44,867 nt of DNA from Pseudoxanthomonas suwonensis (GTDB taxonomy: Bacteria > Pseudomonadota > Gammaproteobacteria > Xanthomonadales > Xanthomonadaceae), in assembly GCA_030535605.1 (NCBI GenBank), contig JAUNRQ010000015.1:1-44867 (forward strand), written 5' to 3'. Positions 1 to 44,867 of the stretch are shown here, piece after piece (position 1 is the first letter of the stretch; each line of letters opens with the position of its first letter). Under the pieces are notes generated by a model. That model had not been told where the DNA came from. It worked only from the letters and a program-made list of their open reading frames with translations, and made no database searches. Both the position numbers and the translations under genes were made by a program.

Positions 1-37
1 GGGCGGCATGGGTGGCATGGGCGGCATGGATTTCTGA
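1..37 (+). CDS. groL: GroEL (Hsp60 chaperonin), last codons only
   Basis: Reading from base 2, the window opens with the Gly-Gly-Met repeat tail GGMGGMGGMDF and a TGA at 35-37. This is the hallmark flexible C-terminal tail of bacterial GroEL. Everything upstream of the tail lies outside the window. A strong terminator follows 36 bases later, so the cas genes should not be read through from the chaperonin operon. The identification rests only on the tail, but that tail is very characteristic. Confidence 0.85.
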   Translation, partial: GGMGGMGGMDF

Positions 38-72
38 TCCGCGCCACCTGCGTTACGCGATACCGCAAGACG

Positions 73-103
73 AAACCCCCGCGAGAGATCGCGGGGGTTT
101 TTT
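73..103 (+). terminator. Rho-independent terminator after groL
   Basis: A perfect 11-bp stem (73-83 pairing with 90-100; arm AAACCCCCGCG) with a 6-nt loop is followed by a run of T from 98 to 103. It closes the groESL transcript and separates it from cas1, which starts 60 nt further on. Confidence 0.93.
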
Positions 104-162
104 GTTGTCTCGGGATCTGAGACGTGACACAGCTAAGCTGGTGCTGGAATGAGGGGGAAGCC

Positions 163-1134
163 GTGGATGACCTGTCACCTTCCGACTTGAAGTCGATCCT
201 GCTGTCGAAGCGGGCGAATCTCTACTACCTGCAACACTGTCGAGTGCTGGTCAAGGGAGGGCGTGTGACGTACGTGACCGACGCCGGCAAGCAGTCGCTG
301 TACTGGAACATCCCGATTGCCAATACCACGACCGTGTTGCTCGGTACAGGCACCTCGATCACCCAGGCCGCCATGCGGGAACTCGCAAAGGCCGGTGTGC
401 TCGTGGGCTTCTGCGGTGGCGGCGGTACGCCGTTGTTCAGCGCCAATGAGGTGGATGTCGAGGTGGCGTGGTTCGCGCCGCAGAGCGAATACCGCCCTAC
501 CGAGTATCTGCAGTCATGGGTCGCATTTTGGTTTGATGAGCGTCTGCGCTTGCAGGCCGCCCGGCGATTGCAGCATGTGCGTCTTGATTGCATTGCACGC
601 CAGTGGCTGAAATCACGACGGCTTCGAGAGGTTGGTTTCGAGCCGGATGCGCAACATGTCGTTGAATTGTTGGAAGCCTCGGCCCGGGCCATCGACCGGG
701 CGCCAGACGTCAATGCCTTGCTCACCGAGGAAGCGCGCCTGAGCAAGGCGCTATTTCGAATTGCCGCCCAGGCAACCGGTTACGGTAAGTTCACTCGTAC
801 TAAGCGCGGCAGCGGAACCGATCCGGCCAATCGCTTCCTCGATCATGGCAATTATCTCGCCTATGGTTTGGCAGCCAGTGCCACCTGGGTGCTTGGATTG
901 CCGCATGGGCTGGCCGTTCTACATGGCAAGACTCGGCGTGGTGCGCTGGTGTTCGATGTGGCGGATCTGGTCAAGGATGCGACGATCCTGCCCCAAGCGT
1001 TCGTTTCGGCGATGGCGGGACACAGCGAACAGGAGTTTCGCAGCGCTTGCATCGAGCGTCTAACGCAAATGGAGGCGCTGGACCTCATGATCGACACGCT
1101 CAAGCGGGTTGCACTGGGGGTCGCGGTATCGTGA
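163..1134 (+). CDS. cas1: CRISPR-associated endonuclease Cas1, type I-F
   Basis: Cas1 is the integrase that inserts new spacers at the leader end of the array, acting with the Cas2 part of Cas2-3. I place the start at GTG 163 rather than GTG 124. A strong ribosome site (GAGGGGGA, 151-158) lies just ahead of it, and the protein then begins MDDLSPSDLKSILLSKRANL as I-F Cas1 proteins do. At 323 aa its numbering coincides with the well-studied Pseudomonas enzyme: Glu190, His254, Asp265 and Asp268 are all present as the metal-binding active site. The glycine-rich segment GFCGGGGTPLF is also typical of I-F Cas1. The stop overlaps the GTG start of cas2-3 (GTGA), so the two genes are translationally coupled. 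A short inverted repeat, GTCTC/GAGAC (107-123), lies upstream and I see no clear promoter. Confidence 0.97.
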   Translation: MDDLSPSDLKSILLSKRANLYYLQHCRVLVKGGRVTYVTDAGKQSLYWNIPIANTTTVLLGTGTSITQAAMRELAKAGVLVGFCGGGGTPLFSANEVDVEVAWFAPQSEYRPTEYLQSWVAFWFDERLRLQAARRLQHVRLDCIARQWLKSRRLREVGFEPDAQHVVELLEASARAIDRAPDVNALLTEEARLSKALFRIAAQATGYGKFTRTKRGSGTDPANRFLDHGNYLAYGLAASATWVLGLPHGLAVLHGKTRRGALVFDVADLVKDATILPQAFVSAMAGHSEQEFRSACIERLTQMEALDLMIDTLKRVALGVAVS

Positions 1135-4100
1135 ACATCCTTCTGGTGTCCGAGTGCAGTGGCCGCGCCATCAACGAGACGCGCCGTATCCTCGATCAAT
1201 TCGCCGAACGTCGCGGCGAGCGGACATGGCAGACACCTGTCACCAGGGACGGTTTGGATGCTTTGCGCAAACTGTTGCGCAAGTCCGCCCGCAAGAACAC
1301 CGCGGTTGCGTGCCACTGGATACGCGGACTGAACCACTCGGAGCTGCTCTGGATCGTGGGCGACCGACGCCGATTCAATGCGGAAGGTGCGGTGCCGACC
1401 AATCGCACACGCCGGGATGTGCTGCGCAGTTCCGACGAGAATGACTGGCACACGGGGGAGGACATCAGCCTGCTGGCGCAGCTCGCGGCATTGCTGCACG
1501 ACCTCGGCAAGGCCAGCATCGCGTTCCAAATTCGACTCAAGAGCAGTGCGTTCAGTCGGAACCTGTACCGCCACGAATGGGTGTCGTTGCGGATGTTCCT
1601 TGCTTTCGTCGGGTCCGATGACGACGAGGCATGGCTGCGGCGACTCGCCTCGCCCGGCGCGGACGACGACGCGAGCTGGCTCGCCAGCGGCCGCTACTGG
1701 CGGGATGGAATCGATGAGGAAGTCCCGAAGGCATTTGCGGGCCTGCCGCCGCTCGCGGCGGCTGTTGCATGGCTTGTGGTCACCCATCATCGCCTGCTGA
1801 CGCTCCCCGTCAGTGGAGCACCGGACAAGGCATGGTTCGGGAAGCGTTCGTCGGACTTCGCTCCGGAATGGCTTGACGATCTGTGGCTACGAGTTGATGC
1901 GGGTTGGAACGATTGGTCGGCCGAGCGCGACGCTGCATCTCGGCCGGACATCGAGCGTTGCTGGACCATCGCCGGTGCATTGCCGCCACTGATGCCGAAA
2001 TGGCGCCGGAGCGCTTCGAAACTCGCGCAGCGCCTGTTGGCATTGCGGTCCAAGCCTGGGAAGGGCGATTGGCTGAGCAATCCCTACGTCATGCACGTGG
2101 CCAGGATGGGCCTGATGCTTGCCGATCACCACTACTCATCGCTTCCGCCCGATTCGTCGCTGCGGGTGTCCGGTGACATTGATTGCGATCTATTTGCGAA
2201 CACAGATCGGAATGGCCAGTTGAAGCAGCGCTTGGACGAACACCTGCTCGGCGTTGCCCGGGATGCGGCGATGCTCTGCCATGGATTGCAGACTATTGCC
2301 GAAAATCTTCCGGTCCTGCAGCATCGCGCTTTGCGAAAGCGTACGGCAACGGCCCGGTTTCGGTGGCAGGACAAGGCATTCGACGCCGCAGAGGGCATCC
2401 GTGACAAAGCCGCAGAGAACGGCGCCTTCATCGTCAACATGGCCTCCACTGGCCGTGGCAAGACGTTTGCCAATGCCCGAATCATGTACGGGTTGGCGGA
2501 TCCTCACCGTGGCATGCGCTGCAGCTTCGCAGTCGGCCTGCGCACGTTGACCTTGCAGATGGGGAGGAACTACCGCGACATCCTTGGCGTGGGTGACGAT
2601 GAACTGGCGGTACGCGTCGGCGGCTCCGCCAGTCGCCAGTTGTTCGAGTATCACGCAGCATTGGCCGAAAGCACAGGCTCCGCATCAACCCAGGCGCTGA
2701 TCGAGGAAGATGGCGCGGTCTTCTATGAAGGCAACGTGCAGGACCATCCGTTGTTGCGGATGGCCATGGGCGATGAGCGCATTCGCAACCTGTTGTCGGC
2801 GCCATTGCTGGTCTGCACGATCGACCATCTGATGCCAGCGACCGAAGCGCAACGTGCCGGACGCCAGATCGCGCCGATGCTGCGATTGATGAGCAGTGAC
2901 CTGGTGCTCGACGAACCGGACGATTTCGGCATTGATGATTTTCCGGCACTGACCCGGCTGGTTCATTGGGCAGGCTTGCTGGGGTCGCGCGTCCTGCTGT
3001 CGTCGGCAACGTTGCCGCCGGCGCTGGTACAGGGCTTGTTCGAGGCGTACCGTCAGGGGCGGATCCAGTATCAGCGAAATCGTGGAAGTAGTGGTGGGCA
3101 GGCATCGGCACCGCCATCGATCCCGTGTCTTTGGGTGGACGAGTTCAAGACTGTCTCGCAGGACTGTGCGGAAGTGGAGGGTTTTGCTCAGTCGCACGAA
3201 GCGTTCGTGCACGCACGGATCATAAAGCTGGCAGCGCAGCCGCCGAAGCAGCTGGGGCAGCTTTTGCCGCTGCGGATCGACTCCCGGGACAAGAGCCGGA
3301 TTCGTGCCGCCCTCGCATCGCAGGTCGTGGACGCCGCGCTGGACGCCCATCAGTTGCACGCACAGATCGATCCGGTAAGCGGAAAGCGCGTCAGCTTCGG
3401 GTTGGTGCGCATGGCCAACATCGATCCGCTGTTTGACGTGGCACAGGAAGTGTTCCGACTTGGTGCGCCGGATGGTGTGCACATCCATCTTTGCGTCTAT
3501 CACTCCCGTTTTCCGTTGCTGCTGCGATCTGCCATCGAGGAGAACCTTGATGCTGTGCTGGGAAGCCGGGGCAGACGGCTAGAATTGCCCGACATTCGCC
3601 GCGTGCTGGATCACGGCGACGAGCAGGAGCATCTGTTCGTCGTGCTTGCTTCACCCGTGGCCGAAGTCGGTCGCGATCACGACTACGACTGGGCGATTGT
3701 CGAGCCGTCATCGATGCGCTCGCTGATCCAGCTGGCCGGACGCGTTCGGCGGCACCGCGACGCGGGCAATAGTCAACCCAACATATTCGTCTTCGAGACC
3801 AACCTGAAGCACTTCGAACAGCCAGGAAAGCCGGCGTTCGTGCGACCGGGATTCGAGCACCCTGAAAGTCCCGCGCGCGCGAAGGTATTGCACCTCGCGT
3901 CGCATTTCCTGGGGGAGGTGTTGGACAAGGCCGAATACGCGACGATCGACGCGCGACCGCGAATCCAGTCTCGACCAATCGATGCGTTGAAGCCGACCCG
4001 CAGCCTTGTTGATCTGGAGCACGTGCGGATGCTGCTGGCGATGGGCCAATCGGGGCGCGAGCATCCGAATGCAACCACGTTCTTCCGCACCGATAACGCA

Positions 4101-4487
4101 CACCTGACTTGGGCATTGCCGCAACAGCAGCCCTTCCGCGACGACAGCCAAGCACGCGAGCAGACGTTGGTGTTCCTGCCGGATGAGGAGGAAGAGCAGT
4201 TGCTCCTGCATCGTGTAGATGAAAGCCGGTTGCGGCGCAATCAAGAAGGTGTCTACACCTTGGCCCAAGAGTCCCGTGAGCAGGTCCGGCTGGAAATGGG
4301 GCCTCGCATCGCGCCGTGGATGGAATTCGACATGCTCGAACTCCTTCAGCGGTTGGCAGAGGCCCAGCGGATTTCCTTGATGGACGCCGGTCGACGGTTC
4401 ACGACGGTCAGCGTGCCGAAGGTGGGCCCGGATCGTCTGGACCGCTGGCGCTGGCACCCGCTGCTGGGCATGACGTTGGCGAAATGA
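1131..4487 (+). CDS. cas3f: Cas2-Cas3 fusion nuclease-helicase, type I-F
   Basis: This 1118-aa protein is the I-F-specific fusion of Cas2 (adaptation) to Cas3 (target DNA unwinding and degradation). The N-terminal ~100 residues (MNILLVSECSGRAINETRRI...) are the Cas2 domain. The HD nuclease follows, with His123-Asp124 in LLHDLGKA. The superfamily 2 helicase has Walker A TGRGKT at 440-445 (Lys444), the DEAD-type box as DEPD at 594-597, SAT at 625-627 and QLAGRVRR at 867-874. The start is GTG 1131, overlapping the cas1 stop by 4 nt. Longer in-frame starts upstream lie inside cas1 and are not credible. Length and domain order are normal for the family, and all catalytic motifs look intact. It ends only 6 nt before the stop codon of the convergent PIN toxin gene, so antisense transcription from the toxin-antitoxin unit could reach its 3' end. 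Confidence 0.97.
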   Translation: MNILLVSECSGRAINETRRILDQFAERRGERTWQTPVTRDGLDALRKLLRKSARKNTAVACHWIRGLNHSELLWIVGDRRRFNAEGAVPTNRTRRDVLRSSDENDWHTGEDISLLAQLAALLHDLGKASIAFQIRLKSSAFSRNLYRHEWVSLRMFLAFVGSDDDEAWLRRLASPGADDDASWLASGRYWRDGIDEEVPKAFAGLPPLAAAVAWLVVTHHRLLTLPVSGAPDKAWFGKRSSDFAPEWLDDLWLRVDAGWNDWSAERDAASRPDIERCWTIAGALPPLMPKWRRSASKLAQRLLALRSKPGKGDWLSNPYVMHVARMGLMLADHHYSSLPPDSSLRVSGDIDCDLFANTDRNGQLKQRLDEHLLGVARDAAMLCHGLQTIAENLPVLQHRALRKRTATARFRWQDKAFDAAEGIRDKAAENGAFIVNMASTGRGKTFANARIMYGLADPHRGMRCSFAVGLRTLTLQMGRNYRDILGVGDDELAVRVGGSASRQLFEYHAALAESTGSASTQALIEEDGAVFYEGNVQDHPLLRMAMGDERIRNLLSAPLLVCTIDHLMPATEAQRAGRQIAPMLRLMSSDLVLDEPDDFGIDDFPALTRLVHWAGLLGSRVLLSSATLPPALVQGLFEAYRQGRIQYQRNRGSSGGQASAPPSIPCLWVDEFKTVSQDCAEVEGFAQSHEAFVHARIIKLAAQPPKQLGQLLPLRIDSRDKSRIRAALASQVVDAALDAHQLHAQIDPVSGKRVSFGLVRMANIDPLFDVAQEVFRLGAPDGVHIHLCVYHSRFPLLLRSAIEENLDAVLGSRGRRLELPDIRRVLDHGDEQEHLFVVLASPVAEVGRDHDYDWAIVEPSSMRSLIQLAGRVRRHRDAGNSQPNIFVFETNLKHFEQPGKPAFVRPGFEHPESPARAKVLHLASHFLGEVLDKAEYATIDARPRIQSRPIDALKPTRSLVDLEHVRMLLAMGQSGREHPNATTFFRTDNAHLTWALPQQQPFRDDSQAREQTLVFLPDEEEEQLLLHRVDESRLRRNQEGVYTLAQESREQVRLEMGPRIAPWMEFDMLELLQRLAEAQRISLMDAGRRFTTVSVPKVGPDRLDRWRWHPLLGMTLAK

Positions 4488-4493
4488 CCCGGC

Positions 4494-4913
4494 CTACGCC
4501 TGCCACGGATCCAGCAGCGCGACGCCCATCGGGGAGAAAGCGGCGGTGTTCCGCGTCACGACGGTCAATCCGTGCTCCAGCGCCGTGGCGGCGATCAACG
4601 CATCGCGAATGGGGCGCGGGTCGGGGCAGTGCAAGGCCGCACTGCGCAAGGCGACACCGGAATCGACGGCCAGGATCCGACGGTCGAACGCCACCATTAC
4701 CTGCCGGTGTAGCCATTTCCTCAGGATCGCACCCTTTTGCGGATCCCGGCGCTCGGCCAACAGCACGCCGAGCTCGAGTTCTTCCACGCTCACCACTGAC
4801 AGGTGCAGCAGGTGGGTATCCACGGAGTTGGCCCACCCGACGACGCGCGGATCGGCCTTGTTGGCGCGGACCTTGCGCAATTCCGAGACGACGAGCGTGT
4901 CGAGCAGGTACAT
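4494..4913 (-). CDS. PIN-domain toxin (VapC/FitB type)
   Basis: This 139-aa protein has the PIN nuclease layout of type II toxins that cut RNA. Asp opens the fold in YLLDTLVVSEL, Glu follows in SVVSVEELELGV, then Asp in RPIRDALIAATA, and the C-terminal motif is VVTRNTAAF. Most family members have Asn directly after the first Asp-Thr (DTN); here it is Leu. The start is ATG 4913-4911, sharing one base with the antitoxin stop (TGATG), so the two are coupled. A TTG just upstream is less likely. The gene runs opposite to the cas genes and ends 6 nt from the cas2-3 stop. The pair separates cas1-cas2-3 from csy1-4. The target RNA cannot be predicted from sequence. Confidence 0.85.
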   Translation of the reverse strand: MYLLDTLVVSELRKVRANKADPRVVGWANSVDTHLLHLSVVSVEELELGVLLAERRDPQKGAILRKWLHRQVMVAFDRRILAVDSGVALRSAALHCPDPRPIRDALIAATALEHGLTVVTRNTAAFSPMGVALLDPWQA

Positions 4914-5167
4914 CAATCAAGCCCGGCCGGCCGGGGCAGATCCGGGCGTGCGGGGAGGTCGATCTCGATGTTCGCGTCGCCCTCCGGCATTGCCAAGAGA
5001 TCCGTGATGCGGGGCTGCTTTCCAGTCAGCGCCAGATAGTCGCGGATCGACAGCAGGACATGCGCCGGCCGGCCACGGTCGGTGATGAAGACAGGACCTT
5101 CCTCGGCGGCGCGCTTGGCCCGTCCGGTGTCCTGATTGAATTCGCGGCTGGTGAGAGTGAGATTCAT
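4913..5167 (-). CDS. Phd/YefM-family antitoxin
   Basis: This 84-aa protein begins MNLTLTSREFNQDTGRAKRA and continues GPVFITDRGRPAHVLLSIRDYLAL. That is the N-terminal DNA-binding Phd/YefM fold followed by an acidic, proline-rich tail (EGDANIEIDLPARPDLP) that would wrap the toxin. Such antitoxins neutralise the toxin and repress their own promoter. It is the first gene of the toxin-antitoxin unit, and the toxin start overlaps its stop. I see no good Shine-Dalgarno before ATG 5167. Its leader is made of the two CRISPR-repeat-like hairpins described at 5178-5246, so its translation and stability may depend on Csy4 processing as well as on promoter control. Confidence 0.87.
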   Translation of the reverse strand: MNLTLTSREFNQDTGRAKRAAEEGPVFITDRGRPAHVLLSIRDYLALTGKQPRITDLLAMPEGDANIEIDLPARPDLPRPAGLD

Positions 5168-5177
5168 GTTTCTACGT

Positions 5178-5246
5178 TACTACAACTGCCTCTGCGGCAG
5201 TCGATCTGTCAGGAGAATTTCCTAAGCCGAATTCGCTTCGGTAGAC
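5178..5246 (-). ncRNA. Degenerate mini-CRISPR / crRNA-like RNA upstream of the toxin-antitoxin pair
   Basis: Read on the minus strand, 5246-5219 is a 28-nt pseudo-repeat: GTCTA, stem CCGAA, loop GCGAA, stem TTCGG, handle CTTAGGAA. It matches the array repeat at 19 of 28 positions, and four of the nine differences form two compensated base pairs (9-17 and 10-16). Next comes a 13-nt pseudo-spacer at 5218-5206 (ATTCTCCTGACAG). The second pseudo-repeat at 5205-5178 is ATCGA, stem CTGCC, loop GCAGA, stem GGCAG, then a decayed handle. It matches 16 of 28 overall and 12 of 15 in the hairpin, with a compensated 7-19 pair. Cutting by Csy4 after each stem would give a 41-nt RNA (5226-5186) made of an almost perfect 8-nt handle, a short guide and a 3' hairpin. 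Handle decay only in the second copy fits, because that handle is not part of the mature RNA. Transcription and processing are inferred, not seen. Confidence 0.7.
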
Positions 5247-5260
5247 TGTCAGAAGAATGG
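5246..5260 (-). promoter_or_regulatory. Predicted Csy-complex target site with CC PAM
   Basis: On the minus strand, CC at 5260-5259 is followed at once by ATTCTTCTGACAG (5258-5246). This equals the 13-nt pseudo-spacer at 5218-5206 except at position 6 (T instead of C). CC immediately 5' of the protospacer is the type I-F PAM, and position 6 is one of the bases flipped out of the guide in type I effectors, so the difference should not matter. Beyond position 13 the sequences diverge, which favours binding without Cas3 cleavage. The site covers the end of the -10 box and the expected transcription start of the minus-strand promoter. The alternative is a tandemly duplicated antitoxin operator. 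Confidence 0.65.
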
Positions 5261-5284
5261 TACCATATCTGCTGGAATGGTCAA
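5257..5284 (-). promoter_or_regulatory. Promoter of the crRNA-like RNA and toxin-antitoxin unit, with palindromic -10
   Basis: Minus strand: -35 TTGACC (5284-5279), a 16-nt spacer, then -10 TACCAT (5262-5257) preceded by TG in the extended -10 position. Transcription should begin near 5250, just ahead of the first pseudo-repeat. The -10 sits in a perfect 10-bp palindrome, ATGGTACCAT (5257-5266), so the plus strand also reads TGGTACCAT, an extended -10 directed at csy1 with no matching -35. A separate weak candidate for csy1 is TTGAGA (5316-5321). No start site is proven. Confidence 0.5.
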
Positions 5285-5357
5285 GTCTCGTGAACCTCGC
5301 TGTGAGTCGCGGTTCTTGAGACGACCTCACCAGATGCTTAATGGATAGGAGGGAAGA

Positions 5358-6725
5358 ATGGAACGAAGATCAAGTGAATTTCGATCCGCCATCGCGGGCT
5401 TCATCGAAGAACGCCGTGCCGCGAAGGTGAAGGATGGCGTCCCAGGCAACGATGCCAACGCCACCAGGTACGAGTACCACACGTGGCTGACCGACGCTGC
5501 TCGTCGCGTCGGTCAGATCCAGGCGGTCACGCACGTGCTGAAGGCCATCCATCCCGATGCGAAGGGCACCAGTCTGCATGTCGATCCGAATCGACTGGAT
5601 GCGCGACCCGAACTCGGCTCGCAAGTCCTGGGGAATGGGGCGGCCGAAGACATCGTTGGCAACGCGGCCGCACTGGATGTGTACAAGTTGCTGAAGGTGG
5701 AGGTTGAAGGGCGGCGTCTGCTCGACTGGTTTGAAGACGGTGACAGTGATCTTCTGAAGGCTCTGTCGCCGGACGGAGACGTGGCGGCTGAGCTGGCGAA
5801 CGCATTTCGCGGTCTTCGGCGCTCGGCGGAGTGCTACAGCAGTCATGCACAGGCCAAGCAGTTGTACTGGTGCGTCGATGGCGACGCCACGGACGACAGC
5901 CATTTCCACCTCCTGCAGCCCTTGTTTCCGAGCAGCCTTGTCCATGCCGTCCACGAGCAGATCCAGCATGGGCGATTCGGCGATGAAGTCGTCGAGGCCC
6001 GCAAGGCCAGGCGCGACAAGAAGCCGCACCCGGCATCGATCCCCGACTATCCGGGACTGGCGTATCGCAAGCTGGGGGGCACCAAGCCCCAGAATATCTC
6101 GCAGCTGAACTCCGAGCGGCGCGGCATCAACTATCTCCTCGCATCGCTGCCCCCGCGATGGCGGCGTGAGCATCCACGCAAGTTGCATCATGTCACCACG
6201 GCGATTCCGGGAATCCTGTTCTTCGATGACACGCGAGAGATACTGGACCGGTTCGTCGAGCTCCTGAAGTCCTACGATCAGCGGCGGTTGCCGGAGCAGC
6301 AACAGCGAGAGCGCATGGAGCAACGGCTTGGCGCGACCTTGGCTGCTTTCGGAGCCGCCACGACCGCAAGTTTCGAGCCGGGTTGGACGCGGGTGCCGGA
6401 GTGCGAACTCGCGCCATGCGAAAAGGCATGGCTGGATCCCGGCAGGCGCGAGATGGAGGTGCGCGCGGAGAGCGATGATGCCGACGGCCATGCAGACGAT
6501 CGCGCGTTCAATGAGGTGTTTGATCGCCAGGACTGGCCCGACGAAGTCGCCGCCCGATTTGCCGAATGGTTGAACGGCTGGCTGCGCAAGCACGATCTGC
6601 CAGTGGGTGACGTCGAGCTGCGGCACTTTGCCAGGCAGGCCATCGTGGATGCGGTTGATTGGGCAAACCCCATCCGTCGCGATCTTCCAAGCCAGCGATC
6701 CTGGGCGAAGGGGGGCAACCCATGA
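5358..6725 (+). CDS. csy1: Csy1 (Cas8f), large subunit of the I-F surveillance complex
   Basis: Csy1 forms the tail of the I-F effector with Csy2. It holds the crRNA 5' handle and takes part in recognising the CC PAM. The protein is 455 aa, near the family norm. The most diagnostic segment is KLGGTKPQNISQLNSERRG at residues 238-256, conserved in Csy1 proteins. Start ATG 5358 is preceded by a textbook ribosome site, AGGAGG (5347-5352). It is the first gene of the csy unit and its stop overlaps the csy2 start by 4 nt (ATGA). Its upstream region is shared with the divergent toxin-antitoxin unit and contains the predicted Csy-complex target, so self-repression of csy expression is possible. Confidence 0.95.
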   Translation: MERRSSEFRSAIAGFIEERRAAKVKDGVPGNDANATRYEYHTWLTDAARRVGQIQAVTHVLKAIHPDAKGTSLHVDPNRLDARPELGSQVLGNGAAEDIVGNAAALDVYKLLKVEVEGRRLLDWFEDGDSDLLKALSPDGDVAAELANAFRGLRRSAECYSSHAQAKQLYWCVDGDATDDSHFHLLQPLFPSSLVHAVHEQIQHGRFGDEVVEARKARRDKKPHPASIPDYPGLAYRKLGGTKPQNISQLNSERRGINYLLASLPPRWRREHPRKLHHVTTAIPGILFFDDTREILDRFVELLKSYDQRRLPEQQQRERMEQRLGATLAAFGAATTASFEPGWTRVPECELAPCEKAWLDPGRREMEVRAESDDADGHADDRAFNEVFDRQDWPDEVAARFAEWLNGWLRKHDLPVGDVELRHFARQAIVDAVDWANPIRRDLPSQRSWAKGGNP

Positions 6726-7693
6726 GCCGCTGTCCGTCCTACACGCATCTGCTGGTCCTCCCGCGGCTCCGTGTGCAGAACGCCAATGCCATTTCCAGCC
6801 CGCTCACCCATGGGTTCCCGGCGATGACGGCATTCATCGGCTTCATGTGGGCCCTGCAGCGCAACTTGCATCAGATGGAAGTCACGGACATCCGGTTCAA
6901 GGCCATTGGCGTGGTCTCACATGACCATCAGGAGCTGGTGAATGACAGCGGCTACGTCGACTCCTTCCGCCTGACCCGCAACCCGGTGGGCAAGGACGGC
7001 AAGACGGCCGCCATCGTCGAAGAGGGACGCATCCATCTCGAGGTAAGCCTGATACTGGCCGTGGATGGGCGCTCACTTGGCCAAGATGCAGGGCGAGACG
7101 CCGAACTTTCCGCGCGCATCGGCGAGTGGGTGCAAACCATGCGGATCGCAGGCGGAACATTGCTCCCCTCCCCTCGGAATGGGCGGCCGCATTTGATCGC
7201 AATGACCGGCGATGCGGAAGGCCGGCAACACAACTTCTGCGCTGCAAGGATGAAGTTGCTGCCGGGCTTCGCGCTGGTGGCCCGGGACGATCTGCTTGCT
7301 GGCACCTTGGAACAACTTCGCGATACGCAACCCGATGCAACGGTGCTCGATGCGTGGTTGCACCGGTCACGACGCAATCACCGCTACGACGAGGCGGAAG
7401 GCAAGTGGGTCCATGACCGGGAGAAGGGCAGCGGGTGGGTTGTTCCGATCCCTGTTGGCTATGCCGGTCTGACGGTGCTCCAGGCGGCGGGCAGCGTGGC
7501 CAACGCGCGCGACAGTGGAACGCGGTTTCGCTTCGTGGAAAGCCTGTACTCACTGGGCCAATGGATAAGTCCCCATCGCATCGAGCATCCCGAGCAACTG
7601 CTCTGGTATCCAGACAACGATGCGGACACGTATCGCTGCCGAAATGACTTTGTTGTGCCGCAATCTTCTGCCGATTTCGATTGGCAATCCTGA
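6722..7693 (+). CDS. csy2: Csy2 (Cas5f)
   Basis: Csy2 pairs with Csy1 to grip the 5' end of the crRNA and contributes to PAM reading. The start is ATG 6722, overlapping the csy1 stop (ATGA), giving a 323-aa protein that begins MSRCPSYTHLLVLPRLRVQN. The motif THGFPAMTAFIGFMWALQR is typical of Csy2 N-termini. An in-frame ATG 63 nt upstream lies within csy1 and would add 21 unconserved residues. Length is normal, and there is a 16-nt gap to csy3. Confidence 0.93.
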   Translation: MSRCPSYTHLLVLPRLRVQNANAISSPLTHGFPAMTAFIGFMWALQRNLHQMEVTDIRFKAIGVVSHDHQELVNDSGYVDSFRLTRNPVGKDGKTAAIVEEGRIHLEVSLILAVDGRSLGQDAGRDAELSARIGEWVQTMRIAGGTLLPSPRNGRPHLIAMTGDAEGRQHNFCAARMKLLPGFALVARDDLLAGTLEQLRDTQPDATVLDAWLHRSRRNHRYDEAEGKWVHDREKGSGWVVPIPVGYAGLTVLQAAGSVANARDSGTRFRFVESLYSLGQWISPHRIEHPEQLLWYPDNDADTYRCRNDFVVPQSSADFDWQS

Positions 7694-7709
7694 CGACAAG
7701 GAGCTTCTC

Positions 7710-8753
7710 ATGACCATCAAGAATCCGTCCGTCCTCGCTTTCGAACGCAAACTCGATCCCTCCGATGCCGTTTTCAGCGCTGGCCGCTGGGACGACCGCG
7801 GCAACAGTCATCGATGGGAGCCGGTGAGGCTGCGCGAGAAGGCCGTACGCGGCACCATTTCCAACCGCTTGAAGGCTGGCGCACAGGATCCCGCCAAGCT
7901 CGATGCGGCCATCGACAAGCCCAACCTGCAGACCGTTGATGTTGCTTCGCTGCCGATGTCCGCAGACACGCTGTGTGTCCGCTTCACCCTGCGCGTGTTG
8001 CCGGGCCTGGGCGTGCCATCCGCCTGCAACGAGGCAACGTATCGCGAAAAACTGGGCAAGGTGGTCACGGGCTATCTTGACGAGCACGGGTTCGGTGAAC
8101 TTGCGCGTCGCTACGCCGTCAACCTCGCCAACGGCCGGTTCCTCTGGCGCAATCGCGTTGGCGCGGAAGATGTCAGCGTGCAGGTGAGCCGCTTGCAGGG
8201 TGGCGAATCCCATGAGGTCGGCCGCTTCGATGCACTTGCCTTTTCGTTGGGTAACTTCGAGGTGCCGCCTGACTCGCAAGATTCCTTGGATGCGGTAGCG
8301 ACATTGATCGAAGCAGGTCTCGCCGGCCGGGAGCATGTTCTGCTGCAGATCACCGCTCACGTTCGGGTGGGGGAAGGTCAGGAAGTGTTTCCTTCCCAAG
8401 AACTCATCATCAAAGATGGGAAGGTGGTGAAAGAGCGCGGAAAGAAGAGCAAATTTTTGTACGCAGTTGGCCCGAAAGAAGATGGTGTTGGGGCATTGCA
8501 CTCGCAGAAGGTCGGTAATGCATTGCGCAGCGTGGACACGTGGTACGGGGAAGCGGCCGGAAACCCGCCGATCGCGGTCGAACCGTACGGTTCTGTCACC
8601 ACCGAGGGCAGAGCTTATCGCCAGCCGAAGGAAAAGAGGGACTTCTATACTCTTCTGGACGGATGGATGCTGAAGGACAAGGTTCCGGCAAGCGATCAAC
8701 AGCATTACGTCATGGCCGTGCTCATTCGCGGCGGCGTATTCGGTGAGGGCTGA
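7710..8753 (+). CDS. csy3: Csy3 (Cas7f), backbone subunit
   Basis: Csy3 is the RNA-binding subunit that polymerises along the crRNA spacer, normally six copies on a 32-nt guide. Its thumb flips out every sixth guide base. I take ATG 7710, preceded by AAGGAG (7698-7703), giving 347 aa that begin MTIKNPSVLAFERKLDPSDA, as in other Csy3 proteins. The conserved blocks REKAVRGTISNRLK, DTLCVRFTLRVLPG, RFLWRNRVGAEDV, EVFPSQELI and AVEPYGSVTTEGRAYRQPKE are all present. An in-frame ATG at 7620 is inside csy2 and lacks a ribosome site. The gene ends one base before csy4. Confidence 0.96.
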   Translation: MTIKNPSVLAFERKLDPSDAVFSAGRWDDRGNSHRWEPVRLREKAVRGTISNRLKAGAQDPAKLDAAIDKPNLQTVDVASLPMSADTLCVRFTLRVLPGLGVPSACNEATYREKLGKVVTGYLDEHGFGELARRYAVNLANGRFLWRNRVGAEDVSVQVSRLQGGESHEVGRFDALAFSLGNFEVPPDSQDSLDAVATLIEAGLAGREHVLLQITAHVRVGEGQEVFPSQELIIKDGKVVKERGKKSKFLYAVGPKEDGVGALHSQKVGNALRSVDTWYGEAAGNPPIAVEPYGSVTTEGRAYRQPKEKRDFYTLLDGWMLKDKVPASDQQHYVMAVLIRGGVFGEG

Positions 8754-8754
8754 G

Positions 8755-9315
8755 ATGGATGCCTTCATCGATCTCACCCTAGTCCCCGACGACGAGTTCC
8801 CACAGCACCTGTTGATGGACGCCCTGTTCTCGAAGCTGCATCGGGCGTTGGTCGAAGAAGGGGAAGGAAAAATCGCCGTCAGTTTCCCCCAGTGGCGCGA
8901 TGGCGCTTACCCGACATTGGGCTTGGTCATGCGAATGCATGGTCGGGCCGAGGATCTGCACGGACTCATGCAACGGGATTGGCTGCGGGGAATGCGCGAC
9001 CATTTGACCCTGTCGGAGGCTCGTGACACGCAGGATGCCGTGGGCTTTCTGCGGGTCCGGCGCCGGCAGGCAAAGAGTGGCCACAACATGCGCGCACGGG
9101 CGATGCGCCGGAAAGGGTGGTCAGTGGAGGAGGCTCGGCGGCGGATCCCGGACAGTGCGGGTGACATCCTGCAGCTGCCCTACGTCACCACCTACAGCCG
9201 AAGCACGGGTCAGCGCCATCGCCTGTTCCTTGAGCAGAGTCCAGTGCCTGACGGTCCGCAGCACGGGTTCAACGCCTACGGACTGAGCCTTGGGGGCGTC
9301 GTTCCCTCCATTTGA
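8755..9315 (+). CDS. csy4: Csy4 (Cas6f), crRNA-processing endoribonuclease
   Basis: Csy4 cuts the array transcript at the 3' base of each repeat hairpin and stays bound to it. With start ATG 8755 the protein is 186 aa and its numbering matches the Pseudomonas enzyme: catalytic His29 (FSKLHRAL) and Ser148 (TYSRSTGQ), plus the groove-binding arginines Arg115 and Arg119 in an arginine-rich helix. The C-terminus GLSLGGVVPSI resembles other Csy4 ends. A GTG 12 nt upstream in frame would overlap csy3 and break this register. As the only processing enzyme here, it should also act on the repeat-like hairpins in the toxin-antitoxin leader, whose stems remain paired. Confidence 0.96.
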   Translation: MDAFIDLTLVPDDEFPQHLLMDALFSKLHRALVEEGEGKIAVSFPQWRDGAYPTLGLVMRMHGRAEDLHGLMQRDWLRGMRDHLTLSEARDTQDAVGFLRVRRRQAKSGHNMRARAMRRKGWSVEEARRRIPDSAGDILQLPYVTTYSRSTGQRHRLFLEQSPVPDGPQHGFNAYGLSLGGVVPSI

Positions 9316-9443
9316 CCCTTTTTCGTCGACGGCCATGGAAGGCCATGGTTTGCAGGGCGCGGCAAGTGGCCAAGAAATTTCACCAATGCCTGCTTCCCTG
9401 CGTAGCTCTTTGAAAACTAGGCATTTTCTCCAGAGTTGAACTT
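9316..9443 (+). promoter_or_regulatory. CRISPR leader
   Basis: This 128-bp non-coding stretch between the csy4 stop and the first repeat is where new spacers are inserted and the array is transcribed. It holds a direct repeat of GGCCATGG (9331-9338 and 9341-9348) and an AT-rich section near 9405-9430 (TTGAAA at 9410-9415) that could carry the promoter, although I cannot pair it with a convincing -10. I find no clear IHF site. Polarity is supported by repeat variants occurring only far from this end. Confidence 0.8.
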
Positions 9444-12400
9444 GTTCACCGCCGCACAGGCGGCTTAGAAATCGGCCGCACCGAGCTTCTCGATGCTGAC
9501 GTCGTTCACCGCCGCACAGGCGGCTTAGAAAACCGCGTGGAAAGACGCCGCGGGGAACATGTAGTTCACCGCCGCACAGGCGGCTTAGAAATACCTCGCG
9601 GGTGCCAACCTCGCGCGCGCCTAGTTCACCGCCGCACAGGCGGCTTAGAAAGAAATCACCGCCCAGCTTGTCGAAGCACAGCAGTTCACCGCCGCACAGG
9701 CGGCTTAGAAATGATGATGTAAGGTGGCGAATGACGGTCCGATGTTCACCGCCGCACAGGCGGCTTAGAAAACGCACGCCTGACAGGTCAGGCCCCGATT
9801 GACGTTCACCGCCGCACAGGCGGCTTAGAAATCGTTGGTTGGCAGCCGTTATGACCGTGTCATGTTCACCGCCGCACAGGCGGCTTAGAAAATGTAGACG
9901 GCGGGCGTGCTGGACTCCGCCATGTTCACCGCCGCACAGGCGGCTTAGAAAAAGCGCGAGTTGGTGCATGGGGTGCGCTCCTTGTTCACCGCCGCACAGG
10001 CGGCTTAGAAAGAGTTGCTGGCCAGCAACGAGATCGCGGGCAGGTTCACCGCCGCACAGGCGGCTTAGAAAATCATGGCGCAGGCATTCGAGTGGAACGG
10101 CTCGTTCACCGCCGCACAGGCGGCTTAGAAATCCACGCAACCCGGACGCACGCCAGATGGCCTGTTCACCGCCGCACAGGCGGCTTAGAAATTTGCCGAA
10201 ATGCGCCGCCGGGGGTATCCCGGGTTCACCGCCGCACAGGCGGCTTAGAAAAATGGTGCCGCTCCCAGTACGGCAGGCTCTTCGTTCACCGCCGCACAGG
10301 CGGCTTAGAAATGTACGCAAGCAACGGATCAGCCACGGAAGTGGTTCACCGCCGCACAGGCGGCTTAGAAAAGGATGTTGACCGACACCTCGAAACCGCT
10401 GTCGTTCACCGCCGCACAGGCGGCTTAGAAAACGCCGGTTGCGCCGGCACCCGCACCCAAGCCGTTCACCGCCGCACAGGCGGCTTAGAAAGAACGTCAT
10501 GTCAACCCGGTTCTACCCGTACTGTTCACCGCCGCACAGGCGGCTTAGAAAGAGAATCTGCAGGTGGCACCAGGGACCAGCATGTTCACCGCCGCACAGG
10601 CGGCTTAGAAATTGAGGACATGGGTAAGTGGCAGGCGCTCAGGGTTCACCGCCGCACAGGCGGCTTAGAAAGTGTATGTCGCGCTCACCCGTAAACCCTC
10701 CCAGTTCACCGCCGCACAGGCGGCTTAGAAAAAGCGTCCGGGCGGCAAGTTGCCTTCATGCACGTTCACCGCCGCACAGGCGGCTTAGAAAAAGGTCGTA
10801 CGGACGCGTGCAGCCGGACCTGAGTTCACCGCCGCACAGGCGGCTTAGAAATTTGTCACCGCGGTGCGCGCCTCGCGCTGCATGTTCACCGCCGCACAGG
10901 CGGCTTAGAAAACGGCTCGGCCAGGCGGTCGTTGATGAAGGTCGTTCACCGCCGCACAGGCGGCTTAGAAAACATCGCTTGCGCGCGGGCCGCGGCCTTG
11001 GCCGTTCACCGCCGCACAGGCGGCTTAGAAAAGCATGGGCTGCGCAATCTTGCGGATGCCTTCGTTCACCGCCGCACAGGCGGCTTAGAAAAAGGTGACG
11101 TTTGCCGCCGGAGTGGAGCGTGTGTTCACCGCCGCACAGGCGGCTTAGAAAACCGGGTCAGCGCTGCGGCGGCCACTCCATTCGTTCACCGCCGCACAGG
11201 CGGCTTAGAAAATCACGCAGAACAACTTGCAGCCGAACACTCCGTTCACCGCCGCACAGGCGGCTTAGAAAAGCACACGCACTGGCATGCGTACCACGCC
11301 ACGGTTCACCGCCGCACAGGCGGCTTAGAAATTGAGGAAAGCGGCCACGGCATCGCTGGTGTCGTTCACCGCCGCACAGGCGGCTTAGAAATGGTCCCCT
11401 TCACCGTGTCGTCGGTGGGGTTCGTTCACCGCCGCACAGGCGGCTTAGAAATGGCCTCGCCAACCCTGGCGACGTCGCGCTCGGTTCACCGCCGCACAGG
11501 CGGCTTAGAAAACAGGGCATCCCTCGTCGCGCCGTCCAGACGAGTTCACCGCCGCACAGGCGGCTTAGAAAGTCCGGCGTCTGGCAAATCAGGTGCGGCA
11601 CGAGTTCACCGCCGCACAGGCGGCTTAGAAAGGAGAGTACGCCGCCGACCATCTCCCGCGCTTGTTCACCGCCGCACAGGCGGCTTAGAAAAGTATCTTC
11701 GCCATCTTCGGCACCGTCGCCATGTTCACCGCCGCACAGGCGGCTTAGAAAATCAGCCACGCGCTGAGCGAGTTCCTCGGCAGGTTCACCGCCGCACAGG
11801 CGGCTTAGAAAATCCTGATCGAGGAGTACGCCGCCGACCTCGAGTTCACCGCCGCACAGGCGGCTTAGAAAACCGGCTGGCATGCAGTGGCCGCGTTCGT
11901 CATGTTCACCGCCGCACAGGCGGCTTAGAAAATGCTCCTTTCCGTGATTCCCGACAACCGCGAGTTCACCGCCGCACAGGCGGCTTAGAAAACCGACGAC
12001 ACGCATGATGACTACCTGCAGATGTTCACCGCCGCACAGGCGGCTTAGAAAAACGCAGAGATCCGCGACCGGAACTACTACTCGTTCACCGCCGCACAGG
12101 CGGCTTAGAAAACTTGCCGAAGCGACGGGCCTGCGACTGACTCGTTCACCGCCGCACAGGCGGCTTAGAAATGATCGCCGCCGCGCCTTATCTGTTGGAG
12201 GCGGTTCACCGCCGCACAGGCGGCTTAGAAAGCTAAATGATGCCGCAGCCGCTTGACACAGCGGTTCACCGCCGCACAGGCGGCTTAGAAAAAGCTGCGA
12301 GCCGAACGCTTCGATGCACGCCAGTTCACCGCCGCACAGGCGGCTTAGAAAATGTCGGCGATGAGCTGTTGGACGGATTCCTGGTTCACCGCCGCACAGG

Positions 12401-15400
12401 CGGCTTAGAAAACCGTCAACGGCAGCACCTCAGCCGCCGGTGTGTTCACCGCCGCACAGGCGGCTTAGAAATTGTCGGTCGGGCAGCCGATGCCGCGGTG
12501 GTGGTTCACCGCCGCACAGGCGGCTTAGAAAAATCAGTCGCGCCGGTGATGTCGGCAAGTTCCGTTCACCGCCGCACAGGCGGCTTAGAAACATCGACGG
12601 GCGAGCGCCGATGAACACCAGGTGTTCACCGCCGCACAGGCGGCTTAGAAAAATCGTCAGCCGCAGCGTCACAGCCGCCCTCCGTTCACCGCCGCACAGG
12701 CGGCTTAGAAAACTTCACCCCGTGTTCCGTGCCGAATGCCTCAGTTCACCGCCGCACAGGCGGCTTAGAAAGGCAGCAGCCGGCCTTCGCGGACCAGGCC
12801 ATCGTTCACCGCCGCACAGGCGGCTTAGAAAATGACACTCGCGCGGAAGCGATCTGGCGGCTAGTTCACCGCCGCACAGGCGGCTTAGAAAGTCATCTGC
12901 GACGACTGCGCAAAGACGCACAAGTTCACCGCCGCACAGGCGGCTTAGAAATTCGCGCGCTCTACAGCAAGCGCAAGGGCGAAGTTCACCGCCGCACAGG
13001 CGGCTTAGAAAAAGGAGATACACCATGGCTTACCTCGGCCAGAGTTCACCGCCGCACAGGCGGCTTAGAAAACAACGGACATGTAGCGGAAGTAGCCGTC
13101 TACGTTCACCGCCGCACAGGCGGCTTAGAAAAGCACGTTTTTGCTGTTCGCGGCGTGCTGTTGGTTCACCGCCGCACAGGCGGCTTAGAAATGGCAACGT
13201 CTCGGTGGTCTGCAAAGACAATTGTTCACCGCCGCACAGGCGGCTTAGGAAACCCACCAGCACAAGCGGCCACCCCATTAGCCGTTCACCGCCGCACAGG
13301 CGGCTTAGAAAACTGCGTTTGCACCGGCCCAGCAAGGGGACAAGTTCACCGCCGCACAGGCGGCTTAGAAATTCTCGGACTCAGCTACAAGACGTTCCAT
13401 CATGTTCACCGCCGCACAGGCGGCTTAGAAAATGTCTTGACGGTTTCAGGCATGACAGCTGGCGTTCACCGCCGCACAGGCGGCTTAGAAAACGCAATGG
13501 CCCATTGATCGGTGGGGCGAACAGTTCACCGCCGCACAGGCGGCTTAGAAAGCGTGCCCCTGCGAACTGACGAACTCAACCCAGTTCACCGCCGCACAGG
13601 CGGCTTAGAAATGTATGAAGTCGGCGAGGGCGGCAACCCGGAAGTTCACCGCCGCACAGGCGGCTTAGAAAAGACAGTCATCGTCACTGGCCCCGTCCCG
13701 AATGTTCACCGCCGCACAGGCGGCTTAGAAATGTGATAGCGCCGATGAGCGAAGCCCAGAACCGTTCACCGCCGCACAGGCGGCTTAGAAATACGTGCGA
13801 CACTACACCGCACAGATGATCGAGTTCACCGCCGCACAGGCGGCTTAGAAAAAGCTCAATCCAGACGAGGTGGCTGACCTCACGTTCACCGCCGCACAGG
13901 CGGCTTAGAAACGCGTCGTCGTGCGGAACGGCACCGATTCGATGTTCACCGCCGCACAGGCGGCTTAGAAAAGGTACAGGGTCGAATAGTTGTCGCGCGT
14001 GGTGTTCACCGCCGCACAGGCGGCTTAGAAAATCGACGGACCCGACGCGCCATTCCTGGCCGAGTTCACCGCCGCACAGGCGGCTTAGAAACGACCGCCT
14101 CCACCCTTTGCCCGCCCGCCGGAGTTCACCGCCGCACAGGCGGCTTAGAAACTGAATTTTCAGTGCCTCCGCGACGACCCAGAGTTCACCGCCGCACAGG
14201 CGGCTTAGAAAGATGGCAAGAAATGGCGGGTGAAATTGTTGTCGTTCACCGCCGCACAGGCGGCTTAGAAAAATCAGCAGGTCATCCAGATGAGCCCTAC
14301 CGTGTTCACCGCCGCACAGGCGGCTTAGCAAAGCGTCGGGCTGGGCAGGGACGGAAACAATCGAGTTCACCGCCGCACAGGCGGCTTAGAAAAAGTCGGC
14401 AAGGCCAAGCAGCTCGGCATGTGCGTTCACCGCCGCACAGGCGGCTTAGAAATGGTGCCAGCGGGATGCGGTGCAGGGACGGTAGTTCACCGCCGCACAG
14501 GCGGCTTAGAAAATCCGATCAAGTGGAGCGCAAGGCGGACAAGGGTTCACCGCCGCACAGGCGGCTTAGAAAGCGAAGCGCGCACGCCACCGCCATCTGT
14601 TCATGTTCACCGCCGCACAGGCGGCTTAGAAAGTCGCCACCTTGTCCGTCACCGCCTGCCACGTGTTCACCGCCGCACAGGCGGCTTAGAAAATGTCGAT
14701 ACCACGGTGCCGGTGTTCGGCCAGGTTCACCGCCGCACAGGCGGCTTAGAAAACGAGTTGAACCGCGTCACGTTGGAGCTTATCGTTCACCGCCGCACAG
14801 GCGGCTTAGAAAAGATCATCAACACCGCGCCGGAGCGTGCCTTCGTTCACCGCCGCACAGGCGGCTTAGAAATCCACATCCCCTCCGCCGGGCAGCGCGT
14901 ACACGTTCACCGCCGCACAGGCGGCTTAGAAAGCGGTGACAAAGGTCCTGGCCGTCAACTGCGTGTTCACCGCCGCACAGGCGGCTTAGAAATCCCCTTC
15001 GGGCCGCGGCCCGAAGATGTCCGGGTTCACCGCCGCACAGGCGGCTTAGAAAGCATCACGGCGCGCACCAACGCGAGGAACACCGTTCACCGCCGCACAG
15101 GCGGCTTAGAAAAGCGGAAAACCTTGTGCGTCACACCCAATGACGTTCACCGCCGCACAGGCGGCTTAGAAAAGTCCGGGTCCGTCTTGCGTGTCATGCC
15201 TCCAGTTCACCGCCGCACAGGCGGCTTAGAAAAAACAGGGCTCCGCATTGGCAAAGGGGATCATGTTCACCGCCGCACAGGCGGCTTAGAAAATGGAGGC
15301 GCTCGAGGACGAAGGCTTGGCCGAGTTCACCGCCGCACAGGCGGCTTGGAAAAACCCCGGCTGCACGCTGGGCGACATCCTCGCGTTCACCGCCGCACAG

Positions 15401-16252
15401 GCGGCTTAGAAAACTCACCCGGGCGCGGGTCCTGCCAGTACGCCGTTCACCGCCGCACAGGCGGCTTAGAAAATGCAGGCCATCACCGAGAAAGCGTTGC
15501 TGAGGTTCACCGCCGCACAGGCGGCTTAGAAAAGCAAGCGGACAACAGCCGAAAATGGCGCTCAGTTCACCGCCGCACAGGCGGCTTAGAAAGCCGATTG
15601 GACATCGCGCATCGCCGGCTGATCGTTCACCGCCGCACAGGCGGCTTAGAAATCGCAGCGCGGGTTTTCCGGATCGTAGATGTAGTTCACCGCCGCACAG
15701 GCGGCTTAGAAAACATTTCCGCAGCGCCCAAATTGCTTCGACCGGTTCACCGCCGCACAGGCGGCTTAGAAAAGATCGGGTGCATCGTGTGCCGCGACCT
15801 CGGCGTTCACCGCCGCACAGGCGGCTTAGAAGGTTGACCTGGGCACGCGCCCGCGACTGAACCAGTTCACCGCCGCACAGGCGGCTTAGAAATTGTCCGG
15901 TTGACGGCCGGTTATCCGGCAGTTGTTCACCGCCGCACAGGCGGCTTAGAAATGACGGCCCCCATCATCGACGCCTGCACGGTTGTTCACCGCCGCACAG
16001 GCGGCTTAGAAATCGTCGGGCTCGATGACTCAACGCTGGCCGTGGTTCACCGCCGCACAGGCGGCTTAGAAAAGCAAGAGAAGACCGCGTGGCATCGCGT
16101 GGTGGTTAACCGCCGCACAGGCGGCTTAGAAATCGCTGCAAAGATCCATGTTCTGGACCTTGACGTTCACCGCCGCACAGGCGGCTTAGAAACGGGTGAT
16201 CCGACGGTGGCGAGGCGGTGGCGGGTTCACCGCCGCACAGGCGGCTTAGAAA
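9444..16252 (+). CRISPR. Type I-F CRISPR array, 114 repeats and 113 spacers
   Basis: The 28-nt repeat consists of GTTCA, stem CCGCC, loop GCACA, stem GGCGG and handle CTTAGAAA. It is a GC-richer version of the usual I-F repeat, with one stem pair swapped from T-A to C-G. Repeats start at 9444 and recur every 60 nt to 14304 (82 copies), then from 14365 every 60 nt to 16225 (32 copies). All spacers are 32 nt except the one at 14332-14364, which is 33. Repeats 1-63 are identical. Single-base variants occur at repeats starting 13224 (A26 to G), 14304 (A26 to C), 15325 (A24 to G), 15805 (A28 to G) and 16105 (C4 to A), all in the leader-distal part. The 60-nt period, a multiple of three, creates long meaningless reading frames on both strands. 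Confidence 0.99.
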
Positions 16253-16423
16253 CGCGCCGCGCGTGCGACAGCAGAGCCGAACACACAGTTCGCGCCCCTC
16301 ACGGCGCGTGGGATCACGCTTCCCTCCCGTCTGAGATACGGATCGCCCGGCAGCCCGCATCCGCGGCCCGGACCGAGCGCGATGTGCTCATGTCACGCCG
16401 CCCAAGGTGCGGGGAGGGCTCTG
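16253..16423. other. Array trailer and intergenic region
   Basis: This region separates the last repeat from the convergent lipoprotein gene. It holds a GC-rich inverted repeat, CGCGCC/GGCGCG (16291-16308, 6-nt loop), with no T run, so terminator activity is uncertain. No gene is supported here. Short reading frames that enter it are continuations of array shadows. Confidence 0.5.
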
Positions 16424-16861
16424 TCACCGCGTCTGAAACCCCACCTCCCCCGCGATGCCTTCCGCCACGCCTTCCGGTTCGAAGCGGACGCGGAATTCCT
16501 TGCGGGCGACGCTCAGGCGCATGTCGGTTTCGATGTGGCCGGGGGTGTCGGGGGTGATGTGGAGTTCGTGGTGGCTGCCGGGCGATCCCTGGATGGTGAT
16601 CTTCACGGCACCCTGCTGCACGGTGAAGCGGGCGTCCAGGCGGATGCTGTTCTTGGTCTGTTTGTCCACGCGAAAGGTGGCGGTCTGCGGGCGCTCGGTG
16701 CGGTGGATGGTGACGGTGCAGTCCCGGCGGGCGTGCATGTCGACCGCCAAGCCCGTGCACTTGACGATCGGGGCATCCGGCGGGGGCTTGCAGGCCGCCA
16801 GCAGCGGAAGGAGGGCGCACAGCGCCCACCAACGGCGTCGGCGCTGGTGCTGATGGTTCAT
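16424..16861 (-). CDS. Putative lipoprotein of unknown function (145 aa)
   Basis: The start ATG 16861 gives an N-terminus with four arginines, then a hydrophobic stretch ending LLPLLAAC. Cys24 is the likely lipid-modified residue, so the protein should be exported and anchored in a membrane. A longer in-frame start (17062) would overlap the upstream gene and hide this signal. The mature part has two further cysteines (CTGLAVDMHARRDCTVTI) and alternating polar strands, suggesting a small beta-rich domain. I do not recognise the family. It is the last gene of a same-strand run of four exported proteins (19371 to 16424). Confidence 0.72.
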   Translation of the reverse strand: MNHQHQRRRRWWALCALLPLLAACKPPPDAPIVKCTGLAVDMHARRDCTVTIHRTERPQTATFRVDKQTKNSIRLDARFTVQQGAVKITIQGSPGSHHELHITPDTPGHIETDMRLSVARKEFRVRFEPEGVAEGIAGEVGFQTR

Positions 16862-16896
16862 GACGTTCTCGCTGCGTTGTCCAGGGGGGCGGCCGT

Positions 16897-17259
16897 TCAA
16901 CCGCGGGGCGTGATCTTCAGGTTCCGGACTTGTCCGGACGTCGGGACGTCGCAGGCTTCGGTGTTGCGGAAGCTGGCAACCGGCATGTTCTGCGTGCCGG
17001 AGGGCACGCCGTCCGCCACCTGGTGGCAGGACGCTCCGGTCATGACGCCATTGTTCTGGCAACTGATCTCCAGGTCCCAGCAGGCTTCGAAGGCGCCGGG
17101 GCCACCGGTGCGTACCACCTGGCAGTCGACGCCATGGGGGCCGGGGGTGCCACAGTCGACTCGTGCAGCGGCGGGTTCCTTGACTTCCACCTTGCAGCCG
17201 GTGGCGGTCGCGGCGAACAGCAGGGCGAGGGGGAGCAGCAGTCGGGTATGCGATGTCAT
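16897..17259 (-). CDS. Putative cysteine-rich lipoprotein of unknown function (120 aa)
   Basis: ATG 17259 opens a signal peptide ending LLFAATATGC, with Cys22 as the lipobox cysteine. The short mature part contains several cysteines (DCGTPGPHGVDCQ, ACWDLEISCQNNG, ASCHQ, EACDV), enough for disulfides in the periplasm. GAGAGGACC, about 10 nt upstream, can act as the ribosome site. In-frame starts further upstream would run into the preceding gene and are not credible. Gaps to its neighbours are 52 nt upstream and 35 nt downstream, so co-transcription is likely. No known family is recognised. Confidence 0.72.
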   Translation of the reverse strand: MTSHTRLLLPLALLFAATATGCKVEVKEPAAARVDCGTPGPHGVDCQVVRTGGPGAFEACWDLEISCQNNGVMTGASCHQVADGVPSGTQNMPVASFRNTEACDVPTSGQVRNLKITPRG

Positions 17260-17311
17260 GGTCGTGGTCCTCTCGAAGGTTGGGGTTGGGATTGCGGTCA
17301 CGGATGGGCGC

Positions 17312-18112
17312 TCAATGCCCGATGACGATGGATGCCGAGTTGCGTGTTCCACCCGGCGGGTTCGGCAGGAAGTCGAGCAGGAAGCGCGACTGGGGTTCGG
17401 CATTGCCGCCGGCACCCTGCTGGTGCCAGTCGGCGATCCGCAGGGGGCGTTCAGTGCCGGCTTCGTTGAGCGTGGCAGTGACGATGTAGCGGCCGATCGG
17501 GATGTCCTGGATCTGGTACGCGTCGACCCAGTAGTGGTCGTTCATGCGCAGGCGCAGGGGTTGGCCGCTGGAGCCATCGATCAGCGGGCCGTCGGGGGTG
17601 AAGGTCAGTTCGACCTGCCCGAGGTCGTCATGGAAACCGAAGGCGGTGCTCAACTGCACGAAGCCGCCGTAATAACCGTAACCAGCGCTGCCCGGCATGC
17701 GCCCTTCCAGTTTCCAGGTGAAGTCGCGCACGCCGCCGTTGCCGTCGAAGGTGTCGCTGCTGTCCGGCTGCAGTTCCAGCGTGTAGCGCCGGCCGTTGTA
17801 GTCACGGGTGATGGATGCCTGCGTGCTCCACACGCCAGGCGCCACCGGCACTCGGTAGTGGCCCTCGGCATTGCTGGTGCCGTGCAGGTAGCGGGCGTAC
17901 AACATGGCGTTTTCGACCAGGATTTCCGCACCGGCCAGGGGCTGGCCACGGGTATCCAGAACACGGCCGACGATATGGCCTGCCTCGGCCTTCGCCGGTG
18001 CTGCGACTTCACCGCGCTCTCCTGCCTGCGTTGCCGCGCCGACGAGGTTCGCGCCGGTGTCGCAGCCGCTCAGCACAAGCAGGAGGGCTGTCAGGAGGGT
18101 TGGGCGATTCAT
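17312..18112 (-). CDS. Putative lipoprotein with carboxypeptidase-regulatory-like domain (266 aa)
   Basis: The signal peptide MNRPTLLTALLLVLSGC puts the lipidated cysteine at 17. Residues ~46-115 (GHIVGRVLDTRGQPLAGAEILVENAMLY...GHYRVPVAPGVW) have the pattern of a carboxypeptidase-regulatory-like (transthyretin-type) beta domain, common in surface and periplasmic proteins. The remainder is rich in aromatic residues and glycine (GYGYYGGF) and looks beta-structured, but I cannot assign it. The end has FLLDFLPNPPGG. AGGA lies 8-11 nt before the ATG. It is the second gene of the four-gene exported-protein cluster, 83 nt after the upstream gene. It may bind a polysaccharide or another surface ligand, but nothing in the sequence proves that. 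Confidence 0.72.
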   Translation of the reverse strand: MNRPTLLTALLLVLSGCDTGANLVGAATQAGERGEVAAPAKAEAGHIVGRVLDTRGQPLAGAEILVENAMLYARYLHGTSNAEGHYRVPVAPGVWSTQASITRDYNGRRYTLELQPDSSDTFDGNGGVRDFTWKLEGRMPGSAGYGYYGGFVQLSTAFGFHDDLGQVELTFTPDGPLIDGSSGQPLRLRMNDHYWVDAYQIQDIPIGRYIVTATLNEAGTERPLRIADWHQQGAGGNAEPQSRFLLDFLPNPPGGTRNSASIVIGH

Positions 18113-18195
18113 GATGTGTCCTGCGGAAATCCGGATTGAAAGCGGGCAGTGCGATGCGAATGCGCTGCCCGCAGCGATGGTCTCGGGGGTCGGCC

Positions 18196-19371
18196 TCAGC
18201 GGCGGATCAGCCCGCGCAGCAGGCCGCGGGCGCTGTCGCGCACGCTGGGTCGAGCCGCGTCACCTGCCTGGCCGGCACTCATGCCCGGCATCAGCATCGC
18301 GGTGGATTTGTTGCGCACGGTCACCTTCCAGCCCGGCTGGCTGATGGTGCGTTCCTTGCCGTAGGCGATCATCTGCACCATTGGCGCGTTCTCGACACCG
18401 GCGAAGGCTTCCCGCGGGATGCGGCACTCGCGGGCCGTGGCAGGCATCAGCGTGCGGCGGGTGGTCCACTGTTCGACCAGCCGCGAGGGCAGGTAGGTCA
18501 TCAGTTCCTGCCCGGCGTAGCCGTCCTCGGAGCTGCTCCACATCACCATGGTTTCTCCGTCCATGGCGGTGGCGTGGGCGAAGTAGCCCAGGGCGTGGTC
18601 GACGCCCTCCCAGTGCAGTGCCAGACCGTCGGCCGGGGTGCCGTCCTGGCGCAGGGTCAGCTCCGGCATGAAGTCCTGATCGGCCCCCAGCTCGAAACGC
18701 ATCGATGCCGGCAGCGACTGGCCGGTCAGTGCGTGGTTGCCCACCAGCGACGCATTGCCAGCGACGCGGGCACGCGCGCCTGGGTTGGGCCACAGGGCGA
18801 AGCGCGGGCTGTTGGTTTCGGCGACGCCCGGCACCTGCCGCGGGGTCATCGATCGGCCGCTCTGCACCATCTTGCCGTCGCGGATGGTGACGGTGAACTC
18901 GGCCTGGTTGCCGGCGCGCAGCGTTTCGCCGCAACCCCAGAAGTAGCGTACGCGGAAGGTGCCATCGCCCGTGCCGACGGCCACGCCGTCGCCGACGCCA
19001 CCGTTGCCGGAGGCCTGCGTGCTGCGTTCCGGCGGCAGCAGGTCGATCGTCGGGCCGAGGCGCAGGCCCTGGGGGACTGCCTGTTGCGCGGGCGTGCCGG
19101 GGTGCGCGTGGTTGAGCAGCGCAATGTCGAGATGGCGGCCGGGCATGCCGGGATGGTGGGCCTGACCGTAGCTGTTGCCACCACCGGCCATCGCCCCGGC
19201 GAGGCGGCCGAGCGCGCCCATGCCGGGTGCGCCGGGCATGGCATGGGTGGCCACGTCGATGTGCAGTTCGGCCTGCAGGTCGTTGCGGCCCTGCTGGGCA
19301 GCGGCCGGGGCCGACAGGGCAACGAGGCCGGCAGTCAGCGCGGCCGGAAGGATGCGGTTGCGGATGTTCAT
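18196..19371 (-). CDS. Putative secreted/periplasmic protein of unknown function (391 aa)
   Basis: ATG 19371 has AGGAG upstream and begins a classical Sec signal peptide (MNIRNRILPAALTAGLVALS, cleaved after APAAAQ). The next ~60 residues are glycine-, methionine- and histidine-rich (MPGAPGMGALGRLAGAMAGG, then HHPGMPGRH), possibly flexible or metal-binding. A longer region follows with beta-type patterning, FWGCGETLRAGNQAEFTVTI and HWEGVDHALGYFAHATAMDG. The C-terminus ends in a methionine/arginine-rich tail. A longer in-frame start (19665) would read into the intergenic region and lose the signal peptide. It is the first gene of a four-gene minus-strand cluster. I do not recognise a family. 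Confidence 0.7.
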   Translation of the reverse strand: MNIRNRILPAALTAGLVALSAPAAAQQGRNDLQAELHIDVATHAMPGAPGMGALGRLAGAMAGGGNSYGQAHHPGMPGRHLDIALLNHAHPGTPAQQAVPQGLRLGPTIDLLPPERSTQASGNGGVGDGVAVGTGDGTFRVRYFWGCGETLRAGNQAEFTVTIRDGKMVQSGRSMTPRQVPGVAETNSPRFALWPNPGARARVAGNASLVGNHALTGQSLPASMRFELGADQDFMPELTLRQDGTPADGLALHWEGVDHALGYFAHATAMDGETMVMWSSSEDGYAGQELMTYLPSRLVEQWTTRRTLMPATARECRIPREAFAGVENAPMVQMIAYGKERTISQPGWKVTVRNKSTAMLMPGMSAGQAGDAARPSVRDSARGLLRGLIRR

Positions 19372-19549
19372 GGAGCGACTCCTGGTGCGGGACCGGCCTT
19401 CCGTCACGCCCGTGGGTGCGGGACGTTGCCGGGGCCGTACTCCAACCACGCAAACCGCGGCCGAAAACTGACAGGCGAGGGACACGTCGTCCGCGTCGCC
19501 CCGTCGTGTCGTCGTGGACATGCCGCCACTGCCGGTGGCGGCAGCCGGG

Positions 19550-21064
19550 TCAGCCGCGCATGTCGCCGGTTTCGACGAAGCGCTGGTGCCAGGACAGGGC
19601 TTCGGCCAGCAGGTGCGGCGTGTGCTTGCCGTAGCTGTCGCGGCTGGCGCGCTCGAAGTAGTCACGCAGCGCGTCGCGATAATCGGGGTGGGCGCAGCGT
19701 TCGATCACCAGTTGCGCGCGTTGCCGTGGCGCGAGTCCGCGCAGGTCGGCCAGGCCGTGTTCGGTGACGAGGATGGACACGTCGTGCTCGGTGTGGTCCA
19801 CGTGGCTGACCATGGGCACGATGCACGAGATCGCGCCGCCCTTGGCCACGCTGGGGGTCAGGAACACCGACAGGTAGCCATTGCGGGCGAAGTCGCCGCT
19901 GCCACCGATGCCGTTCTGGATGCGGCTGCCCATGATGTGGGTGGAATTGATGTTGCCGTACAGGTCGGCTTCGATCATGCCGTTCATGGCGATGCAGCCG
20001 AGCCGGCGCACCAGTTCCGGATGGTTGGAGATTTCCTGCGGGCGCATGACCACGCGCTCGCGATAGAAGTCGATGCGCTGCTTGAAGCGCAGGTTGGCGT
20101 CCGGCGACAGTGACAGCGCGGTGGCCGAGGCACTGCGCATGATGCCGGCGTCGATCAGCTCGAGCATGCCGTCCTGGATGACTTCGGTGAAGCCGGCCAG
20201 GTCGGTGAAACCGCTTTCGCCCAGACCGGCCAGCACCGCGTTGGCGATGTTGCCCACACCGGACTGCAGCGGCAGCAGGTTGGCCGGCAGGCGGCCCTGC
20301 CGGACCTCGTGCTTGAAGAAGTCGATCAGGTGGCCGGCGATGCGCTTGCTGTCCTCGTCGAGCGGCTTGAACGGGGTGTTTCGATCGGGGCTGTCGGTTT
20401 CCACCACCGCCACGATCTTGTCCGGGTCCACCTGCAGCCACGGCTCGCCGATGCGCTGCTCGGGACGGGTCAGCGGGATGGGCTGGCGGTGCGGCGGCAG
20501 GCGGGTGCCGTAGTAGATGTCGTGCATGCCGTCGAGGCCTTCCGGCTGCCAGGCATTGACCTCGAGGATGACCTTGTCGGCCAGGTCCAGCCAGGTCTTG
20601 TTGTTGCCGATGGACGTGGAAGGCACCAGTGCACCGTCCTCGCCGACGGCGGAGACTTCCACCACCGCGGTGTCGATCTTGCCGAAGAAGCCGAACCAGG
20701 CATGCTGGGCGACGTGGCTCAGGTGCATGTCGATGTAGTGCATGCGGCCGTCGTTGATGCGTTTGCGGGCTTCCGGGTCGGACTGGTAGGGCAAGCGCAG
20801 TTCGATGCCCTCGGCCTTGGCCAAGGCGCCGTCGAGCTCCGGTGCGGTCGAGGCGCCGGTCATCACCTTGATGCGGAAATCCTCGCCGGCGCGGTTGGCC
20901 GCCTCGATGCGTTCGGCGAGCGCGAACGGCACCGCCTTGGGGTAGCCGGAGCCGGTGAAGCCGCTCATGGCCACGCTGGTGCCGGGGGCGATCAGCGCGG
21001 CGGCGTCGGCGGCCGACATGCGGCGCGACAGCAGGCGGGTGTCGTGCATGCGCGAACGGGACAT
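19550..21064 (-). CDS. Succinyl-CoA:acetate CoA-transferase / acetyl-CoA hydrolase family (AarC-like)
   Basis: This 504-aa cytosolic enzyme should exchange CoA between succinyl-CoA and acetate (or act as an acetyl-CoA hydrolase). The catalytic glutamate that forms the CoA thioester lies in GFTEVIQDG at residue 294, the same number as in Acetobacter AarC. The CoA-binding loop NINSTHIMGSRIQNGIGG and the early motif SGFTGSGYPKAVPFALAERI are present. Length equals the family norm. Start ATG 21064 has GGAG a few bases upstream, and a GATAAT hexamer (21096-21091) may be its -10. It is separate from the exported-protein cluster (178-nt gap). Exact acyl-CoA preference cannot be read from the sequence. 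Confidence 0.92.
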   Translation of the reverse strand: MSRSRMHDTRLLSRRMSAADAAALIAPGTSVAMSGFTGSGYPKAVPFALAERIEAANRAGEDFRIKVMTGASTAPELDGALAKAEGIELRLPYQSDPEARKRINDGRMHYIDMHLSHVAQHAWFGFFGKIDTAVVEVSAVGEDGALVPSTSIGNNKTWLDLADKVILEVNAWQPEGLDGMHDIYYGTRLPPHRQPIPLTRPEQRIGEPWLQVDPDKIVAVVETDSPDRNTPFKPLDEDSKRIAGHLIDFFKHEVRQGRLPANLLPLQSGVGNIANAVLAGLGESGFTDLAGFTEVIQDGMLELIDAGIMRSASATALSLSPDANLRFKQRIDFYRERVVMRPQEISNHPELVRRLGCIAMNGMIEADLYGNINSTHIMGSRIQNGIGGSGDFARNGYLSVFLTPSVAKGGAISCIVPMVSHVDHTEHDVSILVTEHGLADLRGLAPRQRAQLVIERCAHPDYRDALRDYFERASRDSYGKHTPHLLAEALSWHQRFVETGDMRG

Positions 21065-21164
21065 GGCGGCTCCAGGGAGGGGGGCCTGCCATTATCGGAA
21101 ATGTCGCGCGGGTCCACCCTGATCCGACGCAAGGGTGCCTGTGCGGAAGGTGCCGTGGCCGCGC

Positions 21165-23975
21165 TCAGGGCGGTGTGCTTTCGCCGACGGCCGGTGGCGT
21201 TGCCAGGCCGCTTGCCTGGATGGCGTGGCGGATGGCCGAGCGGGCCGTGTCGATTTCGGCCGCTTCCGGGGATGCCATGCGCCGCCGACGGTCGAGGGTG
21301 CAGTGCAGGCCGGCGTCCAGCAGCGTGGCGTGGGCCTGGAGCAGCGGCGGTGCGTGCAGCAGGCCGGCGACGTGCAGCGCGTCCAGCAGGCCCGGGGTAT
21401 CGCGCGGGACCAGCAGCGCCGGATGCCGGTGGGCGTTCAGCAGCACCCGTGCCTGCAGCAGGAATTCCAGATCCACCAGCCCACCACGTCCCTGCTTGAG
21501 GTCGAAGTGCGTGGCATCGCTGCGGTCCAGCTCGGCACGCATGCGTTGCCGCATGGTGGTGATGTCCGCCTGCAGGCGCGCGGGCTCGGGTTCGCGCGAC
21601 AACACCTGGGCGCGGAGGGAGTCGAAGGCATCCAGCAGGCCGGGGTCACCGGCGATCGCCCGGGCGCGCACCAGTGCCTGATGCTCCCAGGTCCAGGCAC
21701 GCTGACGCTGGTAGTCGGCAAAGCTGTCCAGGGTCGAGACCAGCAGCCCCTTGGCGCCGTCCGGCCGCAGGCGCACGTCGACTTCGTACAGTTTGCCGGC
21801 GGCGGTGACGCTGCCGAGGAAGGCAACGAGCTTTTGCGCCAGCCGCGCGAACCAGCGGCTGGCTTCCAGCGGCCGCGCACCGTCGGACGACGCGTCGGCG
21901 GGTGCTTCGTACAGGAACACCAGGTCCAGGTCTGAACCGAAGCCCAGCTCCTCGCCCCCCAGGCTGCCATAGCCGAGCACCGCAAAGCGCGCCTCGGCAA
22001 TGCTGCCGTGGGCACGTCGCATTTCTGCCAGGGCCAGGCGCAGCACGATGGCGACCACGGCATCGGCCAGCCACGCCAACTGCCGGGCGCTGGCCTGGGC
22101 CGGCTGGCGGTCGTCCAGCACCGCCAGGCCGATGCGGAAACTCAGCGCGTGGCGTTTCTCGTTGAGCGCGTTCAGCGCTGCCTCGGGGTCGTCGTCCAGA
22201 CCGGCGACCGCAGCCTCGCACGCGTCAAGAAGGCTCTCCGGATCGGCCAGCACCGCGAGGCTGCGGGTATCCAGCAGTTCGTCCAGCAACAGCGGGTGAT
22301 TGGCGATGCGCTCGGCCAGCAGCCCGCTGCGCGACATCGCATCGACCAGGCGCGTCAGTGCGTCGGGCTGTTCGTCCAGCAGTGCCAGATAGCTGGCGCG
22401 ACGCAGGATGTTGTGCAGCAATGCCAGCAGCCGGCGCAGGGCTGCATCGGGCTGCTGGCTGGCGGCGGCGGCCTGCAGCAGCGCCGGCATCACCCGTTGC
22501 AGCCGGGCGTTGGCGGCGTCGGACAGGTCGCGCACGCCGGGGCTGCGGGCGAAATCGCGCAACTGGCCATCCAGTGCGGCGGCGTCGCCAAATCCCACCT
22601 CCAGCAGGGTTTGCAGGTGGCCGCCGTCGGGCAGGGCGCGCCAATAGCTTTCCAGCGTGCCGGGTACCGGCTGGTGCTGGCGCGGTGCCAGCAGGGCGGT
22701 GAACTCGGCGCTGATGCGCTCACGGTGCGGCCCCAGTTCGGCCAGCAGGCTGTCCCAATGGGGGTGGCCCAGGCCGTGGGCGATGCGCTGCCTGTCCCGT
22801 GGGTCTTCCGGCAGCGCATGCACCTGGGCATCGCGCAGCATCTGCAGGCGGTTTTCCAGCCGGCGCAGGTACAGATAGCTCTCGGCCAGCGCCGCGCCGA
22901 CGTCGGCATCGACGTGGCCAGCGGCCACCAGCGCCTGCAGGGCCGGCAGCAAGCGCCGTTCACGCAGCGCAGGCTCGCGACCGCCACGGATCAGCTGCAG
23001 CGCCTGCACGAAGAATTCGACCTCGCGGATGCCGCCCGGCCCGCGCTTGATGTCGTCGGCCAGTTCGCGCCTGGCGACCTCGGCGACGATGCTCGCCTTC
23101 ATCCGCCGCAGCCCTTCCAGCGCGCCGTAGTCCAGGTAGCGCCGGTAGACGAACGGCCGCAGGGTTCGCAGGAAGGCCTTGCCGGCCTCGATGTCGCCGG
23201 CCACCGGTCGTGCCTTCTGCCAGGCGTAACGTTCCCAGTCGCGTCCCTCGTTCTGGAAATACTGCTCCAGTGCGGCAAACGACCAGGCCACCCGACCGGC
23301 GCCGCCGAAGGGCCGCAGGCGCAGGTCGACGCGGTGGCAGAAGCCGTCCACCGTGGTTTCGTCCAGCAGCTTCGCCAGTTGCTGGCCGAGTCGGGCGTAA
23401 TAGGCTTCCGCCGGCAAGGGCCGCGGGCCATCGCTGTCGCCGGCATGGGCGTAGGCGTAGACAAGGTCGACGTCGGAGGAGAAATTCAGCGCGCCGCCGC
23501 CCAGCTTGCCCAGCGCGAACACCACCAGCGGTGCCGGTCGTCCTTCCGGGTCGCGAATGTGGCCGTGGCGTTCGGCGAACTGCTGCTGCAGGGCGTCCAG
23601 CGCCCGTTGCAGGCAGTGGTCGGCCAGCAACGTGCTGCCATGCAGCGTGTCTTCGACCGCATCCAGCCCGGCGATGTCGCGCCACACGAGGCGGGCGGAG
23701 CCGGCGTTGCGGTAATGGCGCAACAGCCGTGGCCAGTCGCCAGGGTGTGCGGGATCCAGCTGTGGCGGGGGCGGTGCCGCGTGCCCGCCGTCCTGCAGCA
23801 GGGTCTCCAGCACCGCCGGCTGGCGATGCAGGACGTCGATGGCGAAGTCGCTGGCAATGGCGATGCGGCCGGCCAGATCCGCCTGCTCCGGCGACAGCAT
23901 GACGCCGTCACCCTGCAGGCGTTGCACGGCGCGCTCGCGCAGCAGGGTCAGGGCAGGGTCGACGGGCAGCTCCAC
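21165..23975 (-). CDS. glnE: Bifunctional glutamine synthetase adenylyltransferase/deadenylase GlnE
   Basis: GlnE adenylylates or deadenylylates glutamine synthetase in response to PII and glutamine. Two nucleotidyltransferase domains are visible. The N-terminal removase has [20 protein letters not shown] (Asp168, Asp170) and the C-terminal transferase has [20 protein letters not shown] (Asp682, Asp684). I choose GTG 23975, giving 936 aa. The longer frame to ATG 24050 begins inside the terminator hairpin of the upstream gene and adds unconserved residues. No ribosome site precedes this GTG, but CACAAT sits 6 nt upstream (23987-23982), consistent with a leaderless mRNA. Both active sites are intact. 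Confidence 0.94.
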
Positions 23976-24020
23976 CGCGGCATTGTGGCATCGGCCCCGC
24001 GCGGCCGGAGCGCCGCCATC

Positions 24021-24053
24021 AAAAAAACCCGTGGCAGCTTGCGCTGCCACGGG
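24021..24053 (-). terminator. Rho-independent terminator of the ELM1-family gene
   Basis: A perfect 11-bp stem CCCGTGGCAGC (24028-24038 with 24043-24053) and a 4-nt loop is followed on the minus strand by seven T (24027-24021). It lies 95 nt past the stop of the gene at 24149 and separates it from glnE. Confidence 0.93.
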
Positions 24054-24148
24054 CTTGCTCCCTCCCCCACGTCGGGATGCGGCTCGATTGTGAAAGAGTC
24101 GTTATGGGGATGCACGCTGCACTGCAAAAACAATACCTTGCAGTTCAT

Positions 24149-25147
24149 TTACGTGCCGATGTCCTGCACGGGCAGGCCGAGGCGCTCGCGGAGCAGGGCG
24201 GCGATGCGGGCGGTTTCACGCAGCGGCACGATCCCCTCGCCGCTCTCGCCGAGTTCGAGAGCGCCATCGAAGGCGTGCAGGCGGCCGCTGTCGATCAGGT
24301 GCGCCAGCAGGCGCGAGGGTCGTCCGCGCATGGCACGCGGCGCCAGCACCTGGACAGGCACCCGGGTGGCGGCGGCTTCGCTGAGCATGTTGACCGAGTC
24401 CGGCGTGCAGACGATGTGCTGCGCGCACGCCAGCAGCCCGGGGTACGGATTGGGGCCGTCGCCGTCGCCGCGCCAGAACAGGCCGGGCACGCCGGCACGC
24501 GCCCGGTACAGCGCCGCCACCCACGCCGGGGGCGTGCGCCGGGATGCCGTCGCCAGCAGGCTGCCGCCGGCCTCGCGCACGCGCTCGCCGAGGCATTGGA
24601 ACCAGCCGGTCACCGCATCCTCGTCGCGCAGGTGGGCGCTGGAGCCACCCAGCAGCAGGGCAACCCGCGGTGACGGCAGTTCCAGCAATGCGGAAAATGC
24701 GCTGCGGGCCTCGGCCAGCCAGCGGTCGTCGACCGGGTTCAGGCTGCCGTGCACCTGCAGCACGTTGCTGCCGTGCAGGCCGTCGTGGAACGGGGCGATG
24801 ACCGCGTCCCAGTGGCGCGTGGCGATGCGTGGATCGAGGATCTGGACCGCGCGGGCACCCTGCAGGCGCAGCAGCCGGGTGGCCAGTGCGCCCTGCCGGC
24901 CGCAGCCGATGGCCAGTGCCGGCGGGGCCTGCAGCGCGCTGGCGAACGCCGTGCCGAAGGCGTTGCGGGCGGCGCCCGGCCATCGCCGCGGTGCCAGTCG
25001 TCGGGCGGTGGGCGAGGGCGCCAGGGTCCATTCCCGGTCCACCTCGCATGGCAGCGCCGCCGCCAGTGCCCGCGCCTGGCGCAGGTTGCCGGCATGGCCA
25101 TCGGTCAGCAGCCAGGTGCCATCGGATCGTTGCAGGGATCGTTGCAT
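24149..25147 (-). CDS. ELM1/GtrOC1-family (DUF1022-like) glycosyltransferase-fold protein
   Basis: This 332-aa protein starts MQRSLQRSDGTWLLTDGHAGN. The motif WLLTDGHAGN, a central GCGRQGALATRLLRL, and VCTPDSVNMLSEAAATRVPV near the C-terminus are the pattern of the bacterial relatives of plant mitochondrial fission protein ELM1, which have a GT-B glycosyltransferase-like fold. Bacterial members often sit near lipopolysaccharide genes, but their reaction is not established to my knowledge. A longer frame (to 25318) overlaps the divergent nitroreductase gene and is rejected. A terminator follows the gene. Its start faces the nitroreductase start across 115 bp. Confidence 0.8.
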   Translation of the reverse strand: MQRSLQRSDGTWLLTDGHAGNLRQARALAAALPCEVDREWTLAPSPTARRLAPRRWPGAARNAFGTAFASALQAPPALAIGCGRQGALATRLLRLQGARAVQILDPRIATRHWDAVIAPFHDGLHGSNVLQVHGSLNPVDDRWLAEARSAFSALLELPSPRVALLLGGSSAHLRDEDAVTGWFQCLGERVREAGGSLLATASRRTPPAWVAALYRARAGVPGLFWRGDGDGPNPYPGLLACAQHIVCTPDSVNMLSEAAATRVPVQVLAPRAMRGRPSRLLAHLIDSGRLHAFDGALELGESGEGIVPLRETARIAALLRERLGLPVQDIGT

Positions 25148-25178
25148 GGATGGGTCGGTGCGTTGCGCGTGAACGGGT

Positions 25179-25206
25179 TTGGCGCGGCCAAAGGGCACTC
25201 TACACT
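25179..25206 (+). promoter_or_regulatory. Candidate sigma-70 promoter for the nitroreductase gene
   Basis: TTGGCG (25179-25184) and TACACT (25201-25206) are separated by 16 nt, each matching the consensus at four of six positions. This places the start of the message about 50 nt ahead of ATG 25263. Confidence 0.4.
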
Positions 25207-25262
25207 TCTCCCATCGCCGCAAACGACGGCAACCATCCCCGTTTTTCGCAAGGAGTCGTTCC

Positions 25263-25850
25263 ATGTCCGAAACTCTGACCGCCGACGCGCTTGACCGGCT
25301 GTTCCGCACCGCGCGCACCTACAACGCGTTCTCCGGCGAGATTCCGGAACAGACCCTGCGCCAGCTGTACGACCTGGTGAAGTTCGGCCCGACCGCCGCC
25401 AACACCTGCCCGGCCCGCTTCGTGTTCGTGACCTCGCCGGAAGCCAAGGCCCGTCTGGTGCCGCTGATGGACGAAGGCAACCGCGCCAAGACCGCGTCGG
25501 CCCCGGCCACCGTGATCATCGGCTACGACCAGGACTTCCACGAGAAGCTGCCGGTGCTGTTCCCGCATACCGATGCCAAGGCGTGGTTCGACGGCCCGCG
25601 CGAAGCTCGCCACGAGCCGGCGTTCCGCAATGGCAGCCTGCAGGCGGCCTACCTGATCCTCGCCGCGCGCGCGCTGGGTCTGGATACCGGCCCGATGTCC
25701 GGCTTCGACGCCGACGGCGTGGACCGCGAGTTCTTCGCCGGTACCGCCATCCGCACCAACATCATCGTCAACCTCGGCAAGGGCGACCCTGCCAGCATCT
25801 TCCCGCGCAGCCCGCGCCTGTCGTTCGACGAAGCCGCCCGCATCGTCTGA
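25263..25850 (+). CDS. RutE/HadB-type nitroreductase (malonic semialdehyde reductase family)
   Basis: This 195-aa flavin enzyme begins [20 protein letters not shown]. The FMN-binding start [13 protein letters not shown], the segment [16 protein letters not shown] and the end [17 protein letters not shown] match the RutE branch of nitroreductases. That branch reduces malonic semialdehyde in pyrimidine breakdown and related substrates. Start ATG 25263 is preceded by AAGGAG (25250-25255). No other rut genes are next to it, so its role here may be a stand-alone NAD(P)H-dependent reductase. Length equals the family norm (~196 aa). Confidence 0.88.
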
Positions 25851-25893
25851 CCCCCTGCCACTCGTACTCTCCCCACCGTTCAAGGAGCCTCCC

Positions 25894-26616
25894 ATGACCT
25901 CATCCATTGCCACCCGCCTGTTGCCGCTGGCCCTTGCCGTCTCGCTCGCCGCCTGCGCGCAGGGCGACGCCCCGGTGGTCGATGCCGCCAGCCAGGCACC
26001 GGCCACCACCGAAACGGTCGCCGCCGACACCGCGCCGGCCGCCCGGCCGGCTGCCGAGCCGATCACCCTGCAGTCCGGCACCTACGTGATGGACCCGAGC
26101 CACACCATCGTGCTGGCGCAGTGGAACCACCTGGGCTTCTCCAACCCCAGCGCCAACTTCGCCGATGCCAACGGCAGCATCGTGATCGATGCCGAGGACA
26201 TGTCGCGTTCGTCGGTGCAGGTCAGCTTCCCGCTGGACAGCGCCATACGCAGCTTCAGCGCCGATTTCGACGCGCACCTGCGCAATGCCGACTTCTTCGA
26301 TGTCGGTCGTTTCCCCGAGGCGCGCTTTGCCAGCACCGCGGTCGAATCGCTGGGTGGCAACAAGTACAAGGTCACCGGTGATCTGACGATCAAGGACAAC
26401 ACCGCGCCAGTGGTGCTGGACGTGACCCTCAACGGCAGCGGCCCGCACCCGATGACTCAGGCGCAATCCATCGGCTTCGATGCCACCGCGCGCATCCTGC
26501 GCAGCGACTTCGGCGTGGGCATGGTGGCGCCGATGGTCAGCGACGAGGTCGATCTGCGCATCACCACCGAGGCGTCGGTGCAGGGCGAAGCCCCGGCCAC
26601 CGACGAGGCGTCGTGA
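25894..26616 (+). CDS. YceI-family lipoprotein
   Basis: A lipoprotein signal ends LAVSLAAC (Cys21), followed by an alanine/threonine-rich linker. The YceI domain starts at about residue 60 (YVMDPSHTIVLAQWNHLGFS) and ends near 230. YceI is a lipocalin-like barrel that binds isoprenoid chains in the periplasm. The hallmark stretch YVMDPSHTIVLAQWNHLG and the block HLRNADFFDVGRFPEARFAS are both clear. Start ATG 25894 has AAGGAG 9-14 nt upstream. Its stop overlaps the GTG start of the pirin gene (GTGA). The pairing of YceI with pirin suggests a stress or redox function, but that is inference. Confidence 0.93.
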   Translation: MTSSIATRLLPLALAVSLAACAQGDAPVVDAASQAPATTETVAADTAPAARPAAEPITLQSGTYVMDPSHTIVLAQWNHLGFSNPSANFADANGSIVIDAEDMSRSSVQVSFPLDSAIRSFSADFDAHLRNADFFDVGRFPEARFASTAVESLGGNKYKVTGDLTIKDNTAPVVLDVTLNGSGPHPMTQAQSIGFDATARILRSDFGVGMVAPMVSDEVDLRITTEASVQGEAPATDEAS

Positions 26617-27323
26617 TCATCGAGCGGCCGTCCGCCAGCCGCGGTCATGCCAACCACGGCTGGCTGGACAGCCACCACACCTTTTCGTTCGCCAACTACC
26701 ACGACCCGAAGTGGATGGGCTTCGGCCCGCTGCGGGTGATCAACGAGGATCGCGTCGCGCCCGGAGGCGGGTTCGCGCCGCATGGCCACGCCAACATGGA
26801 GATCATCTCGGTGGTGCTCGACGGCGCGCTCGCGCACAAGGACAGCACCGGCAGCGAAGGCGTGCTGCGCCCGGGCGAAGTGCAGTGGATGAGCGCCGGC
26901 CACGGCGTGCGCCACAGCGAGTACAACGGCGATCCGGAGCAGACCACGCATTTCCTGCAGATCTGGATCCAGCCGGACCGTGTCAACGCCGAGCCGGCCT
27001 ACGAGCAACGCGCCTTCGAACGTGACGCGCGTCGCGGCCGCTGGGACACCTTCGCCTCGCCCGAAGGTCGCGACGGCGGGCTGCCGATCCGCCAGGATGC
27101 CAGCCTTCTTGCCGTCGTCCTGGAGCCGCGCGCCACGGTCGAGGCGACGATGGATGACAGCCGCGCCTACTGGCTGCACGTGGCCGCCGGCACGGTGCAC
27201 GTCGGCGAGCGCACGCTGCAGGCCGGCGACGCCCTGGGCTTCGTCGATGAAAGCAGCCAGGTCGTACTGCAAGGTGCGGGGGAAGGCGAGGCCGAGGTCC
27301 TGCTGTTCGACCTGCCGCGCTGA
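26613..27323 (+). CDS. Pirin-family protein (YhhW-like quercetinase type)
   Basis: This 236-aa bicupin starts at GTG 26613, overlapping the YceI stop. The metal ligands His57, His59, His101 and Glu103 (FAPHGHANMEI and HGVRHSEYN) are at the same numbers as in Escherichia coli YhhW. That protein has quercetin 2,3-dioxygenase activity in vitro. The opening SRGHANHGWLDSHHTFSFA is also family-specific. It should be a cytosolic, iron-containing enzyme or sensor, with the in vivo substrate unknown. Confidence 0.93.
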   Translation: MIIERPSASRGHANHGWLDSHHTFSFANYHDPKWMGFGPLRVINEDRVAPGGGFAPHGHANMEIISVVLDGALAHKDSTGSEGVLRPGEVQWMSAGHGVRHSEYNGDPEQTTHFLQIWIQPDRVNAEPAYEQRAFERDARRGRWDTFASPEGRDGGLPIRQDASLLAVVLEPRATVEATMDDSRAYWLHVAAGTVHVGERTLQAGDALGFVDESSQVVLQGAGEGEAEVLLFDLPR

Positions 27324-27439
27324 TTCGCGGGCCGTGCCCATCAGGCGTTCGCTCCCCGGATCGGGAGCGAGCCGCCCTCGGCAGCACCTGCCGGCGGGCT
27401 ACAATGGCCGCTTCGCAGGTTCTCTTGCCGACAGCCGCC

Positions 27440-27637
27440 ATGACCGACGCCGCCACCGCCACCCAAGCCAACGCCCAGCGCGAATACGAGGTGCATCGCG
27501 CCGACCTGCCGCTGAGCTGCCCGTCGCCGGCGATGGCCCTGTGGAACTCGCATCCGCGCGTGTACCTGCCGATCGCATCCGAAGGCGGCCGTTCCGAGTG
27601 CCCGTACTGCGGCGCGACCTACGTGCTGGTCGACTGA
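27440..27637 (+). CDS. Small zinc-finger protein (zf-CHCC, NDUFS6-like)
   Basis: This 65-aa protein ends SECPYCGATYVLVD and has an earlier LSCPSP and NSHPRVYLPI. The Cys, His and CxxC ligands form the CHCC zinc ribbon seen in bacterial relatives of complex I subunit NDUFS6. I prefer ATG 27440 to an in-frame ATG at 27404, since the extra 12 residues are unconserved and a TACAAT hexamer (27400-27405) that could be the -10 would overlap the earlier start. It lies 10 nt before the glycosyltransferase gene. Function is unknown beyond zinc binding. Confidence 0.85.
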   Translation: MTDAATATQANAQREYEVHRADLPLSCPSPAMALWNSHPRVYLPIASEGGRSECPYCGATYVLVD

Positions 27638-27647
27638 TCCGGCCGGC

Positions 27648-28766
27648 GTGCACCGCCGCCTGACGGTCCTGCAATTGCTGCCGGCGCTGGAATCCGGCGG
27701 GGTCGAGCGCTCCACCATCGAGATCACCCAGGCACTGGTCGCCGCCGGCCACCGGGCGCTGGTGATGTCCGCGGGCGGTCGGCTGGTGCCGGCGATCGAG
27801 GCCGCGGGCGGTGAACACCTGACCCTGGCGATCGGGCACAAGTCGTTGCGCACGCTGGGTCATGTCCCCAAGCTGGCACGGCGGATCCGCCGGGAAAGCG
27901 TGGACATCGTCCATGCGCGTTCGCGCCTGCCGGCCTGGCTGGGCCTGTGGGCGATCCGCTGCCTGCCGGCGGCGCAGCGGCCCCGGTTCATGACCACCAT
28001 GCACGGCTTGAACTCGGCCTCGCGCTATTCGGCGGTGATGGGGTACGGCGATCGCGTGATCTGCGTCTCCCAGACCGTGCATGACTACCTGTTGCGGCAT
28101 TACCCGCGTACCGATCCCGGCAAGCTGCGGGTGATCCCGCGCGGGCTGGATCCTGCCGCATTCCCGCGCCGTGCCCATCCCGACCGGCAGGCGCGTGCCC
28201 GGGTGGCCGCGGCCCACCCGGCACTGGCTGGCGACGGTCCGCTGCTGTTGCTGCCGGGGCGTGGCACCCGGCTCAAGGGCCACGCCGACGCCATCGACCT
28301 GCTGCAGGCGCTGCGTGCGGATGGCAGCGACGTGCGCCTGTGGATGCCCGGTGCCCGGGAGTCGGGGCGCGAGGCCTACATGGACGAACTTCAGGCCCTT
28401 GCCCGCGACCGCGGTGTCGAGGCCGCCTTGGCCATGACCCCGCCGACCGCGGCAATCGCCGATGCCTACGCCGCCAGTGACCTCGTGTTGCAGCTTTCGC
28501 GCAAGCCCGAAGCCTTCGGCCGCACCGTGCTCGAGGCCCTGGCGGTGGGACGGCCGGTCCTTGGCTGGGAGCATGGCGGCGTGGGTGAACTGCTGCGCCG
28601 ACTGCAACCCGACGGCGCGGTGCCCGTGTTCGACGCCGCGGCATTGGCGGCCGCCGCCGCAGGATTGCTGTCACGGCCACCGCCGCCAGCGGCTACCATG
28701 CCCTTCACCTTGCAGGCGATGCAGGACGCCACCCTTGCGGTCTATGACGAACTCGTTCCCCGCTGA
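27648..28766 (+). CDS. GT4-family glycosyltransferase
   Basis: This 372-aa protein has a GT-B fold with start GTG 27648. The N-terminal motif LLPALESGGVERSTIEI is the acceptor-side glycine loop. The C-terminal half has LLLLPGRGTRLKGH and the nucleotide-sugar motif Glu288-x7-Glu296 (EAFGRTVLE), followed by GRPVLGWEHGGVGELL. It is a retaining transferase, probably building a lipopolysaccharide or exopolysaccharide sugar chain. The next gene, an O-antigen-ligase-like protein, starts 23 nt before its end, so the two are coupled. The sugar and linkage cannot be predicted. Confidence 0.9.
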   Translation: MHRRLTVLQLLPALESGGVERSTIEITQALVAAGHRALVMSAGGRLVPAIEAAGGEHLTLAIGHKSLRTLGHVPKLARRIRRESVDIVHARSRLPAWLGLWAIRCLPAAQRPRFMTTMHGLNSASRYSAVMGYGDRVICVSQTVHDYLLRHYPRTDPGKLRVIPRGLDPAAFPRRAHPDRQARARVAAAHPALAGDGPLLLLPGRGTRLKGHADAIDLLQALRADGSDVRLWMPGARESGREAYMDELQALARDRGVEAALAMTPPTAAIADAYAASDLVLQLSRKPEAFGRTVLEALAVGRPVLGWEHGGVGELLRRLQPDGAVPVFDAAALAAAAAGLLSRPPPPAATMPFTLQAMQDATLAVYDELVPR

Positions 28767-30099
28767 CTCCTCCGCAACGACTCTCGCCCCGGCGGCGCCG
28801 CCTGCCGCACCCGCCGGCTGGCGCTGGGCACCCCACTGGGTGCTGGCCTTCGTCGCGCTGTGGCCGGCGCCCGGCTATGCCGAAGGGGTCATGGTGCTCG
28901 GCGCGCTGGCTGCCATCGTGATGCTCTCGCTGGTGCGCTTCCGCGGTGGCACCCGCCTGCTCAGCGGACAGGCCTGGGCGCTGACCAGCGTGCTGTTCTT
29001 CGCGTACTGGCTGCCGCAGCTGTTTTCCGCATTCGATTCGGTCGACACCGCACGCGCGCTGCGCGAGGCCGCGGTCGATCTGCGCTATCTGCCGTTCCTG
29101 TGGCTGGTGGCGATGGCCGTGGCCGATGATCGCGGCCGGCGCATCACCTTCGGCGGCCTGGCCGTGGTCGTGGCGGTATGGACCGTCGATGCGCTGTTGC
29201 AGGCGCTGACCGGTACCAGCCCGCTGTTCTGGGGCATCGATGCCATCAAGCAGCAGATCAGCGGCCGGCCGATGTGTCCGCTCGATGCCGGGCCGATGCG
29301 CGACCGCCTCAGCGGCATCCTGGGGCCGTGCAACCTGAAGCTGGGCATCGTCCTGGCCAGCCTGTCGCCGTTTGCGTTGTTCGTCGCGGGGCGGCGCTTC
29401 GGTGCGGCTGGCTGGATGGTCGCGGCCGCGGCGATCGGCATCGTCATCGTGCTGGCTGGCTCGCGCGCCTCGTGGATCACCTACGCACTGGTGCTGCTGT
29501 TTTCCGGCTGGCGGCTGCTGGGATGGAAGCGGATGCTGGGTGTGTTCGCCTTCGGCGCGCTGATCGGTGGGGTTCTGTTTGTCGCCTCGCCGCAGGTCAA
29601 CGAGCGGGTCATGCGTACCCTGCAGGCCGCCGGTGGCGAGCAGGACGATGTCGATGCGGCACTGGCCGGGCGCACCCGGATCTGGGGCGCGGCCACCTGC
29701 ATGGTGCGCGAAAACCCGGTCAACGGCGTCGGTGCGCGTGGCTTCCGGGAAGCCTTCCCCGGCTGCGACCCCGCCCCCGGCGAGGTGGCGGCGTGGGGCG
29801 AAGGTCCCGCGCTGCACGCCCACCAGATCGTGCTGGAAATCCTCAGCGAGACGGGCGTGCTCGGCCTGCTGCTGTGGCTGGCCGGCGCCGCCATGGCCTG
29901 GCGCGCGTGGCGTTACGCCAGCGCCGCCGCCCGTCGCCGTGCCCGCCCGGCGATGCTTGCGCTGGCGGTCACCGTGTTCCCGCTCAACACCCACCTTGCG
30001 TTCTATTCCACCTTCTGGGGTGGCCTGACCCTGCTGCTGGCGGCGTTGTATGCGGGCAGCCTGCTGGCGAGGGAGCGGGGAACGAGTGATGAGGAGTGA
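28744..30099 (+). CDS. O-antigen ligase / Wzy-C family membrane protein
   Basis: This 451-aa protein has about ten hydrophobic segments and a large loop with RTRIWGAATCMVRENPVNGVGARGFREAFPG, the Wzy_C/WaaL-type signature. It includes the late His motif HAHQIVLEILSETGVLGLLLW. WaaL-type enzymes join O-antigen to lipid A-core on the periplasmic face. The start ATG 28744 lies within the end of the glycosyltransferase gene. The last residues (ERGTSDEE) and the stop codon are supplied by the repeat element at 30069-30320, an odd feature that suggests the original C-terminus was replaced or extended. Confidence 0.88.
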   Translation: MTNSFPADSSATTLAPAAPPAAPAGWRWAPHWVLAFVALWPAPGYAEGVMVLGALAAIVMLSLVRFRGGTRLLSGQAWALTSVLFFAYWLPQLFSAFDSVDTARALREAAVDLRYLPFLWLVAMAVADDRGRRITFGGLAVVVAVWTVDALLQALTGTSPLFWGIDAIKQQISGRPMCPLDAGPMRDRLSGILGPCNLKLGIVLASLSPFALFVAGRRFGAAGWMVAAAAIGIVIVLAGSRASWITYALVLLFSGWRLLGWKRMLGVFAFGALIGGVLFVASPQVNERVMRTLQAAGGEQDDVDAALAGRTRIWGAATCMVRENPVNGVGARGFREAFPGCDPAPGEVAAWGEGPALHAHQIVLEILSETGVLGLLLWLAGAAMAWRAWRYASAAARRRARPAMLALAVTVFPLNTHLAFYSTFWGGLTLLLAALYAGSLLARERGTSDEE

Positions 30100-30320
30100 G
30101 GAACGAGTGGGAGCATGGGCGGGCCTTGCGAATCTGGCATCCTGGACACTCGTGGGGCCTTGGTTTCGAGGCGACCATAGAGGGGGTCAGAAGCGAGCGC
30201 GGCCGGGTGGGCGAGCAACGAGTGATGAGGAACGAGCGGCCGCTGCGGCTCTTGCTCACTCCTCACTTCCCTCCACTCGTTACTCGCTTTTCGCTCCCCA
30301 CTCGTTCCTCGCTCTCTCCG
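30069..30320. repeat. Inverted-repeat element between two convergent genes
   Basis: Short purine-rich units related to GAACGAGTGATGAGGA and GTGAGGAACGAGTGGGAGC occur in forward orientation at 30071-30114 and 30212-30236. They recur as reverse complements at about 30250-30315 (CACTCCTCACTTCCCTCCA, then CCCCACTCGTTCCTCGCTC). The left arm encodes the tail and stop of the O-antigen-ligase gene and the right arm encodes the tail of the acyltransferase gene. The centre (30115-30210) shows no gene. It could fold into a large stem and end transcription from both sides. It looks like a dispersed intergenic repeat family. Its copy number elsewhere is not visible here. Confidence 0.65.
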
Positions 30321-31228
30321 CCCCCATACACATCGCCCCCGCCCGGTCGGCGCTTGAACCGCCGGTGGATCCACAGGTATTGCGAGGGTGACGCGCGTGC
30401 CATGGTTTCGATGCCGGCCATGATCTTGGCAGTGTCGGCGGTGGCGTCCTTGGAGGGGAACGGATCGGGCAGGGGGTGGATGGCCAGGTCGTAGCCGCCG
30501 TCTTCGCGGCGGGCGTGCTGGAACAGCAGCACCGAGGCCCCGGACAGGCGCGCCAGCTGGTGGGTGGAGGTCAGGCTGTGGGCCGGCTGGCCGAAGAAGG
30601 GCACGAACACCGCGTCGCCGCGGCTGGGGTCCTGGTCCGGTGCATACCACAGCAGCCCGCCCTGCTTGAGGTGGCGCACGGCACCGCGCACGTCCTGCTT
30701 GGGGAACATGGCCGCGGCATAGCGCGCACGGCCCCGGCGCACCGCCCATTCCATCGCCGGCTGCGTGTGCGGGCGATACATGCCGGCCAGCGGGATGTGG
30801 TCGCACATCAGCCTGCCGCACACTTCCAGCGTGGTGAAGTGGCCGGAGACCACGATCACGCCCTTGCCGGACGCGCGCGCGGCGGCGACGTGTTCCAATC
30901 CGCTGACACGGGTCCGTTGTCGCAGTGGTGCCACCGAACCCCACCACGCCCGGCCGAATTCGAACAAGCCGGTGGCCAGTGCGGAAAAGTGCTCTCGCAG
31001 CAGGCGTTCGCGGGCATCCGCGCCCCGCTCGGGAAAGCACAGCGCCAGGTTGCGGCGCGCGATCTCTCGCCGGCTGCCCATGGCGCGGTACAGCAGCGCG
31101 CCCAGCCCGTGGCCCAGTGCCCGTTGCAGTGGCCACGGGATCCACGCCGTCGCCGCCATCAGGCCGATCCCCAGCCAGGTCGGCCAGGTGCGTGGATGCA
31201 GGGGGGCAGAGGGCAGCGCTTTGCTCAT
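30263..31228 (-). CDS. LpxL/LpxM-family lipid A acyltransferase
   Basis: This 321-aa protein starts at ATG 31228 (MSKALPSAPLHPRTWPTWLG) with one N-terminal hydrophobic segment (IGLMAATAWIPWPL) for the inner membrane. The catalytic H-x4-E is His130/Glu135 in VVSGHFTTLEVCG. The motifs GLFEFGRAWWG, YAPDQDPSRGDAVFVPFFG and QYLWIHRRFK are typical of enzymes that add secondary acyl chains to Kdo2-lipid IVA. It lies head to head with waaA, whose product supplies its Kdo-bearing substrate. The last ~20 residues (ESEERVGSEKRVTSGGK) are unlike any family member and come from the repeat element. Confidence 0.92.
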   Translation of the reverse strand: MSKALPSAPLHPRTWPTWLGIGLMAATAWIPWPLQRALGHGLGALLYRAMGSRREIARRNLALCFPERGADARERLLREHFSALATGLFEFGRAWWGSVAPLRQRTRVSGLEHVAAARASGKGVIVVSGHFTTLEVCGRLMCDHIPLAGMYRPHTQPAMEWAVRRGRARYAAAMFPKQDVRGAVRHLKQGGLLWYAPDQDPSRGDAVFVPFFGQPAHSLTSTHQLARLSGASVLLFQHARREDGGYDLAIHPLPDPFPSKDATADTAKIMAGIETMARASPSQYLWIHRRFKRRPGGGDVYGGGESEERVGSEKRVTSGGK

Positions 31229-31317
31229 GCGGGCAGTGTATTCGCTCAGTGCGTGGACGCCGCCGGCGAGCACGCCACACCGGGCGACCGCGCGGCCCTG
31301 CCGCTACACTTCACCGG

Positions 31318-32631
31318 ATGCGAGCCGACTCCACCGAACGCGTGCTGCGCGGCCTGTATTCGGCCGCGCTTTACCTGTTGGTGCCGGTGACGGTCTACCA
31401 CCTGATCTGGCGCGGTTTTCGCCATGCCGAGTACTTCCAGCGCTGGAACGAGCGCTATGCCGCCTACCGCAGTGCACCGCGCGAGACCAGCATCTGGGTG
31501 CACGCCGTGTCGATGGGCGAGGTCAATGCCGCCGCGCCGCTGGTCAACGCATTGCTGCGGGAACATCCGCACCGCCGGTTGCTGGTGACCACCATCACCC
31601 CGACCGGTTCGGCGCGCGTGCGCGAGTTGTGGGGTGAGCGGGTCGAACACGTCTATCTGCCGTACGACCTGCCGGGCATGGTCCAGCGCTTCCTGCGCCA
31701 TTTCCGTCCGCAGCTGGGGCTGGTGATGGAAACCGAACTGTGGCCGAACCTGCTGTTCGGCGTGCGCGATGCCGGGGTTCCGACATGGATCGTCAATGGC
31801 CGGTTGTCGGAGCGCTCGCTGCGTGGGTATCGCGTGCTGCGGCCGCTGGTCGGTCGTGCCCTGCGTTCGTTGCGTGGGGTGCTGGCGCAATCGACCGACG
31901 ATGCCGCACGCTTCGTGCGGCTCGGCGCTGACGCCGATCAGGTCCGGGCCACCGGCAACCTGAAGTTCGAACAGACGGCCGACCCGGCGGCTCCGGCACT
32001 GGCAGAACGCCTGCGCGAGCGTGCCGGCGTGCGCCCGACCTGGATCGCCGCCAGCACCCACGTCGAGGAGGAAGCGGCGATCTTCGAGCTGCACCGGCGC
32101 TTGCGCCAGCGCTGGCCGGATCTGCTGCTGCTGTGGGCGCCGCGCCACCCGGAGCGCTTCCGTCCGGTGGTGGAGCAGGCCATTGCTGCCGGCTTGCAGG
32201 TGGCGACCCGGCGGCACACGCGCTTTCCCGGTGCCGACGACGCGGTGTTCGTGATCGACACCATGGGCGAGCTGGCGGGTTTCTATGGCTGCGCGGACGT
32301 CGCCTTCGTCGGCGGCAGCCTGCAACCGGTGGGAGGACACAACCTGCTGGAGCCGGCCGCCGCCGGCCGCGCCGTGGTCACCGGCCCGCACCTGCACAAC
32401 ACCAGCGACATCGCCCGGCGCATGCGCGAGGCCGGGGCATTGCGCGTGGGCCATGACGCAGCGGCGGTGGGCGATGCCCTGGAGCAGTTGCTCGCGGATG
32501 CGGCGCTGCGCGAGCAGGCAGGCGCGGCGGGCATTGCGCTGGTGGACGCGGGCCGCGGCTCGTTGCAGCGCACGCTGGATGCGCTTGCCGACGAGCCGGC
32601 CCTGCATCGCGGCCCGCGGCCACTGGATTAG
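31318..32631 (+). CDS. waaA: 3-deoxy-D-manno-octulosonic acid (Kdo) transferase
   Basis: WaaA adds Kdo to lipid IVA at the inner membrane. The 437-aa protein has an N-terminal hydrophobic anchor (LYSAALYLLVPVTVYHLIW), the motif HAVSMGEVNAA with conserved Glu68, LVMETELWPNL, and the C-terminal nucleotide-sugar region DTMGELAGFYGCADVAFVGG then GGHNLLEPAA. Start ATG 31318 has no ribosome site. TACACT (31305-31310) ends 7 nt before it, so the message is probably leaderless. Length is close to the usual 420-430. It is divergent from the acyltransferase gene of the same pathway. Confidence 0.96.
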   Translation: MRADSTERVLRGLYSAALYLLVPVTVYHLIWRGFRHAEYFQRWNERYAAYRSAPRETSIWVHAVSMGEVNAAAPLVNALLREHPHRRLLVTTITPTGSARVRELWGERVEHVYLPYDLPGMVQRFLRHFRPQLGLVMETELWPNLLFGVRDAGVPTWIVNGRLSERSLRGYRVLRPLVGRALRSLRGVLAQSTDDAARFVRLGADADQVRATGNLKFEQTADPAAPALAERLRERAGVRPTWIAASTHVEEEAAIFELHRRLRQRWPDLLLLWAPRHPERFRPVVEQAIAAGLQVATRRHTRFPGADDAVFVIDTMGELAGFYGCADVAFVGGSLQPVGGHNLLEPAAAGRAVVTGPHLHNTSDIARRMREAGALRVGHDAAAVGDALEQLLADAALREQAGAAGIALVDAGRGSLQRTLDALADEPALHRGPRPLD

Positions 32632-32636
32632 CGGTT

Positions 32637-33560
32637 TCAGCGCTCGCCGAGCAGCGCGCTCACGTGGGCGATGCAGCTGTCGGCCAGCGCCTGCAGTTCG
32701 TACCCGCCTTCCAGGAACGACACCAGCCGGCCCGCGCAGTGGCGCTCGGCCAGGCGCACGATGTCGGCGGTGAGTGCGCCGAAGTCCGCGGTGTCCATCG
32801 CCAGTGCCGCCAGCGGATCATCGCGGTGCGCATCGAAGCCGGCCGAAACCAGCAGCAACTGCGGGGCGAAGGCATCGACCGCCGGCAGCAGGCGCTCGCG
32901 CCATATGGCCAGCACTGCCGCACCGTCGCTGCCGGCCGGCAACGGCGCGTTGAACACGTTGCCGACGCCGGTTTCGTCCTCGCCACCACCGCCGGGGTAC
33001 AGCGGTGACTGGTGCGAGCTGGCGAACAGCACGCGCGGTTCGGCGTCGAGGATCGCTTGGGTGCCATTGCCGTGGTGGACGTCGAAATCGACGATCGCGA
33101 CCCGCTGCAGGCCGTGCTGTTGCAGCGCGTGCGCGGCGGCGACGGCGATGTTGTTGAACAGGCAGAAGCCCATCGCCATGCCGGCGGTGGCGTGATGGCC
33201 CGGCGGGCGCACCGCGCAGAACGCGCGGGTGACGGTGCCGCCAAGCACCGCGTCGACCGCGGCGATGCCGGCACCGGCGGCGCGCAGCGCGGCCTGGGCG
33301 GAATCCGGGGACAGCACGGTATCGGCATCCAGTCGCAGCGTGGCTTCGGAACGGGTGTCCAGGACGCGACGAATGAGGTCGGCACGGTGCACGCGCTCCA
33401 GTTGCTCGCGGCTGGCGCACGGCGCGTCCGCCCAATCCAGTTCCGGCAATTGCTCGCGCAGCGCAGTGGTCACGGCGCGCAGGCGTTCCCAGCATTCGGG
33501 GTGGCCGGCGCCGGTGTCGTGGGCAAGGCAGTCGCGGTGGCTGTAGACCCGCACGCTCAT
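32637..33560 (-). CDS. Histone-deacetylase-family (AcuC/acetylpolyamine amidohydrolase-like) enzyme
   Basis: This 307-aa zinc hydrolase carries every signature of the family: RPPGHHATAGMAMGFCLFNN with the paired catalytic histidines, IVDFDVHHGNGTQ with Asp and His zinc ligands, SAGFDAHRDDPLA with the third ligand, and FLEGGYEL. Bacterial members remove acyl groups from proteins, polyamines or small molecules. The real substrate is unknown. A TAGCAT hexamer ends 6 nt before ATG 33560 and overlaps the stop codon of the adenosyltransferase gene. It may therefore have its own leaderless promoter or be read as the third gene of that unit. Confidence 0.95.
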   Translation of the reverse strand: MSVRVYSHRDCLAHDTGAGHPECWERLRAVTTALREQLPELDWADAPCASREQLERVHRADLIRRVLDTRSEATLRLDADTVLSPDSAQAALRAAGAGIAAVDAVLGGTVTRAFCAVRPPGHHATAGMAMGFCLFNNIAVAAAHALQQHGLQRVAIVDFDVHHGNGTQAILDAEPRVLFASSHQSPLYPGGGGEDETGVGNVFNAPLPAGSDGAAVLAIWRERLLPAVDAFAPQLLLVSAGFDAHRDDPLAALAMDTADFGALTADIVRLAERHCAGRLVSFLEGGYELQALADSCIAHVSALLGER

Positions 33561-33569
33561 GGGGTAATG

Positions 33570-34121
33570 CTAGCGGCGGCGCTCGTGTTGCCACAGCACT
33601 TCGCCATGGCCGTCGACGCGCGCCAGCACCCGTGCCAGCACGAACAACAGGTCGGACAGGCGATTGAGGTAGCGCACCGCCTGCGGGCGGATGTCCTCGT
33701 CACGCGCCAGTGCCACGGTTTCGCGCTCGGCGCGGCGAACCACCGTCCGCGCGACGTGGCAGCGCGCCGCGGCTTCACCACCGCCGGGCAGGATGAAGTC
33801 CTTCAGCGGTGGCAGGTCGGCGTTGTACTGGTCCAGGTGGCGTTCCAGCGCCTCGACGTCGGCATCGTCGATCGCCGCGTGGCCGGGAATGCACAGCTCG
33901 CCGCCGAGGTCGAACAGCTGGTGCTGGACGGTGGTCAGCAGCGCGGTGACGTCTTCGGGCAGCCCGCTGGCGATGACCAGGCCAATGCAGGAGTTGGCTT
34001 CGTCGACGGTGCCGTAGGCGTTGACCCGGGCCGAGTCCTTGCCGATGCGACTGCCGTCGCCCAGGCCGGTGCTGCCGTCATCACCGGTACGGGTGTAGAT
34101 CTTCGACAGCCGGTTGCCCAT
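33570..34121 (-). CDS. Cob(I)alamin adenosyltransferase, PduO type
   Basis: This 183-aa enzyme transfers the adenosyl group of ATP to cob(I)alamin, making adenosylcobalamin. The N-terminal ATP loop YTRTGDDGSTGLGDGSR, NAYGTVDEANSCIG, and the C-terminal AERETVALARDE and RYLNRLSDLLFVLAR are characteristic of PduO-type proteins. Start ATG 34121 lies 10 nt after the stop of the membrane protein gene described next, which I read as a BtuM-like cobalamin transporter. Together they would import and activate B12. There is no room upstream for a cobalamin riboswitch. Confidence 0.95.
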   Translation of the reverse strand: MGNRLSKIYTRTGDDGSTGLGDGSRIGKDSARVNAYGTVDEANSCIGLVIASGLPEDVTALLTTVQHQLFDLGGELCIPGHAAIDDADVEALERHLDQYNADLPPLKDFILPGGGEAAARCHVARTVVRRAERETVALARDEDIRPQAVRYLNRLSDLLFVLARVLARVDGHGEVLWQHERRR

Positions 34122-34131
34122 GGTGCCGCTG

Positions 34132-34707
34132 TCAGTGTGTGGCGGCGTGGCCGTCGCGGACGCCGCGCAATTGGGTCATCACGCCATGGCCGATCACGGC
34201 CAGGCCGACGTACAGCGCGGCGCTGCCCATGTACGGCAGCAACCAGTCGGTGTAGTTCTTCCACCAACCGGCCACGGTCGGCTCGGCCACGGCGATCCAG
34301 TAGAAGCTGCCTTGCGCCAGCAGGTGGCAGGTGATCACCGACAGCGGCAACGCCAGCGCCAGCAGCCCGGCACCGCGGCCATCGAAACCGGCTTCGCGTC
34401 CGCGCAGCCACATGCCGCCGGCCCACATGGCGAAATACGCCGGAATCAGCATCCAGTAGGCCGGGCTGACGCAGTAGTGCTGCCAGAAACTCATGCCGGA
34501 GCGGGTGATGACCAGCCAGTCCACCGCCACGGCCAGCGCCATCAGTGCCGGGAACGCCCAGCGGGTGCTGCCGCGCAGCGCCAGGCCACCCAGGAAGAAT
34601 GCCGCCCACGAGGCGTCCGGAACCACCGCGAAGTGGTGCATGCGGGTCGCGGCCAGCAGCACGGCCAGCGCGGCGAAGGTCAGCAGGCGGGAGGATCGGG
34701 GGTTCAT
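34132..34707 (-). CDS. BtuM-like solitary ECF-type cobalamin transporter (candidate)
   Basis: This 191-aa protein has about six hydrophobic segments. Start ATG 34707 follows AAGGAATT. The opening block (LLAATRMHHFAVVPDASWAA), the loop SGMSFWQHYCVSPAYWML and the tryptophan-rich end resemble BtuM. BtuM proteins are single-protein relatives of ECF S-components that take up vitamin B12, and in the Thiobacillus protein a cysteine at residue 80 binds cobalt. Here a cysteine lies at residue 79 in a comparable loop. The adenosyltransferase gene 10 nt downstream supports a B12 role. Similarity is judged from memory and position, so an uncharacterised membrane protein remains possible. Confidence 0.68.
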   Translation of the reverse strand: MNPRSSRLLTFAALAVLLAATRMHHFAVVPDASWAAFFLGGLALRGSTRWAFPALMALAVAVDWLVITRSGMSFWQHYCVSPAYWMLIPAYFAMWAGGMWLRGREAGFDGRGAGLLALALPLSVITCHLLAQGSFYWIAVAEPTVAGWWKNYTDWLLPYMGSAALYVGLAVIGHGVMTQLRGVRDGHAATH

Positions 34708-34816
34708 GGCAATTCCTTCGGAGCCGGACACCGGATAGCGGGCTTCGATTCTAGCAGGCCACCGGATCGGGTTGGCCGGGCCTCGTCGGCGCGCGCGGCG
34801 CCGTTATCATGGCCGC

Positions 34817-36082
34817 ATGTCCCCTCCCGCCATGCCCGAGGCCACGCCTGCCGACGCCCGATCCGGTGCATCGTCCGACGGCGGGCGCGTGGTCGATGTC
34901 GCCATCGTCGGCGGCGGTCTGGTCGGTGCCAGCCTGGCGATTGCGCTCGAGGACCTGGGCCTGGAGGTGGCGATGCTGGAGGCCACGCCATCCGGGGCCT
35001 TGCCGGCTGTCTTCGACCAGCGCAACCTGAGCCTGGCCGAGGCCAGCGTCAACGCACTGACGGCGCTGGGCGTGTGGCCGCTGCTGCAGACGGCTCCCGG
35101 ACCGATCCGTCGCATCCATGTCAGCCGCGCCGGTGATTTCGGCCGGGTGCTGTTGCGCGCCGACGACTTCGGCCGTGACGCGTTCGGCCAGGTGGTCGTG
35201 GCCCGTGATTTCGGTGCAGCGCTGGAAGCACGGCTGCAGCAGTTGCCGCGGCTGCAGCGCCTGCGCCCGGCGCGCTTCACCGGGACCACGTTGGCCATCG
35301 ATGGGCTTCGCGAAGTTCGTTACGAGGACGCGGATGGTCCGCGGACGCTGCGCGCGCGCCTGCTGGTCGGTGCCGATGGTGCCGACAGCGCCGTGCGCGC
35401 GGCTCTGGGCATCGATGCCGATGTCGAGGATTACGACCAGACCCTGTTCGTTGCCCGCCTGCGCAGCGCGCAGCGACCGGACGGCACCGCCTACGAGCGC
35501 CTGACCGATCACGGGCCCACGGCCCTGCTGCCGCGTGGCGATGGCCACTTCGGCGTGGTTCACGGCGTCGCCACCGCCGAGGCCGATGCGTTGGCGGGGC
35601 TGGACGACGATGCTTGGCTGCTGCGGCTGCAGGACGCGTTCGGCTGGCGTGCCGGGCGCTTCCTCGCCGTCGGCCCGCGCAGCCGCTATCCCTTGCGTCG
35701 GGTGCTCGCACGGCAGGTGTCGGCACCGCGTGCCCTGCTGGTTGGCAATGCCGCGCAGGCGATGCATCCGATCGGCGCGCAGGGCTTCAACCTGGGCTTG
35801 CGCGATGCCTTGGTGCTGGCCGAACTGCTGGCAGCGTCCGGCGTCGATGCGGATCTGGCCGATGCCTACGCGGCGCGGCGTGGCGAAGACCGTGCCCGCA
35901 CCCTGGCGTTTTCCGATGGCCTGGCGCGCTGGACTGCCAACCCGTCGCCGCTGGCCTCCGCGCTGCGCTCGCTGGGACTGGGCGTGTTGGCCGGCTCCGG
36001 AAGCCTGCAGGCCTGGCTGGTGGGCGGGGCGATGGGGTATCGCGGTGACGTGCCGGCCCTGTGTCGCGGGACGGCGGCATGA
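34817..36082 (+). CDS. ubiH: 2-octaprenyl-6-methoxyphenol hydroxylase UbiH
   Basis: This FAD monooxygenase acts in ubiquinone ring hydroxylation. The 421-aa protein has the dinucleotide fold VDVAIVGGGLVGASLAIALE, the second FAD motif LLVGADGADSAVRAALG and the third as LLVGNAAQAMHPIGAQGFNL. GNAAQ instead of GDAAH is usual for UbiH and separates it from the next gene. TATCAT (34805-34810) ends 6 nt before ATG 34817 and there is no ribosome site, so the transcript is probably leaderless. The stop overlaps the next start (ATGA). Confidence 0.93.
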   Translation: MSPPAMPEATPADARSGASSDGGRVVDVAIVGGGLVGASLAIALEDLGLEVAMLEATPSGALPAVFDQRNLSLAEASVNALTALGVWPLLQTAPGPIRRIHVSRAGDFGRVLLRADDFGRDAFGQVVVARDFGAALEARLQQLPRLQRLRPARFTGTTLAIDGLREVRYEDADGPRTLRARLLVGADGADSAVRAALGIDADVEDYDQTLFVARLRSAQRPDGTAYERLTDHGPTALLPRGDGHFGVVHGVATAEADALAGLDDDAWLLRLQDAFGWRAGRFLAVGPRSRYPLRRVLARQVSAPRALLVGNAAQAMHPIGAQGFNLGLRDALVLAELLAASGVDADLADAYAARRGEDRARTLAFSDGLARWTANPSPLASALRSLGLGVLAGSGSLQAWLVGGAMGYRGDVPALCRGTAA

Positions 36083-37254
36083 GTGCGCGTGGCAGCGACG
36101 TGGTGGTGGTCGGTGCCGGCGTGGTCGGTGCCGCCTGCGCGTTGGCGCTGGCCGACGCCGGGCTGTCGGTGGCGCTGGTCGAAGCGCGCGAGCCGCCGCC
36201 GTGGCAGGCCGCCGAACGCGACCTGCGCGTGTTCGCGTTCGCGCCGGACAACGCTGCCTTGCTGGACGCGTTGCAGGTCTGGCCGCGCGTGCTCGCGGCC
36301 CGCGCCCATCCGTACCGGCGCATGCACGTCTGGGATGCGGCCGGCGGCGCGCCGCTGGTGTTCGACGCCGACGCGCTGGGTCGGCGCGAGTTGGGCTGGA
36401 TCGTCGAGAACCGCCTGCTGATCGACCGGTTGTGGTCGCGGCTGCCGGCGGCTGGCGTGGAGATCCTGTGTCCGGCCAAGGTGGCGGGGTTCGATCAGGA
36501 CGACACCGGCGTGCGCCTGCGCCTGGACGATGGCCGGCTGGTGCGCGCGCGCCTGGCGGTCGCCGCCGACGGTGCCGCGTCGGCATTGCGCCGGCTGGCC
36601 GATATCGAGGTCGACACCCATGACTACGGCCAGCGCGGGGTGGTTGCCTACGTGCGCAGCGAGCGGCCGCATGACGACACCGCCTGGCAACGCTTCCTTC
36701 CCGGTGGTCCGCTGGCGGTGCTGCCGTGCAGCGAGGCGCTGGCATCGATCGTCTGGTCGTTGCCGGAGGCCGAGGCGGGGCGGCTGCTGGACGAGGACGA
36801 AGATGCCTTCAACGAGGCTCTCGCGCGTGCGCTGGACCGGCGCCTCGGCGCGATGCGACTGGCGTCGTCACGTGCGGCCTTCCCGTTGCGTCGGCAGTTG
36901 GCCAGCACCCAGCAGCACGGTCGCCTGCTGCTGGTCGGTGATGCCGCGCATGCGGTGCATCCGCTGGCCGGGCAGGGCGTGAACCTGGGCCTGCGCGATG
37001 TCGCGGCGTTGCGCGCCAGCGTGCTGGACGCCGCGCGGCGGCAATCCGCGTTCGACCATCCCGTCCGGCTGGCGCACTGGGCCCGCACGCGTCGCAGCGA
37101 CAACACCGTCTCGGCGCTGGCGTTCGAGCAGATCAACCGGATCTATTCCACCGATGCGCCCGTGCCGACCTTGTTGCGGCGTCCCCTGCTGGGCATTGCC
37201 GGAGGCCTGCCGCCGTTGACCCGCGCTTTGTGGCGGCACGCGGCCGGGCTCTGA
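36079..37254 (+). CDS. UbiH/UbiF/UbiI-family ubiquinone hydroxylase
   Basis: This second FAD monooxygenase, 391 aa, starts at ATG 36079, overlapping the ubiH stop by 4 nt. FAD motifs are VVVVGAGVVGAACALALADA, LAVAADGAASALRRLAD and LLLVGDAAHAVHPLAGQGVN, with LGLRDVAALRASV following. It should hydroxylate another position of the ubiquinone ring (C5 as UbiI or C6 as UbiF/Coq6-like). Sequence alone does not tell me which. Coupling with ubiH suggests that the two enzymes are made in fixed proportion, perhaps for one ubiquinone assembly complex. An in-frame GTG at 36061 is less likely. Confidence 0.92.
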   Translation: MSARGSDVVVVGAGVVGAACALALADAGLSVALVEAREPPPWQAAERDLRVFAFAPDNAALLDALQVWPRVLAARAHPYRRMHVWDAAGGAPLVFDADALGRRELGWIVENRLLIDRLWSRLPAAGVEILCPAKVAGFDQDDTGVRLRLDDGRLVRARLAVAADGAASALRRLADIEVDTHDYGQRGVVAYVRSERPHDDTAWQRFLPGGPLAVLPCSEALASIVWSLPEAEAGRLLDEDEDAFNEALARALDRRLGAMRLASSRAAFPLRRQLASTQQHGRLLLVGDAAHAVHPLAGQGVNLGLRDVAALRASVLDAARRQSAFDHPVRLAHWARTRRSDNTVSALAFEQINRIYSTDAPVPTLLRRPLLGIAGGLPPLTRALWRHAAGL

Positions 37255-37319
37255 CCGTCGCATCCGCGCCACGCTGGAGTGGTGCACGCGCGGCGTGACA
37301 TGCGCGGCGGCAACCGCCC

Positions 37320-38381
37320 TCAGCGCGCCGCGAACACCGTGATCTCTTCCCGGTCGTGATACAGCTGGCGTGCCCGGACGTGCAGCGGTTCGCCGGCCTG
37401 GGCCTGGAACAGATCCAGGCAGCGCCGGGTTTCCTGCCAGCGCTTTTTCATCGGCAGCTTCAGGTTGAAGATCGCTTGCCGGCACCAACCGTGGGCGAAC
37501 CATTCGGCCATGCGTGCGGCCACCCGGACGGGCTGTTCGACCATGTCGCAGACCATCCAGTCCAGTGGCTGCGGCGGTTGCCAGCGGAAGCCGTCGGCGC
37601 GCAGGTGTTCCACCAGGCTGGTGTCGAACAGATGCGCGCGCAGCGGGCCGTTGTCGATGGCGGTCACATGCAGCCCGTGGCGTGCAAGCACCCACGTCCA
37701 GCCGCCCGGCGCGGCCCCGAGGTCGGCGGCGCGCATGCCGGGTTGCAGCAGCCGCTGGCGCCGGTGCTCATCCAGCAGCACCAGCAATGCCTCTTCCAGC
37801 TTCAGTGCCGAGCGTGACGGGGCGTCCGGATGCAGTTTCAGCCGTGGAATGCCCAGCGGCCAAGGCGCGCTGTCCAGCGGATCGGCATGGCCAAGCAAGG
37901 CATGGTCGCCGGCGACGAAGGTCACGTGCAGCCGGGGCAGGGTGGGCGTGTCGGTGGCGGCGAGGATGCCGGCCTTGCGCAGCGCCGGACGCAGCGCGTT
38001 GCCGAAGCTGCGGGCGAGGCCGGCCAGTGGTTTGCCCGCATCCGAGTCCGGATGCTCCACCCACAGCGTGCCGAACCGTCGGCCCGCCAACGCCGCCAGC
38101 ATCGGCGTGATGCGGTCGCCCGGATCCAGTGCCGGCAAGTCGGCCAGCAGCACCAGCTTCTGCCGGGCGAATACCAATTGCTGCCATGGCAGTGCCGCAT
38201 CCAGCGCCGCGGCATCGTCGGTCAGGAACTGCACCCAGCCGTCGCCGCGCCGGGTGCGTGCATGGCCGTACACCCCGGCGAGCACCGCGCGTTCCGTCAG
38301 CTCCGCGGCCAGTTCCGGTTCGAAGCCGGCGCGGCAATAGCCGAGCAGTCCCATGGCAGGTGGAAGGGGCGGGGAAGGCAT
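37320..38381 (-). CDS. rlmM: 23S rRNA (cytidine-2498-2'-O)-methyltransferase RlmM
   Basis: This 353-aa enzyme methylates C2498 of 23S rRNA. The N-terminal THUMP-like part is followed by the SAM-binding motif AADLGAAPGGWTWVLARHGL, DWMVCDMVEQP and FNLKLPMKKRW, which contain the expected lysine and aspartate residues of 2'-O-methyltransferases. It ends REEITVFAAR. The start may be ATG 38381 or ATG 38354 (MGLLGYCRAGFEPEL). The second aligns better with the usual N-terminus, and neither has a clear ribosome site. It converges on the ubiquinone hydroxylase gene with a 65-bp gap. Confidence 0.94.
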   Translation of the reverse strand: MPSPPLPPAMGLLGYCRAGFEPELAAELTERAVLAGVYGHARTRRGDGWVQFLTDDAAALDAALPWQQLVFARQKLVLLADLPALDPGDRITPMLAALAGRRFGTLWVEHPDSDAGKPLAGLARSFGNALRPALRKAGILAATDTPTLPRLHVTFVAGDHALLGHADPLDSAPWPLGIPRLKLHPDAPSRSALKLEEALLVLLDEHRRQRLLQPGMRAADLGAAPGGWTWVLARHGLHVTAIDNGPLRAHLFDTSLVEHLRADGFRWQPPQPLDWMVCDMVEQPVRVAARMAEWFAHGWCRQAIFNLKLPMKKRWQETRRCLDLFQAQAGEPLHVRARQLYHDREEITVFAAR

Positions 38382-38498
38382 CGGTACAGGTTAATGGCTT
38401 GTTGCGTGCGCGAGCGGCATCGATCGCGCGGGAGCGTGACACCGGCCGGCCGGTTCAAGGCGGATGGCCCTCGCGCGTGAACGGGGCATCGGTGCGCG

Positions 38499-38532
38499 TT
38501 GTCATCGATATGAAACCCTTTTGTTATCACGA
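38499..38532 (+). promoter_or_regulatory. Promoter with PhoB-box-like repeats before the TonB receptor gene
   Basis: TTGTCA (38499-38504), a 17-nt spacer and TGTTAT (38522-38527) form a good sigma-70 promoter. In the same place three 11-nt units start at 38500 (TGTCATCGATA), 38511 (TGAAACCCTTT) and 38522 (TGTTATCACGA). Direct repeats of TGTCA-type units every 11 bp are how PhoB binds. The first and third units resemble the consensus and the middle one is poor. The 130-nt leader that follows contains a GGCCCGCG/CGCGGGCC hairpin (38613-38638). Confidence 0.45.
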
Positions 38533-38665
38533 CGTTAAACCGGCTGCCTACATTGGTCCGGTTCCGTGACAGCACAGGGTTTGCGGCGGGGCATTCCTTT
38601 CTCAACAGACACGGCCCGCGGTCGGGATCGCGCGGGCCTGGTCGCATCTGTACAGGACTCTTTCG

Positions 38666-41530
38666 ATGACGCCTTCGCGTTCGCTTCTTTCGTTCGCCAT
38701 TTGTGCCGCGCTGGCATCGGCAACGCTTCCGGCCATGGCCAATGACGGTGCCGCCACCGCGGCTTCGGCGCAATCTTCGGTGGCGCTCGCGGCCCAGCAG
38801 GCCGGCACCATCCACGGCCGCGTGTTCGACGCCGGCAGCAATGACGCGCTGCCCGGCGCAATCGTGCGGGTGGTCGACAGCGGCCTGGAAACCAGCAGCA
38901 ACCGTGACGGCCAGTTCCAGCTGCCGCCGCTGCCGGCCGGCCGCCACGAACTGCGCATCGATTACATCGGCTACGCCAGCCGCACCGTCAGTGTCGAAGT
39001 GCGCGAAGGCGAGCGCGTGCGCGTGGATTCGCCGATGACCGTCGGCGAAGCGCTGCAGACCGTGCAGGTGGTGGGCTATCGCGGCGCGCAGGCGCGCTCG
39101 ATGGCGCAGCAGCGTGCCGCCGATGGCGTGGTGAACGTGGTGTCGTCCGACACCCTGGGCCAGTTCCCCGACGTTTCGGTGGCCGAATCGGTGGCGCGCA
39201 TCGCCGGCGTGGCAGTGACCCGCCACCGCGGCGAAGCCGACGCTGCGGTGATCCGTGGTGGCGACCCGTCGTGGACCCGCGTGTCGCTGGACGGCCTGAG
39301 CATGCCCGACGCAGGCGGCGGACGGCAGGTCGCACTCGGCCAGCTGACGTCCGAAGTGCTGTCCTCGGTGGAGATCACCAAGGCACCGACCCCTGACATG
39401 GATGCGGACGCCATCGGCGGCACCATCAACATCGTCACCCGCGGTGCGCTGAGCGCGCGCAGCGGCGTCTCAGGCAAGTTGTCCCGCGGCTACAGCGAGC
39501 TGGGCAAGGACTGGAACCACGACGTCAGCATCGGCTATTCGGACGTCTTCGGCGAGGTCAACCAGCACGGGTTCATGTTCAACGTCAGCCAGAACGTGAT
39601 GGACCGCGAGATGAACAACAAGGAGACCTCGCACCGGCTGTTGAAGGCCGACGGCCAGTTCTACCCCGACCGGCTGCAGACCAAGGCCTACAACATCCTG
39701 CGCGAGCGCGGTGCCATCGAGCTGCGCTACGACTTCCAGAACGCCGACCAGGACCGCCACTACTTCGCCGGGTACACGCTCAGCGAGTACCTCGCCGACG
39801 AAGACCGCCACACGGTCATCATCCGCAACCGCAGCGCGGACAAGTTCATCGAAGGCTCCGACCCGATCCACGGCATCTGGCCGGGCACCCGCATCGAGCA
39901 GAACTGGACCGACCGCCACGACCAGAGCAAGCGCCACCTGCTGGTGTTCGGCGCCAACAACCATTACGACGCGTTCTCGCTGGAATTCCGTGGCGCCGTC
40001 GGCCGCGCCGAGAACATCCGCAAGCCGAACCGCACCTCGTGGGCGTACCGCGGCGATTTCAATGACCGCCAGCTGCGTTACGACTACACCGACCCGGACT
40101 TCCCGGTGCTGACCTTCGTGGAAACCGGTGAAACCCCCAACGTCGGCGGCAACGTCGCGCTGGATGACCTGACGTTCCGCTACGGCAGCAACTACCTCAA
40201 CGAACGCTGGGAAGACGAGAACAGCCTGCAGGCGCAGCTGAAGATCGAAGTGCCGATGGACTTCGGGGCCAATGCCGGATTCCTGCGTTTCGGCGGCAAG
40301 TTCTCCAGCCGGGACCGCGACTCCGACGAGAACCGCTACACCATCCTCGCCGGTGCGCCGCTGCTGTCGGAGATCGTCGGTGACGAGCCGATCAACAACT
40401 TCGGTCGTTTTCCCTTCGGCTACCGTTTCAACAAATCGGCGACCAAGAAGTGGCCGTACGGCATGACCACCGAACAGACCATCGAGAACTCCTGGGCCAA
40501 TGACTTCTCGATCAAGGAAGACATTGCCGCCGCTTACGGCATGGGCGTGTTCGATACCGGCGACTGGCGCCTGGTCGGTGGCGTGCGCGTCGAGCACACT
40601 CGCACCGACAGCCAAGGCTGGATCAGCCACGACAACTGGTCCTCTCGTCCGGATCCGACCCGCTTCGAGCGCAGCTACACCAACTGGTTCCCCAGCCTGC
40701 ATGCGCGCTACAACGTGGGCGAAAACGTGGTGATGCGTGCGTCGTACAGCACCGGCATCGCCCGCCCGAGCTTCAGCAACCTGCGACCGACCGTGTCCAT
40801 CAACCGCGGCGAAGGCGGTGGCGACGGCAGCATCAACGCCCGCAACATGGACCTCAAGCCGGCCCTGTCGCAGGCGCTGGACCTGATGGTGGAGTACTAC
40901 ATCGAGCCGATCGGCCTGCTCTCTGCCGGCGTGTTCGCCAAGCGCATCAAGGACGTGCACTTCGACATGAACCGCGTTGCCGCGCCCGGCGAGACGTTCC
41001 AGGGCTTCGTGGTGCCGGACGATGGCCGCACCTGGCGTGTCAGCGAGGTGGTGAACGCCGACGAGGCCGCGACCATCTACGGCGCGGAACTGTCGTGGGA
41101 CCAGGCGCTGACGTTCCTGCCCGCCCCGTTCGACGGCTTCGGCGTGTTTGCCAACTACAGCTACATCAAGACCGAGTCGACCACGCCGGCCGGCGACAAG
41201 GCGCCGCTGGGCCTGCAGCCGGAGCACACCTACAACCTCGCGGTGTACTACGAGAAGGGTCCGTTCAGCACCCGTCTGGCGTGGAACAACCAGACCCGCG
41301 GCGTCAGCGAATTCGGTGATGGCACCGCCGGCGACTTCCTGTGGTGGGACGAGCGCGGGATCCTCGACTGGACGGCGCGCTACCAGTTCAGCGACAGCTT
41401 CGGCGTGTTCGCCGAAGCCAGCAACCTGACCGATTCGCGCGCCCGCCGCTATCGTGGCGATCGTCAGCGGGTCGAGGAGCTGGAGGATTTCGGTCGCAGC
41501 TACAACATCGGCATCCGCTTCCGGTTCTGA
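38666..41530 (+). CDS. TonB-dependent receptor with N-terminal carboxypeptidase-regulatory-like domain
   Basis: This 954-aa outer-membrane importer has a signal peptide cleaved near ASATLPAMAN. A CarboxypepD_reg-like beta domain follows at ~47-125 (GTIHGRVFDAGSNDALPGAI). The plug is at ~145-260 (FPDVSVAESVARIAGVAVTR, then IGGTINIVTRG), and the 22-strand barrel ends in the typical terminal aromatic (GIRFRF). The regulatory-like domain ahead of the plug is common in oligosaccharide and organic-substrate receptors of this group. The downstream gene is a secreted phosphatase, so the ligand may be an organophosphate or its product, but that is an inference. No TonB-system gene is adjacent. Confidence 0.95.
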   Translation: MTPSRSLLSFAICAALASATLPAMANDGAATAASAQSSVALAAQQAGTIHGRVFDAGSNDALPGAIVRVVDSGLETSSNRDGQFQLPPLPAGRHELRIDYIGYASRTVSVEVREGERVRVDSPMTVGEALQTVQVVGYRGAQARSMAQQRAADGVVNVVSSDTLGQFPDVSVAESVARIAGVAVTRHRGEADAAVIRGGDPSWTRVSLDGLSMPDAGGGRQVALGQLTSEVLSSVEITKAPTPDMDADAIGGTINIVTRGALSARSGVSGKLSRGYSELGKDWNHDVSIGYSDVFGEVNQHGFMFNVSQNVMDREMNNKETSHRLLKADGQFYPDRLQTKAYNILRERGAIELRYDFQNADQDRHYFAGYTLSEYLADEDRHTVIIRNRSADKFIEGSDPIHGIWPGTRIEQNWTDRHDQSKRHLLVFGANNHYDAFSLEFRGAVGRAENIRKPNRTSWAYRGDFNDRQLRYDYTDPDFPVLTFVETGETPNVGGNVALDDLTFRYGSNYLNERWEDENSLQAQLKIEVPMDFGANAGFLRFGGKFSSRDRDSDENRYTILAGAPLLSEIVGDEPINNFGRFPFGYRFNKSATKKWPYGMTTEQTIENSWANDFSIKEDIAAAYGMGVFDTGDWRLVGGVRVEHTRTDSQGWISHDNWSSRPDPTRFERSYTNWFPSLHARYNVGENVVMRASYSTGIARPSFSNLRPTVSINRGEGGGDGSINARNMDLKPALSQALDLMVEYYIEPIGLLSAGVFAKRIKDVHFDMNRVAAPGETFQGFVVPDDGRTWRVSEVVNADEAATIYGAELSWDQALTFLPAPFDGFGVFANYSYIKTESTTPAGDKAPLGLQPEHTYNLAVYYEKGPFSTRLAWNNQTRGVSEFGDGTAGDFLWWDERGILDWTARYQFSDSFGVFAEASNLTDSRARRYRGDRQRVEELEDFGRSYNIGIRFRF

Positions 41531-41545
41531 TGCCAGCCGCACGCC

Positions 41546-41572
41546 CTGCAGCCCGGCCCGTCCGGGCTGCAG
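41546..41572 (+). terminator. Strong hairpin between receptor and phosphatase genes
   Basis: A perfect 11-bp stem CTGCAGCCCGG (41546-41556 with 41562-41572) and a 5-nt loop begins 15 nt after the receptor stop. Only three T follow (41576-41578), so it is more likely a partial terminator or an mRNA 3' stabiliser that sets receptor:phosphatase ratios than a full stop. Confidence 0.55.
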
Positions 41573-41628
41573 CCGTTTGCACGCGGTCGCGATTCGCGAT
41601 CCGCAGCCCCCATTGCGAGGACCGATTC

Positions 41629-42969
41629 ATGAACCGTCTGATCCACCGTTTCGCGTTGTTGCTGTTGCTGGCCGTGGGTGGCGTTGCGCCGCTTCATGCC
41701 CGGGCGATCGACCCGCTCGGCCTGGTGCTGAGCTGGCAGCGCGACCCCACCACCACCATGACCATCGACTGGCACACGGCAGATGCCGGCGATGGTGCGC
41801 AGGTGCAGTTCCGCCCGGCCGACGGCGAGCACGAATGGCGCAGCGTCGGCGGCAGCCAGCAAGCATTCCCGTTCTCCGACCGCACCATCAACCGGGTCGA
41901 GCTGACCGGACTTCAGCCGGACACCGACTACCTGTTCCGTGTCGGCGACTTCACCCGCGAGCGGCGCTTCCGCACCATGCCGTCGCAGATCGTCACCCGG
42001 CCGGTCCGTATCGCCCTCGGCGGCGACGTGCGAGGCACCGAGCCGGCGGCGCGGGTCAGTCGCTTCGCCATGCAGCACGATCCGGATTTCGTCATCTGGG
42101 GCGGAGACCTGGCCTACGCCAACGGCGACGAGGGCAACGTCAGCCGCTGGTACGAACTGCTGGACCAGACCATGCATCTGCTGGTCACGCCCGATGGCCG
42201 CAGCGTGCCGGTGGTGATGGGCATCGGCAACCACGAAGTGCGCGGCGGCTACATCACCAACAATGACCACGACCTGCGCAAGGCGCTGCCGGCCTACACC
42301 CAGACCGATGCCTCGCGCGCGCAGGTGGCGCCGTTCTACTACGCACTGGTCAGCTGGCCGGGACAGCCCGGTTGGGGCGCATTGGACTTCGGTGACTACC
42401 TCAGCCTGCTGCTGCTGGACACCGACCACAGCAATCCGGTCGACGGCGAGCAGACGCGCTGGTTGCAGCAGGCCTTGCAGCAGCGCATCGGTCGCGTGGC
42501 CCATGTGCTGCCGATCTATCACGTCGGCGCCTATCCGTCGGTGCGCGACTGGGAAGGGCGCGTGCACCAGCGCGTGCGCCAGCACTGGTCGCCGTTGTTC
42601 GACCAGTTCCGCGTGCCGATGGTGTTCGAGAACCACGACCACACCTACAAGCGCACGTGGCCGATCCGTGGCGGCAAGGTCGATCCGCGCGGTACCGTGT
42701 ACATGGGCGACGGTGCCTGGGGCACCGGTCCGCGGGTGATCGGCCGCAGCCACGAGGCGCACGCGTGGTACCTGGACCGTGTCGCCAGCCAGTACCACAG
42801 CATCATCCTGACGCTGCAAGGCAACTACCAGTCACTGCTGGTGGTCAACGACGAAGGCACGGTGATCGACGAGTATCCGCGCAGCGGCATGCGCGATCTG
42901 CGCTCCGGCCCGGCGGTGCGCTGGGTGCCGGGGACGAAGGAGCCTGCGCACGGCACCGAGCAGCCCTGA
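41629..42969 (+). CDS. Secreted purple-acid-phosphatase-like metallophosphoesterase
   Basis: This 446-aa protein has a Sec signal (FALLLLLAVGGVAPLHARA) and a fibronectin-III-like N-terminal domain (residues ~30-120, ending LTGLQPDTDYLFRVGD). The two-metal phosphatase domain carries Asp133 (GGDVRG), Asp160 and Tyr163 (GGDLAY), Asn201-His202-Glu203 (GNHE), His298 (IYHVGAYPS) and His336/His338 (NHDHTYKR). The tyrosine and motif spacing are those of purple acid phosphatases, which release phosphate from esters. It lies 98 nt after the TonB receptor on the same strand, suggesting that substrate import and dephosphorylation are linked. The start ATG 41629 follows GCGAGGAC. Confidence 0.92.
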   Translation: MNRLIHRFALLLLLAVGGVAPLHARAIDPLGLVLSWQRDPTTTMTIDWHTADAGDGAQVQFRPADGEHEWRSVGGSQQAFPFSDRTINRVELTGLQPDTDYLFRVGDFTRERRFRTMPSQIVTRPVRIALGGDVRGTEPAARVSRFAMQHDPDFVIWGGDLAYANGDEGNVSRWYELLDQTMHLLVTPDGRSVPVVMGIGNHEVRGGYITNNDHDLRKALPAYTQTDASRAQVAPFYYALVSWPGQPGWGALDFGDYLSLLLLDTDHSNPVDGEQTRWLQQALQQRIGRVAHVLPIYHVGAYPSVRDWEGRVHQRVRQHWSPLFDQFRVPMVFENHDHTYKRTWPIRGGKVDPRGTVYMGDGAWGTGPRVIGRSHEAHAWYLDRVASQYHSIILTLQGNYQSLLVVNDEGTVIDEYPRSGMRDLRSGPAVRWVPGTKEPAHGTEQP

Positions 42970-43012
42970 GGGGCGGCTGAGCCGACGACGGTCGACTGGC
43001 CGTGCGCGACCC

Positions 43013-43948
43013 TCAGGCCAGTTCCGCGCGCGGTCCGTCCACCGGTCCGACCCAGGCCTGGGCGTCGAGACCGGCGTCGGCGAAACCACGCCGCATGTCG
43101 GCGATGGCCGCCCGTGCCGCCGCGGCGCCATCGAACCATGCGAACACGCTGGGCCCGGCGCCGGAGATGCTGGCACCCAGCGCGCCGTGGTCCAGTGCCG
43201 CGCCCTTCACTGCAGCGAAGCCCGGGATCAGCGGCGCGCGCCGCGGTTCCACCAGGATGTCGTTCAATCCGGCGGCGATCAGCTCACGATCGCCGCGCGT
43301 CAGCCCGGTGAGGAACAGCGCCAGATGGCTGCAGTGCCTGACCACCTGCGACAGGGGGTAGGGCTCGGCCAGCACCGCGCGGGCGCTACGCGTTTCCAGC
43401 ACCTGGTCCGGATGCACCACCACTGCATGCAGCCAGTCGGGTACCGGCAGCGGCACCAGGCGATGTTCGTCGGCGAGCACCACGCCACCGAGCAACATCG
43501 GCCCGACGTTGTCGCCCTGACGGCTGTGGCTGGCCACCGACTCGCCTTGCAGCGCCGCCGGATACAGCGCATGGCGCTCCAGCGGCGCATCCAGCAAGGC
43601 ATTGCCGGCCACCAGCGCCGCCACGCAGCTGGCGGCCGAACCGCCCATGCCCGATCCGATGGGAATGCCTTTTTCCAGCACCAGTTCGAAACCGTGTTTG
43701 GCCCGGGTCTGCGCCAGCAGCGCCATCAACGCGGCGCCGGCCGTGTTGTGCGCTGCCTCCAGCGGGATGTCCGCCACACCCGGCGCATCGCCCACGATCG
43801 CTTCGATCCGCACCACCGGCGCGTCGATCCGTCGCACGGTCACCGCATCGCCCGGGCCTTCGATGGTGTGACCCAGAAGGTCGAAGCCGACACCGATGTT
43901 GCCGACGCTGGCAGGGGCGAAGGCGCGGGCGTGGGTCGATGCGTTCAT
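43013..43948 (-). CDS. thrB: Homoserine kinase
   Basis: This 311-aa GHMP kinase phosphorylates homoserine in threonine synthesis. The ATP-binding loop is [20 protein letters not shown]. The N-terminal [19 protein letters not shown] and the C-terminal [17 protein letters not shown] are both typical. Two possible starts exist, and I choose ATG 43948 because TACCAT (43961-43956) ends 7 nt ahead of it with no ribosome site, suggesting a leaderless message. The upstream ATG at 43957 would lie within that hexamer. thrA and thrC are not next to it. It is divergent from thiC. Confidence 0.95.
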
Positions 43949-44000
43949 GCCGGGCATGGTAGCGGCTGGCCGCGGACGCCGGGACGTGGTCCAATGGCCC

Positions 44001-44083
44001 TTGAAGCGGGGGTATCGGCGCAGGCCGGTTGAGACAGACCCTTCGAACCTGATGCGGATCATGCCGCCGTAGGGAAGCTTCGA
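44001..44083 (+). ncRNA. TPP riboswitch (THI element) of thiC
   Basis: The conserved thi-box is readable: GGGGG near 44008, TTGAGA, ACCCTTCGAACCTGAT, then GCGGATCATGCCG and CGTAGGGAAGC. A closing stem pairs TTGAAGC (44001-44007) with GCTTCGA (44077-44083). Thiamine pyrophosphate binding should lower thiC expression. A GGCCCGC/GCGGGCC hairpin (44084-44100) directly follows without a T run, so control is more likely at translation than by classical termination. Confidence 0.95.
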
Positions 44084-44176
44084 GGCCCGCGGCGCGGGCC
44101 CGCCGCCGCTTCATGTATTCGCTTCCACCAGAACGCCGCCGCCCGTCGCCGGCCTTCCCGACACAGGACGAACGAC

Positions 44177-44867
44177 ATGAATGCCCGCCCCGCCGACCTG
44201 CTGGCCCAGGCCGAAGAGCTGTCCACCGACGTCACCCGGCCGATTCCCGGCTCGCGCAAGATCCACGTGACCGGATCGCGCGACGACCTGCGCGTGCCGA
44301 TGCGCGAGATCGTCCTGAGCCAGACGCCGACGCTGTTCGGCGGCGAGGACAACGCACCGGTCACCGTGTACGACACCTCCGGTGCGTATTCGGATCCGGA
44401 GGCGACCATCGACCTGACCGCGGGTCTGCCGCCGTTGCGCGCCGGCTGGATCGACGAGCGCGGCGACAGCGAGCAGCTGCCGGGCATCACCTCGGCGTTC
44501 GGCAAGGCCCGCGAGCACGATCCGAAGCTGGCGGACATCCGCTTCCCCAACCGCGTGGCACCGCGCGTGGCCAAGGCCGGTGCCAACGTCACCCAGATGC
44601 ACTACGCCAAGCGCGGCATCATCACGCCGGAGATGGAGTTCGTCGCCATCCGCGAAAACCAGCGGCTGGAGGCCGTTCGCGAGGCACACCTGCGCAACCA
44701 GCATCCGGGGCAGTCCTTCGGCGCGTCCATTCCCGAGCGCATCACCCCGGAATTCGTGCGCGACGAGATCGCCCGCGGCCGCGCCATCCTGCCCAACAAC
44801 CTCAACCATCCCGAAAGCGAGCCGATGATCATCGGCCGCAACTTCCTCACCAAGATCAACGCCAACA
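44177..44867 (+). CDS. thiC: Phosphomethylpyrimidine synthase ThiC, N-terminal part
   Basis: ThiC is the radical-SAM enzyme that makes the thiamine pyrimidine from AIR. The first 230 residues are in the window and the gene runs off the end without a stop. It begins [73 protein letters not shown] and [20 protein letters not shown] are highly conserved ThiC segments. The C-terminal iron-sulfur cluster motif lies outside the window. It is preceded by a TPP riboswitch, and AGGACG before ATG 44177 serves as ribosome site. Confidence 0.97.

Follow-up and report, generated by a model that had tools for sequence, protein, structure and literature searches.

The closest described system is the I-F CreTA module (a type VIII toxin-antitoxin, TA, system) of Acinetobacter sp. 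WCHA45, in which a creA guide lies in the gap between cas3 and csy1 and the toxin is an RNA (PMC10097628). There, creT is a small RNA with a 33-bp mini-ORF, and CreA, whose handles are 8 nt and 20 nt long, mismatches its target at positions 6, 11 and 18. Reviews describe two further systems: CreR (cas-regulating RNA; Liu et al. 2023, as summarized in PMC12737573 and PMC13131331), given for types I-B, I-E and V-A, and CrePA (Shu et al. 2025, as summarized in PMC12737573), a CRISPR-repressed protein toxin in which CreP is typically a KilA-N protein. Both are also covered in PMC12948488.

We analysed a 44,867-nt stretch of DNA (hereafter the window) whose I-F locus shares with CreTA, as far as that system is described, the position in the cas3-csy1 gap, the creA orientation, two degenerate repeats with Csy4 hairpins, and a partly matching spacer with a CC PAM and position 6 unpaired. 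It differs in that the CreTA toxin is an opposite-strand RNA, whereas the window has no recognisable creT and a Phd/PIN pair downstream of the guide, and in spacer length (13 nt in the window, 20 in Acinetobacter). Because creT was tested for and not found, we regard the module as CreA-like but not as CreTA in the defined sense. The likeness to CreR, as reviewed, lies in a guide that resembles a crRNA and is only partly complementary to a promoter next to cas genes, and in the proposed repression without cutting; however, CreR is generally uncoupled from toxin genes, targets cas promoters and is not listed for I-F in the reviewed accounts, and here a Phd/PIN pair lies 10 nt downstream. CrePA, as reviewed, resembles our proposal in that guide and effector repress a protein toxin and in that anti-CRISPRs blocking the effector release CreP, but the antitoxin of CreP is the guide itself, whereas in the window a protein antitoxin dedicated to the toxin is predicted (the pair is PhdYeFM_antitox plus PIN, not KilA-N), and the guide lies within the leader of the operon that encodes both. 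With Phd/VapC-type (PIN) operons the locus shares overlapping antitoxin and PIN toxin genes in a single operon; in ordinary Phd/PIN operons control rests with the antitoxin or with the TA complex, and the window adds a CRISPR guide and target in leader and promoter.

Among the listings obtained from open-licence PubMed Central, no paper described a type II TA operon under the control of a CreA-like guide. The sequence-only reading had suggested that such a guide in an I-F locus would be new; this holds, within that literature, for a guide placed before a protein TA pair, and does not hold for CreA guides in the I-F cas3-csy1 gap as such, which are already published (PMC10097628).

A mini-CRISPR between cas2-3 and csy1

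The window belongs to a draft assembly of 2.23 Mb in 86 contigs that is about 82% complete and, judging by the nearest named relatives of its Csy1, Lysobacteraceae-like; it contains a complete I-F gene set in the order cas1, cas2-3, a minus-strand Phd/PIN pair, csy1-csy2-csy3-csy4 and the array (Table 1); csy2, csy3 and csy4 were likewise matched by family profiles. The adjacent Phd (PF02604) and PIN (PF01850) genes form one operon of type II TA composition, and their overlap is 1 to 4 nt, according to which start codon is taken. The window PIN lacks one near-C-terminal acidic residue that is kept in L013 (its nearest Phd/PIN relative) and in five FitA-linked PINs, so that the activity of the window PIN is uncertain.

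Table 1. Coordinates of the mini-CRISPR, its neighbouring genes and the predicted promoters in the window.
Feature	Positions	Strand	Evidence or remark
ΨR1, degenerate I-F repeat; Csy4 stem-loop and 5' handle CTTAGGAA kept	5219..5246	-	19/28 identical to array repeat
ΨS, 13-nt pseudo-spacer (guide) ATTCTCCTGACAG	5206..5218	-	between both repeats
ΨR2, degenerate I-F repeat; stem-loop (3' handle) kept, tail decayed	5178..5205	-	16/28 identical to array repeat
Predicted mature guide RNA, 8 + 13 + 20 = 41 nt	5186..5226	-	I-F crRNA geometry as described for Acinetobacter CreA (PMC10097628)
Protospacer ATTCTTCTGACAG	5246..5258	-	12/13 match to ΨS, mismatch at position 6
CC PAM, inside predicted -10 box	5259..5260	-	
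cas1 and cas2-3 (upstream half of I-F operon)	124..4487	+	PF01867, PF21384, PF22590, PF21802
PIN-domain toxin gene; start overlaps antitoxin end	4494..4916	-	PF01850, E 3.4e-10
Phd/YefM antitoxin gene; start codon 10 nt after ΨR2	4913..5167	-	PF02604, E 1.3e-10
csy1, first of csy1-csy2-csy3-csy4 (to 9315)	5358..6725	+	PF09611, E 1.4e-118
Canonical I-F array, 60-nt period, 113 repeats with conserved first 20 nt	9444..16252	+	
Predicted promoter TTGACC-16-TACCAT for mini-CRISPR and phd-pin	5257..5284	-	10.2 bits
Weaker predicted divergent promoter TTTCCT-18-TAGACT toward csy1	5218..5247	+	7.9 bits, p=0.018

The mini-CRISPR lies in the stretch of 190 bp that separates the Phd start (5167) from csy1 (5358). 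Read along the minus strand, this stretch shows in order TTGACC, TACCAT with the CC inside it, the protospacer, ΨR1, ΨS, ΨR2, 10 nt and the phd ATG. With repeat identities this low and a spacer of 13 nt the mini-CRISPR is not a canonical array; it does have the make-up of a creA, namely a pair of degenerate repeats around a pseudo-spacer near cas genes and a partial, CC-flanked match at a nearby predicted promoter, with the PAM included in the predicted -10 box. All coordinates and identities of the repeats, pseudo-spacer and target in the sequence-only reading proved exact on recomputation, as did the recurrence of the 13 nt directly after CC with a sole difference at position 6. Its claim of compensatory stem changes was likewise borne out: against CCGCC/GGCGG in the local repeat, the stems read CCGAA/TTCGG in ΨR1 and CTGCC/GGCAG in ΨR2, both 5/5 paired despite the altered bases, and loop positions G11 and A15 are present in both. 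The mini-CRISPR in the cas3-csy1 gap is confirmed as a real feature of this DNA.

Such repeats are rare in the window. Outside the array, four hits on both strands combine at least 14/28 identity with a perfect stem, of which ΨR1 and ΨR2 are the best two; at a threshold of at least 16/28 with G11 there are two hits, forming one pair, as compared with a mean of 0.53 hits and no pair in 60 Markov sequences scanned in the same way. The guide-target match was equalled by none of 500 guide shuffles (within about 600 nt), and, with position 6 ignored, chance would be expected to give 7e-6 such matches nearby and 3e-4 in the window as a whole. Throughout the 2.23-Mb, about 82% complete assembly, the 13-mer (with Y at position 6) is confined to the guide and target sites, and the ΨS version with C at position 6 occurs once. 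At Rfam gathering scores the window repeats were absent among the 150 of 168 matches listed over five loci; Rfam labels one ΨR1, in L030, as CRISPR-DR4. Chance and tandem duplication were considered as origins and rejected on the basis of the repeat scan, the shuffles and a guide-target distance that varies across relatives.

Occurrence and conservation in related I-F loci

To place the window among its relatives we used the best 80 of 404 loci from a profile search of genome contigs with a 20-sequence Csy1 alignment; a single-protein search of genome contigs and a search of viral contigs returned no relative. Among the closest Csy1 relatives are also proteins from metagenome contigs, for example P0002 and P0003, with 66% and 65% identity. 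The shortest estimated cas3-csy1 gaps of these 80 loci are below 100 bp and the longest about 2 kb. Gap regions scanned likewise numbered 80, i.e. 79 of the loci plus the window (L071 was dropped for its too short upstream stretch), and selection of a repeat pair required at least 4.5 paired stem positions out of 5 and at least 12 matches to the consensus. In 33 of the 80 regions, window included, the minus strand carries two degenerate repeats that form a strong pair with 13-31 nt between them: 30 of 39 with a gap of at least 300 bp, 3 of 39 with a shorter one and neither of the two with unknown gap. The same scan gave no pair in 80 equal-length csy1/csy2 coding stretches and none in 400 shuffled gaps. 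Given the related loci, a chance origin of the structure is very unlikely.

Targets were sought in 34 loci, the 33 with a pair and L006 from the relatives search. The best CC-flanked target lies on the minus strand in 33 of the 34, and in 28 it is equalled by at most five of 500 guide shuffles; the weaker targets are those of L013, L017, L028, L037, L051 and L069 (reached by 22, 263, 40, 8, 200 and 44 shuffles of 500 respectively). For L014 and L017 the second-best target was taken, since the relatives L015/L016 or the strand favoured it. Beyond this set, 8 of 29 class-wide loci (L094-L122) have a pair and 21 do not, and 13 of 29 family-wide loci (L123-L151) have one, mostly in genomes of the first set. 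Short guides are found elsewhere: L145 has an independent 13-nt guide with a 12/13 target match, and the L013 guide is 14 nt long. The sequence-only reading had put forward an alignment of the same gap in related I-F loci, and there the hairpins and the guide-target match do recur.

A few loci depart from this arrangement. No pair was found even at lowered thresholds in the TA-bearing large-gap loci L024, L054, L057, L068, L075 and L085, save for one unlikely pair (score 32.5) inside the AbiEii gene of L057, and L009, outside the large-gap set, has a PIN gene and no pair. L026 and L092 have weak pairs and were left unused. L026 (Thauera sp. Sel9) resembles a longer array: its cas3-csy1 gap contains, around 6157-6427 and in antisense orientation, several I-F-like repeats spaced by multiples of 60 nt, which look like a small true array where other loci have mini-CRISPRs. 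L092 (5365-5753) has two I-F-like repeats, separated by 32 nt, next to a ParE-type gene, and its TA genes lie between these repeats and csy1.

In type I effectors every sixth base is flipped out of pairing. Across 30 non-redundant loci, positions 6, 12 and 18 are mismatched between guide and target in 73 of 86 cases, and the other positions up to 17 in 42 of 440, a contrast (Fisher, 2e-45) whose value is indicative only, given the shared ancestry of the loci. The near-duplicates L015, L037, L082 and L089 were left out of these counts, and the related L014 and L016 were both kept. The pattern persists without L014, L017 and the weak L013, L028, L051 and L069 (58/69 versus 26/353), and it recurs in nine held-out loci, the eight pair-bearing ones of L094-L122 and L004 (21/25 at 6/12/18 versus 7/131 elsewhere; 2e-16).

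Guide and target also change together. The Phd and PIN proteins of the window and L013 are 65% and 75% identical, and at the 11 positions compared (co-variation counts skip positions 6 and 12) five show the same base change in guide and target, position 13 is altered in both to different bases, and none has changed in one partner alone; the guide-target match within L013 itself is modest (10/14; reached by 22 of 500 shuffles). In other comparisons the changes fell in both partners, the guide only and the target only as follows: 4, 0 and 2 for L069/L089; 3 (one to different bases), 1 and 0 for L014/L016; 1, 0 and 1 for L030/L037. The sequence-only reading had named independent drift of the two 13-mers as grounds for giving up the idea of a guide, and between the window and L013 no such drift is seen.

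The two repeats have decayed in different places. Across the 30 non-redundant loci, ΨR1 keeps 202 of 210 positions of its 3' handle (96%) and 61 of 150 of its 5' flank, ΨR2 keeps 69 of 210 (33%) and 82 of 150, and loop positions G11 and A15 are present in 30/30 ΨR1 and 30/30 ΨR2 copies; the selection cut-offs favour stem pairing and part of the handle identity, not this contrast between the handles of ΨR1 and ΨR2. What is kept and what is lost broadly corresponds to the segments that would be retained in, or trimmed from, a processed guide. Use-dependent repeat decay, the mismatches at 6/12/18 and guide-target co-variation together support the earlier suggestion of a Csy guide that would bind its target with an incomplete match. 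The sequence elements, the conservation pattern and the co-variation are direct observations.

Promoters at the target and the toxin-antitoxin slot

Promoters were scored with an E. coli matrix, which may not fit this organism. By this measure the minus promoter of the window (TTGACC at 5284-5279, TACCAT at 5262-5257; p=0.0005 when placed at the PAM and p=0.003 when the whole region is scanned) is the best of 33 loci. Minus promoters at the PAM were also predicted in L070 (9.4 bits, p=0.002; the plus side also has p=0.02) and, more weakly, in L033, L013 and L059 (p=0.03-0.04), all four of which carry PIN operons, and in L065 (p=0.005), which has no TA. Of the 33 loci, 21 have a predicted plus promoter toward csy1 (p<0.05), often with TTGACA and always in the same position next to the PAM; the window is not among them, and there that position scores 1.2 bits (p=0.24). 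Such a promoter usually reads into about 250 nt that often contain a Shine-Dalgarno sequence and a mini-ORF of roughly 10 codons, a layout corresponding to the published I-F CreTA (PMC10097628). When any overlap with the target was allowed, plus won in L013 and L033, L059 was level, and L070 and L084 favoured minus. The weaker plus promoter of the window, directed toward csy1, overlaps the target as well and may be a cas promoter of the kind that a CreR guide would match. The target therefore probably covers two divergent predicted promoters, with the TA direction favoured in the window but not proven. The PAM within the predicted minus -10 box supports the earlier proposal that phd-pin may be controlled by targeting its promoter.

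With only 10 nt between ΨR2 and the phd start, a separate phd promoter would have no room; the first TA codon lies 10-11 nt after ΨR2 in the window, L013, L069 and L089 alike. In L033, L046, L059 and other FitA loci ΨR2 is followed, before the FitA start, by a palindrome-like stretch with TACAAT, which may be a promoter and operator of the TA genes themselves. In the window a perfect 10-bp palindrome, ATGGTACCAT, at 5257-5266 overlaps the -10 box, PAM and target, and could be an antitoxin operator.

The gap is a recurrent site of widely differing protein TA genes. Among 19 other loci with a gap of at least 800 bp, 18 encode protein TA genes of a recognised family on the minus strand, the exception, L081, having an HTH gene only; the families are Phd/PIN (L013, assigned by similarity to the window pair), FitA/PIN, PaaA2/ParE, MqsA (L030, where it alone was recognised, as one long gene), BrnTA, AbiE, MNT/HepT, HipBA and HigB, and held-out loci add CcdAB (L099) and PaaA2 with a weak ParE match (L094). 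The mini-CRISPR is present in 13 of these 19 loci and absent in 6, and it is found as well in loci without a detected protein TA gene. Between L030 and L037, whose flanks are 97% and 83% identical, the distance from ΨR2 to cas3 is about 930 bp (5345-6275) versus 25 bp (3512-3536), L037 retaining mini-CRISPR and target without the TA cassette of L030. In this comparison of two closely related loci the TA genes act like an exchangeable cassette, and the fixed part is the mini-CRISPR.

No creT-like element (a Shine-Dalgarno sequence and mini-ORF by a strict pattern) was found between target and csy1 in the window, where that distance is about 100 nt as compared with usually about 250 nt in relatives with the plus promoter; creT was accordingly rejected for the window, in which no toxic RNA under the targeted promoter was recognised by this strict mini-ORF test. 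The pattern is passed by 13 of 24 loci with a long target-to-csy1 distance, an undercount because it misses some evident cases among relatives, and by none of 9 with a short one, window included; a creT without a mini-ORF would escape it. By eye, L014-L017, L022, L028, L031, L035, L040, L042, L046, L049 and others show a creT-like element some 100-250 nt before csy1, made up of plus promoter, GC hairpin, Shine-Dalgarno sequence and mini-ORF of about 10 codons, some with AGA AGA, and some relatives seem to hold it together with a protein TA pair. The csy1 ribosome-binding stretch of the window at 5345-5360, ATAGGAGGGAAGAATG, resembles by eye the creT-like one of L017, ATAGGAGGGACGAGATG, a likeness that would fit a deletion that removed creT.

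Proposed mechanism, alternatives and implications

We propose, with a probability of roughly 0.6, that a CreA-like guide leads Csy to the phd-pin promoter and represses it without cutting. The predicted minus promoter would give one leader transcript, ΨR1-ΨS-ΨR2-phd-pin, which Csy4 would cut after both hairpins, yielding the 41-nt guide and a phd-pin mRNA that starts 18 nt before its AUG. Csy loaded with this guide would then bind at 5258-5246 through 12 of 13 pairs, the flipped-out position 6 being free to differ, and cover the -10 box, so that the TA operon and the guide itself would be kept low and the weaker divergent promoter toward csy1 perhaps dampened. Loss of the effector, or its block by an anti-CRISPR, would release the operon. 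The creT RNA toxin of I-F CreTA is missing from this scheme and a protein TA pair would stand in its place. Transcription, Csy4 processing, Csy binding with 13 nt, repression and toxicity are steps that we infer, and a guide silencing its own promoter must be self-limiting. The short 13-nt spacer is the main doubt; in a Haloarcula I-B system, as described in PMC10989794, a 20-bp spacer repressed less well than spacers of 21-24 bp.

Because the target is overlapped by a csy1-directed plus promoter too, csy could be the actual output, with the guide acting in CreR-like autorepression mainly on the csy1-csy4 promoter and the TA genes being passengers on a shared leader. Besides that overlapping promoter (p=0.018), this reading can draw on L030 and L037, both with a strong TTGACA-17-TACACT abutting the PAM, 88 nt from csy1 and with no mini-ORF between, on the retention of mini-CRISPR and target in L037 where the TA cassette is lacking, and on the published CreR of types I-B, I-E and V-A (PMC13131331). 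We nevertheless consider it unlikely for the window, where the minus promoter scores clearly better than the plus (10.2 versus 7.9 bits) and the plus promoter position of most relatives is empty. The true output could also be an RNA toxin, a cryptic creT within the 97 nt that separate the target from csy1, as in the Acinetobacter CreTA, whose gap and creA orientation are those seen here (PMC10097628, as described); many relatives have a Shine-Dalgarno sequence and a mini-ORF of about 10 codons in the same place, and L013 has a mini-ORF-like stretch there by eye, though it fails the pattern test. With no passing mini-ORF in the window or in the eight other short-gap loci, and without the plus promoter that most creT-bearing loci have, we hold this to be very improbable.

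That the mini-CRISPR is a non-functional relic, a CreTA module that has lost creT and decayed beside an ordinary TA pair, would account for an unrecognisable creT, degenerate repeats and a short spacer, but the stems, G11/A15, handle, PAM and positions 1-5 and 7-13 are intact, and the co-variation of guide and target with L013 suggests continued selection; we judge decay of this kind to be improbable. The least probable account dispenses with CRISPR altogether and takes the hairpins and the 13-nt direct repeat for antitoxin operators or a 40-nt tandem duplication. The 13-mers do lie 40 nt apart, each preceding a hairpin, and there is the 10-bp palindrome at 5257-5266; however, an operator predicts neither a CC flank nor mismatches at 6, 12 and 18, the guide-target distance varies widely in relatives while PAM, 6-nt mismatch period and repeat anatomy stay constant, and the structure occurs in loci where no protein TA gene was found.

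Extending the preferred reading of a CreA-like guide that represses phd-pin through Csy, we tentatively view the I-F cas3-csy1 gap, at somewhat less than even odds, as an exchangeable addiction slot in which a CreA-like leader guide makes the effector the repressor of a protein TA pair; in the window creT would have been lost, a type II TA substituted, and one Csy complex would shut both the promoter of TA and guide and that of csy. If this is true, diverse TA families (PIN, ParE, CcdAB, HepT, HigB and others) would stand in for one another as guards of CRISPR immunity. The mismatch pattern at 6/12/18 together with co-variation also makes it simple to search other type I loci for such guides, and the set of guides would provide natural data on how little pairing Csy needs for binding without cutting. 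If the proposal holds, a CRISPR effector would be built in as the repressor of an ordinary protein TA operon, which would explain the TA operons within so many I-F cas operons, and phages with anti-CRISPRs would be predicted to trigger the TA pair; two layers of defence would thereby be linked.
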